Of a stretch of 64,000 bases of DNA, positions 1-64,000 are shown piece by piece (the stretch's first letter is position 1; each line of letters starts with the position of its first letter). The notes under the pieces are model-generated. The model made no database searches. It was not told the DNA's origin and saw only the letters and a program-made list of their open reading frames with translations. The position numbers and the translations under genes were made by a program. This DNA comes from a bacterium HR10 (GTDB taxonomy: Bacteria > Acidobacteriota > Blastocatellia > HR10): contig BEHM01000016.1 in the NCBI GenBank assembly GCA_002923315.1, forward strand, positions 1 through 64,000, in the 5' to 3' direction.

Positions 1-931
1 TCGTGTCATTGACCGAGTAGCCGACGAGCGTCAGCAGGGCGGCCACGACGTTGAGCGAGATCTCCTTCTGCACGAGGGAGAAGATGCCGAGCGTGATCAG
101 GACATCGTGGAAGACGGCGATGACCGCGGCCACCCCGTACACCCATTCGAATCGGAAGGCGATATAGATGAGCATGCCGACCAGCGACGCGAGCGTGACC
201 GAGATGGCGCGTTGTCGCAGTTCCTGCCCGATCTGCGGGCCGACGATCTCGGCGCTGATCATCGCCGCATTGCCGGCGAAGAAGCGTTGCGGCAGCCACT
301 GCAGCAGAGCCGTGGGGACGCCCTGGAGAGCGCGCAGATCCGCGAGGTCACGCAGCAGGCCTCCCTGCTCGCGATCCCGATACTGGATGATGGCTTCCGC
401 ATATCGCGCGTATTCGAGCTCGGCCGCGGCGCGACCCGAGCCCGGGATCAGGCGCAGCGGATCCTCGGCCAGAAACGTTTCCCGCAGCCGATCGCGGCTG
501 ATGGTGTTCAGATCCAGTTTGGTCGCTCTTTCAGAAGGCGGATTGAACGTGTTGAGCGCGGCCAGAATCGCACGCTTCTCCACGTCGAGTTCGCTCTCGG
601 CCGATCCCGCCTTCTGTCCAATCTCTCGCTGCGGGAGGCGGATCAGGACCTCGTTCTTGACCCCGCTGATCGGATCGCTGATCGGTTGAATGACGACTTT
701 GCTCGGATCAATCCCCTGCTGAGCGAGCGCTTCGCGCAAGCGGTTCTCCGGCGGCGGCGCATCTTTGAACTTCACGTTCACGAGCGTGCCGCCAGCGAAA
801 TCAATGCCGAGGTTGAATCCGCGGGTGAAGGCAGAGGCCCCTCCGAGCAGGAGCAGGACGAGTGAGACGAGGATGAACCCTCGCTTGAGGCCCATCCAGT
901 CCACGTTCGGGTTTTTGATCAGCTCATACAT
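1..931 (-). CDS. secF: Protein translocase subunit SecF (3' end beyond window)
   Basis: SecF works with SecD and YajC at the Sec channel, using proton-motive force to pull preproteins across the inner membrane. Translating from the ATG at 931 gives a protein starting MYELIKNPN, a first membrane segment at about residues 18-34, and the SecF signature GIDFAGG at about 42-48. A periplasmic domain follows, then membrane helices near the left edge (ending LTLVGYSVNDT). The frame is still open at position 1, so about 310 residues are visible and the last helices are missing. The start lies 6 nt after the secD stop, which fits one transcript tgt-yajC-secD-secF. Confidence 0.96.
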   Translation of the reverse strand, partial: MYELIKNPNVDWMGLKRGFILVSLVLLLLGGASAFTRGFNLGIDFAGGTLVNVKFKDAPPPENRLREALAQQGIDPSKVVIQPISDPISGVKNEVLIRLPQREIGQKAGSAESELDVEKRAILAALNTFNPPSERATKLDLNTISRDRLRETFLAEDPLRLIPGSGRAAAELEYARYAEAIIQYRDREQGGLLRDLADLRALQGVPTALLQWLPQRFFAGNAAMISAEIVGPQIGQELRQRAISVTLASLVGMLIYIAFRFEWVYGVAAVIAVFHDVLITLGIFSLVQKEISLNVVAALLTLVGYSVNDT

Positions 932-937
932 GGCCGT

Positions 938-2599
<1,662 letters not shown>

Positions 2600-2637
2600 C
2601 TCCTAACTCCGCGCATGGGATCGGTCGGCTTCGAGGA

Positions 2638-2955
2638 TCATTTCGCCGTCGCCCTCTCGCTCTCCTCTGGTCGTGGCTGCTGCAGGCCGATGACCGCGTT
2701 GCGGGCGATCTCCAGACGCGATTGGTCGGAACGGACAACCAGCGTATCCTCGCGCAGACTGATGATCGTCCCGTAGATGCCGCCTGTCGTCACGATCTTA
2801 TCGCCGACCTTGAGATTGGCGATCAGCTCCTGCAACTTCTTCCGGCGCCGACGCTCCGGCAGGATGATGAGCAGATAGAAGATGAGGAAGATGAGGAGCA
2901 ATGGGACGAGCGAGAGGAAAGCATTTCCCGCCTGCAGAAGGATTCCCGCGCTCAT
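2638..2955 (-). CDS. yajC: Preprotein translocase subunit YajC
   Basis: YajC is the small accessory membrane protein of the SecDF-YajC complex. The 105-residue protein has one hydrophobic segment (about 14-34) followed by a basic run (PERRRRKKLQE). A small cytoplasmic domain follows with the family stretch VGDKIVTTGGIYG. Residues 90-105 form a charged tail. It lies between tgt (54 nt upstream) and secD (38 nt downstream) on the same strand, so co-transcription is likely. The start is ATG at 2955. Confidence 0.94.
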   Translation of the reverse strand: MSAGILLQAGNAFLSLVPLLLIFLIFYLLIILPERRRRKKLQELIANLKVGDKIVTTGGIYGTIISLREDTLVVRSDQSRLEIARNAVIGLQQPRPEESERATAK

Positions 2956-3009
2956 AATCTGCCCGCTGACGGCGGCCTCTTGATGACCTCCTGTTGATGA
3001 TCCTCTCGG

Positions 3010-4152
3010 TCAACTTGCAGAGCGGCCCTCTTGGTACCGGCGCAAGAACTCCTGCGCGAACTCTGCGAAGTTGCCAAGGACGATAGCTTGCCTGATCTTG
3101 CGCATCGTGTCAAGGTAGAAATGCAAGTTGTGATAGGTGCAGAGGATGGCCGAGAGGATCTCGCCGCTGGCGTAGAGGTGGCGGATATAAGCGCGGGAGT
3201 ACCGACGGCAGACCCGGCACGCGCACTCCTCATCCAGCGGGCGGGGGTCGCGGGCGTAGGCGGCGTTCTTGATATTGAGCGGGCCGCGCGAGGTGAAGAC
3301 CTGGCCGTTGCGCGCGTTTCGCGTCGGCAGCACGCAATCGAACATGTCCACGCCTCGCCGCACGCTTTCGATGAGATCGGCGGGCGTCCCCACGCCCATC
3401 AGGTATCGCGGGTGCTGGCGCGGCATCAGCTCGGCCACGTATTCCACCATGTCGAGCATGGCCGATTTCTCCTCGCCGACGCTCAAGCCCCCGATGGCGT
3501 AGCCATCGAAGCCGATCTCCAGAAGCTCCTCCATGCTGCGCCGGCGAAGGTCCGCGTAGAGGCTCCCCTGAATGATGCCGAACAGGGCGGCTGGCGTCAG
3601 CAAGCCCTCCGCACGAAGCTGCTCGAAGCGCGCTTTGCTCCGGCGCGCCCAAGCCGTCGTCAGGCGCACGGCGCGTTCGGCCTCCACCCGTTCGGCCGGA
3701 TTCCCCACGCATTCGTCCAAGACCATGAGGATGTCCGACCCCAGAGCCACCTGAATCTCAATGGCGCGTTCGGGCGTCAGCACATGGCGCGACCCGTCCA
3801 GATGCGATCGGAAGTGCACTCCTTCCTCGCGGACCGTCCGCAGTGGGGCCAGGCTCAGGACCTGATACCCCCCGCTATCGGTGAGGATCGCTCGATCCCA
3901 GGCCATGAAGCGGTGGAGTCCACCCAGTTCTCGAATCACGTGTTCGCCAGGGCGCAGAAAGAGATGATAGGTGTTGGCCAACACGATGCGCGCGTCCAAT
4001 TCTTCGAGCATCTCCTGCGTGAGCGCCTTCACCGTCGCCTGCGTCCCGACGGGCATGAAGACGGGCGTCTCCACGGGGCCGTGTGCCGTGTGCAGGACCC
4101 CGGCGCGCGCGCGCGTCGCTCGATCCTCGGCGATGAGCTGAAAGGTCACCAT
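3010..4152 (-). CDS. tgt: Queuine tRNA-ribosyltransferase (Tgt)
   Basis: Tgt exchanges guanine-34 of GUN-anticodon tRNAs for the queuosine precursor preQ1. The 380-residue protein is the usual bacterial length. Visible residues include the general acid/base Asp92 in TDSGGYQVLSL, the nucleophile Asp269 in GVDMFDCVLPTRNARNG, and a zinc site formed by Cys310, Cys312, Cys315 and His341. It is the first gene of the tgt-yajC-secD-secF run, a linkage seen in many bacteria. It is divergent from the Lon-like protease gene at 4340, with about 190 nt between them for promoters. No queuosine biosynthesis gene or preQ1 riboswitch is visible nearby. Confidence 0.97.
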   Translation of the reverse strand: MVTFQLIAEDRATRARAGVLHTAHGPVETPVFMPVGTQATVKALTQEMLEELDARIVLANTYHLFLRPGEHVIRELGGLHRFMAWDRAILTDSGGYQVLSLAPLRTVREEGVHFRSHLDGSRHVLTPERAIEIQVALGSDILMVLDECVGNPAERVEAERAVRLTTAWARRSKARFEQLRAEGLLTPAALFGIIQGSLYADLRRRSMEELLEIGFDGYAIGGLSVGEEKSAMLDMVEYVAELMPRQHPRYLMGVGTPADLIESVRRGVDMFDCVLPTRNARNGQVFTSRGPLNIKNAAYARDPRPLDEECACRVCRRYSRAYIRHLYASGEILSAILCTYHNLHFYLDTMRKIRQAIVLGNFAEFAQEFLRRYQEGRSAS

Positions 4153-4339
4153 CGCTCCGCCCGATTCTCGCTCTCACATCTTAGCCCCATCGGGCGGAGG
4201 GCGGTCAATGGCGCGGCGCACAAGCGGGAGAGCGCGGCGAAAGTGATCTGCCGGGCTTCGCCAAATCATCGGTCTCGTGTAAGCTTATTCGCTCATTGAG
4301 CGGTGAGAGCCGCCATATCTTCGACGAGAGGGAACGGAC

Positions 4340-6811
4340 ATGGCATGGCGACGCCTTTCGGCCGATGAGGTCTATCGGGCGTGCGATCCGAGCGCATTCG
4401 AGTTCGAGACGACCGAGTATCTCCCCCCTCCGGAAGGGTTCATCGGGCAGAAGCGCGCCGTTTCGGCTCTTCGCTTCGGCTTGCGGATGAAGAGCCACGG
4501 CTACAACCTCTTCCTCGCAGGGCCACCGGGGACGGGCAAGACGAGCTTGATCCGCGCCATGTTGGAGGAGATCGCGCGGGACCGACCTGTGCCGGGGGAT
4601 ATTTGTCTGGTGCATAACTTTCGCGATCCCGATCGGCCGCGCGCCCTCTATATGCCGGCGGGGATGGGGCGGCAGTTGAAGCGCGACATGGAATGGCTGC
4701 TGGAACAGCTCAAGCGCGAGATCCCCCGCGCGCTTGAGAGCAAGGAGTATCAGGAGCAGCAGACGGGCATCATGCGCGAGTATCAGCGGCAGAGCGCCGC
4801 TCTCTTCGAGGAGTTGGAGCGGCGGGCCAGCCGCGAGGGGATTCAGGTGCGGGTCACGCCGGCCGGGATCATGACCGTGCTCCTTCACAACGGCAAGCCG
4901 CTCACGCAGGAGGAGTACGAGGCGCTCGATGAGGCGACCAAGGAGCAGGTGCGCCGCAAGATGGAGCAGTTCAATGAGCAAGTCGCCGAGCTGCTGGATC
5001 GCGTCCGCGCCATGGAGCGCGAGGCGCGGGAGAAGACGGAGGAGTTGGAGCGCTGGACCCTCCTGTTCGTCGTGAAGCGGCTCGTGGACCATCTGCGCAT
5101 GAAGTACGCCAACTATTCGGAGATCCTCGAGTATCTGGATCACGTGCAGGAGAACGTCCTTCAGGAGCGCGAGAAGTTTCGACCGCGCCCACCGGTCGAG
5201 CCGCCGGGATTTCGGCTGGATGAGCGCGCGAGCTTCGTCGAGTATCAGGTGAACGTGCTCGTGGACAACTCCGCGACGCAAGGCGCGCCGATTGTCTTCG
5301 AGCCGAATCCGACCTACACGAACATGTTCGGCGCCATCGAGCGCGAGGTGCGGCTGGGGGCGCTCGTGACGGACTTCACCAAGGTCAAGGCGGGCTCGAT
5401 CCTTCGCGCCAACGGCGGATTCCTCGTCGTCGAAGCCCTGGATGTCCTGCGGTATCCCTTCGTCTGGGATGCGCTCAAGCGCGTCATCGAGACGGGAGAG
5501 GTGCGCATCGAGGATGTGGCCACGCAGTACGGGCTCGTGAGCGCGACGGGGATGCGACCCGAACCGATCAAGGTGGATGTGAAGATCGCTCTCATCGGCA
5601 GTCCGCTCCTGCACTATTTGCTCTACATCTACGACGAGGATTTCCGCAAGCTCTTCAAAGTGAAAGCCGACTTCGACACGCAGATGGAGCGCACGCCGGA
5701 GAACCTCGCGCAGTACGCCTATTTCATCAAATCCTGCTGCGATCGGGAGGGGCTCCGGCATCTGGATCGCGGCGCCGTGGCGGCGATCATCGAATACAGC
5801 TCCCGATTGGCGGGGGATCAGACGAAACTCTCCACGCAGTTTGGGGAGATCTCCGACGTTGTGCGCGAGGCCAACTACTGGGCGGATCAAGAGGGAAGCC
5901 TCTACATCACCCGCGCGCATATTGAGCGCGCCATCGAGGAGAAGATCTTCCGTTCCAATCGCGTCGAGGAGCGCATCCTGGAGATGATCGCGCGCGGCGA
6001 CATCTTGGTGGACGTTCAGGGGGCTGTGGTCGGGCAAATCAATGGGCTCGCCGTCATTCATCTGGGCGATTACGTGTTCGGGAAGCCCTCGCGCATCACC
6101 TGCCAGACGTTCGTGGGGCGCGAGGGCGTCATCAATATCGAGCGGCGGGCGCGCTTGAGCGGGAGCATCCACGATAAGGGGGTCTTCATCCTGAGCGGGT
6201 ATCTGGGCGCGCGCTACGCGCAGGATAAGCCGCTCAGTCTGGCGGCGAGTCTCGGCTTCGAGCAATCCTACGAATTGGTCGAGGGCGACAGCGCCTCGGC
6301 CGCGGAGTTGATCGCGCTGCTCTCGAGCCTCGCGGGTGTTCCCCTCAAGCAGAATCTCGCCATCACGGGCTCGATCAATCAAAAGGGACAGATCCAGCCC
6401 ATCGGCGGCGTGAACGAGAAGATCGAGGGGTTCTTCTACGTCTGTAAGGCGAAGGGACTGACCGGCGATCAGGGCGTCATCATCCCGCATCAGAACGTGA
6501 AGAACCTCATGCTGCGTCGGGAGGTCGTCGAGGCCATTCGCGAGGGGAAGTTCCATATCTACGCCGTCGAGACGGTGGACGAAGCTCTGGAGCTGCTCAC
6601 CGGCATGCCCGCGGGAGAGCGCGACGCCAGTGGCCAATTCCCCGAAGGGACTGTGAATCATCTCGTGGATCAACGCCTGCGCGAGCTGGTTCGTGAAGCG
6701 AGGAGAGCCGGGGAAGAGGAAGGAGAAGGGGAAGAGGAGGAGGGTGGAGGGACGAGCGCCCGCCATCTGCGCTCGCGCGTCCGGCGGGCGCGTCGCGCGT
6801 CCAGGGCCTGA
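4340..6811 (+). CDS. ATP-dependent Lon-type protease, LonB/YcbZ-like
   Basis: This is a soluble AAA+ serine protease of the Lon superfamily, resembling YcbZ-type (AAA_32) proteins rather than classical LonA, because it lacks the LonA substrate-binding N domain. The 823-residue protein has Walker A GPPGTGKTS at 61-69. A long charged, coiled-coil-like insertion occupies roughly 115-285. The second ATPase half comes next, then the protease domain with Ser651 in EGDSAS and Lys694 in GGVNEKIEG, which form the Lon Ser-Lys dyad. Natural substrates of this branch are poorly known. The C-terminus is odd: a Glu/Gly-rich run followed by an Arg-rich tail, about 35 residues beyond the folded domain. The start is ATG at 4340. 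Confidence 0.9.
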   Translation: MAWRRLSADEVYRACDPSAFEFETTEYLPPPEGFIGQKRAVSALRFGLRMKSHGYNLFLAGPPGTGKTSLIRAMLEEIARDRPVPGDICLVHNFRDPDRPRALYMPAGMGRQLKRDMEWLLEQLKREIPRALESKEYQEQQTGIMREYQRQSAALFEELERRASREGIQVRVTPAGIMTVLLHNGKPLTQEEYEALDEATKEQVRRKMEQFNEQVAELLDRVRAMEREAREKTEELERWTLLFVVKRLVDHLRMKYANYSEILEYLDHVQENVLQEREKFRPRPPVEPPGFRLDERASFVEYQVNVLVDNSATQGAPIVFEPNPTYTNMFGAIEREVRLGALVTDFTKVKAGSILRANGGFLVVEALDVLRYPFVWDALKRVIETGEVRIEDVATQYGLVSATGMRPEPIKVDVKIALIGSPLLHYLLYIYDEDFRKLFKVKADFDTQMERTPENLAQYAYFIKSCCDREGLRHLDRGAVAAIIEYSSRLAGDQTKLSTQFGEISDVVREANYWADQEGSLYITRAHIERAIEEKIFRSNRVEERILEMIARGDILVDVQGAVVGQINGLAVIHLGDYVFGKPSRITCQTFVGREGVINIERRARLSGSIHDKGVFILSGYLGARYAQDKPLSLAASLGFEQSYELVEGDSASAAELIALLSSLAGVPLKQNLAITGSINQKGQIQPIGGVNEKIEGFFYVCKAKGLTGDQGVIIPHQNVKNLMLRREVVEAIREGKFHIYAVETVDEALELLTGMPAGERDASGQFPEGTVNHLVDQRLRELVREARRAGEEEGEGEEEEGGGTSARHLRSRVRRARRASRA

Positions 6812-6839
6812 TCTCGCGTACGGGGGGAAGAGAGCCATC

Positions 6840-8027
6840 ATGGAGCAGATGGAGGCGAAGAAGCGAACGTCGTTCAAGACGGATCGGTTCACCGAATCGG
6901 TGATTCGCGAGATGACGCGCCTGGCCATGGAGCATGACGCGATCAATCTCGCTCAGGGCTTCCCCGACTTCCCGGCTCCGGAGGAGATCAAGTGGGCCGC
7001 GATCGAGGCCATTCGCGCGGACATCAATCAGTATGCCATCACGTGGGGAGCGCGCTCGTTGCGGGAGGCCATCGCCGAGAAGGTGCGGTGGTATCTCGGC
7101 CTGGACGTAGATCCGGAGACGGAGATCACCGTCACCTGTGGTTCAACCGAGGCCATGATCGCTAGCATGATGGCGGTCGTCAATCCCGGCGAGGAGGTCA
7201 TCATCTTCGAGCCGTTCTACGAGAACTACGGCCCCGATGCGATCCTCGCCGATGCGCGCCCCCGATATGTCCCCCTCTACCCCCCCGATTGGCATTTCGA
7301 TCCAGATGAGCTGCGCGCGGCCTTCACGGCGCGGACCAAAGCGATCGTCATCAATACGCCGAATAATCCGACGGGCAAGGTCTTCACGCGAGAGGAGCTG
7401 CAGGTGATCGCCGCGCTCTGCCAGGAGTGGGACGTCATCGCTATCACCGATGAGATCTACGAGCACATCCTCTACGACGGGGCCGAGCACGTCGCCATCG
7501 CGACGCTCCCCGGCATGCGCGAGCGGACGATCACGATCAACGGGCTCTCGAAGACCTACAGCGTGACCGGCTGGCGCATCGGATACGCCATCGCGCCGCC
7601 GGAGATCACGTCGGCGATCCGCAAGGTTCATGACTTCCTCACCGTGGGGGCGGCCGCGCCGCTTCAAGAAGCCGGGGCCGTCGCCTTGCGCCTCCCCCGT
7701 TCCTATTACGAGCGGCTCGCTGCCGAATATGCGGCGCGACGCGACCGGCTCCTTCGCGCTCTGGAAGCCGCGGGCTTCGGCGTCTACAAACCACGCGGGG
7801 CCTATTACATCATGACCGACATCAGCCGATTCGGATTCGCCAGCGACGTGGAGTTCGCCCACTACTTGGTGCGCGAGATCGGCGTCGCCGTCGTCCCCGG
7901 CAGCAGCTTCTACGAGCATCCGGAGAAGGGTCGGCAGCAGGTGCGATTCTGTTTCTGCAAGCGGGACGAGACGTTGGAGGCCGCTGCTCAGCGTCTGCTC
8001 CGCCTGCGAGAGCGGTGGATGCGGTGA
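6840..8027 (+). CDS. PLP-dependent aminotransferase class I (kynurenine/glutamine-type)
   Basis: This is a fold-type I aminotransferase of 395 residues, most like the kynurenine, methionine and glutamine-transaminase-K group; the exact substrate cannot be read from sequence. The PLP lysine is Lys238 in GLSKTYSVTGWRIGY. NTPNNPTGK (about 172-180) and TDEIYEH (about 203-209) are the usual cofactor-binding stretches. The N-terminal LAQGFPDFPAPEEI is typical of this clade. The open frame continues upstream to 6693, inside the protease gene. I chose ATG 6840 because a GGGGAAGAG site precedes it and family homology begins there. It follows the protease gene by 28 nt on the same strand. Confidence 0.9.
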   Translation: MEQMEAKKRTSFKTDRFTESVIREMTRLAMEHDAINLAQGFPDFPAPEEIKWAAIEAIRADINQYAITWGARSLREAIAEKVRWYLGLDVDPETEITVTCGSTEAMIASMMAVVNPGEEVIIFEPFYENYGPDAILADARPRYVPLYPPDWHFDPDELRAAFTARTKAIVINTPNNPTGKVFTREELQVIAALCQEWDVIAITDEIYEHILYDGAEHVAIATLPGMRERTITINGLSKTYSVTGWRIGYAIAPPEITSAIRKVHDFLTVGAAAPLQEAGAVALRLPRSYYERLAAEYAARRDRLLRALEAAGFGVYKPRGAYYIMTDISRFGFASDVEFAHYLVREIGVAVVPGSSFYEHPEKGRQQVRFCFCKRDETLEAAAQRLLRLRERWMR

Positions 8028-8136
8028 CATCCTCCCAATCGCCTGCCGGCGATCCGACCCTTTTGAAGCGATCGGCCCTGAGCCCTTTGCCCGGCCCTAC
8101 CCGGTCGGAGCTTCTCCCCAAGGGAAAACTTTGGGC

Positions 8137-8161
8137 TTGGCAGACAGACAGACAGTATACT
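8137..8161 (+). promoter_or_regulatory. Promoter-like element with (GACA)n spacer, 13-nt form
   Basis: TTGGCA at 8137-8142 and TATACT at 8156-8161 are separated by 13 nt made only of the tandem tetranucleotide GACA and a final G. The ATG of the downstream secreted-protein gene lies 32 nt after TATACT. The same element with one fewer repeat unit stands at 39778-39798. The spacing is shorter than the 16-18 nt normal for sigma-70 promoters, and no better -35 lies at standard distance. Promoter function is inferred; the repeat and its position are seen directly. Confidence 0.5.
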
Positions 8162-8193
8162 ACGGCCGAAAATCGCTCATGGAGGGCCGAACG

Positions 8194-8994
8194 ATGAAGA
8201 AGGGAAATCTCTTCGGATGGGTTATCCTCGCGGCCACCGGCATGGGGCTTCTCAGTGGGGTCGGTGGTCGGTCATCGTCGTCCCAGCTCGCGCACTATCC
8301 CGTCAAAAGAAGCCATATCGTCTCGGAGGCGGGGACCCCTGTGGTGGAGATCGTCGAGGCTGTGGCCGAAGGAGTGCCGCAGCGGCTGGAGCGGTATGCC
8401 TGCCGGGTGCGAAACAATTCCCCCAAGGAGATCACCGCATTAGCGGTCCGATGGACGATCACTTGGTCCGATGGGGCGTCGGAGTCCTCCGACTGGGTCT
8501 CTCAGTCCCGGGACAGCCGGCTCGATCCGGAAGGGCGTCCCCTCGCCCCGGGCGAGATCAGTGTCTTTGAGTCCTTAGGTCCACATATCGTAGAGGGGAA
8601 GGAGCTGAAGAGCCTTCACGTCGCCGTTGATTACGTCGAGTTCGCCGATGGGACGAGTCTGGGACCGGATTTCTCGGGAGCTTCTCAACGGATAGCCTTG
8701 CAAAGGGCGGGAGCCGAAGCCTATCGGCAACGGTTATGGGCGATCCTTCAGGAGCAGGGCCGTGAAGCTCTGATTCAGAGGCTTCTGCAGGGGGAGGATC
8801 AGCAGGAGTCAGAATCTGCGGGTAACGTGGCGGCGGGTCTCACCGTTCGACAATTGGCCTTTCTCAGAGAGGGGAAGGAGGCGTATCGCCAGCGGCTCCT
8901 CAGCATCTACCGACAACGGGGAGTGGCCGAGGTTGAGCAAAAGCTCTTGAGAGATGTCACGGCCACAGGCGCTAAAGTCCACCTGCAGCGGTGA
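8194..8994 (+). CDS. Secreted protein of unknown function with a duplicated helical motif
   Basis: I do not recognise this family. From ATG 8194, 7 nt after a GGAGGG site, it encodes 266 residues. A signal peptide (about 1-25, basic start MKKGN then hydrophobic) suggests export. Residues 45-160 look like a beta-sandwich (for example RVRNNSPKEITALAVRWTI), as in Ig-like secreted domains. The C-terminal part holds an internal duplication: residues 172-199 and 226-253 share the pattern EAYRQRL followed by QRLLQ or QKLLR. A longer in-frame start at 8131 would place the promoter-like GACA repeat inside the gene and is unlikely. Codon choice looks less G/C-biased than the neighbours. It stands alone, 166 nt after the aminotransferase and convergent with the FAD-reductase operon. 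Confidence 0.7.
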   Translation: MKKGNLFGWVILAATGMGLLSGVGGRSSSSQLAHYPVKRSHIVSEAGTPVVEIVEAVAEGVPQRLERYACRVRNNSPKEITALAVRWTITWSDGASESSDWVSQSRDSRLDPEGRPLAPGEISVFESLGPHIVEGKELKSLHVAVDYVEFADGTSLGPDFSGASQRIALQRAGAEAYRQRLWAILQEQGREALIQRLLQGEDQQESESAGNVAAGLTVRQLAFLREGKEAYRQRLLSIYRQRGVAEVEQKLLRDVTATGAKVHLQR

Positions 8995-9125
8995 GGAGTA
9001 GGCTCTCTAGTTAAGCCCGACGATCGGTGCTTTGCCGAGGGATGCTCTTCCGAGGATCTGGTCGGCGCCACGGCCCAAAGATTTGATTCCTCGCTGTTGG
9101 AGCGGTCGCGCAGCGCTTGCTCCGT

Positions 9126-10295
9126 CTACGCGGGTGAATCCCCTACGTGCATCCTATCGCCGAAGATTCCGCGAAGGATGAGACGTTGAAGGCGCGCGCG
9201 TTCGGGAAGCCATCGGAGCACCCAATCGTTCACCTCCCCGATAGCGAAGCGAAGTCCTGCGGCCGCGCGCCATCGTCGGGCGAATCGCCGTCGAAAGGCC
9301 TGGTTGTATCGTGAGGCGAGCCCTGTCAGATCACCCTCCCGAAAGGTCGCCTCCACAAGCTCGGCCGCCAGCAGTCCGCTCTCCAGAGCCATGGAGATCC
9401 CCTGTCCCATGAACGGATCCACCTGCGCGGCGGCATCGCCGATGGCCAGATGATCGCAGGGAAGAGCGCGGGGACCGAAGTCCAGCGGTCCACATCCTCG
9501 AAGCGGACCTTCCGGTCGCGCGCCGCGCAGTCTCTCTCGCGCCACCGGATTCTGTCGGAGCGTCAGCGCCAGGAGGCGTTCAAAATGATTCCCGGCGCGG
9601 CGCATCACCTCGCGCGTCGTGAGAGCGCAGAGGTTGTAGAGGTCGTTCTCGATCCGCACCAGGCCCCCGTATCCGGAGGGGTAGAAGTACAGCTCGACCG
9701 CATCGTCCAGGCCTTCAACTCCCGACACGTGCAGTTGGAAGGCGAAGAGTCGCGAGCGCCCTTCTCCGATCGAACAGGGGGATCGCGCGCTCAGCGCGCG
9801 CGCTCTTCCGCTGGCATCTATGATGATGGGAGCACAGAGGGCGGCGCATTGTCCCGAGGGCCGCATGCGCGCGGTCGCGCCGATGGTTCGTCCCCGCCGC
9901 GAGATCGAATCGGTGACGAAGGCGCCTTCGAGGACATCAGCGCCCAGCGCGCGCGCATGTTCGAGCAGGAGCTGATCGAGCGCCGTGCGACTGATTCCCA
10001 GACCGAATCCTCGGCCTTCGGGAAATCGGTTCAGAGGGATGCGGTAGCGCGAACCGCGCGCGGAGACGAAAACGGCTTCTCGCACGGGGCGGGCTCCGGC
10101 GCGGAGCGCGACCTCCAGAAGGCCTTGTCGTTCGAGCAGAGCGACGCCGCTTGGCGCGAGGAATTCGCCACAGAGTTTCGCGCGGGGGAACGTCGCGCGG
10201 TCGAGCACGCCCACGCGATAGCCGCGTCGGGCCAGCTCCGCTGCTGCCGTCGAGCCCGCCGGCCCCCCACCGATGATGAGGACGTCCCAGATCAT
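9126..10295 (-). CDS. FAD-dependent oxidoreductase, geranylgeranyl-reductase family
   Basis: This is a flavoprotein of about 389 residues. Its N-terminal Rossmann motif IIGGGPAGSTAAAELARRG is followed by DRATFPRAKLCGEFLAP, which is typical of the geranylgeranyl-reductase/FixC-like branch. GDAAAQVDPFMGQGIS is the second FAD-binding stretch. Such enzymes reduce or hydroxylate lipid or polyketide substrates; the substrate here is unknown. I chose ATG 10295 because it overlaps the methyltransferase stop by 4 nt (ATGA). The longer frame to 10382 would run deep into that gene. It is the last gene of a three-gene coupled operon with a ketosynthase and a SAM methyltransferase, which suggests a tailoring role. 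Confidence 0.85.
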   Translation of the reverse strand: MIWDVLIIGGGPAGSTAAAELARRGYRVGVLDRATFPRAKLCGEFLAPSGVALLERQGLLEVALRAGARPVREAVFVSARGSRYRIPLNRFPEGRGFGLGISRTALDQLLLEHARALGADVLEGAFVTDSISRRGRTIGATARMRPSGQCAALCAPIIIDASGRARALSARSPCSIGEGRSRLFAFQLHVSGVEGLDDAVELYFYPSGYGGLVRIENDLYNLCALTTREVMRRAGNHFERLLALTLRQNPVARERLRGARPEGPLRGCGPLDFGPRALPCDHLAIGDAAAQVDPFMGQGISMALESGLLAAELVEATFREGDLTGLASRYNQAFRRRFARRWRAAAGLRFAIGEVNDWVLRWLPERARLQRLILRGIFGDRMHVGDSPA

Positions 10296-11011
10296 CGCTC
10301 GCCGATCAGGACGAACCGATAGGGGAAATGGCGATGCAGCGAGAGCGCGCGCAAATCGAGCGCCGCTTTCAGCTGCTGGCATTCCCGCACGGTGAATCCT
10401 CGAAGGATGGAGATCGGGCCATCGTGGCGCACGAGCCGGCTGCGGAAGAACAGGTGCGAGAGCGCGCGAAATCCGTAGTACGCGACAGGGTGTCGCCGCA
10501 GATCATGAATGAGGAACGCCTCGCGCGCCAGCTCCGCCAGACGGCGGAGGAAGGGGAGGATCTCCTCATCCTCCAGGTGGTGAAGGAATTCAGTGGCGAG
10601 GACGAAATCGAACGCTTCGCGCGGGAAGGGCAGTCGCCGCGCGTCAGCGCGCACGAGGGCGATCTCCGGATAGTGTTCGATCTGCTGACGCGCATAATGC
10701 AAGACGGGCCAGCCGAGGTCCAGGGCCGCGATCTCCACCTGCCGCCCGTGTCGTCGTGCCCATTTGGCGATCGCGCGAGGGATGTCAGCTGCCCCCGTCG
10801 CGACGTCCAGGATGCGCACCGGAGCGCGCGTCAGGCGCTCGATCCTCGGGAAGAGATGCCGTGCCAGAGCCGATCGCACGCGCAGCGCGCCGTTGATACG
10901 CTCCAGGTCGCGCAGCGCGGCGGCGACGTCCGCCAGCGGCGCCTCGGGATCATCCATCCATTCCCGCGCCCTCGCGCGTTTCGAGAAATCGGGGAGCACG
11001 CCCACGGTCAC
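10292..11011 (-). CDS. Class I SAM-dependent methyltransferase
   Basis: A 239-residue methyltransferase of the UbiE-like class. The SAM-binding loop is ILDVATGAADIPRAIA (about 66-81), the acidic strand AALDLG follows at about 94-99, and FDFVLATEFLHHLED marks motif IV. The C-terminal third (HDLRRHPVAYYGFRALSHL) resembles enzymes that methylate lipid-like or quinone-like molecules. It starts with GTG at 11011, overlapping the ketosynthase stop by 4 nt, and its own stop overlaps the FAD-reductase start by 4 nt. Translational coupling on both sides argues strongly that all three act in one pathway. The methyl acceptor is unknown. Confidence 0.85.
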   Translation of the reverse strand: MTVGVLPDFSKRARAREWMDDPEAPLADVAAALRDLERINGALRVRSALARHLFPRIERLTRAPVRILDVATGAADIPRAIAKWARRHGRQVEIAALDLGWPVLHYARQQIEHYPEIALVRADARRLPFPREAFDFVLATEFLHHLEDEEILPFLRRLAELAREAFLIHDLRRHPVAYYGFRALSHLFFRSRLVRHDGPISILRGFTVRECQQLKAALDLRALSLHRHFPYRFVLIGER

Positions 11012-12279
11012 CCCTCATCCGCGCCCACGACGAGCGCCGCGTTCTTGGATCCGAAGCTGAGGCAATTGACCAGGGCCACGCGTACCCGCGCCGTCCGACC
11101 GCGATGCGGCACGTAATCGAGATCGCATTCGGGGTCCGGCTCGTCGAGATTGATCGTCGGATGAATGAATCCCTCTTGCAGAGCCAGCAGCGCCGCGGCC
11201 AATCCGGCAGCTCCGCACGCTCCTTGTGGATGACCGATCAGGGATTTCGTCGCGCTCATCGGGATGCGGCGAGCGTGTTCGCCGAAGGCGAGCTTCACGG
11301 CGCGCGTCTCGATCCGATCATTGAGCACGGTGGATGTCCCATGCAGATTGATGTAATCCACGTCGGCGGGGGAGAGCCCCGCTTCTTCGAGTGCCAACCG
11401 CATGGCGCGCGCGGGCTCCTCACCGCTTTCATCCACGCGCACGCGGTGATGCGCGTCGCAGGTCGCCCCGTAGCCGAGGACTTCGGCATAGATCCTCGCG
11501 CCGCGTCGCCGCGCGCGCTCCCGCTCCTCGAGGACGAAGATCCACGCGCCTTCACCGAGGACGAAGCCGTCGCGATCTCGACTGAAGGGGCGCGACGCGC
11601 GCTCGGGCGCATGGTTCCATGAGGCCGTGAGCGCGCGCATGGCGCAGAAGGCCGTCAGGATGCCATGCGCGAGCGGCGCATCCACGCCTCCGGTGATCAC
11701 CACATCGGCGCGCCCCAACTGAATGGTCTGGGCCGCGTAGGCGATGGCATCGGTCGCGCTGGTACATCCGGTCGAGATGACGTGGCTCATCCCGTGAAAC
11801 CCGAATGCCGTCGAGAGTTCGCTCGAGAGCGTCCCGATCGTGGAGCTGGCGATCGTATAGATGCTCGCCCGCTTCGTCTCGCCGGTGAAGTAGTATCGGT
11901 ACTGCCGTTCAGTGAATTCGAGTCCGCCGCCTCCGCTGCCGATGATCACGGCGATACGGCGCCGTTCATCTCGGGAGAGGTCCTCGGGGCGAATCCCCGC
12001 ATCCGCCAGGGCCTCGCGCGCTGCCCACAGCGCCATCGGAACGACACGCGGCACATGCTGCCGCTCTTTCGGAGGGATGATCTCGTAGACGTCAATGCCT
12101 CTGACCTCGGCCGCGATCTGCACGGGCAGGTCCGAGGCGTCAAAGCGCGTGATGCGCCCAACGCCGCTCCGTCCCTCCCGCAAGGCCTCCCAGAAGGCTT
12201 GTCGCCCAACGCCGTTCGGACTCAGACAGCCGACTCCAGTGATGACCGCGCGACGGGAGACGATCGGTTCACGCCTCAT
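11008..12279 (-). CDS. Beta-ketoacyl synthase (KAS II / type II PKS KS-alpha-like)
   Basis: A 423-residue condensing enzyme that joins an acyl thioester to a malonyl-ACP extender. The catalytic triad is intact: Cys172 in STGCTSATDA, His313 in HGTST and His350 in KSLIGHPQG, with Lys345. The nucleophile context TGCTS resembles KS-alpha subunits of aromatic type II polyketide synthases more than the TACAS-type context of housekeeping FabF. The start ATG 12279 has a GGGGAGGA site upstream. No acyl carrier protein, chain-length factor or other fatty-acid gene adjoins it, so it is unlikely to be the housekeeping fabF. It heads an operon with the methyltransferase and the FAD reductase. Confidence 0.85.
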   Translation of the reverse strand: MRREPIVSRRAVITGVGCLSPNGVGRQAFWEALREGRSGVGRITRFDASDLPVQIAAEVRGIDVYEIIPPKERQHVPRVVPMALWAAREALADAGIRPEDLSRDERRRIAVIIGSGGGGLEFTERQYRYYFTGETKRASIYTIASSTIGTLSSELSTAFGFHGMSHVISTGCTSATDAIAYAAQTIQLGRADVVITGGVDAPLAHGILTAFCAMRALTASWNHAPERASRPFSRDRDGFVLGEGAWIFVLEERERARRRGARIYAEVLGYGATCDAHHRVRVDESGEEPARAMRLALEEAGLSPADVDYINLHGTSTVLNDRIETRAVKLAFGEHARRIPMSATKSLIGHPQGACGAAGLAAALLALQEGFIHPTINLDEPDPECDLDYVPHRGRTARVRVALVNCLSFGSKNAALVVGADEG

Positions 12280-12390
12280 CGGGCTGATCCTCCCCGAGCC
12301 CCCGCTCCTCCTCGCCTTGCGCGGCTCAAGTATACAGCTGTCCTCATCGGCGGGGCAAGACGGGGTTCTCAGGGAGGCAGGCGGTCTATT

Positions 12391-13335
12391 TCAGCGCGGG
12401 GTCTTCGGCCGCTCAATGGGGAGGTCCTCGCGCGTGCTCCAGTCGTGCCAGGAGCCGTAGTAGGTGCGGCTCTTCGTATACCCGAGCAAGCGCAGCACAA
12501 AGAGCGTGTGCGCGGCGCGCCCTCCACCCTGACAGTAGGTGATGACCTCCTTATCCCTGGTGACGCCCAGCGATTCGTACAGTCGGCGCAATTCAGTCGC
12601 CGGTTTGAACACCGGCACTTCCCCTTCGGTCAGATTGGCGCGCCACTCCACGTTGATGGCCCCGGGAATATGCCCTCCTCGCGGGCCGAGGACGCGCTCG
12701 CCTCGATACTCCTCGGGAGATCGCGCATCAACGATGACGACGGCATCCGCGCGCAGCTTGCGCGCCAACTCTGGCGCTGTACAGATCGTCTGCGGATTGG
12801 TTCGAACCCGAAACTCGGCGCGTTCGACGCGAGGCTGCTCGCGGGTCACCGGGCGGCCTTCTTTCGCCCACTTTCGCCAGCCACCGTTCAAGAGGCTGCA
12901 GGCCGTGTGCCCATAGTAGTCGAGGATGAACCAGAGTCGCGCAGCCGCTTGTCCCCCCACTTCATCATACGCGATCACGCGCGTGCCGTTGCCAATGCCG
13001 AGTTCGCTCATCAGGGCAGCGAAGCGCTCCGGCGGAGGAACGTAGAGGAGGCGATCCTCGGGATCCCGAAGCTTCTCCTGATCCAGGTGGACGGCGTTCG
13101 GGATGTGCCCCTCGGCATAAGCCGCCGCCGAGCGCACATCCACAATCCGGATGTTCGGATCGTTCAGATGCTCGGCGAGCCATTCGGTCTCGACCAGCAT
13201 CTCCGGGTGGGCGTAGTCCTCGCCGAATGCCGAGAGGGGCGCGCCCGCGATGGCCAGAAGAAGAAGCGCGGAGAGAAATGAGAGAAAACGCCGCCCCCGC
13301 GGCGATGGTGCCCGTACGATCGGCGGGAGTCTCAT
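12391..13335 (-). CDS. Exported tandem-rhodanese sulfurtransferase
   Basis: This resembles thiosulfate or 3-mercaptopyruvate sulfurtransferase. After a hydrophobic N-terminal signal (about 15-35) there are two rhodanese domains. The first (about 40-165) lacks the catalytic cysteine, having AYDEVGGQAA in its place. The second (about 175-305) carries the active-site loop YCQGGGRAAHT, whose Cys would hold the persulfide. I chose ATG 13335, 5 nt after an AAGGAGGG site; the open frame continues to 13416 but has no better site. It lies between atpE and the ketosynthase operon, with no obvious functional link to either. Periplasmic location is inferred from the signal. Confidence 0.85.
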   Translation of the reverse strand: MRLPPIVRAPSPRGRRFLSFLSALLLLAIAGAPLSAFGEDYAHPEMLVETEWLAEHLNDPNIRIVDVRSAAAYAEGHIPNAVHLDQEKLRDPEDRLLYVPPPERFAALMSELGIGNGTRVIAYDEVGGQAAARLWFILDYYGHTACSLLNGGWRKWAKEGRPVTREQPRVERAEFRVRTNPQTICTAPELARKLRADAVVIVDARSPEEYRGERVLGPRGGHIPGAINVEWRANLTEGEVPVFKPATELRRLYESLGVTRDKEVITYCQGGGRAAHTLFVLRLLGYTKSRTYYGSWHDWSTREDLPIERPKTPR

Positions 13336-13412
13336 CCGGGCCCTCCTTCGAGATGGCGACTTCGGAGGGATCGCATCGCCGCGCGATCCCTCCGGAGGGA
13401 AGTCCTCGTGCT

Positions 13413-13727
13413 TCACACCACCTTCAAGAAGATGACGGCCAGTGTGAAGAGCACGAGCGTCTCAATGAACACGACGCCGATGAGCATGAGCGTTTGGAGC
13501 CGTCCGCCGGCCCCGGGATTTCGCGCGGCGCCCTCACAGGCTGCGGCGATCGCGCGCGAGTCGGCGTAGGCCGCCGCCGCCGCCGCGATCGCCATGCCGA
13601 AGGCGGCAGAGACATACTTGAACGTCGTGTCAGTGATGCCCGCTCCGGCTTGTTGCGCCCATGTGGGAGCGGCGAAGAACAGGAGCGAGGCCATGCCGAT
13701 CATTCGCGTGCTCAGTGGTGCCCTCAT
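13413..13727 (-). CDS. atpE: ATP synthase F0 subunit c
   Basis: The c subunit forms the ion-carrying rotor ring of the F-type ATP synthase. The 104-residue protein is longer than usual because of an N-terminal signal-like segment (about 1-25, ending PTWAQQ). The two helices follow, joined by the polar loop ARNPGA. The ion-binding carboxylate is Glu89 in FIETLVLF. Helix 1 reads AYADSRAIAAACEG, so Asp56 occupies the place where GQGR-type c subunits have Gln. An AAGGAGGA site precedes ATG 13727. It is 201 nt downstream of atpB, with no atpF between or after. Confidence 0.93.
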   Translation of the reverse strand: MRAPLSTRMIGMASLLFFAAPTWAQQAGAGITDTTFKYVSAAFGMAIAAAAAAYADSRAIAAACEGAARNPGAGGRLQTLMLIGVVFIETLVLFTLAVIFLKVV

Positions 13728-13795
13728 GCGTCCTCCTTCGTTCGTGTGATGCTCAGGGCCGAGCGGGGCATATGAGTCCTTCGATGCCCGGTATA

Positions 13796-13821
13796 CCCTC
13801 GTCCCCCTCTTCCGACGAGGG
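13796..13821. repeat. Inverted repeat in the atpB-atpE gap
   Basis: CCCTCGTC at 13796-13803 pairs perfectly with GACGAGGG at 13814-13821 across a 10-nt loop. It lies in the 201-nt space between atpB and atpE, on the transcript leading into atpE. There is no T-run after it on the minus strand, so a strong intrinsic terminator is unlikely. An RNA-processing or stability hairpin that raises atpE expression over atpB is possible, but this is inference. Confidence 0.4.
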
Positions 13822-13928
13822 CTCCAGACGGCATCGAACCTCGGCGATCACCACAGGCCCGCGGCCCTTCCCCGCCTCAAGCGGAGAGCGAAGGGCATCG
13901 GCGTGATGGCCTTCGCCCTCCCCTCGAT

Positions 13929-14783
13929 TCACGCGGACGCCGCCTCCTCCTGCAGCTCGATGCGCGAGACGGTGCTCGCCTCGGCGTGATGCGTCACCTC
14001 GCCGATGTAGATGATCGAGAGCATGACGAAGATGAACGTCTGCATGATCGCGACGAACAGACCCAGCGGCATCAGCAGCACCGGCACTCCCCAGGCGACG
14101 ATCTGACTGAAGACGCTCGCCAGGGTCTCATCGCCGAAGATATTCCAAAAGAGACGCATCGAGAGTGAGAGGATCCGCGCCGAATTGCTCACGATCTCGA
14201 CCGGGAAGAAGAGCGGCGCGATCGCCAGGACCGGCCCGGCGAAGTGGCGCAGGTATTCGACGGGCCCGTTCTCCCGCAGGCCGACATAGTTGTAGTAGAA
14301 AAACGACATGAGCGCGAGCGCCAGAGGGACGTTGTAGTTAGCCGTCGGCGCCACCAATCCCGGAATGAGCCCCATGAGGTTGCAGACCCCGATGAGGATG
14401 GCGAACGTCCCGATCACGGGGAAGTACCTCATGCCGTGTGGACCGATGTTCTCCCGCATCAGATTGCGCAAGCCGCTGAAGAGCAGCTCGAACAGTTGCT
14501 GACGCGGGCTCGGGTTCTCCAGCGAGAGCCGGCCAAGCAGCAGCCGCAGGCCCACGGTGCTGATGAGCACAGCGATGAAGAACATGACCACATGCGTGGG
14601 GATGGGCAGCTGCGGATCGCCGTGCCACTCCGCGCCGAAGAGTCCGTAGAGGCGGGGCATGAGCGCTTGCTGCCACCGATAGACGGTGGGGCCGAAGACA
14701 TGATTCACCCATTCGACGATGGCCGGGACATGGTGCCCCGCTTCCGCTCCCGCGGCTATGAGCATGGGTCCGGTGACCGACAT
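13929..14783 (-). CDS. atpB: ATP synthase F0 subunit a
   Basis: Subunit a is the membrane stator that forms the proton or sodium half-channels against the c ring. The 284-residue protein has several hydrophobic segments. The conserved helix SARILSLSMRLFWNIFGDE contains the essential Arg, and the last helix region is near MQTFIFVMLSIIYIGEV. I chose ATG 14783, one nucleotide after the atpI stop and preceded by GAGAGAGGA; the open frame extends to 14849 inside atpI. Gene order is atpI-atpB-(201 nt)-atpE. The b and F1 subunit genes are not in the window. Confidence 0.95.
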   Translation of the reverse strand: MSVTGPMLIAAGAEAGHHVPAIVEWVNHVFGPTVYRWQQALMPRLYGLFGAEWHGDPQLPIPTHVVMFFIAVLISTVGLRLLLGRLSLENPSPRQQLFELLFSGLRNLMRENIGPHGMRYFPVIGTFAILIGVCNLMGLIPGLVAPTANYNVPLALALMSFFYYNYVGLRENGPVEYLRHFAGPVLAIAPLFFPVEIVSNSARILSLSMRLFWNIFGDETLASVFSQIVAWGVPVLLMPLGLFVAIMQTFIFVMLSIIYIGEVTHHAEASTVSRIELQEEAASA

Positions 14784-14784
14784 C

Positions 14785-15210
14785 TTATTCCTCTCTCCCC
14801 AGGATGATGAGACCGATGCGGCGTCCGACCTCCACCATGACGGCGACAACGAGAGCGCAGAATCCGGCGACCAGAGCGAGGACGTCCACCGCTCGGCTCC
14901 AGAAGGCGAGTCCGATCGCCCCCCAGATGACGAGCGCCCGACCGCTGAACAGCAGGATGGCCCGTCGTGAGGCCTGCCCAGATGCGCCGACCGAAGTCAG
15001 GAGCGCTCGCGTGCTCGTGGAGAGCCACCGGTAGTTCGCCCATCCCAAGCCCCCCCCCAGAGCGACGCCGGCGATGATCTTCGGCTCTCCTGTCCACGCG
15101 GCCGCCAACAACATCATCGCGAACACGAGTCCCGTCGTGCGCTCCAGCCGATGCCACATCTGCCGAAGCTCGCGCTCCTCGCCGGATAGAACTGTGCCGC
15201 TCACGCCCAT
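14785..15210 (-). CDS. atpI: ATP synthase protein I-like small membrane protein
   Basis: A protein of about 141 residues with four hydrophobic segments, no catalytic motif, and an acidic start (SGEERELRQMWHRLERTTG). It sits immediately before atpB, the position of AtpI, a non-essential protein that helps c-ring assembly or ion supply. The identification rests mainly on position, size and topology. The start is uncertain: ATG 15210 has only a weak ribosome site, and the open frame runs to 15318. Confidence 0.7.
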   Translation of the reverse strand: MGVSGTVLSGEERELRQMWHRLERTTGLVFAMMLLAAAWTGEPKIIAGVALGGGLGWANYRWLSTSTRALLTSVGASGQASRRAILLFSGRALVIWGAIGLAFWSRAVDVLALVAGFCALVVAVMVEVGRRIGLIILGREE

Positions 15211-15348
15211 CGCCAAAGGGCGAAATGATAACCCGGTGGTTTCTGATTTGTCCAGGACGTCGAATCGCTGGTGGAGCTCACAGCATCCAGGCTGCACTGC
15301 TCGCCCCGTGCGTTTCACGTTGCAAGAGCGAGAGCAGATGTCGGGGCC

Positions 15349-15942
15349 TCAGAATCCGGTCACATAAGGGAGCTGCGCGGCCGTGCGCTCGATCGCCTCT
15401 CCGGCTTCCAGGAGGACGAAGGTCGAGTTCCAGGTTCCTTCCAGGAACTGTCGCCGCGCGCCTTCGGGCATGTGCGCCGCGAGCTGACGATCGCCAGCGT
15501 GTACGGTCATCGCTTCCAGGTTCAAACGGAGTTCCATCTCGGGATGCGCGGCGACGACCTCGCGCAGCCAGCGCGCGTCCTCGGCCGAGACGGTCACGCA
15601 GGGGACACCGATGGCCGTGCAGTTGGCGAAGAAGATCTCGGCGAACGATTCGCCGATGATGCCGCGAATGCCCCACCGCATGAGGGCCTGCGGCGCATGC
15701 TCGCGCGAGGAGCCGCAGCCGAAATTGCGCCCCACAATGAGTAGGGACGCGCCCAGATATTTCTCCTGATTGAACGGATGGTCTGGGTTCTGCTGCCGAT
15801 CATCCGCGAAGACGTGCGCCTCCAGTCCCTCGAAGGTCACGCATCGCAAGAAGCGTCCCGGGATGATCCGATCCGTATCAATGTCATCGCCGGGCAGTGG
15901 AATCCCGCGTCCGGTGATCTCACGAATGATCGCCGACGTCAT
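15349..15942 (-). CDS. leuD: 3-isopropylmalate dehydratase small subunit
   Basis: LeuD pairs with LeuC to isomerise 2-isopropylmalate to 3-isopropylmalate in leucine synthesis. The 197-residue protein shows the family stretches [14 protein letters not shown] and [17 protein letters not shown], the latter forming the substrate-recognition loop. Length is normal. ATG 15942 overlaps the leuC stop by 4 nt, so the two subunits are translationally coupled; the longer frame to 16143 lies inside leuC. No leader peptide or T-box is visible upstream of leuC. leuA and leuB are not in the window. Confidence 0.95.
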
Positions 15943-17342
15943 CTGAGCACCTCCCGAACATCCACGACGTGACCCGCGATGGCTGCGGCCGCGACCATCG
16001 CCGGGCTCATGAGCAGGGTGCGCCCGGTCGGGCTGCCCTGACGCCCTTTGAAATTCCGGTTGCTCGATGAGGCGCAGATCTCGCGCCCGCGCAGCCGATC
16101 TGGGTTCATCCCCAGGCACATGGAGCATCCGGGCTTTCGCCACTCGAATCCCGCATCCTGGAAGATCTCATGCAAGCCTTCAGCCTCGGCCGCGCGCGCG
16201 ACGGCTTCGGATCCTGGCACGACCAGAGCGCGCACGCCGCGCGCGACCTTCCGCCCGCGCACGATCTCGGCCGCCACGCGCAAATCCGACAGCCGCGAGT
16301 TCGTGCACGAGCCGATGAAGGCGACATCAATCGGCGTTCCGATCAGGCGCTGTCCGGGGCGGAAGGACATGAAGTCGAGCGCCTCCCAATAGGCCGCGCG
16401 TTCGGCTTCAGGAACCTCCTCGGGCTCGGGAATGGGCTCGGTCACGCCCACGGATTGCCCAGGCGTGATCCCCCAGGTCACCATCGGCTGCAGGGTCGCG
16501 GCATCGAAGTGCACCTCGTCGTCATAGGTGGCGCCCGGATCGGAGGCGATCTGCTGCCACCATTGGACGGCGCGCTCGAATGCCTCGCCCTGCGGCGCGA
16601 ACGGGCGCCCGCGCAAGTATTCGAACGTCGTGCGGTCTGGATTGACGTAGCCGATGCGCGCCCCTCCCTCGATGGTCATGTTGCAGAGGGTCATGCGCTC
16701 TTCCATCGTCATCGCCACGATGGTCGAACCCGCGTATTCGTACGCGTATCCCACGCCCCCTTTCACGCCGAGCCGTCGGATGATGGCCAGGATGACGTCC
16801 TTCGCGTAGACGCCGCGCGGCAGTGTCCCCTCGACGACGATGCGCCGCAGCTTCGGTTTGCTCATGGCCAGACATTGCGTCGCCAGGACGTCGCGCACCT
16901 GGCTCGTGCCGATGCCGAAAGCGAGGGCGCCGAAGGCCCCGTGCGTCGAGGTGTGGCTGTCGCCGCAGGCGATCGTCATCCCCGGCTGCGTCAGCCCCAG
17001 CTCGGGCCCGATCACGTGCACGATCCCCTGCCGCCCGCTCCCGAGATCGAACAGGGTGATGCCGAAATCCTGGCAGTTCTTCACTAGGGCGACGGTCATC
17101 TGCTCGGCCAGCCAGTCAGCGAAGGGGCGCGCCTGCGAATCCGTGGGGACGATGTGATCAATCGTCGCGAACGTCCGATTCGGGAAGCGCACTTTCAGGC
17201 CCAATTCTCGCAACATCAGGAAGGCCTGCGGGCTCGTCACCTCATGAATGAGGTGCAGTCCGATGAACAGCTGCGTCTGTCCCGACGGCAACTCCCGAAC
17301 CGTATGCAAGCGCCAGACCTTATCCAAGAGCGTCTCCGCCAT
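15939..17342 (-). CDS. leuC: 3-isopropylmalate dehydratase large subunit
   Basis: LeuC is the 4Fe-4S aconitase-family subunit of isopropylmalate isomerase. The 467-residue product has the substrate region [20 protein letters not shown]. The cluster cysteines lie in [13 protein letters not shown] and in [12 protein letters not shown] chose ATG 17342 ([10 protein letters not shown]) because GAGGAGAAG precedes it and family homology begins there; the frame is open to 17402. It is followed by leuD with a 4-nt overlap and lies 56 nt after the last glycosyltransferase of the polysaccharide locus, which may make them one long transcript. Confidence 0.96.
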
Positions 17343-17398
17343 ACGCGTCTTCTCCTCGCCGCGCAACGGGGAGATTGTAAGTTCCGTGACCGCGAGCG

Positions 17399-18613
17399 TC
17401 AAGCGGCATCGCCGTCCTGCATCTCCTGCAGGACGGCGAGCAGGCGCCTGACGGTGACGGACCAGGAGAAGTGTGCCTCGTACAAGGCGCGGGCGCGTTC
17501 GGCGAGTTGACGACGCTGCTCGGCATCTTCGGCCAGGGTGATGACGTGCGTGAGGAAGGTCTGCAGATCATCCGCGGGCGAGAGTCGGAGCGCATCCGCG
17601 CGGCGCAACAGCTCATCGGTCAGATGCCCGCAGGTCCCGACGACCGGAAGGCCGTGACTGAGTGCCGCCATGAGCGAAGACCGGCGCGTCGAGACGCCGT
17701 CGCTCGTGGGGAGGAGGAAGAGGTCGCTCGCCTGCAAATAGTGTGAGACCGTCACCGCATCCACATATCCGACGGCGAGGATCCGCTCCCGCACCGGCTC
17801 CTCGGCGAGCGCCAAGAGGTGCTCGGACTCCGCGCCGATCAGGAGCAATCGCGCCGGAAGTCCACGCTCCAGAAGCGCACGGAGGCTCTGCAGGAGCCAG
17901 GCGCGCTTCTTCGAGACGTGGAACGTGCCGAAGAAGGCGAGGACGATCTCCCCTTCTCGAATCCCGAGCTGTTGCCGCACGCGCTCGCGATCGGTCGGCA
18001 CCAGCTCGATGTTGGAGGGGCTGGGCAGATGAAACACCCGCGCGTGCGATCGCCTCAAGAGCCGGATCCGGTGAAGTCGCTGCATCCAGGGTTCGATGGA
18101 GATGGCGATGCCGCGCGCGGCGCTGGCAGCGAGTCCGAACATCGCGCGCTGGATCAGGGCCAGGGTCGCGGACGTGAAGGATCTGATGGAGCCGAGCGAA
18201 CGGGGAAAATCCACGTACAGCTCGTGAACCAAGAGCACGAGGCGTCGGCCCGCGAGCCGTTCTCGAACGAGCGCGAGCGGGAAGGCCACATTCACCCCCC
18301 CTCGACCATAGGCGTGGGGCACATATTGCACGAGCACCCAATCGGGAGAAGCGCGCGCGATCTCTCGCGCGAGGGCGGCGATGTCGCGCCATCCCCACCG
18401 CTCGATGACCCGATGCACGCGGACGCCTTCGGGCATCGCGGACGTCCGGGCGCTCACCTCAGATTCTCCCGCGCCGAGGATCGGATGGCGCGTCGTGATC
18501 ACGAGGACCTCGCAGTGGCCGAGCCGAGCGAGCGATTCGGCCAAACGCCGCGTGTGATCCGCCAGGCCGCTTCGTCGCGGCGGATAGTCCGGGGAGAGCA
18601 GAACCAGCCGCAT
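17399..18613 (-). CDS. Glycosyltransferase family 4-like protein
   Basis: A GT-B fold glycosyltransferase of 404 residues. The N-terminal acceptor domain starts [20 protein letters not shown], a common GT4 opening. The C-terminal nucleotide-sugar domain contains [19 protein letters not shown] and the late motif [19 protein letters not shown]. That motif replaces the usual E-x7-E pair with a serine/arginine form seen in some GT4 relatives, so the catalytic details may differ. The donor sugar is unknown. A GTG at 18616 just before ATG 18613 is an alternative start. It is the last of five glycosyltransferases in the locus, 57 nt before leuC. Confidence 0.82.
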
Positions 18614-18667
18614 CACTCCTCTCAGGCCGACGTGAGACGCATGGCGCTCATAGTCGCGCGATGCGGA

Positions 18668-19885
18668 TCATCCGACTGTGCGCGTGACCGCCGCGAATGT
18701 GCGCATCAGGCGCTCCAGATGGCGTTGTGCGTTGAACTGTTCGGCGGCGACCTGCGCCGCGCGAGCGGAGAGTGCGGCCGCCAGCGCATCATCGGTCACC
18801 ACGCGCTCGATGGCTGCGGCGAGCGCGCGTATGTTCGCAGGTTCGACCAGCAGTCCCGTCTCCCCCTCGCGCACCCATTCCGGGATCGCGCCGACGCGAA
18901 AGGCGACAATCGGCGCGCCGTGCCGCATCGCTTCCGGCCCCACGCGACAGAACGGCTCCGGCCATACCGAGGGGATGACGACGACGCGCGCCCGACGATA
19001 GAAGCCGAAGACGGCGGTGCGGCTGAGCCAGCCGGGGAAGGAGACGAGGTGCCGCGATGGGACGCGCGCGGCCAAGCGCTTCAACTTCGGTTGTTCGGGC
19101 CCCTCCCCGATGAGCACGGCGCGAACCGGCGGCGCGACGAATTCGAGCGCGCGCAGCAGCAGGTCTGCACCCTTGTAGTCGTAAAAACGCCCGCAGAAGA
19201 GGACAAGGGGCAACGTCTCCGAAGTCGTCCATCGAGGTTCCCGTGGGGATGCCTCTTCATCGCGCGGAGCCTCCACAAAAGGAAGATTCACGACGATCCG
19301 CTCTTGGGCGAGGCCGACGGCCATCAGCTCGCGCTTCATATATTCGCTCGCCACCAAGAGGCGCGGCATCTCCTGCGCCGCTTCGATCCATCGTCTCGTC
19401 ACGCGCATGTTGGCGAGCAGGCGCCACGGTCGCCGCGTTCCGCAGGCGTGCAGATACGGTGCGATGGCGCAATACGCGCCGAACGGTCGGACGCACGCCT
19501 GCTTCTGGCGCGCGTAGAACTTCCCGCGTCCCGGACAGACAGAGCGACTGTGCACGTGGACGAATGGAACCGTGGGGCGGAGGCGGGCGAAGAGGCGAAG
19601 CACATCGGCCTCCTCCACATCATGCGTGAGGATGACGTCGGGCGCGACCTGCTCCACCACTTGGCGCAGCGCGCTCTCCCGCTCGGCCCAATTCCCGCCC
19701 CCCGGTCGCAGGGCGGGGACGTGCAGCATCTCGGGCGCGATCGCCGGGCGCGACTCTCCGACGGCGATCCCATGCAGGAGGACGACGGTGTGCCCATCTC
19801 GCTGCAAGAGTCGGTGGAGATCGGCGGCGTAGGTCTCCACGCCACCGATCAGCGAGCCGTGCTGAGTGACATGCAAGATTCTCAT
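18668..19885 (-). CDS. Glycosyltransferase family 4
   Basis: A 405-residue GT-B enzyme. The N-terminus MRILHVTQHGSLIGGVETYA has the glycine-rich loop of GT4 proteins. The donor domain includes LVLFCGRFYDYKGADLLLRA and the E-x7-E region PEPFCRVGPEAMRHGAPIV, in which both glutamates are present. Residues about 120-150 contain four cysteines (VCPGRGK, ACVRPFG, YCAI, HACG), a pattern seen in some GT4 enzymes that may bind metal. It transfers an unknown sugar, presumably on the cytoplasmic face during repeat-unit assembly. It is 21 nt downstream of the next glycosyltransferase. Confidence 0.86.
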   Translation of the reverse strand: MRILHVTQHGSLIGGVETYAADLHRLLQRDGHTVVLLHGIAVGESRPAIAPEMLHVPALRPGGGNWAERESALRQVVEQVAPDVILTHDVEEADVLRLFARLRPTVPFVHVHSRSVCPGRGKFYARQKQACVRPFGAYCAIAPYLHACGTRRPWRLLANMRVTRRWIEAAQEMPRLLVASEYMKRELMAVGLAQERIVVNLPFVEAPRDEEASPREPRWTTSETLPLVLFCGRFYDYKGADLLLRALEFVAPPVRAVLIGEGPEQPKLKRLAARVPSRHLVSFPGWLSRTAVFGFYRRARVVVIPSVWPEPFCRVGPEAMRHGAPIVAFRVGAIPEWVREGETGLLVEPANIRALAAAIERVVTDDALAAALSARAAQVAAEQFNAQRHLERLMRTFAAVTRTVG

Positions 19886-19906
19886 CCCGTCTCGTGCATC
19901 TGGCCT

Positions 19907-21121
19907 TCAGGGATGGGGACGCTTCTGCTCGCGCCGCCTCCTGTCCGATCCGAGGACGTCCCGATAGATCTGCAGGCAGCGGCGGGCGACGGCCTCCCAC
20001 GTGAATCGTTCCAGGACGCGCGCGCGCCCCCGTTCGCCCATGCGCCGCGCCTCTTCCGGATGCGCGCGCAACCAGCGGAGGCGATCCGCCAGCGCGCGCG
20101 CATCATTGGGCGGGACGAGGAATCCCGTCACGCCGTCCTCGACGACCTCCGGCAGCGCGCCCACCGTGGTCGCGATCACTGGCGTCGCGCACGCCATCGC
20201 TTCCAGGAGCGTCAAGCCGAAGAGCTCGGGGGCTGGATGATATGCGCCGAACAGGTCCGTGGAGACGGAGGGGAGGACCAGCACGAGCGCTCGATTGTAT
20301 TCCCGCACGAGCTGCTCATCATCGGCGTCGAGGATGAAGCGCACGCACTTGCCGCGCGCCAGCTCGTGCAAACGGTCCAAGAAGTCTCGGCTGCGCGCCG
20401 TCTCCATATGCGGTTCCCACAATCGGCCGATGATGCGCAGCTCGACCGTCCCATCCACTGCCTCGATGAGGTAGTTGATCCCCTTGTGCGGGAGCAGCCG
20501 CCCGACGTAGAGCACCGTCTCATACGCGCGATCGGGTAAAGGGCGGAAGCGCTCCGCATCCACGCCGGCGAAGACCACATGATTCTTCTCCTCGTATCTC
20601 GCGAATCGCTGCGCGGAGAAGCGCGAGAGGTGCAGGAACCCATCCACCCATCGCCCTGTATCGAAGTGGTACGAGAGGTCCCATCCGCCTCCACCCAGAT
20701 CCGTGACGAACACTCGCTTGCCCATCGCCCTCGCGTACGCGATCGAGAGCGTCGTCGCGACGACGTGAAACTGATGACAGTGGATCACATCCGCGTCGGC
20801 CAGCGCGGCGAGAAAGCGAAAGCTGACGGGATTCGTCCGCTGACCGCGCGGATACCAGAGCGGGCGAAAGACGCGCACCTCAAGAGGCGTCGCCGCATCC
20901 GTGAGCGGGGGCGCATCACCGCCGCGCGCGAAGCTCACCAGGCGCGTGGGGGTCAACCGGGCCATCGCCCGCGCCAGCTCGGTCGCATAGCGCTCTCCTC
21001 CGCCGATGACCGCATCCTCGCCGAAATATGCGGGTGAGACATGAACGACGCGAATTCCCGCACTGCATCCCCCCGGCGCAGGGCTGTCAGCGTGACCGTG
21101 CGCGATGGCGTTCAACGACAT
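19907..21121 (-). CDS. Glycosyltransferase family 4
   Basis: A 404-residue GT4 enzyme. VVHVSPAYFGEDAVIGGGERYA forms the N-terminal loop. VLYVGRLLPHKGINYLIEA opens the donor domain, and ELFGLTLLEAMACATPVIA carries an intact E-x7-E pair. It overlaps the upstream glycosyltransferase by 35 nt. A GGAGG lies immediately against the ATG at 21121, so re-initiation after the upstream stop is likely. The first 20 residues are poorly conserved in character and the true start could be slightly later. The donor and acceptor sugars are unknown. Confidence 0.85.
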   Translation of the reverse strand: MSLNAIAHGHADSPAPGGCSAGIRVVHVSPAYFGEDAVIGGGERYATELARAMARLTPTRLVSFARGGDAPPLTDAATPLEVRVFRPLWYPRGQRTNPVSFRFLAALADADVIHCHQFHVVATTLSIAYARAMGKRVFVTDLGGGGWDLSYHFDTGRWVDGFLHLSRFSAQRFARYEEKNHVVFAGVDAERFRPLPDRAYETVLYVGRLLPHKGINYLIEAVDGTVELRIIGRLWEPHMETARSRDFLDRLHELARGKCVRFILDADDEQLVREYNRALVLVLPSVSTDLFGAYHPAPELFGLTLLEAMACATPVIATTVGALPEVVEDGVTGFLVPPNDARALADRLRWLRAHPEEARRMGERGRARVLERFTWEAVARRCLQIYRDVLGSDRRRREQKRPHP

Positions 21122-22460
21122 CCTCCAGTGTCTCGGCCAGGCGGCGCGTCAAGGCGCGACGCTCGTATCGGCGAATGACCGCCGCCTGCGGATGATAAAA
21201 CTGGCGCGCGAATCCTTCGGGGTCAAGGGCAGCCTCCCGCAGCAGCGCGCGCACGCGCTCTCGCTCCCGGTGATCCACGCTCACGCCGATTCCCGCCTCT
21301 TCGATCAAGGTCGCGGCCAGCCCCGGAGGCGCCACAGCGAGGACCGGACGCCCCGCGGCCATATACTCGAAGAGTTTCCCCGGATACCATTTCCTCCCCC
21401 CCTCATGGCTCGTCAGCAACACGAGCAGGACATCAGCCGCGACCATCGCTGCGAGGGCTTCGCGATGCGTCGTGCGTGGCTCGACCTTCACGACATCCTG
21501 CAGCGCCCGCTCGCGAATGAAGCGGAGATTGGAGGGCGGGAGCCCGCCGATGAATCGCACGCTCCACGGCGATGGTGCGGGCGACTGCTCTTTGAGCCAC
21601 GCGATCGCTTCCAGAAGAGCGGCGGCGGCATCCCCCCAGACCATCCCCGTATGCACGAGCGTCGTCAGCGGAGGCCGCGCGCCGGATTCGCGCGCCATCG
21701 CGCGGAAGTCGTCCGCATCATATCCGTTGGGAATGATCACGCAGCGCGCGGCCACTTCGGGAGCGAGGCGGGCGAAATCTTCCGCCATAGCGTCGTGTAC
21801 GCAGATGAGCCGATCAGCCGACCGGAGGACCCATCGTTCCGCCCACGCATCGAGGCGATCGCGGATGGGACGCCGCTCCTTGATCGGCCACAAGGTCCAG
21901 TAGTCGCGGAAGTCCACAATCAGCGGCAGATCGAGCCATCGCTTCAGCAAGACGCCGAGCAGCGCCGAGGTCCACGGACTCACGGAGACCAAGATCGCCT
22001 CCACCTCGTGTCGGCGGGCGATTCGCACGCACGTGGGGAGCGCGCGCCAGATCCAGTAGAAATGCTCGTCGCCCACGGGCGCCAGGCCGAAGTGATAGAG
22101 CGCGCGCAGCGCGCGATACCCCCGCGAGCGCGGGACTTCTTCGCTCATCGGCTCGGAATAGGTGATGGGCTCTTGCTCGAGCACGGGCCGCGAGGCGGAG
22201 AACAACCGCCGCAGGCGCCGACCACATGCGTGCACCGGATTGAAAGGCGCGAGCCGATAGATGGACAGTCCAGGCGGCAGATCGGCGAGCAACGTCTCGT
22301 CCCGTTCCTGTGGAGCGAGCACGCGCGCCCAATCGAGCGTGACGACAATGGGTTCCCATCCGAACGCCCCGAGATACTTCGCGAACTTCGTCGGGCGAAA
22401 CGTACCACTGCTGTTGTGCGGGGGGAAAGCCAGGGCGATGAAGAGGACTCGACGCGGCAT
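21087..22460 (-). CDS. Glycosyltransferase, GT-B fold (WbuB-like)
   Basis: A 457-residue protein whose N-terminus (FIALAFPPHNSSGTFRPTKF) and C-terminal motif KLFEYMAAGRPVLAVAPPG match GT-B enzymes of lipopolysaccharide and capsule clusters. It is longer than its neighbours. The extra length lies in the N-terminal half, around a region with many Trp and Arg residues. The lysine/glutamate site in GKLFEYM is the usual nucleotide-sugar contact. It starts 6 nt after the preceding glycosyltransferase ends and overlaps the next one, consistent with tight operon packing. Confidence 0.84.
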   Translation of the reverse strand: MPRRVLFIALAFPPHNSSGTFRPTKFAKYLGAFGWEPIVVTLDWARVLAPQERDETLLADLPPGLSIYRLAPFNPVHACGRRLRRLFSASRPVLEQEPITYSEPMSEEVPRSRGYRALRALYHFGLAPVGDEHFYWIWRALPTCVRIARRHEVEAILVSVSPWTSALLGVLLKRWLDLPLIVDFRDYWTLWPIKERRPIRDRLDAWAERWVLRSADRLICVHDAMAEDFARLAPEVAARCVIIPNGYDADDFRAMARESGARPPLTTLVHTGMVWGDAAAALLEAIAWLKEQSPAPSPWSVRFIGGLPPSNLRFIRERALQDVVKVEPRTTHREALAAMVAADVLLVLLTSHEGGRKWYPGKLFEYMAAGRPVLAVAPPGLAATLIEEAGIGVSVDHRERERVRALLREAALDPEGFARQFYHPQAAVIRRYERRALTRRLAETLEDVVERHRARSR

Positions 22461-22466
22461 AGGCGA

Positions 22467-23711
22467 TCACGATGCGCTCGCCCGGCGTGCGGCTCCCCGA
22501 GACGCCTCGATCACCGATTCATAGAGCGCTTCCAGTCGCGGCGCCTCGCGCCGGATGTCATGGTGCCCGAGGACGAAGGCGCGACCGGCTTCGGCCATCG
22601 CCCGCCATCGGTGAGCGTTCTCGATCAGCTCAAGAAGCGCATCGGCCAGGGCCGTGACGTCGCGTTCGGGGACGAGTCGCGCGCTCTCCCCCTCGCGCAC
22701 GACGGCGGGGATGTCGGCATGGCGCGTCGCCACGATCGGCATGCCCGAGGCTTGCATCTCCAGAAGGACGGTAGGGGCTCCCCCTTCATCATCGCCATCT
22801 GCGGCGACGACGCTCGGCTGCACGAGAAGGTGACAGCGTTCGGCCACCTCGCGATACGCCGCGCGGGGGAGGGCGCCCATCCAGTGCACGGCTTCGGCGA
22901 TGCCCAGCTCTTCGGCCAATCGCCGCAATCGCGGACCGAGCGGCCCATCGCCGATGACGTACACCTCGCTCGCCCGCACCCGCGCGCGCACGCGCGCGAA
23001 CGCGCGCAGCGTATATTCGTGCCCCTTCTTCTCCACTAGACGTCCGACCTGCAGCAAGCGCACCGGCCCCTGGCGCCAGGCGCGCGGGCGGAAGGGGAAG
23101 GCTTCGGGATCAATCGCGATGCGCTGGATGCGCACCTTCTCCGGCGGACATCCCAACCGCAGGAGCCGCTCGCGCATGTAGGGGCCTTCGACCAGAAACA
23201 GATCGCCGCAGGCGAAGAGATGGCGATAGCGCGCGCACCAGAGGGGATCGCGACCGAGCGCTGAGACATCGTAGCCGTAGAAGGATGTGATGAGCGGAAC
23301 TCCGAGATGGCGCGCAGCTGCCAGGACGAGAATCCCCGCCGGGCCGAAGTGCGCGTGCACCAGATGCGGGCGCACGCTGTGCAGGGCGACATAGTACCGA
23401 TAGGCGAGCCCGCTCGTCATCCCCCGCAGCTCGCCGAGCAGCCGCCCCTTCACCCGTTCCCAGAGGGAGAGATCGCGCGTCCGCACACAGATGAGGTCCT
23501 CGACGGGAAAGAGGTCGAGATGGTGCACCTGCTCGGCCACCACGATCGGGCGCACGCGCCGCAGCGCGCGCAGGTACTCGTAGATGAAGGTCTCCGTCAG
23601 CGGCAGATATTCCGGCTTCACCTCCGCGACACGCGGACGCGCTTCCGCGACGCTCCAGGGGTCGCTCCGGCGCACCCACGTGAACATCGCGCGCCTGGTC
23701 ATGATCGGCAT
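22467..23711 (-). CDS. Glycosyltransferase family 4, colanic-acid WcaL-like
   Basis: A 414-residue GT4 enzyme. PLTETFIYEYLRALRRV near the N-terminus and VHAHFGPAGILVL are characteristic of the WcaL/AmsK group that adds sugars to exopolysaccharide repeat units. The donor domain shows LLQVGRLVEKKGHEYTLRA and the intact motif EGGAPTVLLEMQASGMPIV. The start is uncertain: none of the ATGs at 23711, 23702 or 23687 has a clear ribosome site. It begins 14 nt after the transporter gene at 23726, so it is probably co-transcribed with it. Confidence 0.86.
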   Translation of the reverse strand: MPIMTRRAMFTWVRRSDPWSVAEARPRVAEVKPEYLPLTETFIYEYLRALRRVRPIVVAEQVHHLDLFPVEDLICVRTRDLSLWERVKGRLLGELRGMTSGLAYRYYVALHSVRPHLVHAHFGPAGILVLAAARHLGVPLITSFYGYDVSALGRDPLWCARYRHLFACGDLFLVEGPYMRERLLRLGCPPEKVRIQRIAIDPEAFPFRPRAWRQGPVRLLQVGRLVEKKGHEYTLRAFARVRARVRASEVYVIGDGPLGPRLRRLAEELGIAEAVHWMGALPRAAYREVAERCHLLVQPSVVAADGDDEGGAPTVLLEMQASGMPIVATRHADIPAVVREGESARLVPERDVTALADALLELIENAHRWRAMAEAGRAFVLGHHDIRREAPRLEALYESVIEASRGAARRASAS

Positions 23712-23725
23712 GGGACCAATGCGTT

Positions 23726-24907
23726 CTATGGTTCGCGAGTCCCGAGGGTGAGGATCCCCCGCTTCATCAAGGACGCCAGGGCGACACCCGCGAGCATCCC
23801 GATGAGGAATCCGTAAGGGAGCCCGACGGCGAAGAGCCCGACAAGCAGGATGATCGTCAGATCACCCGCCGATGCCGCGCCATCGCGGATCAGGCGCATG
23901 AGCGCCAAGCCCTCGAAGAACAAGATGACGCCCAGAATGGGCAGCGGGAAGACCTTCACGATCGTATCGAATCCCCGGCCGAAGAAGAGGCCCAGGAGCA
24001 TGTAGAACGCTCCTTCGATGATCACCGAGCCGCCCGTGCGCGCGCCGAAGGTGTAGTGCCCCGCAACACCCCCGGAACCATGGCACGTCGGGATGCCTCC
24101 GAAAAAGGGGTTCACCAAATTCATGAGCGCATAGGTCGTGCCGATCTGCCGCACTGTGACCCGACGCTCGGGGAAGAGGTCCTCGAGGATCTGCCGCGTA
24201 GCCAGGATCGAATTTCCGAGCGAGAGGGGGATTTGCGGCAGCGCCAGGATCAGAAAGCCCGTCACAATGTCCGGCCATTGCGGGACATGGAATTTCGGCA
24301 GCCCCACGCCCAACCCCTCGACGAGAGCCGAGGTGGGGACTTTGACGGTGAGGCTGTACGCGAGACCGAGCAGCACAAGGAAGAGGGCGGCCGGATACTT
24401 CCGGTTCCCCAAGAGGACGACAGTCAGCAGAAACCCCACGACGGCGAGTGCGAGTCCCATGAGGCCATCGGCCTGCACATATTCCCGCAGCGCGAGGATC
24501 GCTAGTTGCAGGCCGAGCCCGAATTGGATCCCCCGCACGACGCTCTTGGGAATGACTCGCGCCAGCCAATCCACCACGCCCGATATGGAGAGCAGCAGCA
24601 TCACGACGCCGATGGCCAATCCGGCGCCGTAGAGGACGGAGCCACCGATCTTCTGGGTGATCACCAGGGCGGCCATCGCCTTGAGCGGCTGCACCGGCAT
24701 GGGGAGGCGATACCGGAGTCCGGTCAGAATCTGCATGAGGCCGAACATCGTGAGCACGCTCGTGCTATCGAGTCCGGCCGCCAGCGTGACGCCGACGACG
24801 AGGGGGAAATCCGTGCCGAGGTCCCCAAAGGCGCCCGCCCATTCATTGCGATCGAAGCGAAGGGAAGGGGCTCCGGGTGCGGGTCTCGCTGCGGTGACGA
24901 TCTCCAT
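23726..24907 (-). CDS. Putative molybdate/sulfate transporter, MOT1-like
   Basis: A polytopic membrane protein of about 393 residues and roughly ten hydrophobic segments. NEWAGAFGDLGTDFPLVVG near the N-terminus, MPVQPLKAMAALVI, and PTCHGSGGVAGHYTFGARTG are hallmarks of the MOT1 branch of the sulfate-permease superfamily, whose characterised plant members carry molybdate. Substrate here is inferred only. No STAS domain is present. I chose ATG 24907; a TTG at 24922 is an alternative. The gene is embedded between the flippase and a glycosyltransferase of the polysaccharide locus, where no molybdenum-cofactor gene is visible. Confidence 0.82.
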   Translation of the reverse strand: MEIVTAARPAPGAPSLRFDRNEWAGAFGDLGTDFPLVVGVTLAAGLDSTSVLTMFGLMQILTGLRYRLPMPVQPLKAMAALVITQKIGGSVLYGAGLAIGVVMLLLSISGVVDWLARVIPKSVVRGIQFGLGLQLAILALREYVQADGLMGLALAVVGFLLTVVLLGNRKYPAALFLVLLGLAYSLTVKVPTSALVEGLGVGLPKFHVPQWPDIVTGFLILALPQIPLSLGNSILATRQILEDLFPERRVTVRQIGTTYALMNLVNPFFGGIPTCHGSGGVAGHYTFGARTGGSVIIEGAFYMLLGLFFGRGFDTIVKVFPLPILGVILFFEGLALMRLIRDGAASAGDLTIILLVGLFAVGLPYGFLIGMLAGVALASLMKRGILTLGTREP

Positions 24908-25075
24908 AGACCGATTCAGCAACTCCGAATCATCTCACCTGCGTACGCCATCCGTGCGCGTGCGGAACCGACATCATATCGCCTCGCGCCGGAGATGGGC
25001 AAGGGCGCGGATCGCGCCGATGGCACTTCGGTTGACACCCTCAAGTCGAAGCGCGGTCCTCACTGGAGCGCCCCC

Positions 25076-26605
25076 TCATTCGAGCGCAGCTGAACGGCCC
25101 CTTCTGATCGCGCGCGCCAACTCGCGCAGGTCACCGAGCGCGCTCGGCCGAAGAACGCGCAGCATGAGAGTGTAGAGGCTCACGCCGATGGCGGCGTGCC
25201 CCAGAAGAGCGAGGGCGGGAGATGCAGTTCGAGGGGGAAAGAGATGCGCGCGCGCGAGGATCACGCCGACGGCCATGACGAGCGTGCTCACCGCTGCCGG
25301 AGCCAGCGCGCGTAGGAAGGCGCGCATGGGCAGCGCGATGACGCGATTCGCGAGCGCGTGCGAGAAGTACCAGGCCGCGCCGCTCACGCTCGCGTAGGCG
25401 AGCGCGACCCCTTCAAGTCCCCAGCGCACCCCGAGAGCGATGCCCCCCACGACGGCGGGCGTGAACATGAGGTTCCATCGGAGCAGGACATCCGGTCGCC
25501 CCTGCGAGAGACAGAGCGGTCCGATCGTCGTCCCGATCGCTTGCAGGGCGCCGAGGACGCAGAAGAGGCGCGCGGGGAAGACGGCGCGCTCCCACTGCGA
25601 CCCGTACAGAAGGCGAATCAGTTCGGGCGCGACAATGGCCATGCCGATCATCATCGGGAAGGCCAGCAGGGCGATCCCTTCGACCACGCGCCGATACGTC
25701 GCGCGCAGGTGGTCCGGATCCGAGATTCGCGATAGGGCCGGAAAGAGCACGCGCCCGAGCGCCCACGAGATATTTTGGAGCGGAAAGAGCAGCAGCCGAT
25801 ACGCGAGCGCATAGTACCCGAGCGCCTGCGCGCCCAGGAACCGCCCAATGAGCGCGTTGTCCGCATTGCGGGTGATGTAGGTCAAGACGTTGACCCCCAC
25901 AAGCGGTCGTCCGAATCGGAACAAGTCTCGAAGCGCTTCGCGAACGGCGCGCGTGGGGGCTTCCCGGGCGTCGCGAAGGCGAATGGGCGCGAGCGCCCAC
26001 GCCACGACGGCCGTCGCACCCGAAGTGGCGAGCGTTTGCGCGACCAGACTCCAGGCTCCCCCACCGCGAAGCGCCAGGCTCACGGCGACCGCGCCGCCGA
26101 CGACGAGCGAGAGCAACTCCACCAGCGCGAGTCGCTCCAGGTGAAGCTCCCGCTGCAAGAGGTTGATCGGCACCGTGGCCAGCGCGACCAGGGGGAAGTT
26201 GAGGGCGAGAGCCACCGTCAGAGGTCGAAGCGTGGCGTCGGCGTATATCGCGGCCACAAGCGGTGCGCTGAGCACAAGCAGAAATCCGAGCGCGAGACCG
26301 GCCGTCAGGCTCCCCCAAAAGGCCGCCGAGAGATGCGCCCGCTTCAACTCACGCCGTTGAATCAGCGCGGGGCCGATCCCCCATTCGCTGAAGAGGCTCA
26401 AGAACCCCGTCACGACGCCGATCATCGCCACGCGCCCGAAATCCGCGGGAGCGAGCCATCGCGCCAGGACCGCCACAAGCCCCAGTTGCACCACATGCTT
26501 GAGCGTTTGTCCGCCCCAGGACCAGAGCGCGCCCCGCGCCGCGCGCGCCAGAAGGGCGGACGCGTGCGGAGACGTCATGGCCTCGGTCCCACCACTGCGC
26601 CTCAT
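25076..26605 (-). CDS. Polysaccharide flippase (Wzx-like, PST/MOP family)
   Basis: A 509-residue membrane protein with about 12-14 hydrophobic segments, opening GALWSWGGQTLKHVVQLGL. This is the usual start of PST-family flippases that move undecaprenyl-linked repeat units across the inner membrane. FGRVAMIGVVTGFLSLFSEWG and FLGAQALGYYALAYRL are typical of MOP-superfamily transporters. The start may be ATG 26605 or 26578. It lies 17 nt after the acetyltransferase gene on the same strand. It fits a Wzx/Wzy-type pathway together with the O-antigen polymerase-like gene at 30305. Confidence 0.88.
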   Translation of the reverse strand: MRRSGGTEAMTSPHASALLARAARGALWSWGGQTLKHVVQLGLVAVLARWLAPADFGRVAMIGVVTGFLSLFSEWGIGPALIQRRELKRAHLSAAFWGSLTAGLALGFLLVLSAPLVAAIYADATLRPLTVALALNFPLVALATVPINLLQRELHLERLALVELLSLVVGGAVAVSLALRGGGAWSLVAQTLATSGATAVVAWALAPIRLRDAREAPTRAVREALRDLFRFGRPLVGVNVLTYITRNADNALIGRFLGAQALGYYALAYRLLLFPLQNISWALGRVLFPALSRISDPDHLRATYRRVVEGIALLAFPMMIGMAIVAPELIRLLYGSQWERAVFPARLFCVLGALQAIGTTIGPLCLSQGRPDVLLRWNLMFTPAVVGGIALGVRWGLEGVALAYASVSGAAWYFSHALANRVIALPMRAFLRALAPAAVSTLVMAVGVILARAHLFPPRTASPALALLGHAAIGVSLYTLMLRVLRPSALGDLRELARAIRRGRSAALE

Positions 26606-26622
26606 GCTCGTGCGCTCACCTC

Positions 26623-27237
26623 TTATGCGGAGCTGGAGCGATCGCGCGCCGACAGCTCGTCCACCCGCTTGATGACGCGCGCGGGAACACCGACGGCGAC
26701 CGAGAACGGCGGGACATCGCGCGTGACGACGGCTCCGGCGCCGACGATCGCGCTGCGACCGATGGTGACGCCAGGGAGCACCACGGCGCGCGCTCCGACG
26801 GTCGCATTCTCCTCCACGACGATGTCACCCATGATCTTCGTCTGAAACCGGGCCGGAAGGTTCGCCTCTCGATAGCCGTACATCTCCGAGATAAGCACGG
26901 CGCCCGCCCCGATGATGGCGAAATCGCGCAGGATGATCTGCGCCCCGCCCCCGTGCAGGATGCACCCCCACGCCAGCTCAACATGGTTCCCGATGACGAT
27001 GCGTCCCCCTTGGCGATACTCCGGCGCTCGTCCCGCACAGTAGAGCACGCAGTGATCGTGAATGATGACGTTCTCCCCCAGGATCAACCGATCCGGTCGA
27101 ATGATCGTGACCTGACGCCCGAGTTGAAGGCCGGGCGCGCGGGCGCGCAGCTCCTCGCGGACCAGCTCCTCGTAATACGCGCGCTCCAGATCCGCCCTCA
27201 GACGACGCCACAAGCGGAGAAGTCCTTTCCAGGTCAT
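26623..27237 (-). CDS. Hexapeptide-repeat acyltransferase (WbbJ-like O-acetyltransferase)
   Basis: A left-handed beta-helix acyltransferase of 204 residues. Hexapeptide repeats run from about residue 45 to 185, for example IIRPDRLILGENVIIHDHC and ENATVGARAVVLPGVTIG. The protein probably moves an acetyl group from acetyl-CoA to a sugar hydroxyl of the polysaccharide. Typical of the family is VVTRDVPPFSVAVGVPARVI at the C-terminus. ATG 27237 overlaps the FemAB-like stop by 4 nt, so I preferred it to the longer frame at 27255. The acceptor sugar is unknown. Confidence 0.87.
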   Translation of the reverse strand: MTWKGLLRLWRRLRADLERAYYEELVREELRARAPGLQLGRQVTIIRPDRLILGENVIIHDHCVLYCAGRAPEYRQGGRIVIGNHVELAWGCILHGGGAQIILRDFAIIGAGAVLISEMYGYREANLPARFQTKIMGDIVVEENATVGARAVVLPGVTIGRSAIVGAGAVVTRDVPPFSVAVGVPARVIKRVDELSARDRSSSA

Positions 27238-28259
27238 ACGCTCGGCCTCCACCATCCGCGCGCGGCCTCCCGCGACGGCGCGCGGATGAGCATCCGCAGG
27301 CGCTCGCGCCCGCGCGCGTAGAGCCGATAGAGGGGATCACCCGTGATCTCCGCAGTGTGAAAATAGAGCACCTGTGGATGGAACGAGTGCTTGAAGCGCA
27401 CCACGCCCGCGTGTCCGCCGCTCGGGTTGAAATCGTACCACTGGTAGCCGCGCTCGCACGCATCGCGGATGGCTTCGGCATGCACGAGATTGCTCGGTCG
27501 GTACTCGAAGAAGGCCCCGACGAACGCCCCATGCCAATAGACGGCGTGGCGATGGTGATAGAGGACGAGGATCCCGCCGACGACCACCTCGGACTTCCGC
27601 ACGAGCCAGAGGCGCACGCGTTGCGAATCCTGTCGGCACAGGAGGCGAAAGAGGGCGAAGGGATACCGGCTGGTCGCGCGCTCGCCCCAGCGACGCAGCG
27701 CGTCTTGATACGCCGCATAGTACTGCGCGCAATCGTCCTCGCTCTGGGCGAGAGTGACCTGCAGTCCACTGCGCAGGGCCTTTCGGACGTTGCTGCGATT
27801 TCCTCGGGAGAACTCACGCCAGACATCCTTGAATTCTCCCGACAGGCGCAGCGCTTGCGTGAAGGACAGCGTCGAGCGAAACGTTTCGGGAACTCCCCAA
27901 GGTGCATACGGGTTGCCGAAGAGGCGCACCCATGCGGTGCGGCGCCCGCAGAGGCTGGCATAAATCCTCCGCGCCTGCGCCTCGGAGAGGTCGCCCTCGG
28001 CGATGATCCCTCCGTAGACGCCGGGGAACATGGACTCATAGCCGCGAAAGAAGCCGCCCGCGCCGGCGCGATGCTGCATGAGTGGGAGGATGGCCACCGT
28101 GCCATCGGCGAAGAGATAGGCGCGCGTGGCGACGCGGAGGTGCGGGAACGTCGCCGCCATCGCCTCCGCCCACCAGCGGGTGTGAAAGGGCGTGGCGTAA
28201 GGACAGCGCGCGCACACGCGATCCCACAATTCCGGAGGAGCGGGATCGAGCACCTTCAT
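27234..28259 (-). CDS. FemAB/GNAT-like peptidyl- or acyl-transferase
   Basis: A 341-residue protein of the double-GNAT (FemAB-like, acetyltransferase_6) type. FSRGNRSNVRKALRSGLQV in the centre and LVLYHHRHAVYWHGAF followed by RPSNLVHAEAIRDACERGY are the features shared with FemAB-like proteins of exopolysaccharide loci. These may attach an amino acid or acyl group to a sugar. The substrate is unknown. I chose ATG 28259 (MKVLDPAPPELW), because the open frame to 28448 would overlap the reductase gene by 130 nt; the ribosome site is weak. It is coupled to the acetyltransferase gene. Confidence 0.75.
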   Translation of the reverse strand: MKVLDPAPPELWDRVCARCPYATPFHTRWWAEAMAATFPHLRVATRAYLFADGTVAILPLMQHRAGAGGFFRGYESMFPGVYGGIIAEGDLSEAQARRIYASLCGRRTAWVRLFGNPYAPWGVPETFRSTLSFTQALRLSGEFKDVWREFSRGNRSNVRKALRSGLQVTLAQSEDDCAQYYAAYQDALRRWGERATSRYPFALFRLLCRQDSQRVRLWLVRKSEVVVGGILVLYHHRHAVYWHGAFVGAFFEYRPSNLVHAEAIRDACERGYQWYDFNPSGGHAGVVRFKHSFHPQVLYFHTAEITGDPLYRLYARGRERLRMLIRAPSREAARGWWRPSV

Positions 28260-28317
28260 GCCGATCTCATGCTCCGCCTTTGATCCCCTCGGGCGCATCG
28301 CCGGCCTCGCTGCCGCG

Positions 28318-29288
28318 CTATCGGCCTCCTTCGCGGGAGCGCTCTCGCCACTCGGCGAGCACATCGGCGAGCGTCTGCTCCCAGGGGATGCGCGGCGCCC
28401 ATCCGAGCCGCTGAAGCCGTCGTGGGTCCCCCACGAGCACGGGCGCATCGCTGCGGCGCCACTTTCGCTCGTCCACGACGATGGAGAGCGAAGTGCGACT
28501 CAACCGCAGCAGTCCCTGGAGGAGTTCTCCAATGGAGCGCGCTCGCCCGGAGCAGACGTTCACCACTGAGAAGCCAACGTCCGAGGTGAGCGCCAACCAA
28601 TAGGCGCGCACGGCATCGCGCACGTCGAGAAAATCTCGCCGGATGTCGAGGTTCCCAACGCGCACAATGGGGTCGCGCTGCCCGGCTTCGGCTTCAGCGA
28701 TCTGGCGCGCGAAGTCCGCGCACACGAAGGCCGGAGATTGTCTGGGCCCGATATGGTTGAACGAACGCACAATGACGCCGGCCAATCCTCGGCGGTGATA
28801 CGCGCGCCAGATGGCCTCAGCACGCGCCTTGCTCACGGCGTACGGTCCGATGGGGCGAATGGGGTGCGTCTCCGGGATCGGCTGCGCGTCGGCGGCGACG
28901 CTCCCGTAGACCCGCGCCGTGCTGGCCAGAAGCACGCGCGCATGCGGCGCGCGTCGGTACACTGCGTCCAGGAGCGCGCGCGTCCCCCCCACGTTCACGT
29001 CCTGCATGGACTGCGGGTTCACCTCTCCATCGGGGACGAAGGCGCGCGCCGCGAGGTGATACACGTGCTCGGGCCGCACCTTCGCCACGATCGCTTCCAG
29101 TCGCGCTCGATCGCGCACGTCGGCCTCACAGAGCGTCACGCGCGCGCGCACCGTTTGGAGATTCGCCACGCGATCGAGATCGCGCACGATGCCGATGACC
29201 TCATACCCCTGCGCCAGCAGGAACTCCGCCAGATGCGAGCCCACGAATCCCCCGATCCCCGTGATCAACGCGCGCATGCGCCATTCCA

Positions 29289-29289
<1 letters not shown>
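28318..29289 (-). CDS. GDP-4-dehydro-6-deoxy-D-mannose reductase-like (RMD)
   Basis: An extended short-chain dehydrogenase of 323 residues. The NAD(P) loop is LITGIGGFVGSHLAEF, and the catalytic triad is Ser/Thr in ASTARVYG plus Tyr and Lys in YAVSKARAE. FNHIGPRQSPAFVCADFARQ is characteristic of enzymes that reduce GDP-4-keto-6-deoxymannose to GDP-D-rhamnose. The preceding gene, gmd, makes exactly that substrate, so the product is probably GDP-D-rhamnose, though another 4-reductase outcome is possible. Its ATG at 29289 overlaps the gmd stop (TGATG). A second ATG at 29277 is an alternative. Confidence 0.83.
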
Positions 29290-31682
<2,393 letters not shown>

Positions 31683-31699
<17 letters not shown>

Positions 31700-33017
31700 C
31701 AGGCGCTCGCTCCAGCGCGAACGCGTCCAGCCAGATGCGCCCGCGAATGTAATCGTGGAGCGGATGCGTGGGCTCGCGCCCCAGCACCAGACGCACGGCG
31801 CGCGTCGCTGCTGTGGTGCGGAATTCGAGTCGGACCGGCGTCCACGCCTCGCTTGCCGGGAGCGAATCGAGCCGCACGCGCATTCGCCGCGCATCGTCCG
31901 CGTCTGCGACCTCAACGTAGAGGCCGCCCGTTGACACCATCCCCTGTGTCATATAGGCGAATCGCAGCACGTAGCGCCTGGAGGGCTCGACCACGATCTC
32001 GCGCGTGACGCCCGCATAGCGAACCCCCTCGTGCGCGCGGAAATCGAGCCGCAGCGAGCGCGAATCCCCATACCCCATCGTCTCATCAATGTCGACCTCG
32101 ACCTCGGGCACCGACACGATGCGCCAATCGAGTCCACCCTCGACGATCGCGTGTTCGAAGCCACCGTTCCATATCCCCGACGCGGGCTCTCGCCCGTACT
32201 CCCGACGCAGCCACTCACGCCAGACGGCATCCGCCATCGCCCATTGGTGGGCGCGCGCGAGCCCTCGGATCAAGCGGCGTCCCCATTCTCGCGTCGTTTC
32301 GTCCCACGTCGGCAGGGCGCGCCAGAGCGCGACGGCGTCTTCAGCCCGCCCCTTGGCCAGGAGATAGTCGCTCACTTTGGCCCCGATCCACGCGGGACGC
32401 CCCGCGGCCAGGCGGACGAGCAGCGCCGCATCCCCCTCGCGCGTGTGCCAGATCAGGTCGCAGATGTTCTCCACTACGTCCGGCGTGGCCTCGACCAACA
32501 GGCCAAGTTGCGCGATGGCGGCTTCCGTCTGCTCGCTCCGCAAGAGGAAGTTGGCGTACAGCCATCGCGGACGGAAATGATGCGGGGCTAAGGCCATCGC
32601 TCGCCGATACGCCCACGCGGCGTGATCCGCATCACCCTGGGCTTCGCAGGCGCGCCCCAGTCCCATCCACAGGCGCGCGTCCCGAGGCGAGAGCTCCAGA
32701 GCGCGACGGAAATGCGAAGCTGCCCGAGCGGGATCGAAATGCGCCGGGTCCAGAAGATAGATCATCCCCAACCGCTCGTGCACCTCCGGCGCATCGGGGA
32801 TGAACCGCAGCGCTTCCTCCAGGCCCTCGACGTCCTGAAAGAGCGTCGCGCGCGCGTGCCCGCGAAATTCCCGCACGAGCCCGTGGAATCCGTAGCCGAG
32901 AACCCCCAGCCACATCAGCAGAAAGAAGGCGCGCGCGCGCCATGAGGAGAGAGCGAGGACCACACACATCCCCCCCTGATGGTCGGCGGGAGGGGGGGCA
33001 GAAGCCTCCGGCCTCAT
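31683..33017 (-). CDS. Membrane-anchored TPR protein with a C-terminal sandwich domain
   Basis: After a signal anchor (about 30-50, ARAFFLLMWLGVLGYGF) the protein has several tetratricopeptide repeats (about 70-190), for example ASHFRRALELSPRDARLWM and AAWAYRRAMALAPHHFRPR. A C-terminal region (about 270-435) starts GIWNGGFEHAIVEGGLDW and looks like a carbohydrate-binding-type beta-sandwich. Its role may be to organise polysaccharide assembly or to bind the glycan; this is inferred from context. The start is uncertain: ATGs at 33071, 33017 and 32969 are all possible, and none has an ideal ribosome site. It overlaps the polymerase gene by 17 nt. Confidence 0.75.
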
Positions 33018-33086
33018 CCAGTGTACTCTCGATTGTGAGCGTCTCGGCAGGGGAAAGCGCATGGTGCGCATCCGGGGCCGTTGCGC

Positions 33087-33776
33087 TCATCGTTGCGGCG
33101 CGACGGGGCTGACGACCTTCGATCGCTCACCCCGCGCGACGGTCAGTGCCAGCGTCACGGCGAGGGCGCCGATCACCAGAGCGGGAATCACGACGCGGCG
33201 ACGCGCGCGTGGCGACTGCGGCGACGGTGTCGCTGCAGCGACCACGGCGCCGTCCTCTCGAAGAAGCAGGGACTGGCCGCCGGCAAGCGGAAACGTCTGA
33301 CCGCCCACCTGAACCGTCGCAGGTTGCTCCAAAGCCTCCACGTGAACCCCATCGGCGCTTCGGGTGACGCGGTAGAAATTCCCTTGCGGCGCGCGCACGC
33401 GGGCGCGCCCGGAGAGCACCTCCGTCGCCTGGCGCGCGCGAATGAGGATCGTCCCGCGCGCAAGCTCGATCGTCCAGACGCCGCCAGCCGTGCCCACGCC
33501 CGCTTCGCTCTCGGGCAGTATGGCGATCACGCCCGCTCCGGCTCGGAGCATGAGGATCGCGTTCGCTCCGGCGGACGTGCGCACCCTTCCCCCTTCGAAG
33601 ACGGTGCTCCCCGAGGTCACCCGCACCCCGTTCACGAAGACGTGCCCGTGAGCGACGACTTCGCCCACCGGGACCGCGCGACCTCTCGCCGACCCATGGG
33701 GAACATTCGCTCTCACAAACGGGGCCTGGACGATGCACATCATCAGGAGCGCAAGCGCCACCGGCTTTCGCGCCAT
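33087..33776 (-). CDS. FecR-domain protein with signal peptide and C-terminal membrane helix
   Basis: A protein of about 229 residues. Its N-terminal signal (KPVALALLMMCIVQAPFVRA) is followed by a FecR-type beta domain (about 45-150), visible as FVNGVRVTSGSTVFEGGRV and WTIELARGTILIRAR. A single membrane helix near the C-terminus (VVIPALVIGALAVTLALTV) would anchor it. FecR domains here need not mean iron signalling; they are common in export and polysaccharide loci. I chose ATG 33776, preceded by a purine-rich site, over the open frame to 33941. It is the first gene of the polysaccharide locus as transcribed. The 259 nt upstream, to 34035, hold no supported gene and probably its promoter. Confidence 0.78.
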   Translation of the reverse strand: MARKPVALALLMMCIVQAPFVRANVPHGSARGRAVPVGEVVAHGHVFVNGVRVTSGSTVFEGGRVRTSAGANAILMLRAGAGVIAILPESEAGVGTAGGVWTIELARGTILIRARQATEVLSGRARVRAPQGNFYRVTRSADGVHVEALEQPATVQVGGQTFPLAGGQSLLLREDGAVVAAATPSPQSPRARRRVVIPALVIGALAVTLALTVARGERSKVVSPVAPQR

Positions 33777-34035
33777 ACCCCCTTGCCTCCACCGCGTCCG
33801 CTCGTCCTGTCCTCGCTTCCCGTCTTCGCGTTTCCGCCCTTCTGCCAAAGGCCCATACCGCATGAGGCCTGATGTGGAAGGCCTCGCGCCCGATCGCATC
33901 GTGCGCGCGACGTTCTCGCTCACTTCGTCGCTTCGCGTCACGTCTCCGGCATGGTATTACGAGCCGCAGGGGAAAGTCAAGGCGATCTTCCGCGCGGGCT
34001 CGCACGCCTTGTGGGTCGCGCCCCGGTGAAGCCCT

Positions 34036-35349
34036 TTATGCTCTCACCTTCTCAGCCAGGAGTTCGGCGAGCGCTTGAAGGAAGCGGCGAACCTCCTCAA
34101 CCGTGTTGTAGTGTGCGAGCGAGGCGCGCACGCTCTCCCTCACGCCGAGCTGCCGATGGGTCTCCAGGGCGTAGTGATCCCCGCCGCGCGCGGCGATCCG
34201 ATGGCGGTTCCAAAGCCAGGCGACGACGTCTTCGCTCGACCATCCGGCGACGGTGAAGCTGAAGGTCGGCTCCTTCAGATGATAATGCTCGGGCTCGCTG
34301 ATCCCATGGAGCGTCACGCCCTCCAGCGCGCGTAGGCCCGGTGTTCCTTCCACGCCGTCGAGCATCGCGCGCACGAGCTCATGTTCGTATTGGCGGATGG
34401 CCTGCTGACCGAGTCGAACCCAGCGTCGTCGGTCCCCCGTCTCCGAAGCGGCGATCGGGAAGCATTCGCGCCCCAGCCAGGCGAGGTAGTCCACGACCTC
34501 GATGATCGGGGCGAAATCCGCCGGATTCCGGAAGCCCCACTCCCAGCTCTCCGGCGGCCGATCCGGAGCTGGCGTCAGCTTGTAATGCGGGAGCCGCAGG
34601 ATCGCTTCGTTCGCATATGCCCAGCTCAATCCGCGCTGGGCGAAGATCTTGTAGCTGGAGAAGACATAGGCATCAGCCCCGATCGCTTGCACATCCACCG
34701 GGCCATGAGGGATGAAGTGCACGCCGTCCACGATGAGCCAGGCGTCAGGAGCCGCGCGCTGCAGGAGTTGGCGAATCTCCCGGAGCGGATTCTCCGCGCC
34801 GAGGACATTCGAGGCGTGAGCGACGGCGACGACGCGCACGCGCGGATCGGCGAGCGATTCCAGGTGGTTGAGGTCCACCGTCCCCGTCTTCGGATCGAAG
34901 CGCACAAGCTGAACATCGAGCTGTTTCGCCGAGAGCACCGCGGCCGTCTGTCGCCACGGGTCCACGTTGGCGTTGTGATCGGTCGCCGAGATGAGAATTC
35001 GACTCCGATCCGGCAGCGCGGGAAGGATCGCTTCGGCGAGGCGCCGCAGGACGGCCGTCGCTGATTCTCCGGTGAAGAGCTGCTCGGGCGAGGGCGCGTT
35101 GATGAGGTCGGCGACAGCCGTGCGCGCCTGAGCCACGATATCGTCCACCCACTGCGAATCCGGGAAGCCACCGCCGCCGTAGGAGCTGAGGCGCGATGCG
35201 TGTTCAATGGCCGCATGCGCGGACTTGAGCACCAAGCTTCCCGCTCCGCTATCGAAGAAGATTCGAGAGACGCCCCGGCTGTCTTCCGCCACATACCAGA
35301 ACTTCTCCCGGATCGCCTCGTGCAGCACCTTCGAGATGAGGGCATTCAT
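34036..35349 (-). CDS. Aminotransferase class V, cysteine-desulfurase-like
   Basis: A fold-type I PLP enzyme of 437 residues. Key residues are the ring-stacking His125 in SATDHNAN, Asp208 in IVDGVHFIPHG and the Schiff-base Lys234 in SSYKIFAQRG. It resembles the CsdA-like family that acts on cysteine or selenocysteine. I see no clear mobile-loop cysteine of the IscS/SufS type near residues 345-380, so desulfurase activity is doubtful. ATG 35349 is preceded by GGGAGGA. No Isc or Suf gene is adjacent. It is divergent from the GTPase gene, with 140 nt between them. Confidence 0.82.
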   Translation of the reverse strand: MNALISKVLHEAIREKFWYVAEDSRGVSRIFFDSGAGSLVLKSAHAAIEHASRLSSYGGGGFPDSQWVDDIVAQARTAVADLINAPSPEQLFTGESATAVLRRLAEAILPALPDRSRILISATDHNANVDPWRQTAAVLSAKQLDVQLVRFDPKTGTVDLNHLESLADPRVRVVAVAHASNVLGAENPLREIRQLLQRAAPDAWLIVDGVHFIPHGPVDVQAIGADAYVFSSYKIFAQRGLSWAYANEAILRLPHYKLTPAPDRPPESWEWGFRNPADFAPIIEVVDYLAWLGRECFPIAASETGDRRRWVRLGQQAIRQYEHELVRAMLDGVEGTPGLRALEGVTLHGISEPEHYHLKEPTFSFTVAGWSSEDVVAWLWNRHRIAARGGDHYALETHRQLGVRESVRASLAHYNTVEEVRRFLQALAELLAEKVRA

Positions 35350-35413
35350 CGGTTCCTCCCGCTGACGTGCGCACTTTCCATCCAGGCCGCCGGCGAACGT
35401 CGCCCCGGCATCT

Positions 35414-35422
35414 TGGTATAAT
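35414..35422 (+). promoter_or_regulatory. Extended -10 promoter of the TGS GTPase gene
   Basis: TGG directly before TATAAT (35417-35422) makes an extended -10 element about 68 nt upstream of the GTPase start. No TTGACA-like -35 lies at normal distance. A very similar TGG-TATACT stands at 37746-37754, before nuoI. Confidence 0.55.
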
Positions 35423-35489
35423 ATGCGGTGAGAGCGCCCCATGAAAGGTCCGGCTTTTCATGGGGCCGATGCCTGTCGCGGAGGTCAGG

Positions 35490-36494
35490 ATGCCGGCCAA
35501 TCTGACGCCCGAATATCTGGAGGCCGAGCGCAAGTTTCGCGCGGCGACCACGCGCGAGGAGAAGCTCGCCGCCCTCGAGGAGATGCTCGCCACCATCCCC
35601 AAGCACAAGGGGACCGAGAAGATGCAGGCCGACATCCGCCGGCGAATCGCGCGACTCCGACAAGAAGCGGAGCGACGACCCGGCACGGCTCGGCGCAAGC
35701 CCTTCTATCACATCGAGAGAGAAGGGGCGGGGCAGGTCGTGCTCGTCGGCCCGCCCAACTCGGGGAAATCCTCGCTGCTGGCCCGCCTGACGCACGCGAC
35801 GCCCGAGATCGCCGACTATCCCTTCACGACGCGCGTGCCCCTGCCCGGCATGATGGAGTTCGAGAACGTGCAGATTCAGCTTGTGGACATGCCGCCCTTG
35901 GCTCCCTCCTATACCGAGCCCTGGATGCTGGCACTCGTGCGCCAGGCCGATGCCGCGCTGCTGGTGTTCGATCTCGCCGATGATGATGTGCTCACGAAAG
36001 CCGAGGAGACGTTGCTGCTGCTCGAGCGCGCGAATCTGCATCTGCGCACGCCGTCGGCTTTGGATCCGCTCTCGACAGCCGAAGGCGGGCGCGCATCTCC
36101 TGTCAAGCGCGCTCTGGTGATCGGCACGAAGTCGGACCTCCCCGGCGCGCGGGAGACGCTGGAGCTTGTGCGCGAATGGCTCGGCGCGCGCTTTCGCGTG
36201 CTGCCCGTCTCCGCCCGAACGGGGGAGAATCTGGAGCCGCTTCGTCGCGAGGTCTACGACTTGCTGGGCATCATCCGTGTCTACACGAAGGAGCCGGGGA
36301 AGAAACCCGATCTGACGACCCCCTTTGTGCTCAAACGCGGGAGCACGGTCGCCGACATCGCGCGCGCGATTCATCGGGACTTCGTCCAGCGCCTGAAGTA
36401 CGCGCGCATCTGGGGGGCGGGGAAGTTCGATGGCCAGCTCGTCCACCGCGATCACGTCCTCGAAGAGGGGGACATCGTGGAGCTGCACGTGTGA
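35490..36494 (+). CDS. Obg/DRG-like GTPase with C-terminal TGS domain
   Basis: A 334-residue P-loop GTPase. A helical N-terminal segment (about 5-65) precedes the G domain. Walker A is GPPNSGKS at 87-94, the G2 threonines lie in YPFTTRVPLPG, G3 is DMPP at 133-136, and G4 is TKSD at 213-216 instead of NKxD. A TGS domain fills about 262-333. The order resembles archaeal and eukaryotic DRG proteins, which act with ribosomes; the bacterial role is unknown. I chose ATG 35490, 3 nt after GGAGGTCA; 35460 is an alternative. An extended -10 promoter lies upstream. Confidence 0.85.
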   Translation: MPANLTPEYLEAERKFRAATTREEKLAALEEMLATIPKHKGTEKMQADIRRRIARLRQEAERRPGTARRKPFYHIEREGAGQVVLVGPPNSGKSSLLARLTHATPEIADYPFTTRVPLPGMMEFENVQIQLVDMPPLAPSYTEPWMLALVRQADAALLVFDLADDDVLTKAEETLLLLERANLHLRTPSALDPLSTAEGGRASPVKRALVIGTKSDLPGARETLELVREWLGARFRVLPVSARTGENLEPLRREVYDLLGIIRVYTKEPGKKPDLTTPFVLKRGSTVADIARAIHRDFVQRLKYARIWGAGKFDGQLVHRDHVLEEGDIVELHV

Positions 36495-36519
36495 GGAGGG
36501 GCGCGCCTCACGACGCCCG

Positions 36520-37020
36520 TCATCGGGACTCCCACCCCTCGGACTCGTGCGTCTCGCCCGATTCCACGGCTCCCGCGGGTGTGGCCGAGCGAATCTCCGG
36601 GTGCCGAATGTGCGCCCCGAGATTCGCCGTCCGACCGATCAGCCCCCCGGCGATGAGCGCGAGGATGAGGACGATCCATCCGTATCCGCGCGACCACGAT
36701 GTCGCTGCGCGAAAGCGCATGAGCCCTCCCGCGGCGACCGCACCCAGCACGAGCATGGCGATGAGCGCGGGCACAGCAGCCTCCTCATGCGCTTCAACGG
36801 TCGCCTCGGAGACGCCGGGGAACCCGTGGATCATTTCCTCAGCCGGTTCGCCGCTCAAGTAAGCGGGGATCGTCAGAACAGCCATCAGCGCGAAGACGCC
36901 CAGGCTGAGTGGGCGCCACTCCGGCTTCCTCGCGAGCGCCACCACATATAGCGCGATGCCCAGCCAGATGCCGACAACCGGAATGTGATTGAGCAGAAGA
37001 TGCACGTGCGCCGGATTCAT
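36520..37020 (-). CDS. Small membrane protein of unknown function with conserved-looking histidines
   Basis: A 166-residue protein with four hydrophobic segments (about 10-28, 40-56, 83-101 and 113-130). The first helix starts MNPAHVHLLLNHIPVVG with three His residues. The loop after helix 2 reads SGEPAEEMIHGFPGVSEAT, then VEAHEEAA. The His/Glu pattern on one membrane face could bind haem or metal, but this is only suggestive. Similar proteins occur in several Gram-negative phyla without an assigned role, as far as I can recall. It is convergent with the GTPase gene and divergent from ruvC. Confidence 0.72.
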   Translation of the reverse strand: MNPAHVHLLLNHIPVVGIWLGIALYVVALARKPEWRPLSLGVFALMAVLTIPAYLSGEPAEEMIHGFPGVSEATVEAHEEAAVPALIAMLVLGAVAAGGLMRFRAATSWSRGYGWIVLILALIAGGLIGRTANLGAHIRHPEIRSATPAGAVESGETHESEGWESR

Positions 37021-37199
37021 CCGCTGTTCCTCCTATCGAGTCTCTGAAGGCACGGGGATGAAGTATAGGCCGAAGGCGGCTCGCGCGGTCAAGCGCGTGA
37101 CGAAGTCGCCGGGAAGCACGGTGGATCGGCGGCGCCCTTCCGTCACTTGCTCATCTGTTCCCCCCTCCCGTAGAATCCTCCCTTCGCCGAGGGGGGAAG

Positions 37200-37709
37200 A
37201 TGCGGATTCTGGGCGTTGATCCGGGCAGCGAGACGACCGGCTATGGCGTCATCGAGACCGATGGCCACACCCATCGGCTCGTCGAAAGCGGTGCCATTCG
37301 CCCTCCGCGCAATCGCCCCTTCGCTCAAAAATTGCTCTACATCGCCGAGCGCCTTCAGGACGTCCTGGATCGCTGGCGTCCGGAGGCCGTCGCTCTGGAA
37401 GAGGCGTTCGCAGCGGTCAACCCCAAGAGCGCGCTCAAGCTCGGGCACGTGCGCGGCGTGGTGCTGCTGTTGGCCGCGCGGGCCGGAGCGCCCGTCTACG
37501 AATATTCGCCGCTGGAGGTCAAGAGCGCGACCGTCGGCTATGGCCGCGCCGAGAAGCAGCAGGTGCAGCGCATGGTCGCCCTCTTGCTCGATCTCCCCGA
37601 GCCTCCAGAGCCGCATGATGTCGCCGACGCCCTGGCTGTCGCCATCTGTCACGCGCACCATCTCGGACTCCTCTGGCGCTCTTCGAAATCGCGCCGGACC
37701 TCTTCTTGA
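37200..37709 (+). CDS. ruvC: Crossover junction endodeoxyribonuclease RuvC
   Basis: RuvC resolves Holliday junctions by paired nicks and normally works with RuvAB. The 169-residue protein has the RNase-H-fold acidic residues Asp7 (GVDPGSETTGYG), Glu67 (LEEAFAAVNPKSALKLG), and Asp140 and Asp143 (PHDVADALAVAI). Length is normal. The start ATG 37200 follows a purine-rich GAGGGGGGAAG site. ruvA and ruvB are not adjacent; nuoI follows after 76 nt. An open frame in another register covers this gene and nuoI and is a shadow. Confidence 0.96.
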   Translation: MRILGVDPGSETTGYGVIETDGHTHRLVESGAIRPPRNRPFAQKLLYIAERLQDVLDRWRPEAVALEEAFAAVNPKSALKLGHVRGVVLLLAARAGAPVYEYSPLEVKSATVGYGRAEKQQVQRMVALLLDLPEPPEPHDVADALAVAICHAHHLGLLWRSSKSRRTSS

Positions 37710-37745
37710 GCGCGCACCGCGTTCGATGACACGCCATGAGCTCCG

Positions 37746-37754
37746 TGGTATACT
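37746..37754 (+). promoter_or_regulatory. Extended -10 promoter of nuoI
   Basis: TGG followed by TATACT (37749-37754), 31 nt before the nuoI ATG, with no recognisable -35. It matches the element before the GTPase gene at 35414-35422 in form. Confidence 0.45.
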
Positions 37755-37785
37755 CTACCCTTCAGCTAGGGCGAGAGGAGGGATC

Positions 37786-38256
37786 ATGAAGGTTCTCGAT
37801 GTCGTCAAGGCGATCGCGCAAGGGTTGGCGACGACATTCCGGCATCTGCCGGACCGCGTGACGATCCAATATCCGGACGAGCCGGTGCGATTGGAGCGAA
37901 GATTTCGCGGCCAGCACATTCTGCACGTGGATGAGAACGGGCGCGAGAAGTGCGTCGCCTGCTTCCTCTGCGCCATCGCCTGTCCGGCCGATGCGATCTA
38001 TATCGAGGCAGCGGAAGACTTGCGCCCATATCCCGAGCGCATCGGCGTGGATATTCGCTACGCGAAGGTCTACGACATTGACTACGGGAAGTGCATCTTC
38101 TGCGGCTTCTGCGAAGAGGCGTGCCCCAAGGATGCCATCACCATGGGGCCGAATTTCGAGCTGGCGTGGTATACGCGCGAGGACATGATCAAACACAAGG
38201 AGGATCTGCTCATCACCCGCCAGCGCATCTCTCCCCATCTGGAGATCACTCCATAA
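37786..38256 (+). CDS. nuoI: NADH-quinone oxidoreductase subunit I (two 4Fe-4S ferredoxin)
   Basis: NuoI carries the N6a and N6b clusters that pass electrons to N2 in complex I. The 156-residue protein has two ferredoxin motifs: Cys56, 59, 62, 66 in CVACFLCAIACP and Cys103, 106, 109, 113 in CIFCGFCEEACP. An amphipathic N-terminus (VVKAIAQGLATTFRHL) and PYPERIGVDIRYAKVYDID between or after the clusters are typical. ATG 37786 is preceded by GAGGAGGG. No other nuo gene is in the window, so the subunit is encoded apart from a main complex I operon. It is convergent with mreB, with only 6 nt between stops. Confidence 0.92.
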   Translation: MKVLDVVKAIAQGLATTFRHLPDRVTIQYPDEPVRLERRFRGQHILHVDENGREKCVACFLCAIACPADAIYIEAAEDLRPYPERIGVDIRYAKVYDIDYGKCIFCGFCEEACPKDAITMGPNFELAWYTREDMIKHKEDLLITRQRISPHLEITP

Positions 38257-38262
38257 GTCACG

Positions 38263-39366
38263 TTATCTCCCTCCCCATTGGGCGAGGGCGGCGCCGGGGA
38301 AGGGCTCCATCTCGGTCATCCATTCGACCTCTTCCTCTTCAGAGCGGAAGTGCTCCAACCACAGGGGCTCTTCGAGCAGGGATCCGAGGCCGAGCGCGAC
38401 CGACTCCAGGGGATGCTCCGCCCGGAAGACGGGGATGCCGAACTCCTGCTGAAATCGCACATCCAGATCGGTGAGCAGCGATCCTCCGCCCGTCAGTGTG
38501 ATGCCCGTCGCGCAGAGATCGGCCGCCGTCTCCGGCGACATCCGTTCGAGCATGAAGCGCACGCCTTGAAGGATCGTCTCCACCAGGCCGTTCAGGATGG
38601 AGAAGACTTCATCGCTGGTCAGCGTGATCTCACACGGGGCACCCGTATGGGCGTTCTTCCCCGCGACCACCATGTGCCGAGCGGGCGTTCGGGGAAGTGC
38701 TGCACCAATCGTGATCTTGATCGCCTCGGCCATCTGCTCGCTCACCATCATCCCGTAGCGCTTCAGCACGTAGTCGCCGATGGCGCGATCCATCGCGATG
38801 CCCGCCACATTCAGGGAGTACGCCGCGATCAGGCCGGAGGCCGTGACGAGGCTGATGTCGGTCGTCCCGCCGCCGATGTCCACGATGAGACTCGCTTGAC
38901 CGTTGTGCGCCAGCGCCCCCGCGCCCAACGCCGCGGCGATCCCGTCCTCGATGAGGATCGTGTGAAACCCTCCAGCGCGACGGGCGGCCTCCAGAAGCGC
39001 GCGCCGCTCGATGGACGTGGAGACGCTCGGCGTGCCCATCACCAGGCGCGGGAAGACCCAAGGGCGCAATCGGTAGCCCAAGGCGCGTTCCAGCAAACAC
39101 CGCAGCAGCTTCTCCGTCAGCTCGTAATCGGCCACGACGCCCGATCGAACCGGACGATGCACGACGATCTCGCGCGGCTCGCGCCCGAGCATGCTCAGGG
39201 CGTCGCGCCCGACGGCCACAACACTTCCATCGGTGCGATCCACGGCGATGGCCGTCGGCTCGGCCAGTACGATCCCTTGATTCCGCACATAGATGAGCGT
39301 ATTCACTGTCCCCAAATCCACCGCCACATGCGGTGCCAGCACGTGAGCGACTCGTTCCCAGAGCAT
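38263..39366 (-). CDS. mreB: MreB/actin-like rod-shape protein (divergent)
   Basis: An actin-fold ATPase of 367 residues. DLGTVNTLIYVRNQGIVLAEP is the phosphate-1 loop, IVDIGGGTTDISLV is phosphate-2, and LTGGGSLLTDLDVRF marks the adenosine region. MreB filaments guide lateral wall synthesis in rod-shaped cells. It is divergent: the usual EEP preceding the AAAIGAG stretch is EDG here (LIEDGIAAALGAG). A C-terminal tail of about 30 residues rich in Glu, Trp and Met (FRSEEEEVEW) is extra. mreC and mreD are absent. ATG 39366 follows GAGGAGG. It may be a second MreB-type paralogue rather than the main one. Confidence 0.85.
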   Translation of the reverse strand: MLWERVAHVLAPHVAVDLGTVNTLIYVRNQGIVLAEPTAIAVDRTDGSVVAVGRDALSMLGREPREIVVHRPVRSGVVADYELTEKLLRCLLERALGYRLRPWVFPRLVMGTPSVSTSIERRALLEAARRAGGFHTILIEDGIAAALGAGALAHNGQASLIVDIGGGTTDISLVTASGLIAAYSLNVAGIAMDRAIGDYVLKRYGMMVSEQMAEAIKITIGAALPRTPARHMVVAGKNAHTGAPCEITLTSDEVFSILNGLVETILQGVRFMLERMSPETAADLCATGITLTGGGSLLTDLDVRFQQEFGIPVFRAEHPLESVALGLGSLLEEPLWLEHFRSEEEEVEWMTEMEPFPGAALAQWGGR

Positions 39367-39777
39367 CGTTCGCCTCCTCGTCGTATCGTCTCGCACCTCT
39401 TCATTGCCACCCGCTTAGATGCCCGCGCGACGCCTTCCGTTTCGGGAAATTTGTAAACCCGCTTTTTCTCCGCGCTCACCTCCAAAGGGCGCGGACGCGA
39501 GCGGCCCAGCTCGCCCGCGCGATCTGAAGGCCCGAAGGCGGACTCGCGCAGCGGGATGTCCTCTCCTTTCGCCGAATCATACGGGAGGGCGAGGTGCCTG
39601 GACTGCATGGGGGTGGAAATCTTACGCTGAGGCACGACCCCCTGTGCGGGAATTCGCCGACAGGCTCCTCTTCTCCAACACGAGGGTGCCCTCATCATTC
39701 TCTCGGCCGATCCTCTCCACCCCCCTTCCTCCGGCAATCCCAATCCGAAGGCTGGATGTGGGGAATTCATACGGGGC
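39367..39777. other. Divergent intergenic region, no supported gene
   Basis: Between the mreB start and the GACA-repeat promoter I find no open frame with a ribosome site or a recognisable protein. No tRNA fold or clear terminator is visible. An open frame at 39419-39781 has Pro/Arg/Ser-rich shadow composition. The mreB promoter should lie in the first 150 nt. Confidence 0.6.
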
Positions 39778-39798
39778 TTGACAGACAGACAGTATAAT
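39778..39798 (+). promoter_or_regulatory. Promoter-like element with (GACA)n spacer, 9-nt form
   Basis: A perfect TTGACA (39778-39783) and a perfect TATAAT (39793-39798) are separated by only 9 nt, again made of GACA repeats ending in G. The flank GGGCTTG is shared with the element at 8137-8161, whose spacer is exactly one tetranucleotide longer. The downstream ATG (39836) lies 37 nt beyond TATAAT. No alternative -35 exists at 16-18 nt. Promoter identity is inferred from the consensus hexamers; the short spacing is directly visible. Confidence 0.55.
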
Positions 39799-39835
39799 AG
39801 TGCTTGCAAGGGGAAGCTCGATGAGGAGGGCAGAG

Positions 39836-40234
39836 ATGATGAGCCTTCGGCCTCGGCATTCGACCCCCGGCGGAGGGAAGTGGCTTCTGGTCTTCACCTT
39901 TCTGGCCCTCGCGGTTCCGATCCCACTCTCTTCAAAGGCCCAATGGTACGGAGAAGGGGGATGCGGGTATCAGTGCAAAGGGGCGTGGGCCTGTGATCCT
40001 GAGAACTGTTGGGATCAGTGGTGCGCAAGGGCGCCTTATCCCGAAATGAATTGCAAACCAACTGGTGGTCCTTTCGAGTGTTATTGCTGCGATAATGACG
40101 GTAACTGTGATCAACTGGTCTACATCAACACCTGTGTCGCTATGCCGAGCTGTCGGCCGCCTTCAGAAGAATGGGGTGATGGGGGGCTTCTGAGCAGATC
40201 CCGTGTATCCCTGTGTGAAGGAGGACGATTATGA
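39836..40234 (+). CDS. Small secreted cysteine-rich protein of unknown function
   Basis: I do not recognise this family. The product has 132 residues with a signal peptide (hydrophobic core WLLVFTFLALAVPIPL, likely cleavage near SSKA-QWY). The mature part of about 95 residues has 13 cysteines, including WACDPENCWDQWC and FECYCCDNDGNC, so a disulfide-knotted extracellular or periplasmic protein is likely. No metal or enzyme motif is evident. GAGGAGGG lies 5 nt before ATG 39836; ATG 39839 and an upstream GTG at 39800 are alternatives. The stop overlaps the next gene's ATG by 4 nt. Codon use is less GC-biased than in flanking genes. Confidence 0.72.
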   Translation: MMSLRPRHSTPGGGKWLLVFTFLALAVPIPLSSKAQWYGEGGCGYQCKGAWACDPENCWDQWCARAPYPEMNCKPTGGPFECYCCDNDGNCDQLVYINTCVAMPSCRPPSEEWGDGGLLSRSRVSLCEGGRL

Positions 40235-41361
40235 GCACGTTCGTGGCTCTGGCGCTCTTGTTGTCTCTTCACGCATCGGCTAAGGACCTCGCATTCGTCG
40301 AGGAATGGAGCCTGGCCGGGCCTCGCTTCAGCGAGCACTCTGTTTTTCGATATTTCCTGGGCGGGGACGGTAACCTTTATCTCTACGAGGTTCAACGCGC
40401 GCATGGCCTTTTGACTGGTCCGGGCCGACTTACAGCGATCAGCCCGCAAGGGCGCATTCTGCGAACTGTGGAGAGCCCGTTTTTCTCCTCTCTGGCCATC
40501 GCTGTGGACCGGCAGAGCCGCATTTACCTTTGGGGCATGGAGGACGCTCGAAGCCTCATCCGGATCTTTTCACCTGAGGGGGAACAGATCCGCACTCTTG
40601 AGACCCCGACGCTCCAGGCCGATCTTCTCCTCGTGGATGCGGCCGGCTTCATTTATGCCGTTGGCCTTCACGTTCACAATGGGCGAGAGGCCCGCTTCGA
40701 GCACTTGGATGGCACGATCGTTCATGTCTTCGCTCCGGATGGGCGCGAGGTAGCCGCTTTCGGATCATGGGAGGACTCTCTCCCTCTGAATCGGAGGGTT
40801 CAAGCGGCATCTCGCTCTCTTCTGGCCTTTGACCGGGATCGCCTTCTTCTCTATCCCAATCGTCCCATGCCTCCGGACCGTTTCCTCTCCCCGCTTCAGG
40901 TCTTCGCCGTTGATCGAGGTGTGCCTCGTCTGCACGCGACCTTTGATCTTGGAAGGCTCTCCAGCGCGATGATCGGCAGTCGTGTGGAAGCTCAACGCCC
41001 GTTCCTCTCTGAGGATGACGTTGTGGAAGGTGTGGCGGCTTTCAACGACCGTGTTGTCCTGAACGTCATGCGAAAGGCTCCGACCGGGAGATTTCAAAGC
41101 GTCATCCTCTTGATCTCACCTGAGGGTCGCGTTCTTGAGGTTCCCGTGCCTGCTCCTGGACTGGGCCGCCTCATTGGTGTGGATTCCCATGGCCACTTCT
41201 ACTTCGAGTATCGCCACCCTTCATGGAGCGTGGTTAAGGCTCGTCTGATTGAGCGCCAAGGCGGGGTTGAGCATCGGATCGAAGGGCAGATCGTCGGACC
41301 GCGACCGCAGCGGGCCACTCAGTCTGGAAGTCCAGGGGCCAGAGCGAGGCCCAAGGTGTGA
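40231..41361 (+). CDS. Exported beta-propeller (NHL/6-bladed-like) protein
   Basis: A 376-residue protein with a short signal peptide (FVALALLLSLHASA). Several blade-like repeats of the form V-D-x3-R/G-F-I/H-Y follow, for example AIAVDRQSRIYLWGMEDAR, LLVDAAGFIYAVGLHVHN and IGVDSHGHFYFEYRHP. Between the blades are phrases such as RIFSPEGEQIRTLETP and HVFAPDGREVAAFG. This is the pattern of NHL or 6-bladed propellers that bind peptides or sugars. The last 25 residues are Arg/Gln/Pro-rich. It is translationally coupled to the Cys-rich gene (ATGA), so the two probably act together, perhaps as a ligand and its binder. No catalytic residue is recognisable. Confidence 0.75.
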   Translation: MSTFVALALLLSLHASAKDLAFVEEWSLAGPRFSEHSVFRYFLGGDGNLYLYEVQRAHGLLTGPGRLTAISPQGRILRTVESPFFSSLAIAVDRQSRIYLWGMEDARSLIRIFSPEGEQIRTLETPTLQADLLLVDAAGFIYAVGLHVHNGREARFEHLDGTIVHVFAPDGREVAAFGSWEDSLPLNRRVQAASRSLLAFDRDRLLLYPNRPMPPDRFLSPLQVFAVDRGVPRLHATFDLGRLSSAMIGSRVEAQRPFLSEDDVVEGVAAFNDRVVLNVMRKAPTGRFQSVILLISPEGRVLEVPVPAPGLGRLIGVDSHGHFYFEYRHPSWSVVKARLIERQGGVEHRIEGQIVGPRPQRATQSGSPGARARPKV

Positions 41362-41426
41362 TCCGAATCTGGCTTCGTCCTGTTGTGTTCCCAGTGACTC
41401 TTCCCCCATTTGCGCGAGAGGCGGCT

Positions 41427-41456
41427 TGACGCCTGCGCTCGTGGGGTGCTATTCTC
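41427..41456 (+). promoter_or_regulatory. Sigma-70-type promoter of the B12 uptake operon
   Basis: TTGACG (41427-41432), an 18-nt spacer and TATTCT (41451-41456) lie just before the cobalamin riboswitch. The transcript would start near 41463, giving a leader that contains the whole switch. Confidence 0.55.
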
Positions 41457-41487
41457 TCCCCCTGATCGAGAGGTTCTTTCACAGCGC

Positions 41488-41700
41488 GGCGGGTGCCCGA
41501 AGGGCCTGCAGGCATGAGGGCGCTTCGGGAGAATAGGGAAGTCCGGTGAAAGTCCGGCACGGCCCTCGCCACTGTGATGTCCCGCATGGTCGGCACTCAG
41601 GCCACTGGCCGGCGACGGCTGGGAAGGCGCTCGACCTGCTCATCGCGTGGATGAGCCAGGGACTCAGTCAGGAGACCTGCCCGCTCGCGTGTGGCAGAAA
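41488..41700 (+). promoter_or_regulatory. Cobalamin (adenosylcobalamin-type) riboswitch
   Basis: The leader holds the hallmarks of a B12 riboswitch. The early block is AAGTCCGGTGAAAGTCCGG (41539-41557). The B12-box region GCCACTGTGATG follows at about 41568-41579. GAGCCAGG at 41653-41660 and AGGAGACCTGCC at 41670-41681 complete the core. It ends about 20 nt before the btuF start. By family knowledge, ligand binding lowers expression of the downstream uptake genes, probably by hiding the ribosome site, since I see no clear terminator hairpin. The exact ends are approximate. Confidence 0.93.
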
Positions 41701-41721
41701 CTGGCGCGAGGTGACGCTGGG

Positions 41722-42651
41722 ATGCCAAGGACAACGCGAGTTCTTCTGCTCTTTCTCCTCTCCCTTTTGAGTCTCTCCTCATGGGCCTGCCGGTCTTCGT
41801 CCTCACCCTCGTCTGCTCCTCGCTCGACGGGTCTTCAGCTCGTCACCGATGAGATCGGTCGGCGGGTGGCCATCCCGCGACATCCGCGGCGCGTGATCTC
41901 GCTGGCCCCGAGCGTCACCGAGATGCTCTTCGCGCTCGGCGTGGAAGAGCGCATCGTGGGCGTGACCAGCTACTGCGATTACCCGCCAGCGGCGCGCGAG
42001 AAGGAACGCGTGGGCGATGTGCTCAATCCCAGTTTGGAGCGCATCCTCGCCTTGCAGCCGGATCTGGTGATTCTCTCGACCGCGACGCAACTGGAGCGCT
42101 TCGCGCGGCGACTGGAGGCCGTGGGCATCCCGCTGTATGTCGTGGATGTCGAGCGCGTCGAGGACGTCTTCCGCTCGCTGGAACATTTGGGGGCGATCAT
42201 GGACTGTCGCGCGGAGGCGGAACGCGTGGTGCGCGCACTGCGGGCGCGTCTGGAGCGCGTGCGCGCGCGCGTGCGGGGACGACCGCGTCCCCGCGTTCTC
42301 ATGGTCGTTCAGCGCGATCCCCTTATTGTCCCCGGGCGCGGCGCCTTCATGACCGATCTCATCCAGGAAGCTGGCGGGCAGTCCATCACGGCGGATGCCG
42401 AGCGGGAATGGACGCCGTACAGCCTGGAGACCGTGGTCGCTCGCGCCCCGGAGGTGATCATTCTTCCCTCGCGTGAGCCGATCACGCGTCGGCTCGCGAA
42501 CGTGCGCTGGCCGGAGCTGGAGACAACGCCCGCGTTCCGGCAGGGGCGCGTGTATGTGATCCACAATGACCTGCTCATGCGTCCCGGCCCGCGTCTCATT
42601 GAGGGGGTAGAGGCGCTGGCGCGCGTGCTTCATCCGGAGGCATTCCGATGA
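41722..42651 (+). CDS. btuF: Vitamin B12 ABC transporter substrate-binding protein
   Basis: BtuF captures cobalamin in the periplasm and delivers it to BtuCD. The 309-residue protein has a signal segment (VLLLFLLSLLSLSSWAC). The Cys there may be lipidated, although the lipobox is imperfect. The class III binding-protein fold follows: PRRVISLAPSVTEMLFALG, then VGDVLNPSLERILALQPDLV, and near the end NDLLMRPGPRLIEGVEALA, which is common in BtuF. I chose ATG 41722, 7 nt after GAGGTGA. A longer frame from 41647 would start inside the riboswitch. The stop overlaps btuC by 4 nt. Confidence 0.92.
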   Translation: MPRTTRVLLLFLLSLLSLSSWACRSSSSPSSAPRSTGLQLVTDEIGRRVAIPRHPRRVISLAPSVTEMLFALGVEERIVGVTSYCDYPPAAREKERVGDVLNPSLERILALQPDLVILSTATQLERFARRLEAVGIPLYVVDVERVEDVFRSLEHLGAIMDCRAEAERVVRALRARLERVRARVRGRPRPRVLMVVQRDPLIVPGRGAFMTDLIQEAGGQSITADAEREWTPYSLETVVARAPEVIILPSREPITRRLANVRWPELETTPAFRQGRVYVIHNDLLMRPGPRLIEGVEALARVLHPEAFR

Positions 42652-43769
42652 TTCGCCGACACCCGGCGCCTTCGCTTGAGCGTCCGCAGACCCTCGTGAT
42701 AGATCCTCCCACGCGCCTGGAGGGGGGATCGCCTCGTCCCCGCCTTCGCGTTCTCTTCGAGCGCGGCCCGGCCACGCCGCGCAAGGTCGCTCTGGTGTGC
42801 GCCGTCCTCGGTGCGCTCGCGCTCGGCGTGGCCTTCTTGGCCCTGCATCTCGGGAGCGAGCCGGTTCCGCGAGCGATCGTCGGTCGCGTCCTATGGGCGC
42901 ATCTGTTCGGCCGCGTTGAGGAGTTGACCGCCGCGGATGTCATCATCTGGAGGATCCGCGCGCCTCGCGTCGTGCTCGGGCTCACCGCGGGAGCGGCGCT
43001 GGCCATCGCCGGAGCATTGCTGCAAGCGCTCCTTCGAAATCCTCTGGCGGAGCCGTATGTGCTCGGCATCTCCGGCGGGGCTGCCTTGGGCGCGATCGTC
43101 GCGATCGTGGGATGGGGGGATGTCCTGTGGGCGCGTCCGCTACTGGCTTTCGTGGGAGCAGCGCTCACGACGGCGCTCGTCTACGCGATGAGTCGCGGTC
43201 GGACGGGGATGGCCACCGAGCGCCTGGTACTGGCCGGCGTGATCATCGCCACGCTCCTGTGGTCGGGGATCGCGCTGGTGCTCGCTCTGGTGCCGAGTCC
43301 GCATCTGCGCGGCCTCGTCTTCTGGATGATGGGCGATTTGAGCGGGGTCGGGGATGGAGTGCTCCCGCTCGTGATCGGGATCGTCGTCGCTGCATCCGCT
43401 GTGGCCTACATGCAGGCGCGCCCGCTGAATCTCCTCATGGTGGGGGAGGAGGAAGCGCGCGTGCTCGGCGTGGAGGTGGAGCGGGTGAAGACGCTCGCTT
43501 ATTTCGTGGCCTCGCTGCTGGCGGGTGCGATCGTCTCGGTCGCTGGAGCCATCGGCTTCGTCGGACTCGTGGTGCCGCATCTGGTGCGTCTGCTCTGGGG
43601 GGCCGATAATCGCCTGGTCATCCCGGCCGCCGCGCTCTCGGGAGCGATCCTGGTGACGCTCGCCGATACGCTGGCGCGAACGGCGCTGGCGCCGCGCGAG
43701 CTGCCGGTCGGGGCGGTGACGGCGATGCTCGGTGTGCCGATCTTCATCGCGCTGTTGCGGAGGGTGTGA
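42648..43769 (+). CDS. btuC: Vitamin B12 ABC transporter permease
   Basis: A FecCD-family permease of 373 residues with about ten membrane helices. Signature stretches are WRIRAPRVVLGLTAGAALA, LRNPLAEPYVLGISGGAAL and GAIGFVGLVVPHLVRLLWG, the last being close to the ATPase contact loop. The first 45 residues form an unusual Pro/Arg-rich cytoplasmic extension (for example RLEGGSPRPRLRVLF). ATG 42648 overlaps the btuF stop. With btuF, btuD and the TonB-dependent receptor under one riboswitch, cobalamin or a related corrinoid is the likely cargo. Confidence 0.92.
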   Translation: MIRRHPAPSLERPQTLVIDPPTRLEGGSPRPRLRVLFERGPATPRKVALVCAVLGALALGVAFLALHLGSEPVPRAIVGRVLWAHLFGRVEELTAADVIIWRIRAPRVVLGLTAGAALAIAGALLQALLRNPLAEPYVLGISGGAALGAIVAIVGWGDVLWARPLLAFVGAALTTALVYAMSRGRTGMATERLVLAGVIIATLLWSGIALVLALVPSPHLRGLVFWMMGDLSGVGDGVLPLVIGIVVAASAVAYMQARPLNLLMVGEEEARVLGVEVERVKTLAYFVASLLAGAIVSVAGAIGFVGLVVPHLVRLLWGADNRLVIPAAALSGAILVTLADTLARTALAPRELPVGAVTAMLGVPIFIALLRRV

Positions 43770-43773
43770 GGCC

Positions 43774-44637
43774 GTGCTCGAGGCTCGCGACGTCACGGTC
43801 GTCTGTGGGGCTCGGCCCGTGTTGTCTGAGGTCTCGCTCGCGGTCGCCCCGGGAGAGCTGGTCGCTGTGATCGGCCCCAACGGCTCGGGGAAGACGACGC
43901 TCTTGCGCGTGTTGCGCGGTCTCGTCCTTCCGCAGCGCGGTGAGGTTCGATGGCAGGGGAAGCCGCTCGCCCACTTCTCTCCCCGCGAGCTGGCCCGGAT
44001 CTTCGGTGTCGTCCCGCAGGATCCGAAGATCGGCTTTCGGATGACCGTGCTCGAATATGTCCTGCAGGCGCGGTTCCCATATTCGAACGGATTCGGCTTC
44101 GAGAGCGAGGCGGATATTCGCTGTGCGCTCTCGGCCCTTCGCCTGACGCGCGCGGTGGAATTCCGGGATCGCTGGATCACCGAACTCTCCGGGGGCGAGC
44201 GGCAGCGCGTCATCCTGGCGCGCGCGCTCGCCGTGGAGCCGCGCGTGCTCCTGCTGGACGAGCCGACGTCGAACCTCGATCTCCGATTTCAAGTCGAGAT
44301 GCTCACCCTCATTCGGGAGCTCACCCGATGTCGCGCCCTCAGCTCGATCTTCGTCGCGCATGATCTGAATCTGGTCGCCGAATTCGCCGACCGCGTCCTC
44401 ATGCTGCGGGATGGGCGTTCGCTCGCTTTCGGTTCGCCCGAAGAGGTGCTGACCGAAGAGCGGCTCTGGCACGCCTTCGGGACGCGATCTCTTGTGGATC
44501 GCCACCCCGTGAGCGGATCGCCGCGCATCACGATTTCGAGGGGGGACGTGCGGCCGCCGTGGCAGGGGCCAGCCTCATTCCATCCTGGAGGAGCAGACGA
44601 TGCAGAGAGGGGGTCTGTTGAAATCGCGCCGTCTTGA
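43774..44637 (+). CDS. btuD: Vitamin B12 ABC transporter ATP-binding protein
   Basis: An ABC ATPase of 287 residues. Walker A is GPNGSGKTT at 34-42, the signature is LSGGERQRVILARALA, and Walker B is VLLLDEPTSNLD, followed by the switch His in FVAHDLNLV. The protein is of the FepC/BtuD type, with a C-terminal extension of about 30 residues that overlaps the receptor gene. The likely start is GTG 43774, 9 nt after GGAGGG and 4 nt past the btuC stop. The open frame from 43732 lies inside btuC. Confidence 0.9.
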   Translation: MLEARDVTVVCGARPVLSEVSLAVAPGELVAVIGPNGSGKTTLLRVLRGLVLPQRGEVRWQGKPLAHFSPRELARIFGVVPQDPKIGFRMTVLEYVLQARFPYSNGFGFESEADIRCALSALRLTRAVEFRDRWITELSGGERQRVILARALAVEPRVLLLDEPTSNLDLRFQVEMLTLIRELTRCRALSSIFVAHDLNLVAEFADRVLMLRDGRSLAFGSPEEVLTEERLWHAFGTRSLVDRHPVSGSPRITISRGDVRPPWQGPASFHPGGADDAERGSVEIAPS

Positions 44638-47125
44638 GATCGTCGCACTGGGCATCTTCATCGGGAGCATCCTCCCGCTCTTTGAGGCGCTCCCGCGATG
44701 GCCGCTCTCGGGGGATCGTCTGGCGTTCGCCGCTTCCTCGCGCGGCGTCCTCGAAGGTCGGATCACCGATCCGCTCGGCGCCGTCATTCCGGACGCGTCC
44801 GTCACGCTCTTGCGCGACGGACGGATCCTCGCGCAGGTGCGTTCGGACGAGAATGGGCGGTACCGATTCGCGGACTTGGCGAGCGGCCTCTATCAGCTTC
44901 GCGTGGAGCGCCAGGGGTTCGCCCCACGCGAGATTCGGGACATCTTCCTGCCGGCGGGCGCCGTGCGCGTCCTGGACGTCATGCTCTCGGTCGGCCCGCT
45001 TCGAGAGGAGATCGTCGTGACGGCGACGGCGACCGAGGTCCCTCGGGCGCAACTGGGCGCGGCCCTCGCTGTGCTCGACGAGAGCGATTTTCGCGCGCAG
45101 GCGAAGGTGCATCTGCTCGAGCTGCTGCGGACCCTTCCTGGTCTCCAGATCACGCAGACGGGAGGACGTGGGGGATTGACCAGTCTCTTCCTACGGGGGG
45201 GGAACAGCAGCTTCACCAAGGTGCTCCTCGATGGAGCGCCCATCAATCAGATCGGCGGCTTCTTCGATTTCTCCACGCTGCTGGGGACGCACATTGAGCG
45301 CGTCGAGGTCATGCGCAATCCCAACAGCGTCCTCTACGGCTCGGATGCCGTCAGCGGCGTCATCCAGATCTTCACCCGCCGCGGGCGAGAATACGCGCGA
45401 ATCCCGACCGTTCGATATGCGGTCGAGGGGGGGAGCTATCACAGTGTGCGCCAAGAGGCGTCGCTGCTGGGCGCCGTGCGCGCGTTCGATTATTCCTCGA
45501 GCTTCAGCCGGTATGACACGGACAATCACCTGCCCAACCACGCGTACCACAACGGCACCTACGTGGGGAATTTCGGGTGGCAACCGAGCGCGTCGTCGGA
45601 GGTCCGCCTCGTGCTCCGGCATACGGTGATGGCGCTCGGCACGCCGAACGCGCTCGATTTCTATGGCATCCCCGATGATTCGGCCACACGCGGGCGCGAG
45701 ACCTATGTGATCCTCAGCGGACGGCATCACACGACGCGTCGGTGGCAGAATCAGATCCGTTTCTCCTCGGTCCACTCGATGAGCCGCTCGACGAATCCCG
45801 CGCCGACGGGCGAACCCTTCGATCCCTTCGGCTTCGGTCCCGTCTATCTCGGTGCTCCGATCACCATCGTGGGCGGGAACGGCTTCCGCGTGAGCGGGCG
45901 TGCCATTTTGGACTTCGGCGGCTCATACCCGCAGACGTTTGTGACCGACACGGTGCGACAAGCGCTCTCGACGCAATCGGAGGTCCGCGTGGGGGAATCG
46001 CTCCTGGGTGTGTTCGGATTTCGATATGAGAACGAGCGCGGCCGATCCGGCGCGCGGCGCGTCTCCCGCGACAATTTCAGCTACTTCCTGCAGGGGCAGT
46101 ATAATCTGGCTGCCCGCCTGTTCGTGGCGGCGGGCATAGGATTTGAGGACAACGCCGTGTTTGGATTCGAGGCGAACCCGCGCGTTTCGCTCGCGTACGT
46201 GCTCCGGCGCGGGGAGCCCTCGCGATGGTGGAACGAGACGAAAGTGCGGTTCTATTTCGGCACCGGCATCAAGGAGCCGAACATCTTCCAGGAGGGATCG
46301 TCGCTCTTCGCCATGTTGCGCGATCTGGGGCCGTCCGGTCAGGCGTTGATCGCGCGCTTTCGGATCGCGCCCATCGGGCCGGAGCGCAATCGCGCGTTCG
46401 ACCTCGGGGTGGATCAAAATTTCGCCTGGAATCGCGCGCGTCTGTCGCTCACCCTTTTCCACAACCGATTCGAGGACGTGATCGAGTTCCTCTCACGGTC
46501 GGCTCTGGTGCAACTGGGCATTCCGATGGAGGTGGCGCAGGCGACGCCCTTTGGGGCGAACGTGAACGCGCAGACGTTTCGCGCGCGTGGCGCCGAGATC
46601 GAGCTCACGGCCGATTTCGGTCGTGGTCTGATGGCGCGGGGGACGTACACCTATCTGGATGCGCGCGTCCTGCGCTCCTTCTCCAGCGACGCGCTGCGCC
46701 CGACGCTCAATCCCGCCTTCCCCGGAATCCCGATCGGAGCGTTCGCTCCGCTGGTGGGCGCGCGCCCGTTTCAGCGCGCCCCACATACGGGGAGCTTGCT
46801 GCTGGCCTGGTCGCGCTCGCGCTGGAGCCTGGTGCTCACCGGGTCTTTCGTCGGTCGCCGCGACACGAGCACCTTCCTGTCGGACCCCTTTTTCGGTCCC
46901 TCGATGCTCTTGCCGAATCGGAATCTGAATCCGGGCTATCAGAAGCTGGACCTGAGCGCGCACTATCGGGTCCATGCTCGGGTGACGCTCGTGACCGTGG
47001 TCGAGAACGTGTTGAATCGGCGGTACACCGAGGTCTTCGGCTATCCCGCCCCCAAGCTCAATTTCCGCGCGGGTGCGCGGGTGACCTGGGGGGGCGTCGC
47101 GGCGTGGCGCGACATCTTCCGATAG
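44600..47125 (+). CDS. TonB-dependent outer-membrane receptor, BtuB-like
   Basis: An 841-residue receptor. A signal region (about 10-45) is followed by a carboxypeptidase-regulatory-like domain (about 48-120, [19 protein letters not shown]), then the plug. The plug has [44 protein letters not shown] and [19 protein letters not shown]. The 22-strand barrel runs to the C-terminus. Position in the riboswitch-controlled btu operon points to corrinoid import across the outer membrane. The extra N-terminal domain is not found in E. coli BtuB. ATG 44600, preceded by GGAGGA, overlaps btuD by 38 nt. Confidence 0.92.
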
Positions 47126-47147
47126 CTGCGCCGGGTGGGGGGATGGC

Positions 47148-47729
47148 ATGACGCCTGTGGAACGCATTCGGGAGTTGGCCCGCGAGTCCATTCGGGTGAA
47201 AGAGCGCTTCTTCGAGGAGCGGGCCGAGGACGTGGCTCGCGCGGCCGAGCTGATGATCGCCGCGCTTCGAGCCGGGCGCAAGATCCTCCTCTTCGGGAAT
47301 GGGGGGAGCGCGGCCGATGCGCAGCATATCGCGGCGGAGTTGGTGAATCGCTATCGGCGGGCGCGCCCGGCGCTGGCGGCCATGGCGCTCACGACGGATA
47401 CTTCGATCCTCACCTCGATCGCCAATGACGTCGCCTTCGAGGAGGTCTTCAGTCGGCAGATCGAGGCGCTCGGGGAGCCGGGCGACGTCGCCGTCGCCAT
47501 CAGCACGAGCGGGCGCTCGCCCAATGTCGTCCGCGCGGTCGAGACGGCGCGCCGTCTGGGGTTGCGCACCATTGGTCTGCTCGGACGCGATGGAGGGTTC
47601 GTCGCGCCGCTTGTGGACGTGCCCCTCATCGTCCCCGTCGAGGAGACGCCGCGCATTCAAGAGGTGCACATCACGCTCGGCCACATCCTGTGCGAGCTGA
47701 TCGAGAGCGCATTCAGCGAGACGCCCTGA
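47148..47729 (+). CDS. gmhA: Phosphoheptose isomerase
   Basis: GmhA converts sedoheptulose-7-phosphate to D-glycero-D-manno-heptose-7-phosphate, the first step to ADP-heptose for the lipopolysaccharide core. The 193-residue SIS-domain protein has [19 protein letters not shown] and [19 protein letters not shown], with [18 protein letters not shown] at the C-terminus carrying active-site residues. Length is normal. It starts 22 nt after the receptor gene and may be read from the B12 operon or from its own promoter. Other heptose genes (hldE, gmhB) are not in the window. Confidence 0.93.
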
Positions 47730-47817
47730 AGTCCGTTCGGGAAGCGGGCGCGCGCGAGTGTCGAGGTCTTGCGCGCCGTGGGCGTGTCGTCTATTTTATA
47801 CCCCCGAAGAACGGACG

Positions 47818-48909
47818 ATGGCGACCGCGACCAGTGCGATTCGCGTGGAGGGCGTGACGAAGCGCTACGGCGTCGTCACGGCGCTTGAGGCCGTCTCCCT
47901 TGAGGTCGAGCGTGGCGAATTCCTCACGCTGCTGGGGCCTTCGGGATCGGGGAAGACGACGCTGCTGCGAGTGATCGCGGGCCTGGAACGGCCGGATGAA
48001 GGGCGTGTCTATCTCGGCGGCGAGGACGTGACCGATCTCCCCCCGTATCGGCGCCGCGTGCACACGGTCTTCCAGCAGTATGTGCTCTTCCCGCACTTGA
48101 ACGTCTACAAGAACGTCGCCTTCGGTCTGGAGCAGAAGCGACTCCCGCGGCGAGAGATCGAGCGGCGCGTGGCGGCGGCGCTGGAGCTGGTGCGTCTGTC
48201 CGGCTATGAGCGGCGATGGCCGCATGAGCTGTCCGGTGGCGAGCAACAGCGCGTGGCGCTGGCGCGCGCGCTGGTCCTGGAACCGGAGGCGCTCCTTTTG
48301 GACGAACCGCTGGCGGCTCTCGATCTCCAGCTCCGAAAGGAGATGCAGCGGGAGCTGAAGCGCCTGCAGCGCGAGGTGGGCATCAGTTTTCTCATGGTCA
48401 CCCACGATCAGGAGGAGGCCCTGGCCCTGTCCGATCGTCTGGCCGTGATCGCAGGGGGACGTCTGCAGCAGATCGGTACGCCCCGCGAGGTGTATGAGAA
48501 TCCGGAGACGGCATTCGTCGCCACCTTCCTCGGATCGGCCAATGTCTTCGAGGCCGAGGTCATGGCGCGCGAGAACGGGGATGCGCTGCTGGCCTTGTGC
48601 GGGCGGACGGTGCGCGTCTCGCTCAACGGGCGGCGATTGGAGGGTTCGCGGGCGCAGGTGGCCGTCCGTCCGGAGAAGATCGCTCTGCGCGCGCGACCGC
48701 TGCGCAAGACCGATCTGGTGCAACTGGAGGGGGTCATCGAGGAGCGCCTCTATCTCGGTGATGCCACGCACTGGCGCGTGCGCGTCGGGGATCACTCCGT
48801 CCTGGTGACCGAGCCGAATCGTCCGGGCTCCCGAGCCGAAGCTTTCCGCGACGGACAACGCGTCTTCCTCTGCTGGGCGCGCGAGAGCATCGTCGTCCTC
48901 TCCCAGTGA
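47818..48909 (+). CDS. potA: Spermidine/putrescine ABC transporter ATP-binding protein
   Basis: A 363-residue ABC ATPase of the CUT1/Pot type. Walker A is GPSGSGKTT at 40-48, the signature LSGGEQQRVALARAL, Walker B LLLDEPLAALD, and the switch His lies in MVTHDQEEALALSDR. A TOBE-type regulatory domain follows from about residue 240 (VRPEKIALRARPL). Its neighbours encode two permease domains and a PotD-type binding protein, so polyamine uptake is the likely role. ATG 47818 has only a moderate ribosome site. The 88-nt gap after gmhA holds an AT-rich patch that may be a promoter. Confidence 0.9.
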   Translation: MATATSAIRVEGVTKRYGVVTALEAVSLEVERGEFLTLLGPSGSGKTTLLRVIAGLERPDEGRVYLGGEDVTDLPPYRRRVHTVFQQYVLFPHLNVYKNVAFGLEQKRLPRREIERRVAAALELVRLSGYERRWPHELSGGEQQRVALARALVLEPEALLLDEPLAALDLQLRKEMQRELKRLQREVGISFLMVTHDQEEALALSDRLAVIAGGRLQQIGTPREVYENPETAFVATFLGSANVFEAEVMARENGDALLALCGRTVRVSLNGRRLEGSRAQVAVRPEKIALRARPLRKTDLVQLEGVIEERLYLGDATHWRVRVGDHSVLVTEPNRPGSRAEAFRDGQRVFLCWARESIVVLSQ

Positions 48910-48916
48910 GGACGCC

Positions 48917-49774
48917 ATGAGGGCGTCGCGAGGGAGTGAGGCGAACCGCTGGATATGGCTCGCTCCGTCCGTTCTCTGGTTGGTGTTCGTCCTGCTCCTT
49001 CCTTTGGGATTCATCATCGCCGTGAGTTTCGCTGAACGCGGCCTCTATGGCGGCGTGCACTGGAGGTTCGGACTGGAGAACTATCGGCGAGCCCTGGATC
49101 CGCTCTATTTCCCCATCTACGCCCGCTCGTTCCTGATGGCGGCGGTGACGACCGCACTCTGTCTGCTCATCGGGTATCCGGTCGCTTACGCCATCGCCCT
49201 GCGCGTGAACCCGAAGTGGAAGCACGCGCTGCTGGTCCTCTCGATCCTCCCCTTTTGGACGAGCTTCTTGCTGCGCACCTACGCGTGGATGTTCTTGCTC
49301 CGCGCCGAGGGGTTTGTGAATACGCTGTTGCTCACCTGGGGCGTGATCGAGCGCCCGATCTCCTGGCTCCTCTACTCGGATTTCGCCGTCGTGATCGGGC
49401 AACTGTATGGCGAGTTGCCGTTCGCGATCCTGCCCCTGTATGTCGCCCTGGAGCGCGTGGATGTGCGGGTGATTGAAGCGGCGATGGATTTGGGGGCGAA
49501 TCGGTGGCACGTCTTCTGGCGCGTGGTGGTGCCGCTGACGCGACCGGGGATCATCACGGCCCTCGTGCTGGTGTTCATCCCCAGCCTGGGCGCCTTCATC
49601 ACGCCGGATCTTCTCGGCGGGGCGAAATCGGCGATGCTCGGCACGGTCATTCAGAATCAGTTCGTGCAGCGGAATCCGCCGATGGGATCGGCGCTCTCAG
49701 TCCTGCTGATCCTCGCCGTGCTCGCGCTGCTGCTGGTGGCCTGGCGGGCAGCAGGCGTGAAGGAGCGACAATGA
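48917..49774 (+). CDS. potB: Spermidine/putrescine ABC transporter permease (PotB)
   Basis: A 285-residue inner-membrane permease with six hydrophobic segments. The EAA-type loop contacting PotA is EAAMDLGANRWHVFWRVVVP. FWTSFLLRTYAWMFLLRAEG and FIPSLGAFITPDLLGGAK are typical of PotB. It starts 7 nt after potA, and its stop overlaps the next gene by 4 nt (ATGA). The first 12 residues are polar and the first helix begins at about residue 13. Confidence 0.93.
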   Translation: MRASRGSEANRWIWLAPSVLWLVFVLLLPLGFIIAVSFAERGLYGGVHWRFGLENYRRALDPLYFPIYARSFLMAAVTTALCLLIGYPVAYAIALRVNPKWKHALLVLSILPFWTSFLLRTYAWMFLLRAEGFVNTLLLTWGVIERPISWLLYSDFAVVIGQLYGELPFAILPLYVALERVDVRVIEAAMDLGANRWHVFWRVVVPLTRPGIITALVLVFIPSLGAFITPDLLGGAKSAMLGTVIQNQFVQRNPPMGSALSVLLILAVLALLLVAWRAAGVKERQ

Positions 49775-51600
49775 GCGAGCGCCGGAGGACATCGCCGGTG
49801 CTGATGGTGTGGATGGGCGCGACCTATCTCTTCCTCTACGCGCCGATCCTCGTGTTGGCCGTCTTCTCCCTCAACGACTCGCGCCTGCTGGCCGTGTGGC
49901 GGGGATTCACCTGGAAGTGGTATAAGGCGGCGTTCAGTAATCAGCTCCTGCTCGACGCGCTGCGCACGAGCCTGCTCATCGCCGTGCTCACGACCCTTGT
50001 GGCCACGCTTTTGGGGACGAGCGCTGCCCTCGCTGTCGAACGATGGCGGGGGCGCGCGCGCCCGCTCGTGGAGGCGCTCTTTGTGCTCCCCATCGTCGTG
50101 CCGGAGATTGTCGTGGGATTCGCGTCGGTCACCTTCTTCGGCTGGATCGGGCTGCGGCTGGGGCTCGGGACGGTGCTGCTGGCTCACGTCGCCTTCAGCA
50201 TCTCCTACGTCTTCTTCATCGTGCGCGCGCGTTTGGCCACGCTCGATCCGCGCCTGGAGGAAGCCGCGCTCGACCTGGGCGCCGATCCCTGGCGCGCGTT
50301 CTGGAGGATCACGCTGCCGCTGCTGGCCCCGGCGATCGCGGCCTCGGCGCTTTTGGTCTTCACCCTCTCGCTCGATGACTACGTCATCACCTCATTCGTA
50401 GCCGGGGCTGGTGCGACGACGCTCCCCATGCGCCTCTACTCGATGATCAAGACGGGGATCACGCCCGAGGTGAATGCCATCTCGACGCTGCTGCTGGTGA
50501 GCACGCTCGTGCTCATGGCCGTGGCCTTTCGCATCGAACGGCGGGGGATGGGGCGAGGGTCCCTCATCCTGGTCGGGCTCCTGCTCTGTGGACTTGTGAG
50601 CTTCGCCTTCGGCGGCTTCGCCACGAAGCGGGGGCGTGCGGAGCTGAACGTGCTGATCTGGTCCAACTACATCGCCCCGAGCGTCGTGCGGAAGTTCGAG
50701 GAGCGCACGGGGATCGTCGTGAACATCGAGACCTACGATTCGAACGAAGCGCTCCTGGCGAAGCTGCAGGCGGGCGTGGTCGCCTACGATCTCATCGTGC
50801 CGAGCGATTACATGGTGCGCATTCTCATTCTGGAGAACCTGCTGCAGCCGCTCGACCTGACCCGTGTGCCCAACCGACGCCATCTCGATCCGGTGGCGCT
50901 CAACCTCCCCTTCGATCCCACGAACACCTATTCGCTCCCGTACACGCGTGGGGTCACCGGGATCGCCTATCGCACGGACAAGATCGCCGAGCCGATCCAG
51001 AGCTGGGCTGACCTGTGGGACGCGCGCTGGCGTGGGCGCATCGCGATGCTCGACGATATGCGCGAGGCCTTCGCCGCCGCGCTGAAGCTTCTGGGCTATT
51101 CCCTCAACAGCACGGATCCGCAGCAGCTTCGCCAGGCGCGCGATCGGCTCCTCGCGCAGAAGCCGCTCGTGCGCGCGTATGACAGTGCGAATTTCGATCA
51201 GCTCCTGTTGAGCGGCGAAGTGTGGATTGCTCAGGCCTGGGATGGGCAGATCATCCGGGCGCGTCGGGAGAATCCGAACCTCGCGTTCGTGATCCCGCGC
51301 GAGGGGACGACGCTCATCGTGGACAACCTCTGCATCCCGCGCTCGGCGCGCCGTCCCGATCTGGCGCACGAGTTCATCAACTATCTGCTGGATCCGGTCG
51401 TCGCCGCTGAGAACATGAACGAGATCATGTACCTCATGCCCAACGCTTCTGCTCGGCCCTTGCTGCGCGAAGAATTGCAGCGCCATCCGGTGTTCTCCAT
51501 CCCCCCCGATGTGCTGCGCAAGAGCGAATATCTGCAGGACGTCGGTCCGGCCACGCTGCTGTATGACCGATATTGGACGGAGGTGAAGATCGCGCGCTGA
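49771..51600 (+). CDS. PotC-PotD fusion: polyamine permease joined to its binding protein
   Basis: A single 609-residue frame holds two normally separate proteins. Residues 1-260 are a PotC permease with six helices and the EAA loop EEAALDLGADPWRAFWRITL (about 163-182). An additional hydrophobic segment (about 263-281, SLILVGLLLCGLVSFAF) stands where a PotD signal peptide would be. Residues 291-609 are a PotD-type periplasmic binding protein (ELNVLIWSNYIAPSVVRKFE). The helix would place the binding domain in the periplasm, tethered to the transporter. No stop or frameshift is visible at the junction. ATG 49771 overlaps potB; the longer frame from 49504 lies inside potB. Confidence 0.9.
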   Translation: MSERRRTSPVLMVWMGATYLFLYAPILVLAVFSLNDSRLLAVWRGFTWKWYKAAFSNQLLLDALRTSLLIAVLTTLVATLLGTSAALAVERWRGRARPLVEALFVLPIVVPEIVVGFASVTFFGWIGLRLGLGTVLLAHVAFSISYVFFIVRARLATLDPRLEEAALDLGADPWRAFWRITLPLLAPAIAASALLVFTLSLDDYVITSFVAGAGATTLPMRLYSMIKTGITPEVNAISTLLLVSTLVLMAVAFRIERRGMGRGSLILVGLLLCGLVSFAFGGFATKRGRAELNVLIWSNYIAPSVVRKFEERTGIVVNIETYDSNEALLAKLQAGVVAYDLIVPSDYMVRILILENLLQPLDLTRVPNRRHLDPVALNLPFDPTNTYSLPYTRGVTGIAYRTDKIAEPIQSWADLWDARWRGRIAMLDDMREAFAAALKLLGYSLNSTDPQQLRQARDRLLAQKPLVRAYDSANFDQLLLSGEVWIAQAWDGQIIRARRENPNLAFVIPREGTTLIVDNLCIPRSARRPDLAHEFINYLLDPVVAAENMNEIMYLMPNASARPLLREELQRHPVFSIPPDVLRKSEYLQDVGPATLLYDRYWTEVKIAR

Positions 51601-51636
51601 GGCGGACGGCCGCGCGGGGGGAGTGATCCTGCGCCT

Positions 51637-52620
51637 TCAGCGGGAGGCCTCCGATCCCACGCGCGCGCGCACGGCGGTGAGGAAGGCGTTCAGGTCCTCC
51701 GGTAGAGGCGAGGTGAAGTCCATCGGCTCCCCCGAGCGCGGGTGTCGGAAGCACAGTCTGTAGGCGTGAAGGAAGTGGCGACCGAGCTGCGCCATGGCCT
51801 GACGGAGCGCGGGGTCTCTGACCTTCGTCCACAGCGCGCGTCCGTAGACGGCGTCGCCGACGACGGGATGGCCCACCGAGGCCAGATGCACGCGAATCTG
51901 ATGCGTGCGGCCGGTCTTCAGCTCCACATTGAGCAGCGAGAAGTCGCCGATCCACTCCAGCACGCGATAGAGGGTGAGGGCCTCGCGCCCCTGTCCGGGA
52001 GGGCGAACGGCCATCCGCGTGCGGTGCACGGGATGTCGGCCAATGGGCGCGGCGATGCGCCCTTCGCGCTGAGCCACGCGTCCGATGACGAGGGCGCGAT
52101 AGAACTTCTGGACCTCGCGTCGGGCGAACTGCTCCGCGAGAGCCTCATGCGCGCGCTCGTTCTTGGCCACGACTAACAGTCCCGACGTCTCGCGATCGAG
52201 CCGATGCACGATCCCCGGTCGAAGGGCTCCGCCGTGGGTCGAGAGGCGCTGGAAGTGAAAGCACAGTGCATGAGCGAGGGTTCCACTAGACACCCCGGCC
52301 CCCGGATGGACGACCATCCCCGCCGGCTTCTCCACCACCAGCAGGTCGTCATCCTCGTAGACGATCGCGAGGGGGATCGGCTCCGGGTGCAGATCGAGCG
52401 CCGGGGGAGGGGGCAGCTCGATCTCGATACGATCGCCCGCGCGCACCTTGTAGCTCGGTTTGGCCGGACGCTCGTTCACGAGCACGGCCTGCTCCTCGAT
52501 CAGGGTTTGAAGGCGCGTGCGACTCAACGCTGCGAGCGCGCGGGCCAGATACACGTCCAGCCGCTGCCCCGCCTCGGACGCCTCAACGCTCAACGTGCGA
52601 ATCTCCGATATCGGCTCCAT
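51637..52620 (-). CDS. rluD: Ribosomal large subunit pseudouridine synthase, RluD-type
   Basis: An RsuA/RluD-family pseudouridine synthase of 327 residues. An S4 RNA-binding domain (about 18-65, QRLDVYLARALAALSRTRL) is followed by the catalytic domain with Asp142 in HRLDRETSGLLVV. GRTHQIRVHLASVGHPVVGD near residue 240 is the conserved substrate stretch. RluD modifies helix 69 of 23S rRNA in E. coli; the exact sites here are inferred. I chose ATG 52620; an upstream ATG at 52662 would add a 14-residue basic extension. It is convergent with the pot operon and divergent from glnE. Confidence 0.9.
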   Translation of the reverse strand: MEPISEIRTLSVEASEAGQRLDVYLARALAALSRTRLQTLIEEQAVLVNERPAKPSYKVRAGDRIEIELPPPPALDLHPEPIPLAIVYEDDDLLVVEKPAGMVVHPGAGVSSGTLAHALCFHFQRLSTHGGALRPGIVHRLDRETSGLLVVAKNERAHEALAEQFARREVQKFYRALVIGRVAQREGRIAAPIGRHPVHRTRMAVRPPGQGREALTLYRVLEWIGDFSLLNVELKTGRTHQIRVHLASVGHPVVGDAVYGRALWTKVRDPALRQAMAQLGRHFLHAYRLCFRHPRSGEPMDFTSPLPEDLNAFLTAVRARVGSEASR

Positions 52621-52713
52621 GCCCCGCCTCTGGAGCAGGTTCGATCCTCGCTTCTTCATCATAGGCGGGGGGCGCGCGCGGGAACAAGGCGCGGGCCGAC
52701 CAGAACGCGCACG

Positions 52714-52743
52714 TTGAAAGCCCTCGGAAGGGTGATTTACAAT
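52714..52743 (+). promoter_or_regulatory. Sigma-70-like promoter of glnE
   Basis: TTGAAA (52714-52719), an 18-nt spacer and TACAAT (52738-52743) lie directly before glnE. The ATG at 52764 is only 20 nt past the -10, so the leader would be very short. Confidence 0.5.
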
Positions 52744-52763
52744 CCCTGCGGGATGCTCGCGCG

Positions 52764-55643
52764 ATGGCAGTGCGACTTTCGGAAGAGTTCATCGAGAGCC
52801 TGCCGACGCCGGAGATCGCGCGCACGTTCCTGGCGCGGCTCGGCGAGGAGCATCCTGAGGTGATCCCTCTCTGTCGCGCGCAGCCGACGGTGCTCGCGCA
52901 TCTGCTGGTCCTGGCCACGCACAGCTCGTATCTTGGGGACGTCTTGCTCGCGCATCCCGAGTATATCCAGTGGTTCGCCGCGGAGGATTTGGATCGGGTC
53001 AAGTCCAAGGAAGAGGTGTTCGCCGACTTGGCGCGATTCGCCGCGATGCAGGCGGATCTGGAGTACGCGCGCGTCCTTTTTCGATTCAAGCAGCGGGAGC
53101 TGCTGCGCATCTACGCGCGGGATTGCTTGCGGCGGGCGACGCTCGCCGAGACGATGCGCGAGCTGTCGGACCTGGCTGATGTCCTCCTGCAGCATGCGCT
53201 CTGGCGCAGTTGGCAAGACCTGGTGGCGCGTTATGGCCGGCCGGAAGTCGCCGATGCGCGCGGCCGTCTGCGCGAGGCCGAGTTCGCCATCGTCGCCCTG
53301 GGGAAGCTCGGCAGCCAGGAGCTGAATTACGCCTCCGACATTGACCTGTTCTACCTCTACTCGGGCGAGGGCCGGACGTCGTCGCAGCAGATGACGAACA
53401 AGGAGTTCTTCACCAAGCTCGCCGCGCGGATCACGCGCCTCATCAGCGGTGTTGGTCCGGAGGGCGCCGTCTATCGCGTGGATCTGCGCCTGCGCCCGCG
53501 CGGGCGCGATGGAGATTTGGTGGTGACGCTCGATGAGGCCGTCGCCTACTATCGCGCGGAGGCGCGCCAGTGGGAGCGACAGGCGCTCATCCGCGCGCGC
53601 GCCGCGGCCGGCAGCGAGGCGCTCGTCCGGGAACTCCTCGCGCGCGTGGGCGATGTGCTCTACCGACGGGAGCCTCTGGCCGAGATCCTCGATGACATTC
53701 GCGCCTCCAAAGAGCGGCTGGATCGGGAGAGGGCCTCCCCCCATGGAGTGGACATCAAGCTCGGACGCGGGGGCATCCGCGAGATCGAGTTCATCGTGCA
53801 GGCGCTCCAGCTCTATCACGGCGGACGCGATCCCTGGGTGCGCCATCCGCAAATCCTCATCGGGATGCAGCGTCTCGCGGATAAGGGATGGTTGACCGGT
53901 CAGGAGCGGGCGCAGTTGGCCGAGGCCTATATCTTCCTTCGGACGCTCGAGCATCGGTTGCAGATGGAGCACGGCGTGCGCACGCACGTGGTCCCGCGAG
54001 ATGAGGAGAAGTTGCGGCCTCTGGCCCGGCGCATGGGGTACGCCGACGGTTCGGAGCTGCTCCGCGATCTGGAGCGGCATCGTCAGAATGTCATCGCCAT
54101 CTTCGAGCGCGTCTTTCACGAGAAAGCCCCACTCCGGCGCGCGCGCCATGGGGCTCCGGGCGTCCGGGCCGAGACTTCTCCGGAGACGTGGGCCGAGGCC
54201 GTCTGGCGCAGCCTCGTTGGCGCCTTCCCGCATTCCGGCGTGCGCTGGGCGGAGGCGAGGGGGCCGATCCTGGAAGGCGTGCGGCGCGCGCTCAATCCGA
54301 ATCGAGCCGTCACGAACTTCAGCGCGTGGATCGCTGAACTGGCGGCCTCGCCGTCCGCCGCGCGATCGGCCAGACCTTCGGAGCGCGTCGAGACCGTGCG
54401 CGCGCTCTTGGCGGAAGTGCCCGCGCTGCTCGGCCTCTTCGGCGCGAGCGATTTCCTCGCCCAATTGCTGATCCGGCATCCCGAACAGTTCTGGCGGCTC
54501 TCGAACTTCCCGGAGATCGCGCGCGCGCCCGATCGCGCCTGGTACGCGCGGCGCCTTCGGGAAGAGCTGGACGAGTGCGGGGACGAACCCGAGGAGCTGA
54601 CGCGCGCCATGAACGCGTTGCGCCGCGCGTGGACGGCAGAGCTGCTTTGCATCGGATATCAGGATGTCGTCGGCCGGATGGCGCTGCGTCAGGTCAACGC
54701 GCTTCAGACAGCGCTGGCTGCGGCTTCGCTCCAAGTCGCCGCTGAATTGGCCCTGCGGACGTTGCAGCGCCGATACGGCGCGGGCGATGCGCCCGCCGTC
54801 TTCACCATCCTCGGCCTCGGGCGACTCGGCCATAATGGCGTAGATTACGGCTCGGATCTGGACCTCATCGTCGTGTATGACGATCAGGTGGCGAGCCCCG
54901 TGCGCGCGCTCTCGGCGCAGGAAGCCTACGTGCACATGGTGGAACTGGTGATCCACATTCTCTCGACGATCACGCACGAGGGGTATCTCTATCGTGTGGA
55001 CCTGCGCCTGCGGCCTGGGGGAAGTGCGTCTCCGCTGGCCCAGAGCCGGTCGGCCTTTTGCGACTACTTGAGGACGAAGGCGGCCACGTGGGAGCGGCTC
55101 GCCTATTTGAAAGCCTTCCCCGTAGTCGGGGATTCGGATTTCGGCCGCCGCGTCCATGAGGAACTCCAAGCGCTCATTCTGCGTCCCGCTCCGAAGGCGC
55201 CCGAGATGCTCGCTCTCGAAGTGCGCGAGATGCGCGATCGGATCGAGCGGGAGAAGGCTCGCCCCACCTCCCTGCGAGACTTCAAATTCGGCAAGGGCGG
55301 GATGATGGATGTCTACTTCGCCACGCGATACCTCCAATTGAAGCACCGGATCCCTGAACCTGAGGAGCGAGGGACGATCCCCTTGATCGCCCATTTGTAC
55401 GAATGCGGCGTCCTCACGCCGACGCAATATGAGCGTCTCGGGACTGGGTATACCTTCCTCCGCCAGCTCGATCATGCCTTGCGCGTGATGAGGGGGCGTT
55501 CCCTGCATGCGCTGCCCACTCATCGCGCCCTGCTCGAGGAGGTGGCCAGGTGGCTGGGGTTCTCCTCACCTGAGGACCTGGAGCGGGAGCACGCGGAGCA
55601 GCGACAGCGCATCCGCTCGGCCTATGAGGAGATCGTGCGGTGA
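52764..55643 (+). CDS. glnE: Bifunctional glutamine-synthetase adenylyltransferase/deadenylase
   Basis: GlnE attaches and removes AMP on glutamine synthetase in response to nitrogen status signalled by PII. The 959-residue protein has two nucleotidyltransferase domains. The first has GSQELNYASDIDLFYLY at about 183-199, and the second has GVDYGSDLDLIVVYD at about 692-706. Each is followed by a helical domain, and the Asp pairs in SDIDLF and SDLDLI bind metal. By family knowledge the N-terminal half removes AMP and the C-terminal half adds it. Length is normal. glnA and glnB are not in the window. It is convergent with sdhB. Confidence 0.95.
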   Translation: MAVRLSEEFIESLPTPEIARTFLARLGEEHPEVIPLCRAQPTVLAHLLVLATHSSYLGDVLLAHPEYIQWFAAEDLDRVKSKEEVFADLARFAAMQADLEYARVLFRFKQRELLRIYARDCLRRATLAETMRELSDLADVLLQHALWRSWQDLVARYGRPEVADARGRLREAEFAIVALGKLGSQELNYASDIDLFYLYSGEGRTSSQQMTNKEFFTKLAARITRLISGVGPEGAVYRVDLRLRPRGRDGDLVVTLDEAVAYYRAEARQWERQALIRARAAAGSEALVRELLARVGDVLYRREPLAEILDDIRASKERLDRERASPHGVDIKLGRGGIREIEFIVQALQLYHGGRDPWVRHPQILIGMQRLADKGWLTGQERAQLAEAYIFLRTLEHRLQMEHGVRTHVVPRDEEKLRPLARRMGYADGSELLRDLERHRQNVIAIFERVFHEKAPLRRARHGAPGVRAETSPETWAEAVWRSLVGAFPHSGVRWAEARGPILEGVRRALNPNRAVTNFSAWIAELAASPSAARSARPSERVETVRALLAEVPALLGLFGASDFLAQLLIRHPEQFWRLSNFPEIARAPDRAWYARRLREELDECGDEPEELTRAMNALRRAWTAELLCIGYQDVVGRMALRQVNALQTALAAASLQVAAELALRTLQRRYGAGDAPAVFTILGLGRLGHNGVDYGSDLDLIVVYDDQVASPVRALSAQEAYVHMVELVIHILSTITHEGYLYRVDLRLRPGGSASPLAQSRSAFCDYLRTKAATWERLAYLKAFPVVGDSDFGRRVHEELQALILRPAPKAPEMLALEVREMRDRIEREKARPTSLRDFKFGKGGMMDVYFATRYLQLKHRIPEPEERGTIPLIAHLYECGVLTPTQYERLGTGYTFLRQLDHALRVMRGRSLHALPTHRALLEEVARWLGFSSPEDLEREHAEQRQRIRSAYEEIVR

Positions 55644-55667
55644 GACGCGTTCGCGGAGCGCTCAAAT

Positions 55668-55715
55668 GGAGGGGCCGAGGGGTGGAGGCGGGGGATCATT
55701 CAGCCCGGCCCCTCC
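55668..55715. terminator. Candidate bidirectional terminator between glnE and sdhB
   Basis: GGAGGGGCCG (55668-55677) and CGGCCCCTCC (55706-55715) form a perfect 10-bp inverted repeat with a 28-nt loop in the 88-nt gap between two convergent genes. No long T-run follows on either strand, so termination strength is uncertain. Confidence 0.5.
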
Positions 55716-55731
55716 TTCGGGGAAACTCGCG

Positions 55732-56430
55732 CTAGGTGCCGGAGAAGAGCAAAGCCCGCTTCACCTCGGCGATCGCGCGCGTGACATCAATGCCACGCGG
55801 GCACGCTTCGACGCAATTGAAGATCGTGCGGCATCGCCAGACGCCCAGGCGCGTGTTCAAGATGGCCAGCCGTTCGGCCGCCCCCCGATCGCGGCTATCG
55901 AAGATGAACCGATGCGCGTTCACGATGGCTGCCGGGCCGATGTATGCACCGTTGGCCCAGAACGAGGGGCATGCCGTCGTACACGCGCCACAGAGGATGC
56001 ATTTGGTCGTGTCATCAAAGCGCGCGCGTTCCTCAGGGGATTGCCGCCGCTCGGTCTCCGGCGGCAGCTCGTCATTGATGAGGTAGGGCTTGACCGCTCG
56101 ATACTTCGCGAAGAAGCCCTCCATGTCCACGACCAGGTCCTTGACCACGGGGAAGCCGCGCAGCGGCTCGACCGTGATGGGAGACCCCAGGTCTTTGACG
56201 AGCACCTTGCACGCCAGCCGGTTGCGACCGTTGATGAGCATGGCATCGGAGCCACAGATGCCATGCGCACATGAACGTCGAAACGTAAGCGTGCCGTCCA
56301 GGTGCCATTTGACATACTCCAGCGCGTCCAAAACGCGATCCACCGGCTCGACCTCCACCTCGTACTCCGCCCAATAAGGCGCCCGATCGCGTTCCGGATT
56401 GAAGCGCTTGATCTTCATCAACACGCGCAT
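55732..56430 (-). CDS. sdhB: Succinate dehydrogenase iron-sulfur subunit
   Basis: SdhB passes electrons from the flavoprotein to quinone through three clusters. The 232-residue protein has the 2Fe-2S region RRSCAHGICGSDAMLINGR followed by a later Cys in NRLAC. An Asp stands at the third ligand position, as in E. coli SdhB. The 4Fe-4S and 3Fe-4S ligands are in CILCGACTTACPSFW and CRTIFNCVEACPRGIDVT. I chose ATG 56430, preceded by GGAGAGGG, over the frame to 56547. It is the last gene of sdhC-sdhD-sdhA-sdhB, 14 nt after sdhA. Confidence 0.95.
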   Translation of the reverse strand: MRVLMKIKRFNPERDRAPYWAEYEVEVEPVDRVLDALEYVKWHLDGTLTFRRSCAHGICGSDAMLINGRNRLACKVLVKDLGSPITVEPLRGFPVVKDLVVDMEGFFAKYRAVKPYLINDELPPETERRQSPEERARFDDTTKCILCGACTTACPSFWANGAYIGPAAIVNAHRFIFDSRDRGAAERLAILNTRLGVWRCRTIFNCVEACPRGIDVTRAIAEVKRALLFSGT

Positions 56431-56444
56431 ACGCCCTCTCCGCT

Positions 56445-58178
56445 TCAGTATTTCCGTTCGACGGGTTGAAACCGGGTGATCACCACCGGCTTGTAGCGCA
56501 GCTCGTATTCGCCGTTGATGCGATAGGCGAGCGTGTGCTTGAGCCACTGGGCATCATCGCGCTTGGGGAAGTCCTCGCGATAATGCGCGCCTCGACTCTC
56601 GCGTCGCGCCAGCGCGCTGACGACCGTCACTTCGGCGAGATCGAGCAGATAGCCCAATTCGAGCGCCTCCTGAAGGTCCGTGTTGAAGATCTTCCCCTTG
56701 TCTTGCAAGCGGATGCGCCGATACCGGTCCTTCAGCTCTTTCAGGGTGGCGAGCATCGTCTCCAGGCCCTCCTGCGTCCGGAAGACGGCGGCCTTGTCCA
56801 TCATCTCGCGCTGCAAGGTCTCGCGCAGCCGTGCGACCGACTCCGCACCATTACTTGTGAGCAGCCGCTCGCATTCCTCGCGCGCCGGTCCATCGGCCTC
56901 CTTGGGCAGAGGGGCGAAATCCGCGCCGCGAATGTACTCGGCCATGTGCCGACCGGCCAGCTTCCCGAAGACGAGAATGTCCACGAGCGAATTCGTGCCG
57001 AGCCGATTCGCCCCGTGCACGGAGACGCACGCGCATTCCCCCGCCGCGTAGAAGCCGAGCACGGGCGTGTTCTTCTCATCCCGGATGACGCGACCGCGCA
57101 CATCGGTCGGAATCCCCCCCATGGCGTAATGGGCCGTCGGCTGCACCGGGATCGGTTCTCGAACCGGATCAATGCCGAGATAGGTCCGCGCGAAGTCGGT
57201 GATGTCGGGCAGCTTCTTCTCGATGACCTCCCGCCCGAGATGCGTCAGGTCCAAATGCAAATAGTCCTTCCCTTCGATGCCGCGCCCCTCGCGGATCTCC
57301 ATGTACATGCAGCGGGAGATGATGTCGCGCGGGGCCAGATCCAGCAGCGTCGGCGCATAGCGTTCCATGAAGCGCTCGCCCTGACGATTGCGCAAGATGC
57401 CCCCTTCGCCGCGCGCCGCCTCGGAGATGAGAATGCCGAGCTTATAAATCCCCGTCGGGTGAAACTGGAAGAACTCCATGTCCTCCAGCGGAATCCCCCG
57501 ACGCAAGGCGATGGCCACGCCGTCTCCGGTGAGCGAGCGCGCATTGCTGGTGACCTTGTACATGCGGCCGAACCCGCCGGTCGCGAACAAGACGGCCTTC
57601 GCGTGAAAGACGTGCAGCTCTCCGTCCGCGAGGGAGAGGGCGACGATACCACGACAGATGTTGTCCTCCAGCAGCAGGTCCAGGACGTGGAATTCGTTGA
57701 AGAATTGGACCTCGTGCTTGATGCACTGCTGGTAGAGCGTCTGCAAGATCATGTGGCCCGTTCGATCGGCGGCGTGGCAGGCGCGTCGCACGGGAGCCTC
57801 TCCGAAGTTGCGCGTGTGGCCGCCGAAGCGCCGCTGCGCGATCTTCCCCTCTGGCGTGCGATCGAAGGGCAAGCCCCAATGCTCCAGTTCATAGACGCAC
57901 GTGATCGCCTCCTGGCACATGATCTCCACGGCATCTTGATCGGCCAGATAATCGCTGCCCTTGACCGTGTCGAACATGTGCCATTCCCAATGATCTTCCT
58001 CCATATTGCCCAGGGCGGCGCCGATCCCGCCTTGAGCCGTGCCCGTGTGCGAGCGGATGGGATAGAGCTTGCTCACGACAGCCACGCGCGGCGTCGCCTG
58101 AGCGACCTCCAGAGCCGCGCGCAACCCCGCCCCTCCTGCACCGACGATCACGGCATCATACCGATGAACGGTCGTCAT
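56445..58178 (-). CDS. sdhA: Succinate dehydrogenase flavoprotein subunit
   Basis: SdhA oxidises succinate to fumarate with covalently bound FAD. The 577-residue protein has the N-terminal FAD loop AVIVGAGGAGLRAALEVA. The flavin-linking His is in SKLYPIRSHTGTAQGGIGA. The catalytic Arg/His region is near HPTGIYKLGILISEAARGEG, and HGANRLGTNSLVD is the second FAD contact. Length is normal. It starts 16 nt after sdhD and ends 14 nt before sdhB, all on one strand. The direction (succinate oxidation rather than fumarate reduction) is assumed from the aerobic gene set. Confidence 0.97.
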   Translation of the reverse strand: MTTVHRYDAVIVGAGGAGLRAALEVAQATPRVAVVSKLYPIRSHTGTAQGGIGAALGNMEEDHWEWHMFDTVKGSDYLADQDAVEIMCQEAITCVYELEHWGLPFDRTPEGKIAQRRFGGHTRNFGEAPVRRACHAADRTGHMILQTLYQQCIKHEVQFFNEFHVLDLLLEDNICRGIVALSLADGELHVFHAKAVLFATGGFGRMYKVTSNARSLTGDGVAIALRRGIPLEDMEFFQFHPTGIYKLGILISEAARGEGGILRNRQGERFMERYAPTLLDLAPRDIISRCMYMEIREGRGIEGKDYLHLDLTHLGREVIEKKLPDITDFARTYLGIDPVREPIPVQPTAHYAMGGIPTDVRGRVIRDEKNTPVLGFYAAGECACVSVHGANRLGTNSLVDILVFGKLAGRHMAEYIRGADFAPLPKEADGPAREECERLLTSNGAESVARLRETLQREMMDKAAVFRTQEGLETMLATLKELKDRYRRIRLQDKGKIFNTDLQEALELGYLLDLAEVTVVSALARRESRGAHYREDFPKRDDAQWLKHTLAYRINGEYELRYKPVVITRFQPVERKY

Positions 58179-58194
58179 GATCCCCCCCTTCCCT

Positions 58195-58590
58195 TCATGG
58201 AAGCCCGGATGCCATTTGCCCAGTCGGGGCCTCGAACGTGAGGATGATCTGCGTGCCCATCGCCAGGAGCACGAAGCCGATCACTGCCAGCGCCGCGAGC
58301 GAGACCACGCGCCACCCCCGCCGATGCACGTAATCGTCAATGGCCATCCGAAGCCCGTTCAGGCCATGCAAGAGGGCCAGCCACAACATCACCAGATCAT
58401 AGGTGCGCCAGAACGGGCTCCCCCATCGCCTCGCGACGAAATCGAAATCAATTTCGTCCACGGTGTGAATCACGTGCATGATGGCCAGGTGCCCGAGCAC
58501 CAGGATGATCAACACGAGTCCCGAAATGCGCATGAAGAACCAGGCGAAGAGCTCAAACCCTCCCGTCGGTCGCTCCCGTCCCGCGTACAT
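58195..58590 (-). CDS. sdhD: Succinate dehydrogenase membrane anchor subunit D
   Basis: A 131-residue protein with three hydrophobic helices, at about 17-38, 63-79 and 91-114. Candidate haem or quinone residues are in LGHLAIMHVIHTVDE and in LALLHGLNGLRMAIDDYV, which resembles the LYHALNGIRIML stretch of the partner anchor. It is preceded by GAGGAGGAG and starts 9 nt after sdhC. The assignment as D rather than C follows gene order and the HRVTG motif being in the neighbour. Confidence 0.88.
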   Translation of the reverse strand: MYAGRERPTGGFELFAWFFMRISGLVLIILVLGHLAIMHVIHTVDEIDFDFVARRWGSPFWRTYDLVMLWLALLHGLNGLRMAIDDYVHRRGWRVVSLAALAVIGFVLLAMGTQIILTFEAPTGQMASGLP

Positions 58591-58599
58591 ATCTCCTCC

Positions 58600-58953
58600 T
58601 CATCGCCCGAAGACGACTGGGCTGAGCATCCACAGCGATGCTGGAATCCAGATGAGCAGAAAGAGCACCATTTGCGCCCAGAAGATCTGGCGATGGAACC
58701 GCGTCCCCTCCACCCAGAAGTCCACGAGCATGATGCGAATGCCATTGAGCGCGTGGTAGAGCGCGGCCGCCGCGAGAAAGACCTCACCCACCCGAAAGAC
58801 CGGGTGGCGATAGAAGAAGAGGAGCTTGTTGAACAGGTCCGGCCATCCCAGCAGGTAAATATCCACGATGTGAATGGCGAGAAAGAGCAGAATCCCCAGG
58901 CCGGTCACGCGATGCAGGATCCACGACCACATCCCTTCGCGCCCTCGATACAT
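58600..58953 (-). CDS. sdhC: Succinate dehydrogenase cytochrome b556 subunit
   Basis: A 117-residue anchor with three helices. The conserved SdhC stretch is WILHRVTGLGILLFLAIHI, with His residues suited to haem ligation and quinone contact. ALYHALNGIRIMLVDFW is the second signature. I chose ATG 58953 (MYRGREGMWSW), preceded by GGGGAGA; a TTG at 58968 is the alternative. It is the first gene of the sdh operon, so the promoter should lie between 58954 and 59142. The large secreted protein gene upstream reads the same way. Confidence 0.92.
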   Translation of the reverse strand: MYRGREGMWSWILHRVTGLGILLFLAIHIVDIYLLGWPDLFNKLLFFYRHPVFRVGEVFLAAAALYHALNGIRIMLVDFWVEGTRFHRQIFWAQMVLFLLIWIPASLWMLSPVVFGR

Positions 58954-59142
58954 GTCCCATCTCCCCAATTGGCGCTTGAGCCTTCAATTCTCCCTGGTCC
59001 GCCCGTCTTCGTCAAGGAAGCGCCGTGGCCAAAGGGGGGATTCCCTGCGAGGCTTGATCTCCGCATCCTGAGCCGGGCGAATCCATCTCCTGCGCATCGG
59101 CGGCAGGCGGAGGATTGGCCGATACTCCTTCAGGCCTTTCGT

Positions 59143-61491
59143 TCAGGGCGACGTCTTCAACCGCGTGGAGATCCGGGCTCGTCCTCCCGTGGCGATGCGG
59201 AAGAAGATCTCCCACTCCGTGCGGAGGCGGTCCAGCTTCTCCAGATCACTGACGGAGACCATCTCGCCTTTGGGCACGACGAGGATGAAGGCCTGGCGGA
59301 AGACCGTGGGCGCGCTGGGATAGGCGGGCGAACGCTGGCCTTCGACCTGGATGATCTGCTGCAGCGTGATCATCTTCGGTGTGCCCGGAACCACGGCGCC
59401 GATCTCCGGCGGGCTGCTCACAGTGCGACGCGTATAGCCGTCCGGAGGGATGATCAGAAAGAAGTCGGAGATGTCGCGGGGCGAGCGAATGCCCATGAGG
59501 TACTGATCGAGCGGGCTGTACCGCAGCGCCGCCTCCAAGCTCTCGAACGTCCCATCACCGTTGTCCACCCAATTGTTCCCGCCCATGACGGAAGCATCCG
59601 TGTCGAGGAAGAAGCTCCACTCGTTGGCGGGGCTGCGCAGGGCACTGCTCTCGACGCCACCGTCGTTGAAATTCACATAAGCGATCCAGCGTCGCCCGGT
59701 CTCTCGCGCCAGCAGTGTGAGCGCCGAGTAGACGCCGTTGTAAAACACCTGCTCGGGATCGGCCGGATAGCGCGAGAGCTTATTCATGTTGAGAAAGCCC
59801 TGAAGACGACCCTGGCTGCCGAAGGCCCGAGGCCCACCGTGAAAGGTCCCCACGCTCTGCCCGATGCCGTTGACGTCGTTTCGGATCGGCTTGTAATAGG
59901 CGAATGGACCATCGGTCACGTCGTAAGGGATCGAGCTGGCGCCAAAGACGACGAGCATATCGAAATCGTCCGCATGGGATTGATAGAACCGCTGCGCGAT
60001 CCGGTCGTCTCGAAAGACGCCGTCGAAGAGCTCGTACACAGCCGGGAGCGTGGAGTCCCTCAGCGGGAGCCTGTCCGAGAAGTGCACCGAGCGGCCGAAG
60101 AAGATTTGGGCGAGCACGTTCCCGTTGAAGACGCCCGTCAGCCCCGTCTGAGCGTCCACGCGACGAAAGCTCAGCATGAAGCGCCCATCGCGTTCGAGGA
60201 TGATCTGAAACGTGTTGACATTCGATGTGCGCGCCTGCGGCACCTCGTTCCAGGTGACGACGACGCGTTCCGAGGTGGCGTGGAGGAAGACGCCGCCTCG
60301 CGTGCTCGGATCCAGATCCGTCCACAACGCCGCGATCATGGGCAGATCGCTCACCGTCGAAGGATTGGGCGAGAGCCGCCGCCCGCCGAATGAGAGGGTT
60401 CCGTTCGAGTTCACAAACATCCGATCTCGACCTCGCCCGTAGAATGGGAAGCGGAAGGGGAGGGCGACCTCCAGGGCATCGTCGTTCCTCAGCGCCAACT
60501 GCTGTCCGAGTTCTTCCTGGAAGAGGAGATCCGAGAGGGCGATGGAGAAACCTCCGTTCCCAAGGGGCGTGAATTGCAGCGTCTTCTGCTCCAGATCGAA
60601 GGTGTGAAGCAGCGTCCCGTCGTCATGCAGGACGGCGATCTCCCCGGCGTCGAAATCCAGCGTCTCGGTGACTCCACTCTCCGCGCGCGCTTCTATTGGC
60701 TCCCAGAGGCTTGATGCCTCAGTGAGCTCATCGTCTCGAATTCGCAGGACCTTTCCGTCGAGGACGATCTCCAGCTCGCGCGGATCATACCAACTGATGC
60801 GCAGGTCCTCAATGGATGTCTCATCGGGCAGGTCGGCGAAGCGCTCCCATCGCTGGCCGCCATCCCGGCTGCGATATACCGCATGATCCACGCGATGAGA
60901 GTGGAGGGGAGCGCCGATCACGACGTAAAGGCGCAATGCGTCCACCGGGCTCATGACGAGCCGGGGCGTGAAGGTTCGATAAGCGAAGGGGACCGGGAGG
61001 CCATCATTCGCGGGCTCCCAGGATTCGCCGCCGTCGCGCGTGCGATAGATGCCGTAGAGATCCGTCGCCACGTAGACGAGATCCGCATCTTCCGGATGCA
61101 CGAGGATCTGTCCGACGGAGGCCTCGGGTAATCCCTGATGGGCCGGTCGCCACGTCTCCCCTCCATCCTCGCTGCGATACACGCCATGCCGGAGCGTCCC
61201 CAGGTACAGTCGGTGCGGGTCGCTCGGGGCTGCGCAGAGGACCAGGGGGACGGCGTCGGGAGCCAAGCCACGCCCCGCGCGTTGCCAACTCGCGCCGTGA
61301 TCACGGCTGCGGAAGAGGCCGTGCGCGCCCGCGCGCAGCCACTGTCCGTCGAGTCGAAGCAGGCGCCCGCTGCATACCGCTGGTCTCAACAGGTTCGGGC
61401 GCTCGGCGCGCGACAGTGGGGAGACCGAGATACTCGCCAGGATGAGCGCACCGATGAGGCCAAGCCCACAACGCATCTTCTCACTCCGCAT
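59143..61491 (-). CDS. Large secreted protein: BNR-repeat propeller plus nidogen-like domain
   Basis: A 782-residue exported protein of unknown function. After a signal peptide (about 7-29) there are BNR/sortilin-type repeats to about residue 225, recognisable as GVYRSEDGGETWRPAHQGL, GIYRTRDGGESWEPANDGL and AVYRSRDGGQRWERF. The middle (about 340-465) resembles a nidogen-like domain (LPFRFPFYGRGRDRMFVNS, AALWTDLDPSTRGGVF). Residues 500-740 contain a third region with NDVNGIGQSVGTFHGGPRA and YSPLDQYLMGIRSP, like some putative surface hydrolases, but no HExxH is present. ATG 61491 follows a strong GAGGAGGTGATC site. It stands alone, 122 nt after priA on the same strand. Confidence 0.75.
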   Translation of the reverse strand: MRSEKMRCGLGLIGALILASISVSPLSRAERPNLLRPAVCSGRLLRLDGQWLRAGAHGLFRSRDHGASWQRAGRGLAPDAVPLVLCAAPSDPHRLYLGTLRHGVYRSEDGGETWRPAHQGLPEASVGQILVHPEDADLVYVATDLYGIYRTRDGGESWEPANDGLPVPFAYRTFTPRLVMSPVDALRLYVVIGAPLHSHRVDHAVYRSRDGGQRWERFADLPDETSIEDLRISWYDPRELEIVLDGKVLRIRDDELTEASSLWEPIEARAESGVTETLDFDAGEIAVLHDDGTLLHTFDLEQKTLQFTPLGNGGFSIALSDLLFQEELGQQLALRNDDALEVALPFRFPFYGRGRDRMFVNSNGTLSFGGRRLSPNPSTVSDLPMIAALWTDLDPSTRGGVFLHATSERVVVTWNEVPQARTSNVNTFQIILERDGRFMLSFRRVDAQTGLTGVFNGNVLAQIFFGRSVHFSDRLPLRDSTLPAVYELFDGVFRDDRIAQRFYQSHADDFDMLVVFGASSIPYDVTDGPFAYYKPIRNDVNGIGQSVGTFHGGPRAFGSQGRLQGFLNMNKLSRYPADPEQVFYNGVYSALTLLARETGRRWIAYVNFNDGGVESSALRSPANEWSFFLDTDASVMGGNNWVDNGDGTFESLEAALRYSPLDQYLMGIRSPRDISDFFLIIPPDGYTRRTVSSPPEIGAVVPGTPKMITLQQIIQVEGQRSPAYPSAPTVFRQAFILVVPKGEMVSVSDLEKLDRLRTEWEIFFRIATGGRARISTRLKTSP

Positions 61492-61613
61492 GAGCGATCA
61501 CCTCCTCACGATGATGTCCAATGATGGAGTAGAGGCGAGATCGGGCATTGTCAAGAGCCCCGGCGAGACGCGAAGCGGCGGAGGAACGACGTCGCGCACG
61601 GTGAGGCGCCGCG

Positions 61614-64000
61614 CTAGATCACCTCGACGGGATCGGGATCAATAACGAGGGCGTGGGTATCGAAGCCCGAGGCGCGCAGGTTCTCCAGCGCCAGATCCAG
61701 CGCGCGATGGGCGGCCAGACGATGCGAGCTCTTGATGAGGATTTGCAGGCGATAGCGGCCGCGCAATCGGCCGAGCGGGGCCGGGGCCGGGCCGAGCACG
61801 CGCAGGAGGCCAGAGGCATCAGCCGCGCGCACGTGTCGCGCCAGCTCTTCGGCGAGCGCCCGAGCCCGCTCGAAGTCGCGATGCTGAACGATCAGTTGAA
61901 TGAGCGCCGTGATCGGCGGGTAGTGCAGCATCCGGCGAAAATGAATCTCGCGCTGGTAAAACCCCTCGTAATCCTGCGCGGCGGCCATGCGGAGCACATA
62001 ATGTTCGGGATAGTACGTCTGAATGAGGACACGCCCCGGACGATCGCCGCGTCCAGCGCGACCGGCCGATTGCGTGAGGAGCTGGAAGGCGCGTTCGGCC
62101 GCGCGGAAGTCCGGCAGTCCCAGGATCGCATCCACGGAGATGACGCCCACCAGCGTCACGTTGGGGAAATCATGGCCCTTGGCGACCATCTGCGTGCCCA
62201 CGAGCACTTGAATCTCTCCGGCGGCGAAGGCCGTGAGGATGCGCTCGTAAGCGCGCCGCCGACTCGCCGTGTCGCGATCCAAGCGCGCGAGGCGCAGATC
62301 GGGGAAGAGGCGACGCAGCCGTTCCTCGATCTGCTCGGTCCCCACGCCCGCGAAATAGATGTATTCGCTCGAGCAGCTCGGACAGCGCGTGAGCACCGGT
62401 GTGCGGTGATTGCAATAGTGGCAGATGAGCTGCTCGACCGAGCGATGGTATGTGAGCGAGACGTCACAACGGGGGCAGCGCATGGTCAGACCGCAGCGAC
62501 GGCAGAGGACGAAGGAGGAGAAGCCGCGCCGATTGAGGAGCAGGATCGCTTGCTCGCCGCGTTCGATCGTCTCCCGCAGGGCGTCCACCAGCTCATCGGA
62601 GAGGACGACCTGACGCCCATATCGGGCGAACACCTCGCGCATATCCACCACGTGAACGTCGGCCAAGGGCCGACCGCCGATCCGCTCACCGAGGTGCAGG
62701 TAGACGTATTTGCCCAGGTGGACGTTGTGATAGGATTCGAGCGACGGGGTCGCGCTCCCCAAGATCACCACGGCCTGATGGCGGAGCGCCCGCATGATGG
62801 CCGTATCGCGCCCGTGATAGCGCGGGACCTCGTCCTGCTTGTACGAGGGGTCGTGCTCCTCATCCACAATGATCAGGCCCAGGTTCGGGAGCGGCGCGAA
62901 GACGGCCGAGCGCGTGCCCAGAACCACGCGCGCTTCGCCCCGCGCGACGCGCTGCCACTGATCGAAACGCTCGCCTTCGGAGAGCGAAGAGTGTAGCAGC
63001 GCGACGTCTCGACCAAAATGTGCGCGCAATCGCCGACCGAGCATCGGCGTCAGCGCGATCTCCGGCACGAGCATCAACGCCGTCTTCCCGCGCGCGAGCG
63101 CCGCATGCATGGCGCGGATGTAGACTTCGGTCTTCCCACTGCCGGTCACGCCATGCAGCAGGAATGTCGCGTAGACCCCTTCGTCCAACTTCTCCTCGAT
63201 CTGCCGAAGCGCCGCCTTCTGCTCCGGCGTCAGCTCGAACCATTCCGGAGGAGAGACCTCCACATGGGCGAGAGGGTCCCGAGAGACGGGGCGCGAGAAG
63301 ATCCGGACCAGGCCTTCGGCGTGAAGCGCGCGGATGGCAGCCGGACGCACGCCGGTCTGTTCAGCCAACTCGCGCAGCGGGACGGGCTCGCGGGCCTTTC
63401 GCAACCACTCCAAGAGTCGAGCGCGCGCATCGGCTCGAGCGCTGCGCCGCCCGGCAGCACCTTCGGTCGCTGGTGGCACCCCATCGCCTGTCCACACGAC
63501 GACTTCTTCCAGCTTCGGCTTCACCCGGGGCTCAGCGATGGTATAGTGGCGGGCGACCTGGTCGCGTCGCAGCAGATCGCGTAGCGCCGCGCGCGAAGCT
63601 CGCGCGCCGAACTTTCGGGCGAGTTCGCTCGCCGGAAGCGATGTCGCGCGCGCCAACTGTTCCAAAATCTGCGCGCGAATCGAGCGCCTTTGTCGCGCAC
63701 TCGTCAGGCGGGCGAGAGCTGCCCGCCCGGCATCGGTGATCGAGAAGACTTCGGCGACAGCGGCCATCAGCCCCGGGGGCAGAGCGGCCCGAATGACCTC
63801 CCCCCACGGAGCGAAATAATAGTCGGCGACCCAGCGCGTCAGCTCCAGCAAGTCGGGGCTGAGCAGCGGTTCTTCATCCAAGACGGCGAGGATGGACTTG
63901 ATGGCCGATTCCGAGATGTGCGGCGGGGGCTGCTCAGCCTGCGCGACGACAACCCCCACGAGCACCTTCGCCCCGAAGGGGACGACGACGCGCGCCCCCA
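61614..64000 (-). CDS. priA: Primosomal protein N' (PriA helicase), 5' end beyond window
   Basis: PriA reloads the replicative helicase at stalled forks. About 795 codons are visible, and the frame is open at the right edge (GARVVVPFGAKVLVG), so a short part of the 3'-DNA-binding domain is missing. Helicase motifs are HGVTGSGKTEVYIRA (Walker A), VDEEHDPSYKQDEVPRYHG (Walker B) and GSATPSLESY. Eight zinc-binding cysteines are in CRRCGLTMRCPRCD and CHYCNHRTPVLTRCPSC. GTQMVAKGHDFPNVTLVGV and QSAGRAGRGDRPG complete the set. A GTG at 63965 is only an internal codon, not the start. Confidence 0.95.
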   Translation of the reverse strand, partial: GARVVVPFGAKVLVGVVVAQAEQPPPHISESAIKSILAVLDEEPLLSPDLLELTRWVADYYFAPWGEVIRAALPPGLMAAVAEVFSITDAGRAALARLTSARQRRSIRAQILEQLARATSLPASELARKFGARASRAALRDLLRRDQVARHYTIAEPRVKPKLEEVVVWTGDGVPPATEGAAGRRSARADARARLLEWLRKAREPVPLRELAEQTGVRPAAIRALHAEGLVRIFSRPVSRDPLAHVEVSPPEWFELTPEQKAALRQIEEKLDEGVYATFLLHGVTGSGKTEVYIRAMHAALARGKTALMLVPEIALTPMLGRRLRAHFGRDVALLHSSLSEGERFDQWQRVARGEARVVLGTRSAVFAPLPNLGLIIVDEEHDPSYKQDEVPRYHGRDTAIMRALRHQAVVILGSATPSLESYHNVHLGKYVYLHLGERIGGRPLADVHVVDMREVFARYGRQVVLSDELVDALRETIERGEQAILLLNRRGFSSFVLCRRCGLTMRCPRCDVSLTYHRSVEQLICHYCNHRTPVLTRCPSCSSEYIYFAGVGTEQIEERLRRLFPDLRLARLDRDTASRRRAYERILTAFAAGEIQVLVGTQMVAKGHDFPNVTLVGVISVDAILGLPDFRAAERAFQLLTQSAGRAGRGDRPGRVLIQTYYPEHYVLRMAAAQDYEGFYQREIHFRRMLHYPPITALIQLIVQHRDFERARALAEELARHVRAADASGLLRVLGPAPAPLGRLRGRYRLQILIKSSHRLAAHRALDLALENLRASGFDTHALVIDPDPVEVI

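Follow-up and report, generated by a model that had tools for sequence, protein, structure and literature searches.

What does a promoter do when its consensus −35 and −10 hexamers are held apart by a tandem repeat? The question is raised by a site at 39778 in the 64,000-nucleotide (nt) stretch of DNA analyzed here (hence, the window), for which an initial annotation had described perfect TTGACA and TATAAT hexamers with only 9 nt of GACA repeat between them. The sequence confirms this description (Table 1). A second element had been reported at 8137 with 13 nt between the hexamers; that spacing is correct, but neither of its hexamers is perfect and its first repeat unit is degenerate.

Table 1. 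Features of the two GACA-spaced promoters of the window and of their surroundings
Feature	Coordinates	Strand	Basis or remark
Promoter 5' half GGGCTTGACA, with −35 hexamer TTGACA at 39778-39783	39774..39783	+	Sequence; 30-member alignment
(GACA)3 array	39780..39791	+	Sequence; inter-hexamer spacer GACAGACAG at 39784-39792, 9 nt
−10 hexamer TATAAT	39793..39798	+	Sequence, shuffles; 37 nt upstream of start codon
132-aa protein, export-like N terminus, 13 Cys	39836..40234	+	Shine-Dalgarno sequence GAGGAGGG at 39823-39830
376-aa protein, second operon gene, ATGA overlap with the first	40231..41361	+	All-beta model, beta-propeller matches, low confidence
−35 hexamer TTGGCA of second window member	8137..8142	+	Sequence
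13-nt spacer, (GACA)3 + G, preceded by degenerate first unit GGCA	8143..8155	+	
−10 hexamer TATACT of second window member	8156..8161	+	Sequence
266-aa protein, hydrophobic N terminus, one Cys	8194..8994	+	Orthologue found in G004 only, behind a 7-unit array
MreB gene	38263..39396	−	Divergent from the GACA operon
Cobalamin riboswitch (Rfam RF00174)	41474..41698	+	Just past the GACA operon, separate unit; the gene after it reads like a periplasmic B12-binding protein

A dispersed family of GACA-spaced promoters

The 39778 site is the sole match to TTGACA-N3..25-TATAAT in the window, no match was obtained in 100 shuffles, and the only two tetranucleotide arrays of at least three units in the window are those of the 39778 and 8137 promoters. 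These are 2 of 16 GACA-spaced promoters in the genome to which the window belongs (G000; 3.13 Mb in 118 contigs). The string (GACA)3GTATA occurs there in 10 exact copies and 1 copy with a single mismatch, besides imperfect ones, and all 11 lie in promoters of a common design, GGGCTTGACA-(GACA)n-G-TATAMT, placed 32 to 48 nt ahead of a start codon. Likewise, all 13 occurrences of CTTGACAGACAG are in such promoters; adding the variants TTGGCA and TTAACA, as well as a copy truncated where contig C59 ends, brings the total to 16 loci. Arrays of at least three exact units (GACAGACAGACA) are found in 14 places in the 3.13 Mb, every one inside a family promoter. The shuffles, the (GACA)3GTATA counts, and this placement together rule out a chance origin. 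A general excess of microsatellites is also ruled out, as 234 kb of G000 sampled around the promoters contained two other tetranucleotide arrays of at least three units, each of three units.

In all 16 members the −10 hexamer lies 32 to 48 nt from the start codon and is followed by a Shine-Dalgarno sequence, which is what a real −10 element should show. The family has a tandem repeat between the −35 and −10 elements of a plausible promoter, one of the features expected of promoter-spacer phase variation through simple sequence repeats. In three weaker members the −10 side is imperfect (GAGGGTATACT at C7, GACGGTATGCT at C74, and CTATGCT at C15). Contig C59 ends within a GACA array of at least six units, which hints at heterogeneity in repeat number. 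Four of the promoters are clustered within 8 kb of contig C12 (L109, 3467-14140); this neighborhood, which also contains a thioredoxin-like gene and two genes for ABC-2 permeases, may have a role in export or in the handling of disulfides.

Spacing and conserved flanks

We aligned 30 family promoters from six related genomes. Their spacers measure 5 nt (n = 4), 9 nt (n = 11), 13 nt (n = 6), 14 nt (n = 1), 20 nt (n = 1), 21 nt (n = 4), 25 nt (n = 2), and 33 nt (n = 1); none of the 30 falls at 16 to 18 nt, so that a 17-nt allele is also absent from the set. The remaining TTGACA-N4..34-TATAMT sites of G000 behave differently: 10 of 10 have the ordinary sigma-70 spacing of 16 to 18 nt versus 0 of 11 GACA sites (Fisher P = 3 × 10−6). 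The spacing rule of the organism is therefore ordinary, in keeping with the 17-nt optimum assumed in the initial annotation, and the GACA promoters are exceptions to it as a group.

On the −35 side, TT is invariant (30/30), the preceding C is present in 28/30, and G is found at position −3 in 25/30 and at position −2 in 29/30. The alignment resolves into an upstream block (A-rich bases, one free base, and GGGCTTGACA) and a downstream block (GTATAMT, three free bases, and GGCC-like bases), both constant while the intervening array changes in length; the sequence farther upstream is unconserved. Conservation of the outer CTTGACA edge and of its GGG flank thus persists at distances of 5 to 33 nt from the −10 hexamer, without helical regularity. 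AAANGGG ahead of CTTGACA and the GGCC-like bases, which begin at the fourth base past the −10 hexamer, are conserved in the family; together they are absent from the ten canonical promoters of G000.

These features bear on an alternative already offered in the initial annotation, namely, that the repeat is the site of a repressor or an alternative sigma factor. In such a reading, the array would be bound beside the −10 hexamer, the number of units would be tolerated, and length would drift neutrally. The fixed position of GACAGACAG next to the −10 hexamer at any n, the family-specific GGG and GGCC-like flanks, not found together in the canonical promoters, and the lack of members at 16 to 18 nt are all compatible with it. 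However, a regulator with a fixed site has no need of a CTTGACA edge and GGG flank that remain conserved while shifting with array length, and this weakens the alternative to the point where we consider it unlikely.

Phyletic distribution and differences in array length

Among 58 genomes (G000 included), the family pattern was recovered only from G000, G001, G003, and G004, which belong to one genus, and G005, from a sister genus. A shorter exact search added one locus in G002 and a second locus in G001, the latter with TATATT; each has G rather than C before TTGACA. G004 is Bacterium HR08 (HRbin08; BEHK01), which NCBI places in unclassified Bacteria only; we take this group to be Acidobacteriota of hot-spring origin. 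We found no literature on such repeats in this lineage. A wide distribution was rejected: a scan of 84,980 species genomes, with a pattern that demands at least three units and that shorter arrays elsewhere would escape, matched, besides HRbin08, only rumen Clostridia and one member of Bacteroidales, unrelated by context. In the rumen Clostridia (L074, L077, and L083), a similar dispersed element is headed by TTGACA(GACA)n...TTTATAAT promoters, whose spacers measure 17, 13, and 13 nt; this GACA-spaced promoter, including its 17-nt copy, is independent of the G000 family.

The ten GACA promoters of G004 have 2 to 9 units, and array length differs in five of seven orthologous pairs between G000 and G004, three by exact units and two where an array is imperfect. 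The clearest case is C22 of G000 versus C113 of G004, 94% identical over 2,432 bp with two gaps, one of which is a GACA unit inside the array. The C12d and C5b arrays are one unit apart, and the window 8137 array and its C146 counterpart are three units apart. The C2 and C88 spacers differ by one base, and those of C14 and C4, one with an imperfect array, by seven. No change is seen between C12c and C5a or between the 39778 promoter and its C3 orthologue, which has n = 3 in both species. At the C14 locus, the spacers in four species are 14, 21, 13, and 9 nt, the G002 member being assigned through its flank and neighboring gene only. Between G001 and G002, promoters with similar flanks are one unit apart. 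The G004 paralogues C54a and C54b have 9 and 3 units, although 60 bases adjoining the array are identical in the two. At L112 6839 (G004 contig C88), CTTGACAGACAGACA leads into ATAAAAATAAT; this GACA start lacks the customary −10 hexamer and is perhaps a decayed family member.

The variation in repeat length that had been proposed for this promoter is hence observed between orthologues and between paralogues of the family, mostly in 4-nt steps and in whole units among related genomes, but not at the 39778 locus itself. Judging from the sequences, slippage would be the simplest cause of such whole-unit steps.

Downstream genes

Most of the 16 genes behind the G000 promoters encode a hydrophobic, export-like N-terminal segment, in agreement with the exported-protein operon envisaged in the initial annotation. 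Their products have a median Cys content of 5.8%, versus 0.8% in the window genes (P = 2 × 10−4); the C22 protein (353 aa) and the 266-aa protein of the window, with one Cys each, are the low-Cys exceptions. Despite the common promoter, the downstream proteins do not form one sequence family, and those scanned, including the 132-aa protein, matched no Pfam or NCBIfam family. A single-sequence model of the 376-aa protein is nearly all beta and matches beta-propellers, at low confidence (pLDDT 56); its G004 orthologue and a weakly related G002 gene are likewise behind GACA promoters. The model of the 266-aa protein is of low confidence.

In three of the 16 genes (C12a, C14, and C20; L109, L115, and L117), a frameshift or a stop interrupts the frame or the in-frame start has been lost, as would suit genes that are silent much of the time. 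Species with different downstream genes have the promoter and signal-peptide region in common at the C2 locus. Conservation of such a region ahead of different downstream genes is seen in four species, at 8662 in L113, 2789 in L112, 8508 in L126 (− strand), and 9574 in L124; in sequence, this looks like a cassette-like swap of the mature part at what is apparently one genomic position.

Two further readings might be built on these observations. One would make the −35 half a relic: the promoters would be read weakly or from the −10 hexamer only, the arrays would be passive microsatellites, and the family would have spread through copying of promoter-signal-peptide cassettes. That most copies are out of register, that 3 of 16 downstream genes are broken, and that the C2 region recurs with different genes would fit. 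Relics should decay, however, and TT is retained in 30/30, with GGGC before it nearly so, next to an unconserved upstream sequence. A −35 half that is nearly perfect where it is predicted to be inactive favors switching over decay, and we regard the relic as improbable. In the other, the copies are silent cassettes, whose repeats provide short homology for recombination that places one gene or another behind a single active expression site. Every known copy is out of register, and different genes do occur behind the same promoter at one position, as such a system would have it; against this, a promoter, a ribosome site, and a start are present at each of the copies, and an expression site with a 17-nt spacer was not found among the 30 aligned promoters. 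We give this reading very little credence.

A putative slippage-tuned switch

The reading that we favor, with some reservation, is a dispersed, multilocus family of sigma-70-type promoters tuned by slippage, most of whose copies are out of register as assembled. Because array lengths differ between related species, the set probably works as a collection of genetic on/off switches. The −35 half AAANGGGCTTGACA and the −10 half GTATAMT would be joined by the GACA array, and replication slippage would alter the array in 4-nt units, moving the halves in and out of register. In perfect arrays, the hexamer 17 nt before the −10 element is flank or NNNCTT at n ≤ 4 and CAGACA (4/6) at n ≥ 6. The −35 box itself ends in GACA, so that n = 5 is predicted to place a perfect TTGACA at 17 nt and turn the promoter fully on. 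With n ≤ 4, no −35-like hexamer would stand at 17 nt and the promoter should be off or basal; with n ≥ 6, CAGACA should give weak activity, making the switch an asymmetric rheostat. Each cell might then express its own subset of mostly exported, mostly Cys-rich proteins, with a beta-propeller-like gene behind at least some of the Cys-rich protein genes. We infer slippage as the cause of the length differences, transcription from TATAMT, and the on/off consequence.

Conservation of both halves in copies with unworkable spacing is to be expected if off alleles regain use. Among 28 in-register arrays, n = 5 was observed 0 times, whereas 2.8 cases were expected under a geometric fit (P = 0.05) and 5.1 under a shifted Poisson fit (P = 0.004). 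This is suggestive of a rarity of on alleles in consensus assemblies, with the qualifications that the 28 arrays include nonindependent orthologues and that a special regulator would predict the same. Several points count against the slippage-tuned reading: 0 of 30 promoters have a 17-nt spacer, the main window site has n = 3 in both species, and the GGG flank before and GGCC-like flank after are unexplained by spacing alone. In addition, arrays of two to three units usually slip slowly.

More tentatively, and with less confidence than in slippage tuning as such, we envisage that this uncultured, probably free-living lineage could use one slippage-tuned switch, whose repeat unit rebuilds part of the −35 box (off at n ≤ 4, fully on at n = 5, and leaky at n ≥ 6), to control some sixteen proteins, for the most part exported and Cys-rich; in most cells nearly all of these would be off, and rare on-switching would maintain them. 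If it acts as a switch, a single promoter design used across the genome of an uncultured lineage, with arrays of 2 to 9 units and ahead of exported, Cys-rich proteins without a known family, would extend contingency loci to environmental communities, in settings such as competition and evasion of phages or grazers. The family also offers a natural spacer-length series for relating sigma-70 spacing or repeat number to output.

Comparison with known systems

The best-known cases of promoter-spacer phase variation come from host-adapted pathogens and concern single genes or one gene family. For the T-tract of the Helicobacter pylori sabA promoter, a rheostat-like mechanism has been described (PMC4081817); graded rather than on/off output is similarly predicted here for n ≥ 6, while sabA, in the account given there, is a single gene with another type of tract and no repeat that rebuilds the −35 box. 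In Mycoplasma hyorhinis, all genes of the vlp surface protein family have a repeat in their promoter regions (Citti and Wise 1995; reviewed in PMC10502178). As in the vlp system outlined in that review, one repeat type occupies the promoters of many genes for exported or surface proteins, each able to vary independently. Unlike in that outline, the GACA tetranucleotide holds part of the −35 box, the genes belong to many sequence families rather than to one homologous family with the same repeat before every member, the uncultured lineage is not known to be host adapted, and switching is a prediction from sequence. In Neisseria meningitidis, homopolymer tracts lie between the −10 and −35 elements of porA, fetA, and opc (PMC2791445). 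There, too, repeat length sets the distance between the two elements, with modulation of transcription as the expected result; these are single genes varying in 1-nt steps, whereas the GACA family has 16 loci, 4-nt steps, and spacers of 5 to 33 nt. By analogy, we propose the GACA family as a candidate promoter-spacer phase variation system, closest to vlp of M. hyorhinis and meningococcal porA.
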